A DNA stretch of 42,677 nt, from assembly GCA_013151055.1 (NCBI GenBank), contig JAADIZ010000054.1, forward strand, positions 1 to 42,677, written 5' to 3'. The notes under the pieces are model-generated. The model was not told the DNA's origin. It saw only the letters and a list, made by a program, of their open reading frames with translations, and made no database searches. Shown in pieces: positions 1 to 42,677 of the stretch (the stretch's first letter is position 1; each line of letters starts with the position of its first letter). Both the position numbers and the translations under genes were made by a program. Source of the DNA: Campylobacterota bacterium (GTDB lineage Bacteria > Campylobacterota > Campylobacteria > Campylobacterales > Sulfurospirillaceae).

Positions 1-88
1 CATTTCGAACCCAGAAGCTAAGCAACTCATCGCCGATAATACTGCAGCTTACTGTTGTGGAAATGTAGGTCGCTGCCAGATTCTTGGA
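1..88 (+). rRNA. rrf: 5S ribosomal RNA, 3' part (5' end outside window)
   Basis: Recognisable 5S 3' half: CATTTCGAACCCAGAAGCTAAGC...CGCCGATAATACTGC...TGTGGAAATGTAGGTCGCTGCCAGATTCTTGGA; exact 3' end estimated. Confidence 0.88.
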
Positions 89-272
89 ATTAATTTAATA
101 ACTTACTGAAATCAACCTACTTATTCACAATAAATTTATAATAAAATAATTTTAAAAACTTTGATTTATTATATGACATAACGGACTTTTTGTAAAACTT
201 ATAGTGTAAGGCTTAGACTAATGGGAGGATTTATCCTTTAGGCTATAATTTTGTAAAAAATCTACCCTACTT

Positions 273-1922
273 TTATGTTGCACAGCAACTTAATTCTTCA
301 ATATTCTTGTCAAATGTTATAGCTGCTAATTTAATGCCTTCAGATAAAGTTAAATACGGATGCAATATATCCTTTAAATCTTTTACTTTAATGCCAAACT
401 TTATACAAATAGCGACTTCCATCAATAATTCAGATCCCTCAGGTGCAAGAATTCTAGCTCCAATTAATGTGTCATCTTCTTTATTTCTTAAAAGTTTTAT
501 AAAGCCTCTTGTATCTTTTGCGGCAATTGAGCGAGGTACATAACTAAGCGGCAATTTTGCCACTTCATAATCTATACCATGTCTGCCTGCCTCTGCTTCG
601 TCAAGACCAATGCCTGCTACCTGTGGATCAGTAAAAATTACCCAAGGTAAAATCTTATAATTGGCTTCTTTTTTTACACTTCCAAAAGCATTATCAACCG
701 CTAGTTTACCTTCATATGCTGCAGTATATACAAACATATTGCTACCTAGTACATCTCCAGCAGCATATATAGTTGGTACATTGGTACTTAAATATTTGTT
801 TACTACAACTCCACTATTGTTTTTTATACCTATATTAAAAGATTCTAAATTCATATTTTTTGTATTTGCTTTTCTTCCTGTGGCTACTATGATTTTTTCA
901 GCTATAAATTCTTTTGACTCTGAATTCACAATTGAGCGAACTATAATATTTCCATCTTTTTTTAATACACTTTGTATGTTGTTGCCAGTTACTATTTGTA
1001 GCCCTTCGCTTTTTAGATAGTTTCTGAGCTCATTTGCAATATCATTTTGCTGTGAAGATAAAATTTGATTTGACCTTTGCAATACTGTTACTTTTGAACC
1101 AAGTCTCGAAAACATTTGTGCTATTTCTAGTGAGATATAACTGCCACCTAAAATAATTAAAGATTTTGGCAGTTTATCTAATGCAAAAGCTTCTTCATTT
1201 GTAAGATAATCAATCTCACTTAAGCCTTGGATATCAGGTATCATCGGGCTTGCTCCAGTGGCAATTAAAATATGACTTCCCTCTATAATACGCTCATTTA
1301 CTTTTACTGAAGTTTCTGATTCAATAGTTGCTCTACCTTCAATTAATTCAAAATCTTCCATATCTGTTATGATATTTATGTATTTTTGTTTGCGCAGATT
1401 GAGAACAAGACTATTTTTTTCATTTATGATAGTTTTAAAATTCTCAACCTTGGCTGTTGATTGAATTCCATCAAATTGATTGTTATTTGCTTTATACAAA
1501 CTTTCTGCTACACGAATCAAGTTTTTAGAAGGAACACATCCAACATTTACACAGGTTCCTCCAATGGGCAAACCCTCATTTATCATAGTAACTCTTGTTC
1601 CATATTCTTTAGCTTGAATTGTTGCAGCAAATGCAGCTGAGCCTCCACCGATGATAATGAGGTGCTTTTGTCTATCAGAAGAATCTATATTGATATATTT
1701 AACATCCTCAACTCCATAATCACCAACTTCATTAATTTTATTTTTAATAGTTTCTTGACTAATAAGGTTTTCATCAAACTGAACAGTTGCATTTTCATGA
1801 GTATAACTAACACTGCTTTTTTTTATACCATTTACTTGTAAATTATTATCAATGCTAGTTGCACAATGTTCACAAGTCATCCCAGATATCTTAAATTCAA
1901 ATGTTTTAATATTTTTTGTCAT
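273..1922 (-). CDS. merA: Mercury(II) reductase with N-terminal heavy-metal-associated domain
   Basis: HMA motif GMTCEHCATSI, active site GGTCVNVGCVPSK, FAD/NAD motifs, C-terminal vicinal cysteines (ELSCCAT). Confidence 0.9.
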   Translation of the reverse strand: MTKNIKTFEFKISGMTCEHCATSIDNNLQVNGIKKSSVSYTHENATVQFDENLISQETIKNKINEVGDYGVEDVKYINIDSSDRQKHLIIIGGGSAAFAATIQAKEYGTRVTMINEGLPIGGTCVNVGCVPSKNLIRVAESLYKANNNQFDGIQSTAKVENFKTIINEKNSLVLNLRKQKYINIITDMEDFELIEGRATIESETSVKVNERIIEGSHILIATGASPMIPDIQGLSEIDYLTNEEAFALDKLPKSLIILGGSYISLEIAQMFSRLGSKVTVLQRSNQILSSQQNDIANELRNYLKSEGLQIVTGNNIQSVLKKDGNIIVRSIVNSESKEFIAEKIIVATGRKANTKNMNLESFNIGIKNNSGVVVNKYLSTNVPTIYAAGDVLGSNMFVYTAAYEGKLAVDNAFGSVKKEANYKILPWVIFTDPQVAGIGLDEAEAGRHGIDYEVAKLPLSYVPRSIAAKDTRGFIKLLRNKEDDTLIGARILAPEGSELLMEVAICIKFGIKVKDLKDILHPYLTLSEGIKLAAITFDKNIEELSCCAT

Positions 1923-1946
1923 GATACTTTCCTTTGTAAAGTTTAA

Positions 1947-2291
1947 CTATTTTAACAATTTTTCTAATTGTGCCTTTTCCGATTTACAAATAAAATACAG
2001 TATCGTCATTCCGTTCCGCTTACTTTCAATCAAGCCACCATCCTTCAACTTACGCAAGTGTTGAGATATAGGAGATTGTGCAACTCCTAATATATCACTC
2101 AAATCACACACGCATAAAGTATCAAAATGCAAAAAAAGTGCTATTATTTTTAAACGAATTTCATTTCCAAGCAGAGAAAATACTTTAACTTTCTTTGAAT
2201 TCTCATCACTATTGTTTTCTAAAAATGTTACACAGCGACTCAGTAAGGCTATATCAGTATTTTTTCTAATACAGGTGTTTTTAAATTCCAT
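1947..2291 (-). CDS. ArsR/SmtB-family metal-responsive transcriptional regulator
   Basis: Winged-helix signature with CVCDL motif and GVAQSPISQHLRKLKDGGLIESKRNG; directly upstream of merA on the same strand. Confidence 0.88.
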   Translation of the reverse strand: MEFKNTCIRKNTDIALLSRCVTFLENNSDENSKKVKVFSLLGNEIRLKIIALFLHFDTLCVCDLSDILGVAQSPISQHLRKLKDGGLIESKRNGMTILYFICKSEKAQLEKLLK

Positions 2292-2320
2292 GAATTCTCC
2301 AAAGTTTTTATATTATTAGT

Positions 2321-2352
2321 ATATTAGCATATTATAATAAACTTGTCAAGTT
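2321..2352 (-). promoter_or_regulatory. Putative sigma70-like promoter/operator of the arsR-merA operon
   Basis: On the minus strand TTGACA (2344-2349), 17-nt spacer, TAATAT (2321-2326); -35 lies in perfect inverted repeat AACTTG-T-CAAGTT (2340-2352). Confidence 0.6.
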
Positions 2353-2354
2353 GG

Positions 2355-3209
2355 TTATAATAATTTATAATTTTCTCTTCCATTATGCTTTTCATATACA
2401 CCTAGGTATTTTATCTCTTTAGCAAAATATCTTAATTCATCAAGTGCTAATTTAAATCTTTTCTCCTGAGGGTGCGCTTCTATATCTATATGAAATCTAC
2501 TTACTTGCAATGATCCAGTCATCGAGTAACTTTCTAGTTTCAGTAGATTTACTCCATTTGTGGCAAAACCTCCTAGTGCCTTATATAGAGCTGCAGGAAT
2601 ATCTCTTACATGAAATATAAGAGATGTTATGTAGCTTTTGTTTTTATCAAATCTTGGTATTGTATTCTCTTTTGAGAGAATTATAAATCTAGTGACATTG
2701 CCTTTTAAATCACCAAAATACTCTTTTAGTATCTTTAAATCATATAAATCAGCTGCTAATTTTGATGCGATTGCACCATATTTTGGATCACTTTGAGTGC
2801 TTATCTCTTTTGCTGAACCAGCAGTATCAAACTTTGCAACTGCAGTAAGATTTAAATCTAAAATATTTTTATAGCATTGTGCAAGTGCTTGTGGGTGTGA
2901 ACCTACAAATTTTATATCTTCAATTTTGCTTTTTTGGATCCCAAGTAAACAGTGATTTACTGGCTCAAAATGTTCTTTAATAATAAATAATGAAGATTTA
3001 GGAATCAGTCTGTATATCTCTTCGACTCTACCTGCAGTTGAATTTTCAACAGGAATCATTGCGAAATTTGCTGTGCCATCCTCTACCAATTTCATAGCAT
3101 CTTCAAAGCTTTCACAAGCAATTGAGATAGATTTTGGAAATGCATTTTTGCAGGCAAGATGCGAATATGCTCCCTCAACCCCTTGATATGCAATTATTTT
3201 ATCATTCAT
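2355..3209 (-). CDS. pheA: Prephenate dehydratase with C-terminal ACT domain
   Basis: AYQGVEGAYSHLA, IPVENSTAGRVEE, GNVTRFIIL and ACT ESYSMTGSLQVSRFHIDIEAH; no chorismate mutase domain. Confidence 0.9.
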   Translation of the reverse strand: MNDKIIAYQGVEGAYSHLACKNAFPKSISIACESFEDAMKLVEDGTANFAMIPVENSTAGRVEEIYRLIPKSSLFIIKEHFEPVNHCLLGIQKSKIEDIKFVGSHPQALAQCYKNILDLNLTAVAKFDTAGSAKEISTQSDPKYGAIASKLAADLYDLKILKEYFGDLKGNVTRFIILSKENTIPRFDKNKSYITSLIFHVRDIPAALYKALGGFATNGVNLLKLESYSMTGSLQVSRFHIDIEAHPQEKRFKLALDELRYFAKEIKYLGVYEKHNGRENYKLL

Positions 3210-3308
3210 TTTTTATCCCCCCATTATTTAGATGAGATTTTAACATTTTTTCACTAAATAAATATTAATTTTATAATTAATAAGGTATAATTACTGCCTT
3301 TAAAATGT

Positions 3309-3385
3309 GCGTTCATAGCTCAGCTGGATAGAGCACTGGTTTGCGGTACCAGCGGTCGGGGATTCGAATTCCTCTGAGCGCACCA
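3309..3385 (+). tRNA. tRNA-Arg (anticodon GCG, 3343-3345), CCA encoded
   Basis: Cloverleaf by eye: GCGTTCA/TGAGCGC acceptor, GCTC/GAGC D stem, CTGGT-TTGCGGT-ACCAG anticodon arm, GGGGA-TTCGAAT-TCCTC T arm. Confidence 0.93.
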
Positions 3386-3494
3386 TCTTTTCAACTAGCA
3401 TTAAAGATATTTTTGATATAATCCATTCCTTATTATTTTACTGTCTATTTTAGGCGGTAAATTTTATAAATCTCTCACAGAAAAGGACATACTG

Positions 3495-3803
3495 ATGTAT
3501 GCAATTATTAAAAATGGTGGGAAGCAGTATAAAGTTCAAGAAGGAGATTTTATAAATCTCGATAGACTTGACGCTTCGCCAAAAGAGAAAATTGAAGTTA
3601 CCGAAGTTCTTGCAGTAAATGCAGGCGAACTAAAGGTTGGAACTCCATTTGTAGATGGTGCTAAAGTTGAATTAGAAGTTATAGCTAATGGAAAAGATAA
3701 AAAAGTTATAATCTATAAAAAACGAAGAAGAAAAGATTCAAAAGTTAAAAGAGGCTTTAGAAGACAATTTACTAAAGTAAAAGTTTTAAGCATAAAAGCT
3801 TAA
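3495..3803 (+). CDS. rplU: 50S ribosomal protein L21
   Basis: [18 protein letters not shown]...[22 protein letters not shown]. Confidence 0.97.
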
Positions 3804-3843
3804 ATACATAAAATTAAATAAAATATATAATTAGGAGTAACTA

Positions 3844-4098
3844 ATGGCACATAAGAAAGGTCAAGGTAGTACCCAGAATAATAGAGATTCAGCAGGTCGT
3901 AGGCTTGGTGTTAAGAAATTTGGTGGTGAATTTGTAAGAGCTGGTAATATAATAATTCGTCAAAGAGGAACTAAAACTCATCCAGGAAATAATGTAGGAA
4001 TTGGGAATGATCATACTATATATGCTCTAGTTGATGGACATGTAGAGTTTGGAAGATTTGATAAAACAAGAAAAAAAGTTTCTGTAGTTCCCGCGTAA
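3844..4098 (+). CDS. rpmA: 50S ribosomal protein L27
   Basis: [29 protein letters not shown]; adjacent to rplU. Confidence 0.97.
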
Positions 4099-4110
4099 AT
4101 TATACACAAT

Positions 4111-4130
4111 AGGTGGATTTATATCCACCT
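4111..4130 (+). terminator. Stem-loop after rpmA (AGGTGGAT-TTAT-ATCCACCT), likely terminator/attenuator
   Basis: Perfect 8-bp stem, 4-nt loop; a second imperfect stem-loop (AATAGTG..CACTATT, 4139-4162) follows. Confidence 0.5.
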
Positions 4131-4209
4131 TCTTCTATAATAGTGGCTGTTTAAGCACTATTTATCCAAAATTATTCTAAAATATACACACACTATATAA
4201 AGGTTTTTA

Positions 4210-5298
4210 ATGTTCATAGACAATGTAGAAATTACACTAAGCTCAGGAAACGGTGGTCCAGGAAGCGTATCTTTTCGTAGAGAAAAACATGTTATACTAG
4301 GAGGACCTGACGGGGGAGACGGTGGACGAGGGGGTGATGTATATTTTAAAGTAGATAAAAATACCCATACTCTTTCTCATTTTAGACGAAAACAACATTT
4401 AAAAGCCAAAAATGGTCAAGCTGGCATGGGTAGAAAAATGTATGGAAAATCAGGAGAGAGCTTAAAAATTATAGTTCCACCTGGTACACAAATAATAGAC
4501 TTGGAAAGTGGAGAAATACTATATGACCTTTTAGAAGATGGAGAAGAAATTTTATTTATCCAAGGCGGTAAAGGTGGATTAGGGAATGTTCACTTCAAAA
4601 GCTCTACTAATCAAAAACCAAATTATGCACAACCAGGACTTCTTGGAGTTACTAGAGATGTTAAGTTAGAACTTAAATTAATAGCCGATGTTGGACTTGT
4701 AGGCTTCCCAAATGTCGGAAAATCAACTTTAATTTCTATAATCTCAAATGCGACACCTCAAATTGCAGATTATGAATTTACAACATTAACTCCGAAATTA
4801 GGTGTTGTAGATGTTGGTGACTATAGGTCTTTTGTTATGGCGGATATCCCAGGAATAATCGGTGGAGCAAGCGAAGGTAAGGGTTTAGGAATCCAATTTT
4901 TAAAGCATATAGAAAGAACAAAATTTTTGCTTTATATGCTTGATGTTTCTAGTTACAGAAGTTTAGAAGACCAATATATAACGCTAACAAAAGAGGTAGA
5001 AAATTTTTCACCCTATCTTACAAAAAGCGATTATGCGATAGCATTAACAAGATGCGATACTCAAGATGCAAAGATAATAAACGGTAAATTGCAAGAAATT
5101 TTAAATTTGGTAAAATTGGATAAAAAAGTTGATACTAAAAGTGAAAATTGTGAGTATTTTATACAAGATATTTATGAAAGAGATGCAGAAAAACCATTTT
5201 TTGTAATTCCAATTTCTTCAATAGCAAAGATAAATATAGACAGATTAAATTATGCTTTAGCAGATATAGTTTATGAAGATAAAGAGTTAGGAATTTAA
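4210..5298 (+). CDS. obgE: GTPase Obg/CgtA
   Basis: Glycine-rich Obg fold plus [15 protein letters not shown] and [16 protein letters not shown]. Confidence 0.96.
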
Positions 5299-5354
5299 AT
5301 AAACATACAGTTTTATTGTAATCAATATTTCTAGGCGACAACCTTAGCAATAGG

Positions 5355-5406
5355 GCGAGGAATTTTTTATGGGCTTTGCCCTTAAAAAAGGGGACATAAA
5401 ATGAAA
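5355..5406 (+). repeat. 52-bp leader repeat, copy 1 of the proB array
   Basis: GCGAGGAATTTTTTATGGGCTTTGCCCTTAAAAAAGGGGACATAAAATGAAA, identical to 4 other copies in the window. Confidence 0.95.
5369..5404 (+). CDS. Candidate coupled mini-ORF MGFALKKGDIK*
   Basis: GCGAGGAA SD-like + 6 T + ATG; TGA overlaps the next ATG (ATGA). Confidence 0.4.
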   Translation: MGFALKKGDIK

Positions 5407-5430
5407 GTTATTTCTAGGCGACAGCCTTAG
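5401..5430 (+). CDS. Candidate mini-ORF MKVISRRQP*
   Basis: Starts at the ATGA overlap after AAGGGGACATAAA. Confidence 0.3.
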   Translation: MKVISRRQP

Positions 5431-5438
5431 CTTTAGTC

Positions 5439-5490
5439 GCGAGGAATTTTTTATGGGCTTTGCCCTTAAAAAAGGGGACATAAAATGAAA
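5439..5490 (+). repeat. 52-bp leader repeat, copy 2 of the proB array; its terminal ATGAAA is the proB start
   Basis: Identical to the other four copies. Confidence 0.95.
5453..5488 (+). CDS. Candidate coupled mini-ORF MGFALKKGDIK*; stop overlaps proB start
   Basis: ATG at 5453, TGA 5486-5488 overlaps proB ATG 5485-5487. Confidence 0.4.
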   Translation: MGFALKKGDIK

Positions 5491-6255
5491 AAAAGAATTG
5501 TAGTAAAAGTAGGCACTCATGTATTAAGTGAGCAAAATAGACTTTGCAAAGAACGCATGATGAATTTAGTCGAATTCTTATCAAAACTTATGGATAAATA
5601 CGAAGTTATTTTGGTTTCATCTGCTGCTGTAGTTGCTGGATATTCTAAGCTAAAACTTGACAAAAATCAACTACATAATAGACAAGCAATGGCAGCCATT
5701 GGTCAGCCACATTTGATTGCGGCATATAGTAAAAAATTAGAAAAATTTGGCAAAATAGCAGCACAACTCCTTTTGACATCTGATGATTTTGACTCAAGAA
5801 AAAGAACACATCATGCAAAATGCACAATAAACACACTGTTAGAAAACAATATATTGCCTATCATAAATGAAAATGATGCAACAGCAACTGAAGAGTTAGT
5901 TTTTGGTGATAATGACCAACTTTCTGCAAGGGCAGCATATTATTTTGATGCTGGGATATTGATACTTTTATCTGATATAGATGGTTATTACGATAAAGAC
6001 CCAAAAAAAAATCCAAATACGACAATAAAAAAAATTGTGCATAATATTGAAAAATGTGAATTAAATGTAGATGAAGAAAGTTCATATGAGTTTGCTACGG
6101 GCGGAATTGTTACTAAATTAAAAGCAGCAGATTATCTACTGAAAAGAGATATAGATATGTTTATAGCTAGTGGGTTTGACCTAAAAGATATCGAAGGTTA
6201 TATGCTAAGAAATGAGCATCTAGGTGGAACTTTATTCACTTCAAAAGATTTTTGA
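5485..6255 (+). CDS. proB: Glutamate 5-kinase (short form without PUA domain)
   Basis: MKKRIVVKVGTHVLS, NRQAMAAIGQPHLI, INENDATATEELVFGDNDQLSARAA, GTGGIVTKLKAA-like ATGGIVTKLKAADYLL. Confidence 0.93.
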   Translation: MKKRIVVKVGTHVLSEQNRLCKERMMNLVEFLSKLMDKYEVILVSSAAVVAGYSKLKLDKNQLHNRQAMAAIGQPHLIAAYSKKLEKFGKIAAQLLLTSDDFDSRKRTHHAKCTINTLLENNILPIINENDATATEELVFGDNDQLSARAAYYFDAGILILLSDIDGYYDKDPKKNPNTTIKKIVHNIEKCELNVDEESSYEFATGGIVTKLKAADYLLKRDIDMFIASGFDLKDIEGYMLRNEHLGGTLFTSKDF

Positions 6256-7169
6256 TGAGAATAGTTTTTATGGGGACACCTGATTATGCTACTGAAATTT
6301 TTAAAGAAATATTAAAAACAATTATAGAAGTTCCTTTGCTTGTAACTCAGATGGATAAAGCGGTTGGGAGAAAACAGATTCTAACACCTCCCCATATAAA
6401 AAACTGGGCTTTGACAAACAATATAAATATAAAGATATTACAGCCAAAAACGCTTAAAGAAAAAAGTATCCAAGAAGAAATTATATCGTATAAGCCAACT
6501 TTTATAATTGTAGCAGCTTATGGACAAATATTGCCAAAAGAGATATTAGATATTTGCCCATGTATCAATCTTCATGCTTCTTTACTACCAAAATATAGGG
6601 GTGCGAGCCCAATACAAACCTGCATACTTGAAAATGATGCATTAACAGGTGTGACAGCAATGATGATGGAAGAGGGGCTAGATAGTGGCGATATCTTGGG
6701 TTTAAGATTTATCAAAGCAAAAGGAAAAAATGTTGATACTCTTTTTAACGACTTGTCTAGTGCTGCAGCAAAACTAACGATAGAGATAATAGAGAATTTT
6801 GATGAAATTAAACCAATAAAACAATTAGATGGCAATGCAACACATTGCGTGAAAATCAAAAAAAATAATGGTTTGTTTGATTTTGATGAAGATGCAATAG
6901 GTATATATCAAAAATATCTAGCATATACTCCGTGGCCAGGTATATTTTTACAAAATGGCTTAAAAATAAAAGAGATGAAACTGTTAGGCAAGACCACAGT
7001 GTATACTGAAACTGGAACGATAGAAAAAATCAATGCAAAATCTATAGTAGTTAAGTGCAAACAGGGTTCATTAGAAATTATAAGTTTGCAAGCACCTTCA
7101 AAAAAAGAGATAAATAGTGTTCAATATATAAGAGGTAAAAGGTTGGAAATTGGTAGTAAATTGGTTTAG
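6255..7169 (+). CDS. fmt: Methionyl-tRNA formyltransferase
   Basis: MRIVFMGTPDYATEIF, NLHASLLPKYRGASPIQ; ATG 6255 preferred over the TTG at 6252 in the ORF track. Confidence 0.94.
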   Translation: MRIVFMGTPDYATEIFKEILKTIIEVPLLVTQMDKAVGRKQILTPPHIKNWALTNNINIKILQPKTLKEKSIQEEIISYKPTFIIVAAYGQILPKEILDICPCINLHASLLPKYRGASPIQTCILENDALTGVTAMMMEEGLDSGDILGLRFIKAKGKNVDTLFNDLSSAAAKLTIEIIENFDEIKPIKQLDGNATHCVKIKKNNGLFDFDEDAIGIYQKYLAYTPWPGIFLQNGLKIKEMKLLGKTTVYTETGTIEKINAKSIVVKCKQGSLEIISLQAPSKKEINSVQYIRGKRLEIGSKLV

Positions 7170-7785
7170 AAGTATCGAATCAACCCACCTCTATCTTATT
7201 GATGAAATTAAAAAAGGAAATATAAAAGAGCCTACTTTGATTGGAGCTGATTTTCAAACCAATGGAATTGGCAGTAGAGGAAATTTGTGGCAGAGTCAAA
7301 TCGGCAATCTTTTTTTCTCATTTTGTGTAGAAGAGAAACACTTGCCCAAAGATTTGCAATTAGCATCAATTTCTATATATTTTGCATATCTCATGAAAGA
7401 AGTTTTGAGCTCATTTGACTCGAAAACTTGGCTTAAATGGCCAAATGATTTTTATTTAGAAAACAGAAAAATTGGCGGCGTAATAACAACAAAAATTGGC
7501 GATAAAATTATTGGTTCAATGGGTTTAAATATCGTCGAATCCCCCCGAGAGTTCGGCATTTTAGATGTATATGTAGAACCAAAAAAATTAACTGAGAGAT
7601 TTTTGGAAAATTTAGAAAAAAAATTATCATGGAAGCAAGTTTTTAGTAAGTATAAGATAGACTTTCAAAATAGTAAAGATTATTTTTGTCACTTGGGCGG
7701 TGAATTAAAGTCTTTGTCACAAGCAAAATTGTGCGAAGATGGCTCCATAGAATTAGACAAAAGAAGGGTGTACAGTTTAAGATGA
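7150..7785 (+). CDS. birA: Biotin--[acetyl-CoA-carboxylase] ligase
   Basis: STHLYL, ADFQTNGIGSRGNLWQS, LKWPNDFYLENRKIGGVI. Confidence 0.88.
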   Translation: MVVNWFRSIESTHLYLIDEIKKGNIKEPTLIGADFQTNGIGSRGNLWQSQIGNLFFSFCVEEKHLPKDLQLASISIYFAYLMKEVLSSFDSKTWLKWPNDFYLENRKIGGVITTKIGDKIIGSMGLNIVESPREFGILDVYVEPKKLTERFLENLEKKLSWKQVFSKYKIDFQNSKDYFCHLGGELKSLSQAKLCEDGSIELDKRRVYSLR

Positions 7786-8567
7786 GTGAAATTATAACTA
7801 TAGCAAATCAAAAAGGTGGCGTTGGTAAAACAACGACAGCTGTTAACTTGGCGGCTTCTTTAGCTGTTGCAGAAAAGAGAGTTCTTCTAGTAGATATAGA
7901 TCCTCAATCAAATGCAACAACAGGACTCGGTTTTCACAGAAGTGATTATGAGTACAATATATATCATGTTCTAATAGGCAGAAAAAAACTATCCCAAGTA
8001 ATACTTGAAACTTCGTTGCCAACTCTGCATTTAGCACCTTCAAACATAGGATTGGTTGGTGTTGAAAAAGAGTTTTATGATGTAAAGACCAAGGGTAGAG
8101 AAGTAATTTTGAAAGATAAGATTTCTGAAGTGAAAGATAAATATGATTACATAATCATAGATTCACCACCAGCACTCGGCAGCATAACTATAAACGCACT
8201 CAGTGCTTCAAATTCTGTTATCATTCCAATACAGTGTGAATTTTATGCACTAGAGGGTTTAGCTCAGTTATTAAATACAGTAAAACTAATCAAAAAAACA
8301 ATCAATCCAAAATTAGAGATTAAAGGTTTTCTTCCAACTATGTATAGCACGCAAAACAATCTTTCAAGACAAGTTTTTGCGGATCTGAAGCAACATTTTA
8401 AAAGTAAGCTATTTTTAGACAAACAAACTTCATCTTATGTTGTCATTCCAAGAAATGTAAAATTAGCAGAATCGCCAAGTTTTGGAAAACCAATAATACT
8501 ATATGATATAAAATCAGCAGGTTCAAAGGCCTATCAAAATTTAGCAAATTCGATTTTAGCAAGTTAG
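7782..8567 (+). CDS. parA: Chromosome partitioning ParA/Soj ATPase
   Basis: MSEIITIANQKGGVGKTTTAVNLAASLA; ATG 7782 overlaps birA stop (ATGA); ORF-track start 7731 is too early. Confidence 0.96.
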   Translation: MSEIITIANQKGGVGKTTTAVNLAASLAVAEKRVLLVDIDPQSNATTGLGFHRSDYEYNIYHVLIGRKKLSQVILETSLPTLHLAPSNIGLVGVEKEFYDVKTKGREVILKDKISEVKDKYDYIIIDSPPALGSITINALSASNSVIIPIQCEFYALEGLAQLLNTVKLIKKTINPKLEIKGFLPTMYSTQNNLSRQVFADLKQHFKSKLFLDKQTSSYVVIPRNVKLAESPSFGKPIILYDIKSAGSKAYQNLANSILAS

Positions 8568-8640
8568 AAAAAGCCAAATGACATATTTTGCAAAAGCGAT
8601 AATAAATAAAGAATTTCAAGGCGACAGCCTTAGCAATAGG

Positions 8641-8692
8641 GCGAGGAATTTTTTATGGGCTTTGCCCTTAAAAAAGGGGACATAAAATGAAA
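8641..8692 (+). repeat. 52-bp leader repeat, copy 1 of the parB array
   Basis: Identical 52-bp sequence. Confidence 0.95.
8655..8690 (+). CDS. Candidate coupled mini-ORF MGFALKKGDIK*
   Basis: SD-like GCGAGGAA; stop overlaps next ATG at 8687. Confidence 0.4.
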   Translation: MGFALKKGDIK

Positions 8693-8770
8693 TTACAGAG
8701 CACCAGCTCGTGCTTTAGTCGCGAGGAATTTTTTATGGGCTTTGCCCTTAAAAAAGGGGACATAAAATGA
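8687..8770 (+). CDS. Candidate mini-ORF MKLQSTSSCFSREEFFMGFALKKGDIK* (27 aa)
   Basis: SD-like AAGGGGA upstream; TGA overlaps the next ATG at 8767. Confidence 0.4.
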   Translation: MKLQSTSSCFSREEFFMGFALKKGDIK

Positions 8771-8772
8771 AA
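8721..8772 (+). repeat. 52-bp leader repeat, copy 2 of the parB array (within an 80-bp tandem unit 8687-8766)
   Basis: Identical 52-bp sequence; 80-bp period. Confidence 0.95.
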
Positions 8773-8850
8773 TTGCAGAGCGCTAGCTCGTGCTTTAGTC
8801 GCGAGGAATTTTTTATGGGCTTTGCCCTTAAAAAAGGGGACATAAAATGA
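8767..8850 (+). CDS. Candidate mini-ORF MKLQSASSCFSREEFFMGFALKKGDIK* (27 aa); stop overlaps parB start
   Basis: TGA 8848-8850 overlaps parB ATG 8847-8849. Confidence 0.4.
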   Translation: MKLQSASSCFSREEFFMGFALKKGDIK

Positions 8851-8852
8851 AA
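8801..8852 (+). repeat. 52-bp leader repeat, copy 3 of the parB array; its terminal ATGAAA is the parB start
   Basis: Identical 52-bp sequence. Confidence 0.95.
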
Positions 8853-9698
8853 AAAAAAGCATTGGGACGAGGATTAAGTGCCATCATTGATGATGTTGAA
8901 GAAGCCTATAGACAAGATATAGAATACTCTAATGACTTAGTTAGGGAGGTAGATATACAATTAATCTCTCCAAATCCATATCAACCAAGAACTTATTTTA
9001 ATGAAGAAGCTTTAAATGAGCTGAGTCAATCTATTAAGAAACATGGACTCCTTCAGCCAATCATTGTTATACAAAAAGATGATGGGTATATGCTCCTTGC
9101 AGGAGAAAGAAGACTAAGAGCTACAAAATTAGCAGGAATGACTAGAATCAAGGCAATTATTGCTGACATTGAATCTAAAAATCTAAGAGAACTTGCATTA
9201 ATAGAAAATATACAACGAGAAGATCTAAATCCAATAGAACTTGCTATTTCTTATAAAGAATTAATAGAAGAGTACAGCATAACTCAAGATGGATTGTCCG
9301 AAATTATTCATAAAAGCAGAACACAAATCACAAATACTATTCGACTTCTTGGTTTAAACAATAAAACAAAAGAGTATTTATCTAATGGAAAGATTTCCCA
9401 AGGTCATGCTAAAGTGATAGTCGGGCTTGCTCAAGAAGATGAAATTAGTGTTGTAAATACAATCTTAGGTCAAAAATTGAGTGTGAGAGATACGGAAGCA
9501 TTAGTAAAGAGAATAAAAGCCAATACAAATGAACCTAAGCATAAAATTAAAGTACCAAATCCACTAGAAGAAGATATAAAAAGCATAAAGATAAAACTAA
9601 TGGAGCTAGGTTTTAAAAGTAAAATCAATAAAAATAGTATAACAATCGTTTTTGACAATAAAGATAAAATAGAAGAGTTCTTTACTAAACTATCATAG
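8847..9698 (+). CDS. parB: Chromosome partitioning protein ParB/Spo0J
   Basis: KALGRGLSAIIDD, ISPNPYQPRTYFNEEALNELSQSIKKHGLLQPI, LLAGERRLRATKLAG, ALIENIQREDLNPIE. Confidence 0.96.
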   Translation: MKKKALGRGLSAIIDDVEEAYRQDIEYSNDLVREVDIQLISPNPYQPRTYFNEEALNELSQSIKKHGLLQPIIVIQKDDGYMLLAGERRLRATKLAGMTRIKAIIADIESKNLRELALIENIQREDLNPIELAISYKELIEEYSITQDGLSEIIHKSRTQITNTIRLLGLNNKTKEYLSNGKISQGHAKVIVGLAQEDEISVVNTILGQKLSVRDTEALVKRIKANTNEPKHKIKVPNPLEEDIKSIKIKLMELGFKSKINKNSITIVFDNKDKIEEFFTKLS

Positions 9699-9834
9699 TC
9701 CATTTTACTTATTATAATAAGTTTTTATTTCTTTTCACCAAAATATTTACATTAAGCTGATGATGAGTATAAACATGGTAAAATCTACAGTTTTTAATTT
9801 CAAGTACAATATATTCGAATAAAGGAGCAAAAAT

Positions 9835-10257
9835 ATGTTAGATATTATACCAGCACTTTTAGTAGTTACTGGTGTCGTTTTTTTGGTTTTAATGGTTGCG
9901 TTAAACAAAATTTTATATAAGCCGCTTTTAAATTTTATGGACAATAGGGATAAATCCATAGCTAAAGATTTAGAAGATGCAGGTAAAAATAGCCATGATG
10001 TTTTGGCCTATAAACAAAAAGCTGAGAAAATTATTTTAGACGCAAGACATAAGTCGCATCAAATCAAAGATTCAGCCTTAAATAGTGTTAGGGAACTTGC
10101 TTCGCAGAAAGTAGAAGCTAAGAAAAGTAAATTAGAAGAAGAGTATAACAAATTTGCAAAAGAGTTAAAAATACAACGAGAAGAATTTAGAATTGCATTG
10201 CTAAAAAAGATGCCTATTATAAGAGACAGTGTTTCTGTAAAATTAAGTCAGGCATAG
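9835..10257 (+). CDS. atpF': F1Fo ATP synthase subunit b'
   Basis: Single N-terminal TM plus charged helix, first gene of the atp cluster. Confidence 0.88.
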   Translation: MLDIIPALLVVTGVVFLVLMVALNKILYKPLLNFMDNRDKSIAKDLEDAGKNSHDVLAYKQKAEKIILDARHKSHQIKDSALNSVRELASQKVEAKKSKLEEEYNKFAKELKIQREEFRIALLKKMPIIRDSVSVKLSQA

Positions 10258-10267
10258 GAGAAAAATA

Positions 10268-10789
10268 ATGAAAAAGTTATATATAATTTTATTGCTTATT
10301 CTACCAGCAATTTTATTTGCATCTAGTGCTGAAGGTGCTGAGCATAGTACAGATATAATACCAAGAACAATCAACTTCATTATTTTTGCAGCTATAATAT
10401 ATTATTTAGCAGCAAAACCTATAAAAGATTTTTTTGTGAGCAGAAGCGTTGGTGTTGCGGATAAGTTAAATCTAATTCAAGAGAAACTTAAAACTACAAA
10501 CAGACAAAAAGAAGAAGCTAAGCAACTCGTACAAAAAGCCAAGGTAAAAGCAAAAAGTATCTTGGAAATTGCAGATGAAGAGATTCAATTGCAGAAAATT
10601 AAAATAGAAGAAGATTTGGAACAAGAGATTGAGTATCTTAACAAAGCTTTTGAAGATTTTACAAATATAGAGAGAAGAAAGATGACTAGAGAAGTGATAT
10701 CTGAAGTATTAGATGCCGTTTTTGAAGATGGAAATCTCTCTTTGAAAAAAGATGAGCTTCTTGATATAGTATTGAAAAAGGTTGCGTAG
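10268..10789 (+). CDS. atpF: F1Fo ATP synthase subunit b
   Basis: N-terminal hydrophobic segment plus long charged helix; position before atpH. Confidence 0.88.
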   Translation: MKKLYIILLLILPAILFASSAEGAEHSTDIIPRTINFIIFAAIIYYLAAKPIKDFFVSRSVGVADKLNLIQEKLKTTNRQKEEAKQLVQKAKVKAKSILEIADEEIQLQKIKIEEDLEQEIEYLNKAFEDFTNIERRKMTREVISEVLDAVFEDGNLSLKKDELLDIVLKKVA

Positions 10790-11320
10790 ATGAGTAATCT
10801 AATAGCTAAAAAATATGTAAATGCTTTAATAAATAGTTGTAATGACAAAGAATTAAATGAATTTTATAAAGAGTTAAGTGACCTGTCACTTGTGTATGCT
10901 GAGGAAAAATTTATGAATATAATTTTATCTCCTGATATAAAAAATATTGACAAAGAGAATTTTATTATATCTTTAGTCAATGATAAAAGTAAAAAATTTG
11001 TCAATTTTTTAAGACTCTTAGGTGAAAATGATAGACTTGAATTGGTGCCTTTCATATGTGATGAACTTCGATATCAAGTGGCAGTTAAAAACAATAAATT
11101 TAGCGGTACAATCATGAGCGATTTTAAGATAACCAAAGCAAAAATTAAAACATTAGAAGAGAGTTTTAGTAGAAAATTTAATTCAGCTATAAAATTGGAA
11201 AAATCAGATGAAGTATATCCTGGAGTTAAAGTTGAAATAGATGATTTAGGCGTAGAAGTAAGCTTTTCGCTAGAGCGATTAAAAGTACAAATGTCTGAGC
11301 ACATTTTAAAAGCAATATAA
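10790..11320 (+). CDS. atpH: F1Fo ATP synthase subunit delta
   Basis: MSNLIAKKYVNALI..., position between atpF and atpA. Confidence 0.9.
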   Translation: MSNLIAKKYVNALINSCNDKELNEFYKELSDLSLVYAEEKFMNIILSPDIKNIDKENFIISLVNDKSKKFVNFLRLLGENDRLELVPFICDELRYQVAVKNNKFSGTIMSDFKITKAKIKTLEESFSRKFNSAIKLEKSDEVYPGVKVEIDDLGVEVSFSLERLKVQMSEHILKAI

Positions 11321-11350
11321 ATAATAATAAAAGAAGTTAAGGAGTAATTT

Positions 11351-12868
11351 GTGGGAGCAAAAATGAAAGCTGATGAAATCAGTTCGATTATCCAAGAAAG
11401 AATAGAAAATTTTGAGTTAAATGTAGATGTTGAGGAGACTGGAAAAGTTATATCAATAGCTGATGGTGTTACAAATGTTTATGGACTCAAAAATGTTATG
11501 GCTGGTGAAATGGTCGAATTTGAAGATGGTGAAAAAGGAATGGCTCTTAACCTTGAAGAATCAAGTGTTGGTGTTGTTGTTCTTGGCAATGGAGCTGAGA
11601 TAAAAGAAGGAACATCAGTAAAAAGATTAGGTAAACTTCTTCGTGTCCCTGTTGGCGATGCTATGATTGGTCGTGTTGTTAATCCTCTTGGTGAGCCAAT
11701 AGATGGAAAAGGTCCAATTGAGACCACACAAACAAGATTTGTTGAAGAAAAAGCATTGGGCATCATGGCTAGAAAATCAGTTCATGAGCCTTTGCAAACT
11801 GGTATCAAAGCTATTGACGCTCTTGTTCCTATTGGTAGAGGTCAAAGAGAGTTGATTATCGGTGATAGACAAACTGGTAAAACTACTATTGCTATCGATA
11901 CAATCATAAACCAAAAAGGTCAAGATGTTGTATGTATATATGTAGCAATCGGACAAAAACAATCAACCGTAGCTCAAGTTGTTAAAAAATTAGAAGAACA
12001 CGGTGCTATGGAATATACAATAATAGTATCTGCTGGTGCATCTGATTCTGCAACACTTCAATACCTAGCTCCTTATGCAGGAGTAAGTATGGGTGAATAT
12101 TTTAGAGATAATTCTAGACATGGCTTGATTGTGTATGATGATTTAAGTAAACATGCGGTTGCTTATCGTGAAATGTCACTGATTTTAAGAAGACCTCCTG
12201 GTCGTGAAGCATATCCTGGTGATGTTTTTTATCTTCATTCAAGACTTCTTGAACGAGCTGCAAAACTTAATGATGAATTAGGTGCTGGTAGTTTGACTGC
12301 CCTCCCTATCATCGAAACACAAGCTGGAGATGTTTCAGCTTATATTCCTACAAATGTTATTTCTATTACAGATGGACAAATTTTCTTGGAATCAGATTTA
12401 TTTAACTCTGGAATTAGACCAGCTATCAATGTTGGACTTTCTGTTTCTCGTGTTGGTGGAGCTGCTCAAATAAAAGCTACAAAACAAGTAGCAGGAACTC
12501 TAAGACTTGATTTGGCTCAGTATCGTGAGCTTCAAGCTTTTGCACAATTTGCAAGTGATTTGGATGAATTAAGTAGGAACCAACTTGAGCGAGGTCAGAG
12601 AATGGTGGAAATTTTGAAACAACCTCCATATTCACCACTTCCAGTCGAAAAACAAGTTGTTATTATATATGCTGGTGCAAAAGGGTACCTTGATGATATT
12701 GATGTTAGTTTAGTTACAAAATTTGAAGCTGAATTTTATCCGTTTATCGAAGCAGAATATCCTCAAATACTTGAACAAATAAGAACAAAAAAAGTAGTTG
12801 ATAAAGATATGGAAGAGTTGCTTGGAACAGCAATAAACCAATTTAAAGCAACAGTTGAATTGGAATAA
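11351..12868 (+). CDS. atpA: F1Fo ATP synthase subunit alpha (start GTG 11351 or ATG 11363)
   Basis: [33 protein letters not shown] and strong overall match. Confidence 0.98.
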
Positions 12869-12877
12869 GGATAAGCT

Positions 12878-13762
12878 ATGGCAAATCTTAAAGAGATAAA
12901 AAGAAAGATTAAAAGTGTAGAAAACACTAAGAAAACAACTAGAGCGATGAAGCTAGTTTCTACTGCAAAGTTGAGACGAGCAGAAATGGCAGCTAGAAAA
13001 TCAAAAGTGTATGCACAAAAAATTAATGAAGTTTTATCTGATATTGCTCAAAAAATCAATCAATACAAAATTGGTGGAATTGACAGTCGTTATTTTGATT
13101 TAAAAGATACTATTGATAAAGTAGATATAGTTTTTGTTACAGCAGATAAAGGGCTATGCGGCGGTTTTAATATACAAACTATCAAACAAGTGCAAATACT
13201 GATGCAAGAGTATAAAGATAAAAAAATCAAAGTAAGATTAAGAGCAGTTGGCAGAAAAGGTGTTGATTTTTTCAGATTTCAAGGAGTCGAGCTTTTAAGT
13301 AGTAATATTGGCGTTAGCTCATCACCTGATTATGAAAAAGCACAAGAAATTATAAATAAAGCAATTGTCGATTTTGAAAATGGGGTGACCGATAAAGTTA
13401 TTCTTATTCATAATGGCTACAAAAATATGATTTCTCAAGAATTAAAAGTTGTTGATATGGTTCCTATTGAAGAACCAAAATCGACTCAAAATGAATCTTT
13501 GTCATTGATGGAGCTAGAGCCAGCAGAAGATGAAACTATCTTAAATTCTTTAATGAAAAAATATTTTGAATACAACATGTACTATGCTTTAATAGATTCA
13601 CTTGCAGCTGAGCATAGTGCTAGAATGCAAGCAATGGAAAATGCAACAAATAATGCAAGTGATAGAGTTCACAAGTTAACACTAGCTTATAATAAAGCTA
13701 GACAAGAGTCAATAACTACTGAATTGATAGAGATCATCAGTGGTGTTGAGTCTATGAAATAA
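12878..13762 (+). CDS. atpG: F1Fo ATP synthase subunit gamma
   Basis: [36 protein letters not shown] and C-terminal [17 protein letters not shown]. Confidence 0.97.
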
Positions 13763-13776
13763 TCGTTTAAAAATAA

Positions 13777-15198
<1,422 letters not shown>

Positions 15199-15218
15199 GC
15201 TTTTAATAAGGTAATATT

Positions 15219-15614
15219 ATGGAAACATTGAAATTAGAAATTGTTACACCAGATGGTCAAATATATTGCAATGATGTAAAAACTGTTACTCTGCCAGGAA
15301 GCGAGGGTGAATTTGGAGTTCTCCCTCGTCATGCTTCTTTGGTATCGTTGTTAAAAGCTGGAATTATAGATATTGAATTGACTAATGGCGAGCATGAATT
15401 GGTTGCTGTTGACTGGGGTCATGCCGAGGTGGATGAAGCAAAAGTTACTGTTTTGGCCGATGGTGCAGTTGCAATTGTTGGAGAAAATGAAAGTGCAATT
15501 GCAGATGCGATTGAGAAAGCTAAAAAACTTATCGAAAGTATCAGTGATTCTGATGTTGCCATTGCTATGGCAGAAGCGAAGATAGATTTTATTGTAAAAC
15601 AAAGAAAATACTAA
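15219..15614 (+). CDS. atpC: F1Fo ATP synthase subunit epsilon
   Basis: LEIVTPDGQIYCNDVKTVTLPGSEGEFGVLPRHASLVSLL. Confidence 0.95.
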   Translation: METLKLEIVTPDGQIYCNDVKTVTLPGSEGEFGVLPRHASLVSLLKAGIIDIELTNGEHELVAVDWGHAEVDEAKVTVLADGAVAIVGENESAIADAIEKAKKLIESISDSDVAIAMAEAKIDFIVKQRKY

Positions 15615-15617
15615 ATC

Positions 15618-16220
15618 ATGCCAGCCATTGATATCTTAATAAATTATATATCTAGGAGTAGCTTTATCACACTTTTTGTGTTAGTATGGCTTTCTGTCTA
15701 TTTTGTAACTACTTTTAGTGTTTTAATTAGCAGATATTTTTATTTAAATAGCTGGATTAAAACTGAAAAAAACTCGCTAGAATCTATGCTTATGGGTGCT
15801 AAAAATGTTAGAGATGACTCGATATTAAGAAAATGTACGAGTTTGCTAAATACATCAGAGAATCTTTTAAATGTATGCAAAAGTGTTGCACAAAAAAACT
15901 CTACAAATGGATTATGGTTATTGTCCATGATCGCTTCTACATCACCGTTTATCGGATTGTTTGGAACAGTTGTGTCTATATTAGACACCTTTAGTGGTTT
16001 AGGACAAAGCGGAAGTGCATCCCTAGGCGTTATAGCCCCTGCAATTAGTGAAGCACTTGTTGCAACTGCTGCTGGTATTTTTGTGGCAATTCCTGCTTAT
16101 AGTTCACATCTCTTCTTGAAAAGAAAAGCCCTTGAATTATACATGTATATAGATAGAGAAAGTGAACTTATATTATCAAATAAACCAAAGGAAAATAAGG
16201 GTTTAAAGAGTGATGTATGA
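15618..16220 (+). CDS. tolQ: TolQ/ExbB/MotA family proton channel
   Basis: LLSMIASTSPFIGLFGTVVSILDTF...ISEALVATAAGIFVAIPA. Confidence 0.9.
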   Translation: MPAIDILINYISRSSFITLFVLVWLSVYFVTTFSVLISRYFYLNSWIKTEKNSLESMLMGAKNVRDDSILRKCTSLLNTSENLLNVCKSVAQKNSTNGLWLLSMIASTSPFIGLFGTVVSILDTFSGLGQSGSASLGVIAPAISEALVATAAGIFVAIPAYSSHLFLKRKALELYMYIDRESELILSNKPKENKGLKSDV

Positions 16221-16602
16221 TTGGGACGATACGCCTGAATTAAATATCACACCTTTGGTTGATATAATGCTAGTTTTGCTAGCAATTCTTATGATTACAA
16301 CTCCAGCTATGGTTTATCAAGAAAAGATAGTTTTACCTGATGGCTCAAAATCCTCAATAGTAAAAAAATTGCCAGAACTAGAGATTAGAATTACTAAAGA
16401 TAGAAAAGTATATATTCAAAAAGACATGTTTTTACTAAAAGAATTTGCTGATAATTTTACTTTGATAAAAAAAAGATTTAGCCCCAATAGTATTGTATAT
16501 ATAAAAGCAGATGAAAATCTTAAATATAGAGATGTGATGCAAGTGTTGAAAAGTGTAAAAGAAGCTGGCTTTACAAAAGTATCCTTAGAAACAAATGGAT
16601 AA
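16210..16602 (+). CDS. tolR: TolR/ExbD biopolymer transport protein
   Basis: ELNITPLVDIMLVLLAILMITTP; overlaps the end of tolQ. Confidence 0.9.
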   Translation: MMYDWDDTPELNITPLVDIMLVLLAILMITTPAMVYQEKIVLPDGSKSSIVKKLPELEIRITKDRKVYIQKDMFLLKEFADNFTLIKKRFSPNSIVYIKADENLKYRDVMQVLKSVKEAGFTKVSLETNG

Positions 16603-16605
16603 TTT

Positions 16606-17358
16606 ATGCCAAATAAATCTTCATATAGTATTGTCGGTTTTTTAGGAGCAATAGTATTATATATTAGTGTGATACTGTTTGTTTCATTTTATTTGCAAGA
16701 TAGAGTCCGAAAAAATATAAAATATACAGCTCAAAAAAATGTTGTACTTGACATCACGCTAGTTGAGCGAAAATCAGTAGTTAAAAAAAGAGTTCATAAA
16801 AAAATTAAGAAAAAAGCTTCAAAACAGAAAAAGACAGAAAAAAAACCAGCTCTTAAAACTGTAAAATCCAAAAGTATAAAAAAAGTATCACTTCAGGGTT
16901 TATTTAAAAAAATACAAACAAAAAAGATAGTAGAACCAAAACCAAAAAGAACATTGCAAAGTAGAAAAAAAATTATTGCACCTAAGAAAGTAATACAAGA
17001 AGTAGAGAAAAAAAAGGATGCAAAAAAAGTGGTTGAATCACTGAATTTTGAGAATAAAAAAAGTATAATATCAAGTAAAAATGGTGTTTATGATAAATTT
17101 AAAGGAAAAGTAACACAAATTCTTGATGAAAAATGGCAAAATACAATAGATACAGCATCAGGAAATAAGGCAACCGTAACTATTTTTATTGATAATAGTG
17201 GTACTTTTAGTTATAAAATAGAAAAACTTTCATATAATGATGAATTCAATTCTAAATTAAGAGATTTTTTAGAAGAGATGAGGGATATAGAATTTCCAGC
17301 TTATAAAGACAGTGGAGTTTTTCAAATGCAAGTAGAATTTAAGGATATAAGACAATGA
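16606..17358 (+). CDS. TolA/TonB-like periplasm-spanning protein
   Basis: N-terminal TM, long Lys-rich linker, TonB/TolA-like C-terminal domain; between tolR and tolB. Confidence 0.75.
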   Translation: MPNKSSYSIVGFLGAIVLYISVILFVSFYLQDRVRKNIKYTAQKNVVLDITLVERKSVVKKRVHKKIKKKASKQKKTEKKPALKTVKSKSIKKVSLQGLFKKIQTKKIVEPKPKRTLQSRKKIIAPKKVIQEVEKKKDAKKVVESLNFENKKSIISSKNGVYDKFKGKVTQILDEKWQNTIDTASGNKATVTIFIDNSGTFSYKIEKLSYNDEFNSKLRDFLEEMRDIEFPAYKDSGVFQMQVEFKDIRQ

Positions 17359-18626
17359 TTAAAAAAATATTGATGATTTTAGTGTTAAGTAGTGTGATTT
17401 TTGCAGCTGATGCAACTGTTGAAATAGTAAAAAAGTTAAATTCCTTACCAAAAATTGCCGTGCAAGATGCTAGTGATAATAATGTGGATATTACTTTAAG
17501 AAAGAAATTTTTCAAGATTATAGTTGGAGACTTGAGAGTAAGTGCTCATTTTAGACCACTTGACGAATATCTAAAAAGCAGCTACGAAGGAGATGTAAAA
17601 GATAATTTTTTGAGTAAAAAAGGTGTAGATTTAATTTTGAGATTTAAATTGTCTTTGGAGAAACAAAACCTTATGGCAACTGTAAAATTGATAAATGCTA
17701 GCAGTGGAGTAGTTGATAGTGAAACTAATTATAAGCTTGAAAATAAAAGAAGGTTTCCATTCTTAGCTCATCGAATTGTAGTTAGTGTAAATGATGCGAT
17801 AGGTGCTCCTAGTATAAAATGGATGGAACAATTTGTCATATTTGCAAAATATACTGGCAAAAAAGAATCTGAAATAGTTGTGTCTGATTATACTTTGAGT
17901 TTTCAAAAGACATTGGTAAAAGGCGGATTAAATATATTTCCTATATGGGCCAATGATGCTCAAACTGCATTTTACTACTCTTCTTATAATGGATATTTAC
18001 CAACACTCTTCAAGGTTGATTTAACAAATGGTACAAGAGATAAAATAATTTCATCAAAAGGTATGTTAGTTTGCTCAGATGTCTCAAAAGACGGAACAAA
18101 GCTATTGCTCACAATGGCTCCAAATGATCAAACTGATATATATCAATATGATTTAAGATACAAACAATTAAAGAGAATCACAAAGTACCCAGGGATTGAT
18201 GTAAATGGAAATTTTATAGATAACGACAAGAAGATTATATTTATATCAGATAGACTTGGTTATCCAAATATATTTTCCAAAGGCATAGATGGAAATAGTG
18301 GTATAGAACAAATGGTTTATCGTGGTAAAAATAATAACTCTGTCTCTACTATGGGTAATTATATTGTGTATTCTAGTAGAGATAAAAGTAGCGAGTTTGG
18401 AAGTAAGGTTTTTAACCTATACCTTATATCTACCAATACAGACTACATAAGGCAGCTTACAGCAAACGGTAGAAATATATATCCAAGGTTTGCAAAAGGA
18501 AAAGATACAATCATGTTCATAAAACAATATAAAAATCAAAGCTCGCTAGGAATTATAAGACTAAATGCAAATAAAAGTTTTTTATTTCCACTTAAAGTTG
18601 GAAAAATCCAGTCAATTGATTGGTAA
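17355..18626 (+). CDS. tolB: Tol-Pal system beta-propeller protein TolB
   Basis: Signal peptide, propeller repeats (KDGTKLLLTMAPNDQTDIYQYDL, DNDKKIIFISDRLGYPNIF). Confidence 0.88.
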   Translation: MIKKILMILVLSSVIFAADATVEIVKKLNSLPKIAVQDASDNNVDITLRKKFFKIIVGDLRVSAHFRPLDEYLKSSYEGDVKDNFLSKKGVDLILRFKLSLEKQNLMATVKLINASSGVVDSETNYKLENKRRFPFLAHRIVVSVNDAIGAPSIKWMEQFVIFAKYTGKKESEIVVSDYTLSFQKTLVKGGLNIFPIWANDAQTAFYYSSYNGYLPTLFKVDLTNGTRDKIISSKGMLVCSDVSKDGTKLLLTMAPNDQTDIYQYDLRYKQLKRITKYPGIDVNGNFIDNDKKIIFISDRLGYPNIFSKGIDGNSGIEQMVYRGKNNNSVSTMGNYIVYSSRDKSSEFGSKVFNLYLISTNTDYIRQLTANGRNIYPRFAKGKDTIMFIKQYKNQSSLGIIRLNANKSFLFPLKVGKIQSIDW

Positions 18627-18718
18627 TTTATATGTGATGGCAATATATGGTGCGTAAGGTCAGATTTAATTAAAGTATGCTAAAATGGCAAGCAATATAA
18701 AACTTAAAGGTGGTAATT

Positions 18719-19303
18719 ATGAAGAAACTTGTTTTAGCGAGTGTGGGTGTAGCAGTTCTATTGTTTACAGGGTGTAGTCAAAAAAATCCTAATGTTGATA
18801 TGACGACTAAAAATCAAAAAATAGAAAAAGTAAATAATACAAATGGTATGAATTCAAATACAAACGGTATGAATTCAAATAACATGGATTCAAATAACAT
18901 GAGTAGCAATAAAACGCCAGAAAACAATGAAAATACTGTCAAATACTTAATAGCAAATTTAGAATCAAAATTAGCACCGATTTATTTTGATTTTGATAAG
19001 TATAATATAAGAGCTGACATGAAACCAGTTGTTGAAAGTAGTGCAACAATATTAGACGGAGACAAAGCTCAAAAATTATCTATCAAAGTTGAAGGTAATG
19101 CTGATGAGTGGGGTACTGATGAATATAACTATGCTCTTGGATTAAAAAGAGCAAAAAAAGTTAAAGACGAATTGGGTGTACTAGGTGTTTCAACTGACCG
19201 TATGATGATAATTAGTTACGGTGAAAGCAATCCTGTTTGTACAGAGCATAATAAAGTTTGTTGGCAAAAAAACAGAAGAGTCGAATTTAAATTACTACCA
19301 TAA
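18719..19303 (+). CDS. pal: Peptidoglycan-associated lipoprotein Pal (OmpA domain)
   Basis: Lipobox LLFTGCSQ; IYFDFDKYNIR...VEGNADEWGTDEYNYALGLKRAKKVKDEL; ATG 18719 gives a proper signal peptide. Confidence 0.92.
   Translation: MKKLVLASVGVAVLLFTGCSQKNPNVDMTTKNQKIEKVNNTNGMNSNTNGMNSNNMDSNNMSSNKTPENNENTVKYLIANLESKLAPIYFDFDKYNIRADMKPVVESSATILDGDKAQKLSIKVEGNADEWGTDEYNYALGLKRAKKVKDELGVLGVSTDRMMIISYGESNPVCTEHNKVCWQKNRRVEFKLLP
18836..18907 (+). repeat. In-frame tandem repeat in the Pal linker (21 bp x2 then 15 bp x2)
   Basis: AATACAAATGGTATGAATTCA / AATACAAACGGTATGAATTCA / AATAACATGGATTCA / AATAACATGAGTAGC. Confidence 0.85.
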
Positions 19304-19311
19304 TAAAACAG

Positions 19312-19335
19312 GTGTCATGTAAAAATGCATGACAC
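19312..19335 (+). terminator. Stem-loop between pal and cpoB (GTGTCATG-N8-CATGACAC)
   Basis: Perfect 8-bp stem; no U tract follows, so attenuator/processing site is as likely as terminator. Confidence 0.45.
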
Positions 19336-19374
19336 TACTCCGTTGTAAATAAAAATATTTTCGAAGGATATAAC

Positions 19375-20250
19375 ATGAGTAGGGTATTGATTTTTTTTAC
19401 ATTGTTACAAATTGGAATTTTTGCAGCAGAGCCTTCTGTATATGGAGCAGGGAACTTAAATAGTGCAAATCCATACGGCTTAAGCCCTAGCGAAAAGAAA
19501 ATTGTTCAAAATTCTAAAGACATAAAAAGTTTACAAAAAAAGATAAGATTTTTAACTCTACAATATAGTAGCATACAAGAAAAATTTGATGGTCTAAGAT
19601 CAATTGCTGAGTCTATAAATAACAAAATAGGTAAAATTGACAAAAATAGATTTTCGCAAAAAGAAGAGATTTTAGCACTTAAAAAAAGTTTGAGTGACAA
19701 TCTTGACTTGCAAAATACAAATCAAGAAAAAGTTAAAAGTGTATTGTCTGAACTAAGCTCACTTATAGATTCAATCAATACAAATTATATATCAAAACAG
19801 CAATTTGACGAATTAACACAAAAACAACAAGATTTTCAAAATAAAATAGAAAAAAGATTTACAAAATTAGAAAGTGCTAGAAAAGAGAGTATTCTATCCT
19901 CAAAAAGTGGCTCTCAACTATTAAAAGAAGCAAATAAGTATTTTAAAAAAAGATCATACGAAAATGCTAAGATAAGATTTCAAAGATTAGTAAAAATAAA
20001 CTATAAACCAGCGACAAGTAATTATATGCTCGGTGAAATAGCTTATCGATTAAAATTATATAAAAATGCTATACAATACTATAAAAAGAGTATATCTCTG
20101 TATGACAAGGCGTCATTTACTCCAATACTTTTATATCACACAGGTATATCATTGAGTAAACTCAATAAAAATAGTGAAGCAAGAAATTTTTTCACTGCAC
20201 TTAAAACTAATTATCCAAATTCAAAAGAAGCCAAAGCTTTAAAGAAATAG
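19375..20250 (+). CDS. cpoB: Tol-Pal associated protein CpoB/YbgF (coiled coil + TPR)
   Basis: Signal peptide, coiled coil, C-terminal TPRs (ANKYFKKRSYENAKIRFQRLV), position after pal. Confidence 0.85.
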   Translation: MSRVLIFFTLLQIGIFAAEPSVYGAGNLNSANPYGLSPSEKKIVQNSKDIKSLQKKIRFLTLQYSSIQEKFDGLRSIAESINNKIGKIDKNRFSQKEEILALKKSLSDNLDLQNTNQEKVKSVLSELSSLIDSINTNYISKQQFDELTQKQQDFQNKIEKRFTKLESARKESILSSKSGSQLLKEANKYFKKRSYENAKIRFQRLVKINYKPATSNYMLGEIAYRLKLYKNAIQYYKKSISLYDKASFTPILLYHTGISLSKLNKNSEARNFFTALKTNYPNSKEAKALKK

Positions 20251-20350
20251 AAGCTTAAAATTGTGGTACTCTTAATTTAATTTATATCTCTAAGGCAGTA
20301 TAAAAACAAAATATGTTAGAATAGTTTGTTTATATAAGCAAGGAGATTTA

Positions 20351-20935
20351 ATGTCTATAAGCGAAAATCAAGTTGTTTCTATCCAATATGAATTAAAAGA
20401 TGCTGACAGTGGCGAGGTTTTAGATTCAAATTTAAATGCTGCTCCACTCTCATTTATAGTTGGAAAGGGACAAATAATCCCAGGTTTAGAGAGCGAAGTA
20501 TTAAAACTTTCTCTCAATGATACATCAGATGTAAAAGTTTCTGCTAAAGAAGCATATGGTGAGTATGATGAAAAAGCAGTGCAAACATTGCCAAAAGAGC
20601 AATTTGCAGGATTGGAATTAACTGAAGGTATGACACTTTACGGACAAGGTGAAGATGGCGGTACGGTTCAAGTTACAGTAAAAAGTTTTGATGACGAAAA
20701 TGTAAATGTAGATTTTAACCATCCATTAGCTGGAAAAGATTTATTATTTGCATTAAGCGTTACTGAAGTTAGAGATGCGACTGCACAGGAGTTAACACAA
20801 GGATATGTTGGCACCCCTGAAGGTGGTGGTTGCGGATGTGGATCAGGTGACAGTTGTCACGATACAGAAGATGATACACAAAAAGACTCTTGTTGCTCAA
20901 CTGACAGTAGTAGCGGCGGGTGTTGTGGCTCATAG
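20351..20935 (+). CDS. slyD: FKBP-type peptidyl-prolyl isomerase SlyD with Cys-rich tail
   Basis: FKBP motifs plus IF domain VNVDFNHPLAGKDLLFALSVTEVRDAT; C-terminal GGGCGCGSGDSCH...CCSTDSSSGGCCGS. Confidence 0.93.
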   Translation: MSISENQVVSIQYELKDADSGEVLDSNLNAAPLSFIVGKGQIIPGLESEVLKLSLNDTSDVKVSAKEAYGEYDEKAVQTLPKEQFAGLELTEGMTLYGQGEDGGTVQVTVKSFDDENVNVDFNHPLAGKDLLFALSVTEVRDATAQELTQGYVGTPEGGGCGCGSGDSCHDTEDDTQKDSCCSTDSSSGGCCGS

Positions 20936-21677
20936 AGATTTTATTGCAAAATCCAGGGCTTCGAAAGAAGCCCTAAAGTCAGTCAATTTACTTAAAAGTT
21001 TAAATCTTAATGCCTTGATTATCGGAGAGAGAGGTGTTGGAAAAAAAACTCTTGCTAGATATGCTTTTGACGCTCCGATTAGTGATGGCTCTATGTTAAA
21101 TGAACTCATTAAGGCATTAGAGCTAAATGATAAATTAATTATCAAAAATTTTGATAAAATCAGCAACTTTGATAAAATAAAAAAAGCAATAGAAGTAAAT
21201 AATAATAAAATAATTGCAACTGCAAAAAGCTCTATTGACAGTAGAATCGAAGATGATTTTTTTAGTATAAAAATCCAACTTCCTCCCCTAAGCCAAAGAG
21301 CTGAAGATGTACAGCAATTTATTAAAATATTTTATAAAGAAGCAAAAGAAATTTTTGGTGATCAATCTTATGATTTAGATTTAGATGATATAAAAGTAGA
21401 TTTGAGTAAAAATATATACTCTCTAAAAAGATCTATTTATATAGCGTACATGAATTGTACTTTAAACCAAGATGACATAGAAAACATACTAGAAGTTTTT
21501 TTATTTTATAAATTAGGAACAGGCAATGACTACAGAGAACTGCTCCCTTTATTTGATATACCACTTATAAAAAGTGGATTTAAGAAGTATGGTTCGCAAT
21601 TAGCTATAAGTAAAGCATTAGGTTTAAATAGAAACACACTTAGAAAAAAGATAAATGAATACAAACTAGAAGGATGA
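20925..21677 (+). CDS. Atypical AAA+ / Fis-type HTH protein resembling a reduced sigma54-activator
   Basis: IIGERGVGKKTLARYAF Walker A; IQLPPLSQRAEDVQQFIKIFY; C-terminal AISKALGLNRNTLRKKINEYKLEG Fis HTH; GTG 20925 preferred (ORF-track start lies inside slyD). Confidence 0.75.
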   Translation: MAHRDFIAKSRASKEALKSVNLLKSLNLNALIIGERGVGKKTLARYAFDAPISDGSMLNELIKALELNDKLIIKNFDKISNFDKIKKAIEVNNNKIIATAKSSIDSRIEDDFFSIKIQLPPLSQRAEDVQQFIKIFYKEAKEIFGDQSYDLDLDDIKVDLSKNIYSLKRSIYIAYMNCTLNQDDIENILEVFLFYKLGTGNDYRELLPLFDIPLIKSGFKKYGSQLAISKALGLNRNTLRKKINEYKLEG

Positions 21678-21679
21678 TG

Positions 21680-22603
21680 ATGAATTTTGCTGGTATATTC
21701 CCTGGACAAGGAAGCCAAAAAATTGGCATGGGAAAAGATTTTTTTGATAATTCAAAACTTGCAAGAGAAATGTTTGAAAAAGCTAGTGATCGACTGGATA
21801 TTGATTTTGAAAAACTTTTATTTGAGCAAAATGACAAGCTAGAATTGACGCAATTTACACAACCAGCAATTTTGCTTGTAAGCTCTATCGCTTATAAATT
21901 ATTTGCGTCCATAAGTGCGATGGAGCCAAGATATTTACTTGGGCATTCATTAGGTGAATTTTCCGCTTTAGTTGCTACTGGTGCACTGAATTATCTTGAT
22001 GCTGTTGAGTTAGTCTATAACAGAGGTAAACTCATGAGTGAAGCTTGCAAAGGGCAAAATGCTGGTATGATGGCACTTCTTGGATTGAGTGATGAAAAAA
22101 CTCAAAATTTAGTGGGTTTAGCACAAGAGAACGGAAAAAAGATATGGGTAGCAAATTATAATTGTGACGGGCAAATAGTTATAGCTGGAAACAAAGATGA
22201 TCTTATAAAAATGGAATCGGTTTTTAAAGAAAATGGTGCTAAAAGAGCAATTTTACTCAATATGTCTGTGGCTAGCCATTGTCCATTACTGCAGAGTGCT
22301 CAAGCAAAATTAAATGAATTTTTGAATAATTTTGTTAAAGAAAATTTTCACAAAGAAGTCATATCAAATGTAACAGCAAAGGCTTACAATACAAAAAGAG
22401 ATGCAATTAATTTTTTAAGTGATCAGCTTGTAAAACCTGTGCTTTACAAACAATCTATCCGAAATATTGAAAATGAGGTAGAAAAATTCATAGAATTTGG
22501 TGGAAGTGTTCTTAAGGGAATAAATAGAAAAGTAACCAAAACTCCAACTTTATCCATCGTTGACATGGCTAGCTTAGAAGTGGCTATATCAGAGTTAAAA
22601 TGA
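21680..22603 (+). CDS. fabD: Malonyl-CoA:ACP transacylase (start among ATGs 21677-21683)
   Basis: FAGIFPGQGSQKIGMGKDF, YLLGHSLGEFSALVATGAL. Confidence 0.95.
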   Translation: MNFAGIFPGQGSQKIGMGKDFFDNSKLAREMFEKASDRLDIDFEKLLFEQNDKLELTQFTQPAILLVSSIAYKLFASISAMEPRYLLGHSLGEFSALVATGALNYLDAVELVYNRGKLMSEACKGQNAGMMALLGLSDEKTQNLVGLAQENGKKIWVANYNCDGQIVIAGNKDDLIKMESVFKENGAKRAILLNMSVASHCPLLQSAQAKLNEFLNNFVKENFHKEVISNVTAKAYNTKRDAINFLSDQLVKPVLYKQSIRNIENEVEKFIEFGGSVLKGINRKVTKTPTLSIVDMASLEVAISELK

Positions 22604-23361
22604 AAGTTATTTTAGCCCAAATTTCACCAAAACTTAAAAAAATAACACCAAAGGATTTTGCTAAATATCTAAAAGACATTAAAGAAGATGTGGATTTGGT
22701 TATTTTCCCAGAGTTAGCCTTAAATGGCTATTTGCTAAAAGATGCAGTTTTTGAAGATGCATATAGCTTGGATGAAATAGAAGAATTTGCAAAACTTTCA
22801 GATAAATATGACTTGGTTTTTGGTGCTGTTTCAAAAGTAGGTCATAAATTTTTCAATAGTGCCTTTTATTGTTCAGATAAAAAAATAATCTTTACACATA
22901 ATAAAACGGCACTTCCAAATTATGGTCTTTTCCAAGAAGCAAGATTTTTTTTCAAGGGCGAAAGTGTGAACTCTTTTCAAAGCAGACTAGGAGACACATT
23001 TGTAGTAATTTGTGAAGAACTTTATAATGCCAATATAATAGCAAAAATTTCAAGCAAAAAACCAGATACAGTCATAGTTATATCAAATTCACCAGCAAGA
23101 GGATTTGAAGATGATGGACTTTTAATACAAAAACAGTGGAATTCCCTTTTGGGGACGACCGCACTTTTAAGTGGAGCAAATATACTATTTGTAAATAGAG
23201 TAGGATTTGAAGATGGTTTGGGTTTTTGGGGAGGTTCTTGCGCCTTGTCTCCGAAAGCACAAGTTATAAAATGTGCAAAATTATTTGAGCAAGAAAATTT
23301 GGTGATTAATATAGATGCAAAATTATCACAAACACAAAAATACTTACTAAGAGAATACTAA
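22600..23361 (+). CDS. Carbon-nitrogen hydrolase (nitrilase superfamily)
   Basis: VDLVIFPELALNGYLLKD, HNKTALPNYGLFQEARFF, VVICEELYN (Glu-Lys-Cys triad). Confidence 0.85.
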   Translation: MKVILAQISPKLKKITPKDFAKYLKDIKEDVDLVIFPELALNGYLLKDAVFEDAYSLDEIEEFAKLSDKYDLVFGAVSKVGHKFFNSAFYCSDKKIIFTHNKTALPNYGLFQEARFFFKGESVNSFQSRLGDTFVVICEELYNANIIAKISSKKPDTVIVISNSPARGFEDDGLLIQKQWNSLLGTTALLSGANILFVNRVGFEDGLGFWGGSCALSPKAQVIKCAKLFEQENLVINIDAKLSQTQKYLLREY

Positions 23362-23372
23362 CTGGAGAAAAA

Positions 23373-24074
23373 ATGAAAATAGCTATTATGGGTGCTATGC
23401 CCGAAGAAATCGAGCCATTACTAGAGTACTTTGGCAAATATAAAACTATAGAGTATGCAAAAAATAAATTTTACACTTTAGACTATAAGGGAAGCGAAAT
23501 TGTTATAGCATATAGCAAAATAGGCAAAGTAAATGCAACCATCACAGCAACAACTTTGATAGAAAAATTTGGGTGTGAAAAGTTACTTTTTAGTGGAGTA
23601 GCAGGTGCAATTGCTAGTAGCCTAAAAGTTGGTGACTTGGTGATTGCTACAAAATTATCACAGCATGACTTAGATATCACAGCTTTTGGACATCCTTATG
23701 GTTATGTTCCTGAGGGTTCAGTTTATGAGGAAGCTGATAAAGAGTTGATAAAAATTGCAAAATCTGTAGCTTTAAAAGAGGGCATAGAGTTGATAGAAAC
23801 CATAATAGCCACGGGTGATCAGTTTATTTGCGAGGTAGAGAAAAAAGATTGGATTCAAAAAACTTTTGATGCTGGAGCTTTAGAGATGGAAGGAGCTGCA
23901 GTGGCACTTGTTTGTAATGCTCTTGATGTTCCCTTTTTCATACTGCGTTCAATAAGTGATGCGGCTGATATGGATGCAAGTTTTAGTTTTGATGAATTTT
24001 TGGAATCTTCTGCAAAAATATCTGCAAAATTTATAATTTCTATGATTGAGAGCATAATTGATAAAACTAAGTAA
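23373..24074 (+). CDS. mtnN: 5'-methylthioadenosine/S-adenosylhomocysteine nucleosidase family
   Basis: MKIAIMGAMPEEIEPLL, FSGVAGAIASSLKVGDLVIATKLSQHDLD, ALEMEGAAVALVC. Confidence 0.93.
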   Translation: MKIAIMGAMPEEIEPLLEYFGKYKTIEYAKNKFYTLDYKGSEIVIAYSKIGKVNATITATTLIEKFGCEKLLFSGVAGAIASSLKVGDLVIATKLSQHDLDITAFGHPYGYVPEGSVYEEADKELIKIAKSVALKEGIELIETIIATGDQFICEVEKKDWIQKTFDAGALEMEGAAVALVCNALDVPFFILRSISDAADMDASFSFDEFLESSAKISAKFIISMIESIIDKTK

Positions 24075-24810
24075 AAAACTTTTAAGGATAACAGGCAGAG
24101 CAAATGCCAGATATCATCTTATTAAAGAGGGCGACAAGATACTTTTAGGGCTTAGTGGCGGTAAAGATTCACTTTGTTTAGCTCATGTCTTAAAGCATAT
24201 GCAAAGGGTTGCTCCTTTTAAATTTGAGTTTAAAGCAGTTACGATTGCCTATGGCATGGGTGAGGATTTAAAAATTTTAGAGCAACATTGTGCTGTTCAT
24301 GATATTCCTTATGAAATTTATGATACAAAAATTTATGATTTAGCAAAAGATAAGATACGCAAAAACTCTTCATTTTGTAGTTTTTTCTCAAGAATGAGAA
24401 GAGGGGCTATGTATAGCTATGCACAAAAAAATGGATTTAATAAATTAGCTCTCGCTCATCATTTAGATGACGCCGTAGAGAGTTTTTTTATGAATTTTTC
24501 TTACAATGGAGCACTTCGCTCAATGCCACCAATTTATAAAGCTAAAAATGGATTAGAAGTTATTCGTCCTTTTATACATGTAAGAGAAAGGCAATTGAGT
24601 GACCAAGCAGCGGAAGCTAATATGCCTTTGATTGGGGATGAGGCATGTCCTAGCATGAGGTTTGATGTTAAAATGCCAGTTGCGAGAGCAAAAACAAAGA
24701 AAATGTTAGCAAAAATGGAAGAAGAAAATCATGAGCTTTTTACATCTTTGAGAAAATCTTTTGAGAATATAAACCTATCTAGTTTTTGCGAGGATAAATA
24801 TATTCAATAA
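24058..24810 (+). CDS. TtcA-family PP-loop tRNA-thiolation-like protein (start uncertain)
   Basis: LLGLSGGKDSLCL PP-loop, SRMRRGAMYSYA, LAHHLDDAVESFFMN. Confidence 0.82.
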   Translation: MIKLSKKLLRITGRANARYHLIKEGDKILLGLSGGKDSLCLAHVLKHMQRVAPFKFEFKAVTIAYGMGEDLKILEQHCAVHDIPYEIYDTKIYDLAKDKIRKNSSFCSFFSRMRRGAMYSYAQKNGFNKLALAHHLDDAVESFFMNFSYNGALRSMPPIYKAKNGLEVIRPFIHVRERQLSDQAAEANMPLIGDEACPSMRFDVKMPVARAKTKKMLAKMEEENHELFTSLRKSFENINLSSFCEDKYIQ

Positions 24811-25798
24811 TCTTTTTTGCACCATTTGGACTTATTATTTTCTTTAAATCTTTGGATATTTTTTTCAAATCTAGCTTTTGGATTTCTTGTAAGATATTTT
24901 TCTCATCAATTTCATTTTCTCTTTTTAATAGGGCTATCTTTTTATCTGCTAACATTTTTGCATTATAGTATTGATGATCACCTGCTGCGTATGGATAAGG
25001 AATAAATAAAGAAGGGATGGCAAGTGAGCAAAGTTCCCATAAAGTGCTAGCACCAGATCTGCTTATGGCAAAATCAGCTTGTGAGATTTTATCTATTAGA
25101 TTTTTACTAAAATCAAAAACATCTGCATCTATACTGTTTTGTTTGTAAAAATCTTTGATTTTATCAAAATCATTTTTTCCGCATTGGTGTATGATTTTGA
25201 TACCTTTTTCATCCAATTGCTTTGCTAAGGCAAGGGCAAGGTTATTTATAGCAGTTGAGCCTTGACTCCCACCTAAAAAAATGATAGTTTTTAATTCTGA
25301 GATATCTTTTCTTTTGTCAAAAAATATTTTATTGACGGGATAATCTTTTATTTTGCTATCTTTCTCATAAGAGCTGAAAAATTCTTTTGAGAATGGTTTT
25401 AAGAGTCTGTTTAGTTTTCCTATTGTTGCATTTTGCTCGTGTATATAAAGATTTACACCACTAAATATAGTAGCCAAAGAAGCAGGAGCAGCTGAATAAC
25501 CACCTACGCAAATGAGATTCTTAATATGATGTTTTTTAAATATATCTTTACACACAAAAGAGGATTTTATTATGTCGCTTAGTGCCAAAATCTTTTTGAA
25601 TCCTTTTTTATTTACAACTCCTTGTGAAGTTAAAAAATATTTTCGTGAAAAACCATCTTCATTTTCAAACCAAGCTTTATCTTGTCCTTTTGTTGAGCCT
25701 ATATAAATAGGGTTAATTCCTCTATTATTTAGTTCATTTTTAAGTGCTTTTGCTATTGCTAAATGTCCGCCAGTACCGCCTCCTGTGATGGCGATCAT
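24779..25798 (-). CDS. murG: UDP-GlcNAc:undecaprenyl-PP-MurNAc-pentapeptide transferase
   Basis: IAITGGGTGGHLAIAKAL, HEQNATIGKLNRLL, FLGGSQGSTAINNL, SRSGASTLWEL. Confidence 0.96.
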   Translation of the reverse strand: MIAITGGGTGGHLAIAKALKNELNNRGINPIYIGSTKGQDKAWFENEDGFSRKYFLTSQGVVNKKGFKKILALSDIIKSSFVCKDIFKKHHIKNLICVGGYSAAPASLATIFSGVNLYIHEQNATIGKLNRLLKPFSKEFFSSYEKDSKIKDYPVNKIFFDKRKDISELKTIIFLGGSQGSTAINNLALALAKQLDEKGIKIIHQCGKNDFDKIKDFYKQNSIDADVFDFSKNLIDKISQADFAISRSGASTLWELCSLAIPSLFIPYPYAAGDHQYYNAKMLADKKIALLKRENEIDEKNILQEIQKLDLKKISKDLKKIISPNGAKKIIEYIYPRKN

Positions 25799-26958
25799 GA
25801 TGAAGATGTCTTTTTGCTTACCATAAGAGTCATGCCAATTCCTATACTTAAAGCCAAAATAGAGCTTCCCCCGTAACTCAAAAAAGGAACCGCGATACCT
25901 TTTATAGGTGTTAATGAAGTTATTCCGTAAGCATTCATTAGAAATGAAAATACTATCAGCAATCCAATTCCAAGAGAAAAAAGGTAATATACTCTATTTT
26001 CACTTCGGCTTGAAATTCTAAAAATTCTATATATAATCAAAAATATCGCAAGAGTAATAATAAAAATTCCAATAAATCCTATCTCTTCAGCGATTCCTGC
26101 TAAAACAAAATCTGTATGTATTTCACTTAAAAATCCTAGTTTAAACGAGCCAGAACCAATGCCTTGCCCAAAAAAACCTCCATGATTTATAGCATTTAAA
26201 GAATTTGATATTTGATAAGGCTCAGGTGCATTTTCAACCCTCAAAGATTTAGCTAGCCCTTCTGGAAAGATAGACAAAACCATATTTTGAATTGTAGCCC
26301 ACCATATTTTTATCCTTAAAATCCTATGCTCAGATGTAAAAATTGCTACTAAAAAAACTATAATAGAAAAGCCAATAGAAATCATAAACAATTTCTTGCT
26401 AGTTCCTGCAAAAAATGCCATAACTGCAAGTGTGAGAGCTAAAACAACAACCTGCCCAAGGTCATTTTGTATAACAGCTATGAGATAAATCACAAGTATA
26501 AATACTGCAACATAAGGGAGTATGATTTGTAACTCTTCTTTTAGGGATTTCTTTTTTTCGTCTAATTTTCTAGCAAAACTCCAAGCTAAAAAATAGACAA
26601 AACCAATTTTAAAAAACTCTACAGGTGCAAATGAAAAACCAGGTAGCCTTATCCATCTTTTTGCCCCGCCAGCACTAGTTACTAAACTATCTGGAAGAAA
26701 GTGCATGATGCCCATTAGAAATAGACAAATAAAAAATATACTGAAGCCGATGAAAGTCAAACTTTTTTCTGGGTTTAGTTGAGATAATCCCCACATAATT
26801 AAAATTGAAAACATTCCTACGCTAAATTGCCTTATAAAAAAATGATATGGTGAGTAATTGAAGTAGATATTTGCATAAACAGGCAAAGATAATGAAAAAA
26901 TGATACCTACAAATATGCAAAATGAAACTAATATAAATAGTGTTTTATCCGCTGACAT
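25795..26958 (-). CDS. ftsW: Lipid II polymerase FtsW/RodA (SEDS family)
   Basis: GGAKRWIRLPGFSFAPVEFFKIGFV, QNDLGQVVVLAL, PFLSYGGSSILALSIGIG; adjacent to murG. Confidence 0.93.
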   Translation of the reverse strand: MSADKTLFILVSFCIFVGIIFSLSLPVYANIYFNYSPYHFFIRQFSVGMFSILIMWGLSQLNPEKSLTFIGFSIFFICLFLMGIMHFLPDSLVTSAGGAKRWIRLPGFSFAPVEFFKIGFVYFLAWSFARKLDEKKKSLKEELQIILPYVAVFILVIYLIAVIQNDLGQVVVLALTLAVMAFFAGTSKKLFMISIGFSIIVFLVAIFTSEHRILRIKIWWATIQNMVLSIFPEGLAKSLRVENAPEPYQISNSLNAINHGGFFGQGIGSGSFKLGFLSEIHTDFVLAGIAEEIGFIGIFIITLAIFLIIYRIFRISSRSENRVYYLFSLGIGLLIVFSFLMNAYGITSLTPIKGIAVPFLSYGGSSILALSIGIGMTLMVSKKTSSS

Positions 26959-27018
26959 AATTCTCTTTTTTTATGACTATTTTACACAAAGTTGAGTAAA
27001 AATCTGCTTGTTGAAAAA

Positions 27019-27032
27019 GGAATGATTTTTGC
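27019..27032 (+). promoter_or_regulatory. Putative sigma54 promoter (-24/-12) of flgB operon
   Basis: aaGGAATGATTTTTGCtt, GG-N10-GC spacing, 34 bp upstream of flgB ATG. Confidence 0.75.
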
Positions 27033-27066
27033 TTCAAATTAAACAAATTTAGAAAATGAGGTCAAA

Positions 27067-27498
27067 ATGTCTTTCGAAATAAGCAAATCCTATGATTTAC
27101 TAGCTGAGGGAATGGGTGCAAGAGCTATGAGACAAGAGTTGATAGCTAGCAATATAGCAAATATAGATACCCCTTTTTATAAGGCAAGAGATATAGATTT
27201 TGAAACTGCTTTGAGCCAAAAAGCAAAAGAAGTTTTTGGTGTGCATGATTTCAAAAAATTACAAATGGCAAGAACAAACTCCCTAGATTTAAAAGGATAT
27301 AGTGAAATCGACGACAAAAAAGCCACTATTTATCTAAGGGATGGACAAACTCAAAGAAATGACGGAAACACAGTTGACCTTGATGTTGAAACAACAGAAT
27401 TAAGTAAAAATGCAATAATGTACAATGCCCTAACAGCGGCTCTTAAAAAAGATAGTTTGATTTTTAAAAGTGTACTTAATGCATCAGCGAAAGTTTAG
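27067..27498 (+). CDS. flgB: Flagellar basal-body rod protein FlgB
   Basis: ELIASNIANIDTPFYKARDIDFETAL. Confidence 0.95.
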   Translation: MSFEISKSYDLLAEGMGARAMRQELIASNIANIDTPFYKARDIDFETALSQKAKEVFGVHDFKKLQMARTNSLDLKGYSEIDDKKATIYLRDGQTQRNDGNTVDLDVETTELSKNAIMYNALTAALKKDSLIFKSVLNASAKV

Positions 27499-27507
27499 GA
27501 GTAAAAA

Positions 27508-28002
27508 ATGGCATTTTTAAGTGATTTTGATATAAGCGGATATGGGCTTTCGGCTCAAAGATTTAGAATGAATATCATTAGCTCAAACATAGCTAACGCA
27601 AATACTACAAGAACAAGTGAAGGTGGACCATATCAAAGAAGAGAAGTTATATTTAAAGCACATAATTTTGATAAAACTCTAAACAATGAGATAAATAGTA
27701 ACAATAATATGCTAAAATATGACAATCCATTAGGAGATTCGGTTTTGCAAGAAAATGCAAATCCTGCTATAATGAGTGTTGTTGTGGATAAAGTAGTCAG
27801 AGATGAAAGTCCTTTTAAGATGAAGTACGACCCATCTAGCCCTGATGCAAACAAAGAAGGATATGTAGCTTATCCAAATATAAACCCAGTCATAGAAATG
27901 GCCGATTTAATAGAAGCAACAAGAGCTTACCAAGCAAATGTTGCCGCGTTTCAGAGTGCAAAAAATATGGCACAAAGTGCTATAGATATTTTAAGAGGAT
28001 AG
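27508..28002 (+). CDS. flgC: Flagellar basal-body rod protein FlgC
   Basis: LSAQRFRMNIISSNIANANTTRTSEGGPYQRREVIF; VAYPNINPVIEMADLIEATRAYQANVAAFQSAKNMAQSAIDILR. Confidence 0.96.
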   Translation: MAFLSDFDISGYGLSAQRFRMNIISSNIANANTTRTSEGGPYQRREVIFKAHNFDKTLNNEINSNNNMLKYDNPLGDSVLQENANPAIMSVVVDKVVRDESPFKMKYDPSSPDANKEGYVAYPNINPVIEMADLIEATRAYQANVAAFQSAKNMAQSAIDILRG

Positions 28003-28006
28003 ATAA

Positions 28007-28300
28007 ATGCAAAATAGTCTTGATAAAATCTCATCATTATTAAACAATACAAATACTAAAACAAGCGTTGCAAAAAGTGGTGGAGATTTTTCAAAAGTAT
28101 TAGAAAATAGTCTTAGCGAAGTAAATAAATTGCAACAAAATAGTGATAAAGCTATGGCTGATATGGCAACAGGTGAAGTGAAAGATTTGCATCAAGCTGC
28201 AATTGCTATAGACAAAGCAGAACTTAGTATGAAGATGATGCTAGAAGTAAGGAATAAAGCTCTTAATGCCTATAAAGAGATAGCTAGAACTCAGATTTAG
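28007..28300 (+). CDS. fliE: Flagellar hook-basal body protein FliE
   Basis: IDKAELSMKMMLEVRNKALNAYKEIARTQI. Confidence 0.95.
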   Translation: MQNSLDKISSLLNNTNTKTSVAKSGGDFSKVLENSLSEVNKLQQNSDKAMADMATGEVKDLHQAAIAIDKAELSMKMMLEVRNKALNAYKEIARTQI

Positions 28301-28317
28301 AATTTGGTAATTTCTTC

Positions 28318-30084
28318 ATGGTGAAAAAAATAAAACCAAATACAGTAAAAATAATATTTCTATTTTCCATAGTAGCTCTCGGATTTATCATCTTCTTAGG
28401 GGCTGCATTTTATTGGTCCAATACAAAAAGAAAGCTACCATCTCTCATATATACAGAAATCACTAGAGCCTTAAGAGGTGATATAATAAGCAGTGATGGT
28501 TTTAGGGTTGCTACAAGTAAAAAATTATACAAAGTTACACTTGATACCAGAAATTTAGATCCTCAAAAAAAAGATTTGTTTATAAAACTATATACTTTAT
28601 ATAGCGGGGAAAATCCACAAAAAGTTAAAAAAATTATAAATTCCAAATTTGGAAATGTAGTTTTATCTTATAAAATTGATTCAAAAAGTGCAAAATATTT
28701 GAAGAATTTGGCAAGAAAATTATATGCATTAAGGGTTTTTAAAAGTTATGAGAATCCAAAAACAAAAGTAAGCTTCTTGCATGGCATGAGCATAGTTGAA
28801 AGTGGTGAACAAAGAATTTATCCCGCAATTGATACTCTCACTCCTGTTGTCGGGTATATAAAAAAAATTGAAAAAAATCGCATAACAAAGATTCAAGGGG
28901 TAAAAGGAATAGAGAAGTATTATGAAGATAAGCTAAAGCCTATCCAAGATTCTATACTTCGAGGAAGAAGAGATATCGCAAATAATGTTATATTGGATAG
29001 AAGTAGTATTTACACAAAAAAAATAGATGGATATAATGTATATTTAAATATTTCATTAAAAATTCAGAAAATAATCGAAAAAATATTAGATACAAAGAAA
29101 AAATCGCTTAATGCCTATGAGATTATAGCAAGTGTTATGGATAGCAAAACAGGAGCTGTGCTCGCTTTGGCAACTAGTAATAGGTATAATCCAGATCATA
29201 TACGCAAAAAAGATTATGAGTCTTTAAATGTGGCAGCCATTGAGTACGCTTATGAGCCTGGTTCGGTTATGAAGCCTATAACTTTTGCACTTTTATTGGA
29301 GCATAAAGAGATAAACCCTTTTGACTTAGTGCGTATTTTTGGAGGAAAATATAAATTAGGAAAGAGAACTATAAGGGACTCAGAGAGTTATGAATGGTTA
29401 AGTGCTGAAGATGTTGTAGTCCATTCTAGCAATGTAGGTATTGCCCAAATTGCCCAAAATCTTAACTATATAGAGTTCTTTCAAGGATTGAAAGATTTTG
29501 GTTTCACATATAAAAGCGGTATAGACTTACCCTATGAAGCACGGGGAGAAATTCCACCATTGCATAAATTTAAATCAGAAACTTACAAGGCGACTGTGGG
29601 TTATGGTTATGGAATGACAGCAAACTTTATGCAATTAATGAAAGCATATAGTGCTTTTAATAATAACGGAAGAGAAGTTACTCCAAAAATTGCCAGATAT
29701 TATTCTTTAAAAGATAAAAGTCCAATCCCGTTTGTTGTACCTCCACAGAAACAAGTAATTCCAGTTGCAGTTGCCAAAAGAGTGCAAAAGATTTTGGTAA
29801 AAACTGTTTTAAAAGGCACAGGAAAAGCAGCTATATATGATGGACTAGAGATTGGTGGAAAAACTGGAACAGCTCGTATAGCAGGCGGTGGTGGGTATAC
29901 AAAAAATTATAACAGTTCATTTTTTGGATTTGCAAATGATAAAAAAAATAGATTTACGATAGGAGTATTAGTTAGAGTGCCTAAAAAGAAATATTACTAT
30001 TATGCATCTTTAACAGCAGTACCAATTTTCAGACAAATTGTCGAAAAATTAGTAGAAGAGGGATATCTAGTCCCTAATCTATAA
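28318..30084 (+). CDS. ftsI: Division-type class B penicillin-binding protein (FtsI/PBP2)
   Basis: RGDIISSDG, YEPGSVMKPITFALLLE (SxxK), HSSNVGIAQ (SxN), GGKTGTAR (KTG). Confidence 0.9.
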   Translation: MVKKIKPNTVKIIFLFSIVALGFIIFLGAAFYWSNTKRKLPSLIYTEITRALRGDIISSDGFRVATSKKLYKVTLDTRNLDPQKKDLFIKLYTLYSGENPQKVKKIINSKFGNVVLSYKIDSKSAKYLKNLARKLYALRVFKSYENPKTKVSFLHGMSIVESGEQRIYPAIDTLTPVVGYIKKIEKNRITKIQGVKGIEKYYEDKLKPIQDSILRGRRDIANNVILDRSSIYTKKIDGYNVYLNISLKIQKIIEKILDTKKKSLNAYEIIASVMDSKTGAVLALATSNRYNPDHIRKKDYESLNVAAIEYAYEPGSVMKPITFALLLEHKEINPFDLVRIFGGKYKLGKRTIRDSESYEWLSAEDVVVHSSNVGIAQIAQNLNYIEFFQGLKDFGFTYKSGIDLPYEARGEIPPLHKFKSETYKATVGYGYGMTANFMQLMKAYSAFNNNGREVTPKIARYYSLKDKSPIPFVVPPQKQVIPVAVAKRVQKILVKTVLKGTGKAAIYDGLEIGGKTGTARIAGGGGYTKNYNSSFFGFANDKKNRFTIGVLVRVPKKKYYYYASLTAVPIFRQIVEKLVEEGYLVPNL

Positions 30085-30982
30085 ATTGTTTTTTTGAAGA
30101 AATATCAAGTGTGATGGCACTATCTTCTATGCTACTGAGCCCACCTCTGTCTCCAGTTCTAAGGAAATTTAGAAATGCTATGTGCTCTCTGTAAAGGGGC
30201 TCTTCTTTCTTGACCATGCACTTTCTTATAACAAAAGAGTTATTTTTTTGGTATTCTGAAAATTCTGTTAAATCTTGCTCCATCAAGTCAGCTTCATAAT
30301 AAGCATCTTTCGTAGCAACTTCAATTTTTCTCTTTCTAAATGGCGTAAGCCAATTTGTTGTTATATTTGCGACTATGTCATTTTCTAGTTTAAAAGAGAG
30401 TATGGCATTGTCTTCATGATGGTTGTGAATTTTTCTTGATCTATAGATATTTGTTTTAACAATTTCTCGTTCGGCTATAAATCTAATGAGGTCTATATCA
30501 TGAACAGACAAGTCTGTCAAAATCCCAACATCTGCAATTCTAGGCGGAAATGGTCCGACTCTAGTGATACCGATACTGTATATCTCTGTATTTTTCAGCT
30601 CAGCCTTTAGTGCTTCTACAACAGGATTAAATCTCTCAATATATCCAATGCCAACTTTTGCTTTTGTTCTGTTTGCAACTTCTAGTATATCATTCGCTTC
30701 TTCTATAGTTGATGCGACAGGTTTTTCTATAAATATATCTTTGCCTTTTTCTAGACATTTTATAGCCACTTCTTTATGCAAAAAAGTAGGTACTACTATA
30801 ACACAAGCATCTATATCTTCATTTTCAAGCATATCATCAACGCTAGAGTAAAAAGGCTCTTTATAATCTTCATTTTTAACTACATCACACAAGGCAACTA
30901 GTTCAAATCCACTTATGCTTTTTATGATTCGATAATGATTTCGACCCATGGAGCCAAGTCCAATAAGGGCTATTTTTTTCAT
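30074..30982 (-). CDS. Gfo/Idh/MocA family oxidoreductase
   Basis: IALIGLGSMGRNHYRII, CLEKGKDIFIEKPVAST, DLSVHDIDLIRFI. Confidence 0.9.
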   Translation of the reverse strand: MKKIALIGLGSMGRNHYRIIKSISGFELVALCDVVKNEDYKEPFYSSVDDMLENEDIDACVIVVPTFLHKEVAIKCLEKGKDIFIEKPVASTIEEANDILEVANRTKAKVGIGYIERFNPVVEALKAELKNTEIYSIGITRVGPFPPRIADVGILTDLSVHDIDLIRFIAEREIVKTNIYRSRKIHNHHEDNAILSFKLENDIVANITTNWLTPFRKRKIEVATKDAYYEADLMEQDLTEFSEYQKNNSFVIRKCMVKKEEPLYREHIAFLNFLRTGDRGGLSSIEDSAITLDISSKKQFID

Positions 30983-32076
30983 ACATTTTCCTTGATAGCA
31001 TTTACTATATAATCTTGTTGTTCATTTGTTAAAAATGGACTCATGGGTAAGCTCATGATTTCACTTGAGATTTTCTCACTAATAGGAAAATCACCATCTT
31101 TGTATCCTAAACTTGCAAATGCTTCTTGCTGATGTAAAGAAATAGGGTAGTGGACTGCGGTTGGAATTCCAGCTTGATTTAGTTTTGAAGCTAAATCATT
31201 TCTATTTTTGTATCTTATTGAGTATTGAGCAAATACACTTGTTCTGTCTTTTTCTATAAATGGAGGCAATACCCCACTATTTACAAGAAGTTCATTGTAC
31301 CTAGTACCTATGGCTTCTCTTTTTTCTACTTCACTTTCAAAATATTTCATTTTTACATTTAAAATAGCTGCTTGAATAGCATCTAATCTGCCATTTATTC
31401 CTATGTATTTATGTTTATATCTCTCCTCTTGCCCATGGTTTGTTAGAGTTCTGATTTTTTTCGCCAAAATATCATCATTTGTAAAAACAGCACCACCATC
31501 ACCATAACAGCCAAGAGGTTTTGACGGGAAGAAACTAGTACAGCCTATATCGCTTAAATTACAAGATTTTTTGCCTTTATAACTTGCTCCAAAACTTTGG
31601 CAACCATCTTCTATCACATAAATATCGTGTTTTTTAGCTATCAAATTTATCTCATCCATATCAGAAGGTTGTCCATATAATGATACGGGGATTATAGCTT
31701 TTGTCTTAGAAGTAATTTTTTCTTCGATAAGTTTAGGGTCGATGTTATATGTTTTTTCATCAATATCAACAAATACAGCAGTTGCTCCAGCGAGTGCTAT
31801 AACTTCTGCAGTTGCTATAAAAGTGAATGGAGTTGTAATTACTTCATCACCAGCTTTTATATCCAATGCCATAAGAGCCAAGAGCAGGGAATCTGTTCCA
31901 GATGAACAAGCAATTGCATGTTTTGAGTTGGTAAATTTTGCCAAACTCTCTTCTAGTTTACTAACTTGCGGACCTAATATAAATTGAGTGGATTCTAGTA
32001 CACTTAAAACTTCTTGATTGATTTCGTTTTTGTATTGTTCATACTGAGTTTTTAAATCTATAAATGGTATTTTCAT
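30979..32076 (-). CDS. DegT/DnrJ/EryC1/StrS family PLP-dependent aminotransferase
   Basis: CSSGTDSLLLALMAL, TTPFTFIATAEVIALAGA, EDGCQSFGASYKGKKS, FFPSKPLGCYGDGGA. Confidence 0.94.
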   Translation of the reverse strand: MKIPFIDLKTQYEQYKNEINQEVLSVLESTQFILGPQVSKLEESLAKFTNSKHAIACSSGTDSLLLALMALDIKAGDEVITTPFTFIATAEVIALAGATAVFVDIDEKTYNIDPKLIEEKITSKTKAIIPVSLYGQPSDMDEINLIAKKHDIYVIEDGCQSFGASYKGKKSCNLSDIGCTSFFPSKPLGCYGDGGAVFTNDDILAKKIRTLTNHGQEERYKHKYIGINGRLDAIQAAILNVKMKYFESEVEKREAIGTRYNELLVNSGVLPPFIEKDRTSVFAQYSIRYKNRNDLASKLNQAGIPTAVHYPISLHQQEAFASLGYKDGDFPISEKISSEIMSLPMSPFLTNEQQDYIVNAIKENV

Positions 32077-32230
32077 ATATATGCCCTTGCTATTAAAATT
32101 AATTTTATATTTTACTTAAATTTGTCTAATAAAAGTATAAAGTTATAAGGATAACGAAGAGTAAACAAGTACTCTTATAGAAGTTTAAAAGCCTTTTAGA
32201 TAGAATAATACTTAATTATTTTTACATAGG

Positions 32231-34786
32231 ATGAAATTCATGGATGTTAGAGCTCAATTTTTAAAATATTTCGAAGATAAAGGGCATACTTTGATGCCAA
32301 GTGCACCACTTGTGCCAGATGATGCAACACTCTTATTTGTAAATGCTGGAATGGTACAATTTAAGAGTGTTTTTACAGGAGAAATTCCTCGCCCAAATCC
32401 ACCTCGTGCTGTTACTTGTCAGACTTGCATAAGAGCTGGTGGAAAACATAATGATCTCGATAATGTCGGCTATACTGCTAGACATCATACTTTTTTTGAG
32501 ATGCTTGGAAACTTCTCTTTTGGTGATTATTTTAAAGAAGATGCTATAAAAAATGCGTGGGAATTCATCACAGAAGTTTTAAAATTACCAAAAGAGAAAC
32601 TTTGGGTTACAGTTCATGATAGTGATGATGAAGCTGAAACTATTTGGCAAAAGTATGTCCCATTGGAGCGAATTAAAAGATTTGGCGATAAAGATAACTT
32701 TTGGCAAATGGGCGATACTGGACCATGTGGACCTTGTAGCGAGATATTTTATGATCAAGGAAGTGAGCATTTTAGTAGTGCAGAAGATTGTCTCGGTGGA
32801 GATGGTGATAGATTTTTAGAGATTTGGAATTTGGTTTTTATGCAGTTTGAGCGAGATAAAAGTGGAAAACTAACTCCTCTTCCAAAACCTTCAATCGACA
32901 CAGGTATGGGATTAGAGAGAGTGATAGCCGTACAAGAGGGAGTTTTGAGTAATTATGACTCAAGTATGTTTATGCCTCTTATAGATGATGTTAGTAAATT
33001 GTGTAATAAGCCATACAAATATGAAACAGGAGCTAGTTATAGAGTCATAGCGGATCATATTCGCTCAGTTGCCTTTTTGCTTGCACAAGGTGTGAATTTT
33101 GATAAAGAAGGCAGAGGTTATGTCCTTAGAAGAATTTTGAGAAGAGCTGTAAGGCATGGTTATCTTTTGGGTATAAAAGAGCCGTTCATGTATAAATTGC
33201 TTGATACTTTAAATACTCTTATGGGCAAGCAATATCCATATTTAATAGAAAAAAAAGATGCTATTAGTGAGCAAATTAGACTTGAAGAGGATAGATTTTT
33301 ATCTACTATCGCATTAGGTCTTGATCTGTTTGAAAAAGAGTTAAAAAATACAAAAGATATATTTAGTGGCGAAGTTGCATTTAAACTTTATGATACTTAT
33401 GGTTTTCCACTTGATTTAACAGCAGATATGCTCAGAGATAAAGGATTAAGCGTTGATGTAGAAAAATTTGATGAATTGATGAGTGAGCAAAAAAGGAGAG
33501 CAAAAGCTTCTTGGAAGGGAAGTGGAGACTCTTTTGCTCATGGAGATTTTAAGCCTCTTTTAGAAAAATTTGGTTTAAATGAATTTGTTGGGTATGAAAA
33601 AACCAAAGCTAAAACCAAAGTTCTGGCTCTTTTGGATGATGACTTTAAAAAAGTAGATGCATTAGAAAAGAGTGGCTGGATGATGCTTGAAAATACGCCA
33701 TTTTATGCCATGAGCGGTGGACAATGTGGCGATAGTGGAATTATAAAAGATATAGGCACTGTTACAGATACTAAGAAATTTTTTGACTTAAATCTATCAC
33801 AAGTTAGACTCGAAAAACCTTTAAGTGTAGGTGAGACAATAGATGTTGAAGTAAGCTCGGAGCGAAAAGAGATAGAAAAACATCACTCTGCTACTCATTT
33901 TTTGCAAAGTGCCTTAAAAAGGGTACTTGGTTCACATGTAGCACAAGCTGGCTCATCCGTAGAAAAAGATAGGCTTAGGTTTGATTTTTCACATCCAAAA
34001 GCGATGAATGAAGATGAAGTCAAAAAAGTTGAGGGTTTTGTAAATAGTATTATTTTTAGTGGAATTGAGACACAAACAAAAATTATGAATATAGATGATG
34101 CTAAGAATAGTGGAGCTATGGCTTTGTTTGGTGAAAAATATGGTGATGAGGTAAGGGTAGTCTCTTTTGGTGATGCAAGTGTTGAACTTTGTGGTGGAAC
34201 TCATGTCAAAAATAGTGCAAACATAGGAAGTTTTTTTATCACAAAAGAGAGTGGAGTAAGCGCTGGAGTGCGAAGAATTGAAGCGATATGTGGAAAAAGT
34301 GCTTATGAATATGCAAAAAATTTAAGACAAACAATTGAAAAAATGAAATTGCAAGTTAAGCATAAAGATATATTTATTGGAATTGACAGATTTAAAAAAG
34401 AGATTCAAGTTTTAAAAAGTGAAATAGAAGCCTTAAGTGTAAATGCAGGCAAATCAATAGAATCAACTAAAATAAACGGTGTTGAAGTCATAGTAGATGA
34501 GCTAAAAGCTGGAGATATTAAAAAAAGCATTGATGATATAAAAAATCAAAAAGACTCTGTTGCAATTATACTATTTCAGGTAAAAGGTGAGAAAATTTTG
34601 ATTGCGAGTGGAGTTAAAAATGCTCCTATAAAAGCGGGTGCTTGGATAAAAGAGATAGCTCCGATAGTTGGAGGAGGTGGTGGAGGCAGAGATGATTTTG
34701 CTCAAGCTGGTGGGAAAAAGCCACAAAAATTACAAGAAGCTAAAGTAGCATCGCTAGAGTATGCTAAAAAAATACTACAAGGATAA
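32231..34786 (+). CDS. alaS: Alanyl-tRNA synthetase
   Basis: [53 protein letters not shown]. Confidence 0.98.
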
Positions 34787-34788
34787 AC

Positions 34789-35286
34789 TTGAATCAAGTC
34801 ATTATAGACATATTTGAAAGCTACAAGTTAGTGATTATTTTTTTTCATATATTGAGTGCATCACTACTTATCGGAAGCATGTTTGTTATGATTTTTATCA
34901 TTCGCCCCATCAATGTAAAGGTAAAAAACATACATTACAAATGTAGTAATTGTTTGAAACTTCTAAAGAGATTTATCTATTTTATAGTTCCTGATATGTT
35001 GATTTTATTGTCAGCTTCAATGTTTATGAATGTTGGAATGGGCTTTGCATATGGTGATCCAACAGCTTTTATCATGATACATATAAAAGAGTCTTTATGG
35101 ATTTTCATTGCTTTTAATTTTTTATATATTTATAAAAAATACTTAAATGCCAAAAAAGCTTTAGAAGTTGAAAATTACCTAGAAGTGCAAGAAAATATAA
35201 TTTTGATTATGAGATATTTAATGCCTCTTAACTTAGTCTGTTCTTTGATAGCAGTTTATTTTGGAATTATTATTAAAGGCTATTGA
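34789..35286 (+). CDS. Predicted four-helix integral membrane protein (TTG start)
   Basis: Four hydrophobic segments with intramembrane His (IIFFHILSASLLIGSMF); tightly packed between alaS and maf. Confidence 0.65.
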   Translation: MNQVIIDIFESYKLVIIFFHILSASLLIGSMFVMIFIIRPINVKVKNIHYKCSNCLKLLKRFIYFIVPDMLILLSASMFMNVGMGFAYGDPTAFIMIHIKESLWIFIAFNFLYIYKKYLNAKKALEVENYLEVQENIILIMRYLMPLNLVCSLIAVYFGIIIKGY

Positions 35287-35855
35287 TGAGTGAAATAATT
35301 TTAGCTTCAAAATCTCCTACAAGAGCCAAGATATTAAAGAATTACAATGTCAGCTTTAAGCAAGTTGATGTAGATTTTGATGAAGATGCTCTAAAAATAT
35401 CTATACCAAAAATTTTTGTTTATCGAGCCACAAAAGGTAAGTTGGAAAGCTATCTTCGCTCAAACAGCCTTGAAACTCCAGTTTTATGTGCTGATACCGT
35501 AGTATGTGCAAATAATGAAATACTTAGAAAAGCAAAAGATGAAAATGATGCAAGGCAGATCTTAGAAAAACAAAGCGGAAATAGTGTTTGGATTTTGACT
35601 TGCATGATGTATAAATCAAAAAAATTAGAATTTATAGATTTGTCAGTTACAAAGTATCTTTTTATGCCTTTTGAAACAAACAAAATAGAAGAGTACCTTC
35701 TGAGCGATGAGTGGAGAGGAAAGGCTGGAGCTTGTATGGTAGAGGGATTTTGTAGGCAATACATCAGACAAGTTATTGGTTTGCAAAGTACCGCTATGGG
35801 TTTAAGTGTAGAAAAATTAATGCCTATTTTAAAGTTAAATAATGCCATACTCTAA
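35286..35855 (+). CDS. maf: Maf-family nucleotide pyrophosphatase (start 35283-35286)
   Basis: MSEIILASKSPTRAKILKN, VLCADTVVCANNEILRKAKD, EGFCRQYIRQVIGLQSTAMGL. Confidence 0.9.
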   Translation: MSEIILASKSPTRAKILKNYNVSFKQVDVDFDEDALKISIPKIFVYRATKGKLESYLRSNSLETPVLCADTVVCANNEILRKAKDENDARQILEKQSGNSVWILTCMMYKSKKLEFIDLSVTKYLFMPFETNKIEEYLLSDEWRGKAGACMVEGFCRQYIRQVIGLQSTAMGLSVEKLMPILKLNNAIL

Positions 35856-36936
35856 AGAATTAGGAGTTCTAAGGAAAGCAGGCAGGCTAAGAGTTAGAAA
35901 AATTTCTAATGATAAGCTTATAGATTTTGCATCAAATGATTATCTTGGATTATCTCAAGAGAAAAGTTTACTAAAAAAAATGTTTGATGAAATTAAACAA
36001 AAAACCTGTCATGCCCCAAAATCTTCACAATTAGTCAATGGTTATCACCCCGTTCATCAAAATTTTGAAGAGTATTTGTGTGCGATAAATAACTTTGAAA
36101 GTGCTATAGTCGTTGGTAGTGGATTTATGGCAAATCTTGCTTTATTAGAAGCACTTCCTAGAAAAAAAGATTTATTGCTCTTAGATGAAGAGTATCATGC
36201 AAGTGGAGTTTTGGCATCAAAATTGGTATCAGCCCAAGTTAAATTTTTTAAGCATAACGACATGAATGATTTGATAGAAATACTGAAAACACAAGAGTAC
36301 AAAAGAGCCATAGTTGGAGTTGAAGGTATTTACTCCATGAGTGGCGACTTGGTTGATAAAAAAGTTTTTGAAATATGTGATAGATACGAAGCCATATTAG
36401 TTGTTGATGAAGCTCATAGTGTTGGAGTTGTTGGCGAAAAACTGCTAGGAATTTTTGATTTTTATAACATTGTCCCTAAAAAAAATCACATCAAAATGGG
36501 AACACTTGGCAAAGCGATAGGAAGTTACGGAGCTTATATACTTTGTAGCTCTCACATTAGTGAGTATTTGCTAAATAGAGCCAAGTCGTTGATATACACA
36601 ACAGCACCATCTTTGCTGGATATAGAGTTAGCAAGACAAGGATTTTTATTTATAGAAAAAAAAGTAGATTTTTTTAAAGAAGAAATTAAAAAAAGACAAG
36701 ATTTAGTAAAAAATTATTTTGATTTTGATATGTTTGGTTTGATTTTTCCTTTTGAAATATCTTGTTCAGATGAGGTAATGAAAAAACAAAAAGAGCTAGA
36801 AAATATCGGTTTTAGCGTAGGTGCAATAAGAGCTCCAACAGTAAAAAAACCAATATTAAGAATAATTCCAAGAGTCAGTGTTGAGAGTAAATTATTTGAG
36901 AAGTTGTGCCTTTCTATAACAAAGAGTAAATCATGA
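35842..36936 (+). CDS. bioF: 8-amino-7-oxononanoate synthase / alpha-oxoamine synthase family
   Basis: IDFASNDYLGLSQ, VVDEAHSVGVVGEKLLG, KMGTLGKAIGSYGAYI. Confidence 0.85.
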   Translation: MPYSKELGVLRKAGRLRVRKISNDKLIDFASNDYLGLSQEKSLLKKMFDEIKQKTCHAPKSSQLVNGYHPVHQNFEEYLCAINNFESAIVVGSGFMANLALLEALPRKKDLLLLDEEYHASGVLASKLVSAQVKFFKHNDMNDLIEILKTQEYKRAIVGVEGIYSMSGDLVDKKVFEICDRYEAILVVDEAHSVGVVGEKLLGIFDFYNIVPKKNHIKMGTLGKAIGSYGAYILCSSHISEYLLNRAKSLIYTTAPSLLDIELARQGFLFIEKKVDFFKEEIKKRQDLVKNYFDFDMFGLIFPFEISCSDEVMKKQKELENIGFSVGAIRAPTVKKPILRIIPRVSVESKLFEKLCLSITKSKS

Positions 36937-37628
36937 GTTTTAACTGCGAGCGACTTTTGATAAAAACACAAGAGAAAAAACTGTTAGACATATCATTTGT
37001 TTTTGATAAGTCATATGCACTGATAGGACAAAGTGGAAGCGGAAAAAGCTTGACATTAAAGGCTCTTCTTGGAATGTTGCCATCAAACCTCAAAGGTGAT
37101 TTGAAGTTTAAATCAAAATACAAGTTGCGAAGAGGGGAGAGTATTTGTATGGTTCCGCAAAATCCTTTTACAGCACTTTCTCCACTCACAAAGATAAATC
37201 AACAGTTTTTTATAGACAAAGATTTGGCAAAAGAGTATATCTCTTTGGTTGGATTAGAAGAAGAGATAATGCAAAGATTTCCATCACAATTAAGTGGGGG
37301 ACAGCTTCAAAGAGTTATAATAGCGATGGCATTATCAATTAAGCCTAAATTATTGCTTTTAGATGAGCCGACAACAGCACTTGATAAAGATAGTAAGAAA
37401 TCTATACTTGAACTGATAAAAAAATTGCAAGTTAGGGATGGATTTGATATGCTTTTTGTCACTCATGATATATTGAGTGTCGAAAATTTATGTCAAAAAA
37501 TCGGTATCATAAAAGATGGAAAAATTATAGAAGAGGGAAAGATGAGCGAAGTGTTAAATAATCCCCAAAACGACTATACTAAGAAACTGATCAACTCTGG
37601 TTTTGAAAAAAGAGAGTTTAGAATATGA
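36933..37628 (+). CDS. ABC transporter ATP-binding protein (peptide/nickel type)
   Basis: LIGQSGSGKSLTLKALLGMLP, FPSQLSGGQLQRVIIAMAL, LLLLDEPTTALD. Confidence 0.9.
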   Translation: MSFNCERLLIKTQEKKLLDISFVFDKSYALIGQSGSGKSLTLKALLGMLPSNLKGDLKFKSKYKLRRGESICMVPQNPFTALSPLTKINQQFFIDKDLAKEYISLVGLEEEIMQRFPSQLSGGQLQRVIIAMALSIKPKLLLLDEPTTALDKDSKKSILELIKKLQVRDGFDMLFVTHDILSVENLCQKIGIIKDGKIIEEGKMSEVLNNPQNDYTKKLINSGFEKREFRI

Positions 37629-39550
37629 AATATTTTTTCTCGATACTATTTGCAGGTATTATTTTTCTTTTTATTGGCTTTTTATATATGTATTCAAATA
37701 TAAGATTTGAAGCATACAAAATCATAGATTACAAACCAAGACTTACAACTCAAATATTTGACAGAAATGGGGAGCTGATAGCAAATATTTTTGATAAAGA
37801 AAATAGAGTATATGTAAAATATGATGATATCCCTCCTAGGCTTATAGAAGCATTGGTTGCCATTGAAGATACATCTTTTTTTGAGCACGGTGGTGTAAAC
37901 TTTGAAGCAATTTTTAGAGCACTCATAAAAGATATAAAAGCTATGAAATTAGTTGAAGGAGCAAGCACCCTTACTCAGCAACTCATAAAAAATACAATAC
38001 TCTCAAGAAAAAAGACATTAAGTAGAAAGCTGAAAGAAGCTATTTTGGCATATAAAATAGAGAGTGTTCTTACAAAAGAGCAGATTTTAGAGAGATACTT
38101 AAATCAAGTCTATTTTGGACATGGCTATTATGGAGTAAGAACTGCATCTTTGGGATATTTTAATAAAGATTTAAATGAACTTAGTTTAAAAGAGATAGCT
38201 ATGCTTGTAGGTCTTCCAAAAGCCCCTAGCTCTTATGACCCAACAAAGCATATGGATTTGTCAATTAGCCGTGCAAACAGAGTGCTCTATAGGCTTTATT
38301 CACTAGGCTGGATAAGCAAAACGCAATATCAAAAATCCATAGATGAACACCCTATCGTATTTGACCAAACTCTAACAAGAAACAAGGCCCCATATGTTGT
38401 TGACGAAGTAATAAAAAGATTGAGCAAAAGATTTAGTGATCTTAAAACTGGTGGATATAAAATTTATCTTGGAATTGATCTGAAATTACAGCAATTAGCA
38501 AGAGAGTCACTAGATGTTGGCTATAAAGGTATATTAAAAAGATATAAAGATGCAAATACTTCTTTGCTAAATGGTGCTATGGTAGTTCTTAACAACAAAA
38601 ATGGCGATGTTTTAGCGATGGTTGGAGGACTTGATTATAAAAAGAGTCATTTTAATCGAGCTACTCAAAGCAGAAGACAACCAGGAAGTAGTTTTAAGCC
38701 ATTTATCTATCTTCATGCTTTAGATGTTGGCTATAATGGGCAAACAAAGATACCAGATATTTCTCGTGTTTATGTTGATAAAAAAAGAGACAAAAAGTGG
38801 AAACCAAGAAATTATGAAGCAAATTTTGAAGGTTTGATTACTTTGGAAAATGCACTTGTGCATTCAAGAAACCTAGCAACAATCAATCTTCTAAGTGCCC
38901 TTGGTATGGATAGCGTGTATAAGGATCTGAGTGAAGAAGGCTTCAAAAAATTACCATATAATTTGTCGATGGCACTTGGAAGTTTTGGTATATCGCCGTA
39001 TGATTTTGCAGGTTTTTATACTACTTTTTCAAATTATGGGAAAAGAGAGAAGCCAAGATTAATCAAAAAGATAATAAATAAATTTGGTGAAGTTGAATTA
39101 TTTAAAAAGAAAGAAAAAAAGATTACGACTCCTTCGCAAGCATATCTAATAATAGACATCTTGAAGCAAGTTGTAAAAAGAGGAACAGGGCGAAGAGCAC
39201 AAGTGCAGGGAATTGAAGTAGCAGGAAAGACCGGGACTACAAATAAATACATAGATGCGTGGTTTTGTGGTTTTACTCCAGATATTGAAGTCTTAACTTG
39301 GTATGGAAATGATGATAATTCACCAATGCGTAGAGGTGAAACTGGTGGCAGAAGTGCTGCTCCAGCATTTGCAAATTTTGTAAAAAATTATATAAAATTA
39401 TATCCTCAGACAAAACGAAAATTTTATATTCCAAAAAAAATAAAATTTAAAATTTCAAATAATAGGAAATTATATTTTACTGATATTTCTCCATTGCCTA
39501 AGACAAATTCTACTCAAGATGTTGGAATCAATGGAGGTTTAATTTTCTAG
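37625..39550 (+). CDS. mrcA: Class A penicillin-binding protein 1A (transglycosylase/transpeptidase)
   Basis: ALVAIEDTSFFEHGGVNFEAIFRA, EGASTLTQQLIKN, RQPGSSFKPFIYLHAL, AGKTGTTNKYIDAWFCGFTP. Confidence 0.94.
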   Translation: MKYFFSILFAGIIFLFIGFLYMYSNIRFEAYKIIDYKPRLTTQIFDRNGELIANIFDKENRVYVKYDDIPPRLIEALVAIEDTSFFEHGGVNFEAIFRALIKDIKAMKLVEGASTLTQQLIKNTILSRKKTLSRKLKEAILAYKIESVLTKEQILERYLNQVYFGHGYYGVRTASLGYFNKDLNELSLKEIAMLVGLPKAPSSYDPTKHMDLSISRANRVLYRLYSLGWISKTQYQKSIDEHPIVFDQTLTRNKAPYVVDEVIKRLSKRFSDLKTGGYKIYLGIDLKLQQLARESLDVGYKGILKRYKDANTSLLNGAMVVLNNKNGDVLAMVGGLDYKKSHFNRATQSRRQPGSSFKPFIYLHALDVGYNGQTKIPDISRVYVDKKRDKKWKPRNYEANFEGLITLENALVHSRNLATINLLSALGMDSVYKDLSEEGFKKLPYNLSMALGSFGISPYDFAGFYTTFSNYGKREKPRLIKKIINKFGEVELFKKKEKKITTPSQAYLIIDILKQVVKRGTGRRAQVQGIEVAGKTGTTNKYIDAWFCGFTPDIEVLTWYGNDDNSPMRRGETGGRSAAPAFANFVKNYIKLYPQTKRKFYIPKKIKFKISNNRKLYFTDISPLPKTNSTQDVGINGGLIF

Positions 39551-39572
39551 GCAATGTGTATTGCCTAGAAAA
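39543..39572. terminator. Bidirectional terminator-like hairpin between convergent mrcA and the Nfn-like gene
   Basis: TTTTCTAGGCAA-TGTGTA-TTGCCTAGAAAA, perfect 12-bp stem with flanking T/A tracts; contains the mrcA TAG stop. Confidence 0.75.
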
Positions 39573-39588
39573 ATTTTAAAGTCTGATT

Positions 39589-41847
39589 TTACGCTGGTAC
39601 TTTTACTTTGTTTTTGATGTATTCATCGATCTCTTTTGCTGCTTGTTTGCCTGCTCCCATAGCTTGTATAACAGTTGCTGCTCCCGTTACTATATCTCCT
39701 CCTGCAAAAACACCTTCTCGTGTCGTTGCAGTCTCTTTTCCTTCTTTTATTTGAATTGTGCCTTTTGGCGTGATAGCCATATGGCTAGTAGTTGAGGTAA
39801 CTAAATCATTTGGTTTTGTACCGATTGATATTATAACTGTGTCGGCGTCAATGACAAATTCTGAACCTTTTATTTCTACAGGTCTTCTTCTGCCACTGTC
39901 ATCTGGTTCACCAAGTTCCATTTTTACACACTTTAATCCACAAACTCTACCATTTTCATCGGCTAAAATTTCCACTGGGTTTGTTAAAAGTTGAAAATCA
40001 ATACCTTCTTCTCTTGCATGTTCTGTCTCTTCGGCACGAGCTGGTATATCTTCAAAACTTCTTCGATATATTATACTTGTTTCAACTCCTAGTCTTTTTG
40101 CTACTCTTGCTGAATCCATAGAAACATTTCCAGCTCCAACCACAGCAACTTTTTTTCCTATTGTAGTTGGTGTATGATAATTTTTTTTGTTTCCACCCAT
40201 AAGGTTGACTCTTGTTAAAAATTCATTGGCTGACATTACCCCCATTGCATTTTCACCTTTTATGCCAAGAAAATTTGGGAAACCAGCACCACTACCAATA
40301 AATACAGCTTCATAACCATCGTCAAATAGTTCATCAATCATCAAAGTTTTACCAATAACAACATTTGTATGGAATTTTACACCTAGTTTTTTAATTCTGT
40401 CTATTTCAGCAGTTACTATCTCTTTTGGCAGTCTAAAAGCTGGAATTCCATAAGCTAGAACACCTCCTAATTTATGGAGTGACTCAAAAACATCGACTTC
40501 ATACCCAAATTCTGAAAGTTGTGCTGAAGCAGCAAGTCCCGAAGGCCCGCTTCCTACAATTGCTACTTTTTTACCATTTTTTGGTGGTACTTTTGTTTCC
40601 ATATTTTTAAGTGACCAGTCTCCTACAAATCTTTCTAGCAATCCTATTGCAAGAGGATCTCCCTTTTTGCCTGCTATACAGGTACTTTCACACTGTTTTT
40701 CTTGTGGGCAAACTCTACCACAGATTGATGCAAGTTTTGTATGAGCAAGAAGTATGCTAGCAGCTCCTTGTATATCCTCTTCTCTAAGTCTTTCTATGAA
40801 AGCCGGTATATCTATGCCCACTGGACACGCACTAACGCATTTTGGTTTTTTACATATAAAACAGCGGTTTGCTTCTTTATATACCTCTTTTAAAGTGTAA
40901 CCCAAATTTACCTCTGTAAAACTTTTAACTCTTTGAAGTGGATTTCTTGTATATGGTTTTGATCGCTTTTTAGCATCTTTAACTTCTTCATGCTCTATAG
41001 GACATTCGTCATTTTCGTGGTCATCTTCTAGTGTGTTTTCAACTCTCATTCTAAGTCTATTTTGTGCTTCATCATAATTTACTTTAAATCCATCAAACTC
41101 AGGTCCATCAACGCAAGCAAATTTTACTTTTCCATCTATCTCTACTCTACAAGCACCACACATTCCTGTTCCGTCAACCATAAGAGGGTTTAAACTCACT
41201 ATTGTTGGGATATTTAGTTTTTTTGTCATGAGTGTTGCAAACTTCATCATAATCATAGGACCAATTGCAACAGCTTGAGTAAATTTTTTGCCATCTTCTT
41301 TGACTAGTTTTTCTAAAACATTTGTTACATTTCCATGCATTCCGTAAGATCCATCATCGGTACATACATGAACATTTGGTGTGAATTTTCTAAACTCATC
41401 TTCGAGGATAAGTAAGTCAACTGAGCGAGCACCTAAAATTACATCCATATTCAAACCATTATCACTAAACCATTTGATTTGAGGATGAATTGGTGCAGCT
41501 CCAACTCCACCAGCTATAAATACAAAATGTTGTTTTTTTAAATCTTCTAAATCTTCTTTAACAAATTCAGATTCTTGTCCAAGAGGACCTACGATATCGG
41601 CAAAAAATTCGCCAACTTTGGCTTTTTCCATATCTTTTGTGCTCTCTCCAACAATTTGGAAGATTATGTTTACACTACCTATTTTTCTATTATAATCACA
41701 AATTGTTAAAGGTATTCTTTCTGCATATTCATCTAATTTTACAATTAAAAACTGACCAGGCTGTGCTTTTTTGGCAACTAAAGGTGCTTCTATATCCATA
41801 GATAATATAGTAGGTGATAGATATTTTTTGCTAAGAATTTTGTACAT
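39589..41847 (-). CDS. Fused FNR-type (NfnA/SudB-like) + GltD-like (NfnB/SudA-like) flavin oxidoreductase
   Basis: N-terminal FNR with GTGMCGACRVEIDGKVKFACVDGPEFDG; C-terminal GltD-like CFICKKPKCVSACPVGIDIPAF and VAIVGSGPSGLAASAQLSEFGYEV. Confidence 0.9.
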   Translation of the reverse strand: MYKILSKKYLSPTILSMDIEAPLVAKKAQPGQFLIVKLDEYAERIPLTICDYNRKIGSVNIIFQIVGESTKDMEKAKVGEFFADIVGPLGQESEFVKEDLEDLKKQHFVFIAGGVGAAPIHPQIKWFSDNGLNMDVILGARSVDLLILEDEFRKFTPNVHVCTDDGSYGMHGNVTNVLEKLVKEDGKKFTQAVAIGPMIMMKFATLMTKKLNIPTIVSLNPLMVDGTGMCGACRVEIDGKVKFACVDGPEFDGFKVNYDEAQNRLRMRVENTLEDDHENDECPIEHEEVKDAKKRSKPYTRNPLQRVKSFTEVNLGYTLKEVYKEANRCFICKKPKCVSACPVGIDIPAFIERLREEDIQGAASILLAHTKLASICGRVCPQEKQCESTCIAGKKGDPLAIGLLERFVGDWSLKNMETKVPPKNGKKVAIVGSGPSGLAASAQLSEFGYEVDVFESLHKLGGVLAYGIPAFRLPKEIVTAEIDRIKKLGVKFHTNVVIGKTLMIDELFDDGYEAVFIGSGAGFPNFLGIKGENAMGVMSANEFLTRVNLMGGNKKNYHTPTTIGKKVAVVGAGNVSMDSARVAKRLGVETSIIYRRSFEDIPARAEETEHAREEGIDFQLLTNPVEILADENGRVCGLKCVKMELGEPDDSGRRRPVEIKGSEFVIDADTVIISIGTKPNDLVTSTTSHMAITPKGTIQIKEGKETATTREGVFAGGDIVTGAATVIQAMGAGKQAAKEIDEYIKNKVKVPA

Positions 41848-41849
41848 TT

Positions 41850-42677
41850 TTATTTCCCCTTTATGCCAAATGTGAAGCCACTTTTAACTTGCTTGATTAA
41901 TTCAGGCACAATATCATTATAATCCCCCACAATTCCAAAATCAGAATTTGCAAATATACTTTCTTGTGGATGAGTATTTATCGCAATTATTGTTTCAGAT
42001 TCTTTCATTCCAGCTAAATGCTGAATTGCACCAGATATTCCAATTGCTATATATACCTTTGGTCTTACTGTTTTTCCAGTTTGTCCGACTTGTCTTGCGT
42101 ATTCACTAATGCCAATATCTACCATCGGTCGGCTAGAGGCGTATTCGGCATTGACTCCTTGATCTTTTAGAGCTTTAGCCAATTCTTTTACAAGAGCCAT
42201 ATCATCACTAGCAGTACCTCTACCACCCGAAACTATGACATCTGCTTCAAAAAGATTTGCAAGTCCTCCATCTCCTCGAACTGTTTTTATAATTTCTGTG
42301 ATAAAATCATCAACTTTGAGCTTTGGTTTAAATGTGCTTATTTTTCCTTTTAATGTTTCATCTCTTTTTGGTATTTCAAAAGTTCCAGCTCTAGCAGTTG
42401 AGATTTGAGGGCAATGAAAACCTAAAATTGTTGCAAGCTTGGATTCACCATAAGTTGGTCTTCTTGATTCTAAAATAGGATAAAAAACTTTTTTATTTTT
42501 TCTATCAATATGCTCACCAATTTCAAGTGCAGTACAATCAGCTGTTACTCCGCTTTGTGTTAAAACAGCGGTTCTAGGAGCTAATTCTCGCCCAGCTGTA
42601 GTTGCTGCAAACAGAGCAATTTCGGGATTATATTTTTTGATAACTTGTGTAAATATGGATGAAAATGGAAGAATTCT
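41850..42677 (-). CDS. etfA: Electron transfer flavoprotein alpha subunit (5' end beyond window)
   Basis: C-terminal PKVYIAIGISGAIQHLAGMKESETIIAINTHPQESIFANSDFGIVGD; reading frame continues upstream of the ORF-track Met (...GDGGLANLFEADVIVSGGRGTASDDMALV...), so the 116-aa ORF is only the C-terminus. Confidence 0.9.
   Translation of the reverse strand, partial: RILPFSSIFTQVIKKYNPEIALFAATTAGRELAPRTAVLTQSGVTADCTALEIGEHIDRKNKKVFYPILESRRPTYGESKLATILGFHCPQISTARAGTFEIPKRDETLKGKISTFKPKLKVDDFITEIIKTVRGDGGLANLFEADVIVSGGRGTASDDMALVKELAKALKDQGVNAEYASSRPMVDIGISEYARQVGQTGKTVRPKVYIAIGISGAIQHLAGMKESETIIAINTHPQESIFANSDFGIVGDYNDIVPELIKQVKSGFTFGIKGK

Follow-up and report, generated by a model that had tools for sequence, protein, structure and literature searches.

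Tandem units between parA and parB

The window, i.e., the whole stretch of 42,677 nucleotides analysed here, carries parA (7782-8567, 261 aa; Pfam AAA_31 1.7e-69 and CbiA 3.4e-27) and, downstream, parB (8847-9698, 283 aa; Pfam ParB_N 5.1e-30 and HTH_ParB 1.4e-30), all features given by coordinates in this section being located on the + strand. Between the parA stop codon (8565-8567) and parB, three exact copies of a 52-mer (GCGAGGAATTTTTTATGGGCTTTGCCCTTAAAAAAGGGGACATAAAATGAAA) are found, at 8641-8692, 8721-8772 and 8801-8852, namely with a period of 80 bp and with no match in shuffled sequence. Three repeat units were delimited here by a whole-genome covariance model, at 8610-8691 (78.7 bits, E 8.9e-16), 8689-8771 (87.9 bits) and 8769-8851 (87.0 bits, E 8.5e-18). 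Each unit comprises two hairpins, assigned from the sequence and from covariation within the family. Hairpin 1 lies at 8617-8633 in unit 1 (CAAGGC-GACA-GCCTTAG), at 8696-8712 in unit 2 (CAGAGC-ACCA-GCTC(G)TG, with a bulged G) and at 8776-8792 in unit 3; hairpin 2 lies at 8649-8675 in unit 1 (TTTTTTATGGGC-TTT-GCCCTTAAAAAA), at 8729-8755 in unit 2 and at 8809-8835 in unit 3.

Respective to coding potential, consecutive ORFs can bridge the whole interval. Mini-ORF 0 (8578-8685, 35 codons, translated as MTYFAKAIINKEFQGDSLSNRARNFLWALPLKKGT), which is without a clear SD, starts 10 nt past the parA stop and ends 1 nt ahead of the ATG at 8687. This ATG, preceded in unit 1 by the SD GGGGA and a 6-nt spacer (8676-8689), is the start of mini-ORF 1 (8687-8770, 27 codons, MKLQSTSSCFSREEFFMGFALKKGDIK), itself followed by mini-ORF 2 (8767-8850, 27 codons, MKLQSASSCFSREEFFMGFALKKGDIK). 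Mini-ORFs 1 and 2 each end in a TGA that forms an ATGA with the following ATG; the last of these ATGs (8847) is the parB start codon. Unit 3 is thus the source of both the SD and the start codon of parB, again as GGGGA, 6 nt and ATG (8836-8849).

As such, the three tandem 52-mers, the chain of stop/start-overlapping mini-ORFs running into parB and the provision of the parB SD and start codon by the last repeat, all reported in a preliminary description of this DNA, were found as stated there. Its short first mini-ORF, MGFALKKGDIK, is better replaced by the 35 codons of mini-ORF 0; the internal ATG of TTTTTTATGGGC is part of the local variant of hairpin 2, most other copies of which exhibit CTTGGGC, AGGAGC, GCGGAATT, etc.

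A second array is present in the window ahead of proB (5485-6255, 256 aa, glutamate 5-kinase-like; Pfam AA_kinase 2.1e-42), where the 20-mer core of the parB-array repeat occurs twice more, at 5355 and 5439. It consists of two units (5324-5405, 77.7 bits, and 5407-5489, 91.1 bits) with an 84-bp period and a broken mini-ORF, the second unit being the source of the proB start. This array belongs to the present genome only, none being found in the relatives compared and G002 showing a tail-like remnant at most (compared genomes are designated by G numbers and contigs by C numbers). The five copies of the window (8641-8852 and 5355-5490) have identical cores that occur exactly nowhere else in the genome, and this identity suggests recent local copying or gene conversion across some 3.2 kb.

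A dispersed family of hairpin-bearing units at gene starts

Over the whole genome, a pattern search returned 30-33 close copies, and a covariance model built from 47 copies returned 121 copies; these form 62 clusters, of which 26 are single, 23 double, 9 triple and 4 quadruple, the search having scored 150 candidates and the figure of 121 possibly being a lower bound. The parB repeats are therefore members of a dispersed family of about 120 hairpin-rich units in this campylobacterial genome. With a fuller model search, 112 copies were counted in G006, a species of the same genus; in a screen limited to 76-77 scored copies per genome, 18 to 77 or more were counted in congeners and 0-54 in the remaining genera of the presumed host family, and few copies, if any, came from other families of the order. 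The best named match of the window ParB (61%) comes from a Sulfurospirillum sp. MAG in which the element is also present, and named relatives put the host within Campylobacterales. No match to the element was obtained with Rfam for the window and element-rich loci, the sole window match being a tRNA, nor in a virus collection searched with the 20-mer core, and the literature searched yielded no report of such repeats for Campylobacterota.

The position of the copies is far from arbitrary. In the stretches analysed around the hits, none of the 62 clusters is of mixed orientation, and every cluster abutting a protein gene runs in the direction of that gene. In 45 of the 62 arrays, the ATG or GTG of the last copy is itself the start of the downstream ORF, usually with the copy's own SD; about a dozen further arrays have an ORF start within some 30 nt, and the remainder lie at contig ends, beside tRNA genes or without a clear ORF. 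Likewise, among the 69 scorable arrays of G006, 49 supply the start and 17 lie just before it. Starts supplied by the element take the form ATGA or GTGA in 41/46 cases vs 24/42 for the ORFs of the window. Most arrays follow, within 70 nt, the end of an ORF on the same strand, and most copies thus reside inside apparent operons. The downstream genes, some 60 in number, are unrelated and without a common pathway, e.g., rpe, pdxA, ispH, proB, purH-like, mreB, rplK and infA. Copies in arbitrary positions and orientations, an outcome considered in the preliminary description, are hence the opposite of what was found, the family being in sense at gene starts. A few copies adjoin opposite-strand tRNA genes with no sense-direction coding gene (C4:10439 and C10:169 in the present genome, C4:230 in G006).

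A unit of about 80-84 bp is composed, in order, of (i) hairpin 1 with its bulged base, (ii) the box GCTTYAGTCGCGAGGAATT, (iii) hairpin 2, (iv) an SD (AAGGGGA or AAGGAGA), (v) 6-7 nt, and (vi) ATGA(AA). Hairpin 1 begins with a C-G pair and an A-T or T-A pair, exhibits one bulged base on its 3' side and continues in a freely varying stem (TGGC/GCCA, GAGC/GCTC, GAAG/CTTC, CGAC/GTCG, CGCC/GGCG, ATGC/GCAT and others); all six pairs are formed in 91 of the 106 scored copies, with many different stem sequences. Hairpin 2 spans from a T-run to an A-run, with 96.8% of cells paired, 110 double-change cells vs 39.3 in shuffles, and a covariation score of 0.61 vs 0.19 in shuffles and at most 0.16 when partners are slid. 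Both hairpins are maintained via compensatory changes. Variants of hairpin 2 at parB in G001 and at pdxA in G006 are lengthened internally (CTGCCCATAAATTT...TTTATGGGCAG), as though another palindrome had become nested in the hairpin.

The SD and start are a less constant part of the unit, being present in 42 of the 62 terminal copies vs 10 of the 53 internal ones. In some subtypes, GATGACA or GAAAACA stands in place of the SD, the hairpins being retained and the start lost; these are mostly internal in arrays or located ahead of genes having their own SD, such as rplK, rplL, mreB and infA, so that coupling is not universal. Intrinsic termination was discarded as a function of the family, CTCG...CGAG with its T-run (8707 and 8787) being tied to one variant of hairpin 1 and hairpin 2 being followed by an A-run.

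Leader reading frames ahead of the host genes

A leader ORF was defined as having at least 20 codons, an SD or coupling to the upstream stop, and a stop at the gene start; as a null, random deletions of 0-2 nt were introduced in hairpin 1 over 300 trials. In the present genome, a leader ORF ends on the gene start in 20 of the 45 arrays supplying a start (null 10.0±2.3, maximum 17 of 300) and at least 16 of these 20 overlap it as ATGA; in G006, the figure is 30 of 49 (null 12.8±2.5, maximum 20), it being understood that copies are related by descent and that this null thus overstates their independence. By the same definition, 25/45 and 19/49 arrays, respectively, are without a complete leader ORF, and no global depletion of stop codons was found. 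Considering units with SD-ATG at both ends, the spacing is 80 or 83, i.e., 2 mod 3, in 14 of 19 cases in the present genome and 25 of 31 in G006, and the ORF reaches the next start in 15 of 19 and 30 of 31. Where an internal ATG has been lost, in-frame fusion is met, e.g., 90 codons across three units on C38 and, on C187, 55 codons starting at a GTG that overlaps the TGA upstream of it. The leader peptides are read in different frames (SREEF vs ARNF), hence it is continuity and not the peptide that is kept; a conserved leader peptide was likewise rejected given the different frames used, the unrelated downstream genes and the lack of any Pfam match. Across the repeat family, frame continuity rather than peptide sequence is conserved, and the self-similar chain of mini-ORFs singled out at parB proves to be a recurrent, frame-maintained pattern.

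Such continuity could in principle arise by accident in stop-poor sequence, if the units were neutral tandem and dispersed repeats spread by recombination only. The element sequence is indeed often open in two frames, and the tail-permutation test of tail length vs frame gave 36 vs 31.9±2.6, which at P=0.08 is not significant and suggestive only. Neutral spread nonetheless accounts poorly for the strict sense orientation at start codons, for hairpins preserved by compensation, and for the 2-mod-3 spacing together with the excess of leader ORFs in two species, and we regard it as the most improbable of the readings weighed here.

Alternatively, the units could be a cis-regulatory structured RNA, e.g., a riboswitch, an attenuator or a protein-binding 5'-UTR element, spread to many genes and with merely incidental leader ORFs. 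A regulatory RNA would agree with the covariation of both hairpins and with the conserved single-stranded box that precedes the SD, as well as with the parB leader (8656-8685 and the following units), where the 3' arm of hairpin 2 (GCCCTT) can alternatively base-pair to the SD (AAGGGG), the two structures excluding each other. Set against this are the absence of a match in Rfam, downstream genes without a shared pathway, a presence at orthologous genes that differs among close relatives, and frame continuity above the null in two genomes, so that regulation in cis appears unlikely, albeit the least so of the alternatives.

Empty and filled sites, and the resemblance to MIRUs

The comparison of orthologous junctions reveals sites with and without the element, most relatives having none at parA-parB, proB, pdxJ-pdxA and aroA-ispH. 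At pdxJ-pdxA, G009 and G011 have a bare ATGAAA overlap, G003 has one unit, the present genome reads ATGAAA-three units-ATGAAA, and G006 reads ATGAAA-unit-ATGAAA-unit-ATGAAA, i.e., three consecutive ATGA overlaps forming an independent two-unit relay. At aroA-ispH, four units are present here, none in the congeners examined, and degenerate remnants in other genera. The parA and parB genes abut or nearly abut without any element in G003, G005, G006, G009, G011 and others, while G007 and G013 have one unit each and G001 has two, all of other sequence. A duplicated site, as given by the ATGAAA flanking both sides at pdxJ-pdxA, is less clean at the parB and proB junctions. Taken together, the empty and filled sites fit recurrent insertion at start codons, with ATGA(AA) being duplicated, and an additional growth in tandem. 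At the parA-parB junction of G008, a different palindromic insert of about 290 bp was observed (GTACCCCACCGCCCATAGATTGAGG...CCTCAATCTATGGGTGGTGGGGTAC).

The same junctions bear on the proposal of the preliminary description, i.e., a termination-reinitiation relay specific to parB and tuning ParB dosage. What speaks for it is local, namely consecutive ORFs fully bridging parA and parB and three identical copies feeding the SD and start of parB. Yet the same family precedes some 60 unrelated genes, and most congeners are without the element at this place (G003, G005, G006 and G009, with the unrelated insert in G008), parA there abutting parB with no array, or have only the one or two units of other sequence seen in G007, G013 and G001. 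A special role of the array in ParB dosage is therefore unsupported, and a parB-specific relay very improbable. The pattern first noticed at parB is real and meaningful; its generality held and its uniqueness to parB did not, the two covarying hairpins, the dispersed nature of the repeat and the proB array going beyond what had been noticed.

The reading we favour, with a probability of roughly 0.7, is that of a MIRU-like dispersed element which inserts at start codons and whose coupled ORF would keep ribosomes reaching the host gene. In the course of events that we infer, the element would insert at start codons, typically where the stop of an upstream gene overlaps the following ATGA(AA) or lies very close to it; the old start codon would then open a leader ORF across the element, and this ORF, if translated, would terminate at the TGA within the ATGA that the element brings along, this ATGA becoming the new start of the host gene. 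With tandem copies, successive mini-ORFs would overlap in a relay or be fused into a single leader ORF. As a likely consequence for expression, ribosomes would still be delivered downstream through the new SD and the -4 nt coupling, and insertions into operons would likely be tolerated as a result. The hairpins probably serve the element itself, i.e., its mobility or RNA stability.

A published precedent thus exists for what had been thought to match no known class. The mycobacterial MIRUs (Supply et al., 1997; summary in PMC12548453) are apparently mobile, insert at start codons and have an internal ORF coupled to the host gene with a -4 nt spacing, probably limiting damage (2025 review, PMC12548453). 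The campylobacterial element resembles them in (i) its short dispersed units, single or in direct tandem (clusters of 1-4 units here, and likewise numerous in G006), (ii) its placement at the start codon of a gene with which it is co-directional, with 45/62 arrays supplying the start, (iii) an ORF within the unit, predicted to be coupled to the host gene by the ATGA overlap in 20/45 and 30/49 arrays, and (iv) an apparent mobility. MIRUs insert at start/stop sites of the DTGA type, the site being duplicated in the process. The likeness concerns organisation, and the hosts belong to different phyla, a campylobacterial relative on the one hand and mycobacteria on the other hand. Two covarying hairpins characterise the present element, whereas MIRUs are reportedly devoid of dyad symmetry; it also differs in carrying its own SD, in having many degenerate subtypes without start codon, and in a leader frame and peptide that are not fixed. 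Because of the covarying hairpins, the own SD and the different phylum, we provisionally file it as MIRU-like and not as a MIRU.

Going further, it could tentatively constitute a new class, arisen independently of MIRUs, of structured mobile elements targeting start codons in Campylobacterota, in which hairpins would be recognised by an enzyme, possibly acting in trans, insertion would duplicate ATGA(AA), and the coupled leader ORF and own SD would let the element colonise essential operons unsilenced; at present this is somewhat less probable than not. If the MIRU-like reading is true, the strategy of inserting at a start codon and passing ribosomes on via a coupled mini-ORF has at least two origins, and natural arrays of 0-4 units along with empty sites would make translational coupling and the movement of a non-autonomous repeat directly testable. 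Many housekeeping genes of these bacteria would also owe their ribosome-binding site and start codon to a repeat, which would affect gene-start annotation as well as strain typing, the latter since copy number varies between relatives.

The TAACTGA direct repeats of Beggiatoaceae (PMC4679880) are similarly tandem, forward and located just upstream of the start codons of unrelated genes, but their units measure 7 bp and lack hairpins, an SD and an ORF. Leader-peptide attenuators and uORF reinitiation leaders share a small ORF before the gene with overlapping stop and start; the element differs by its lack of conserved peptide, regulatory codons or regulon and by its dispersed, mobile-like copies.

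No transposase was identified as moving the element. In a further alternative, a RAYT (Y1/HUH) transposase recognising the bulged hairpins would have moved the units as REP-like palindromes. The many intergenic hairpin copies recall REPs and BIMEs, hairpin 1 with its bulge has a form similar to that of the IS200/IS605 and REP hairpins, and the present genome has two RAYT-like Y1_Tnp genes. However, both genes (C77 and C91) are flanked by a different repeat, AAGGGGTCAGGGTTAAAC...ACCCTGACCCC, and no copy of the element was found that credibly adjoins them or matches their ends; G004 and G005, with 51 copies each, show no Y1_Tnp, both being draft genomes; and REPs are not restricted to the sense side of start codons, whereas the element is always in sense at gene starts with its SD and ATG. 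Mobilisation by these RAYT genes was rejected on account of their differing flanking repeats, and a REP-like origin in general is quite unlikely. The AAGGGGTCAGGGTTAAAC...ACCCTGACCCC repeat of C77 and C91 corresponds to a distinct REP-like family, one member of which also lies beside a copy of the element on C135.
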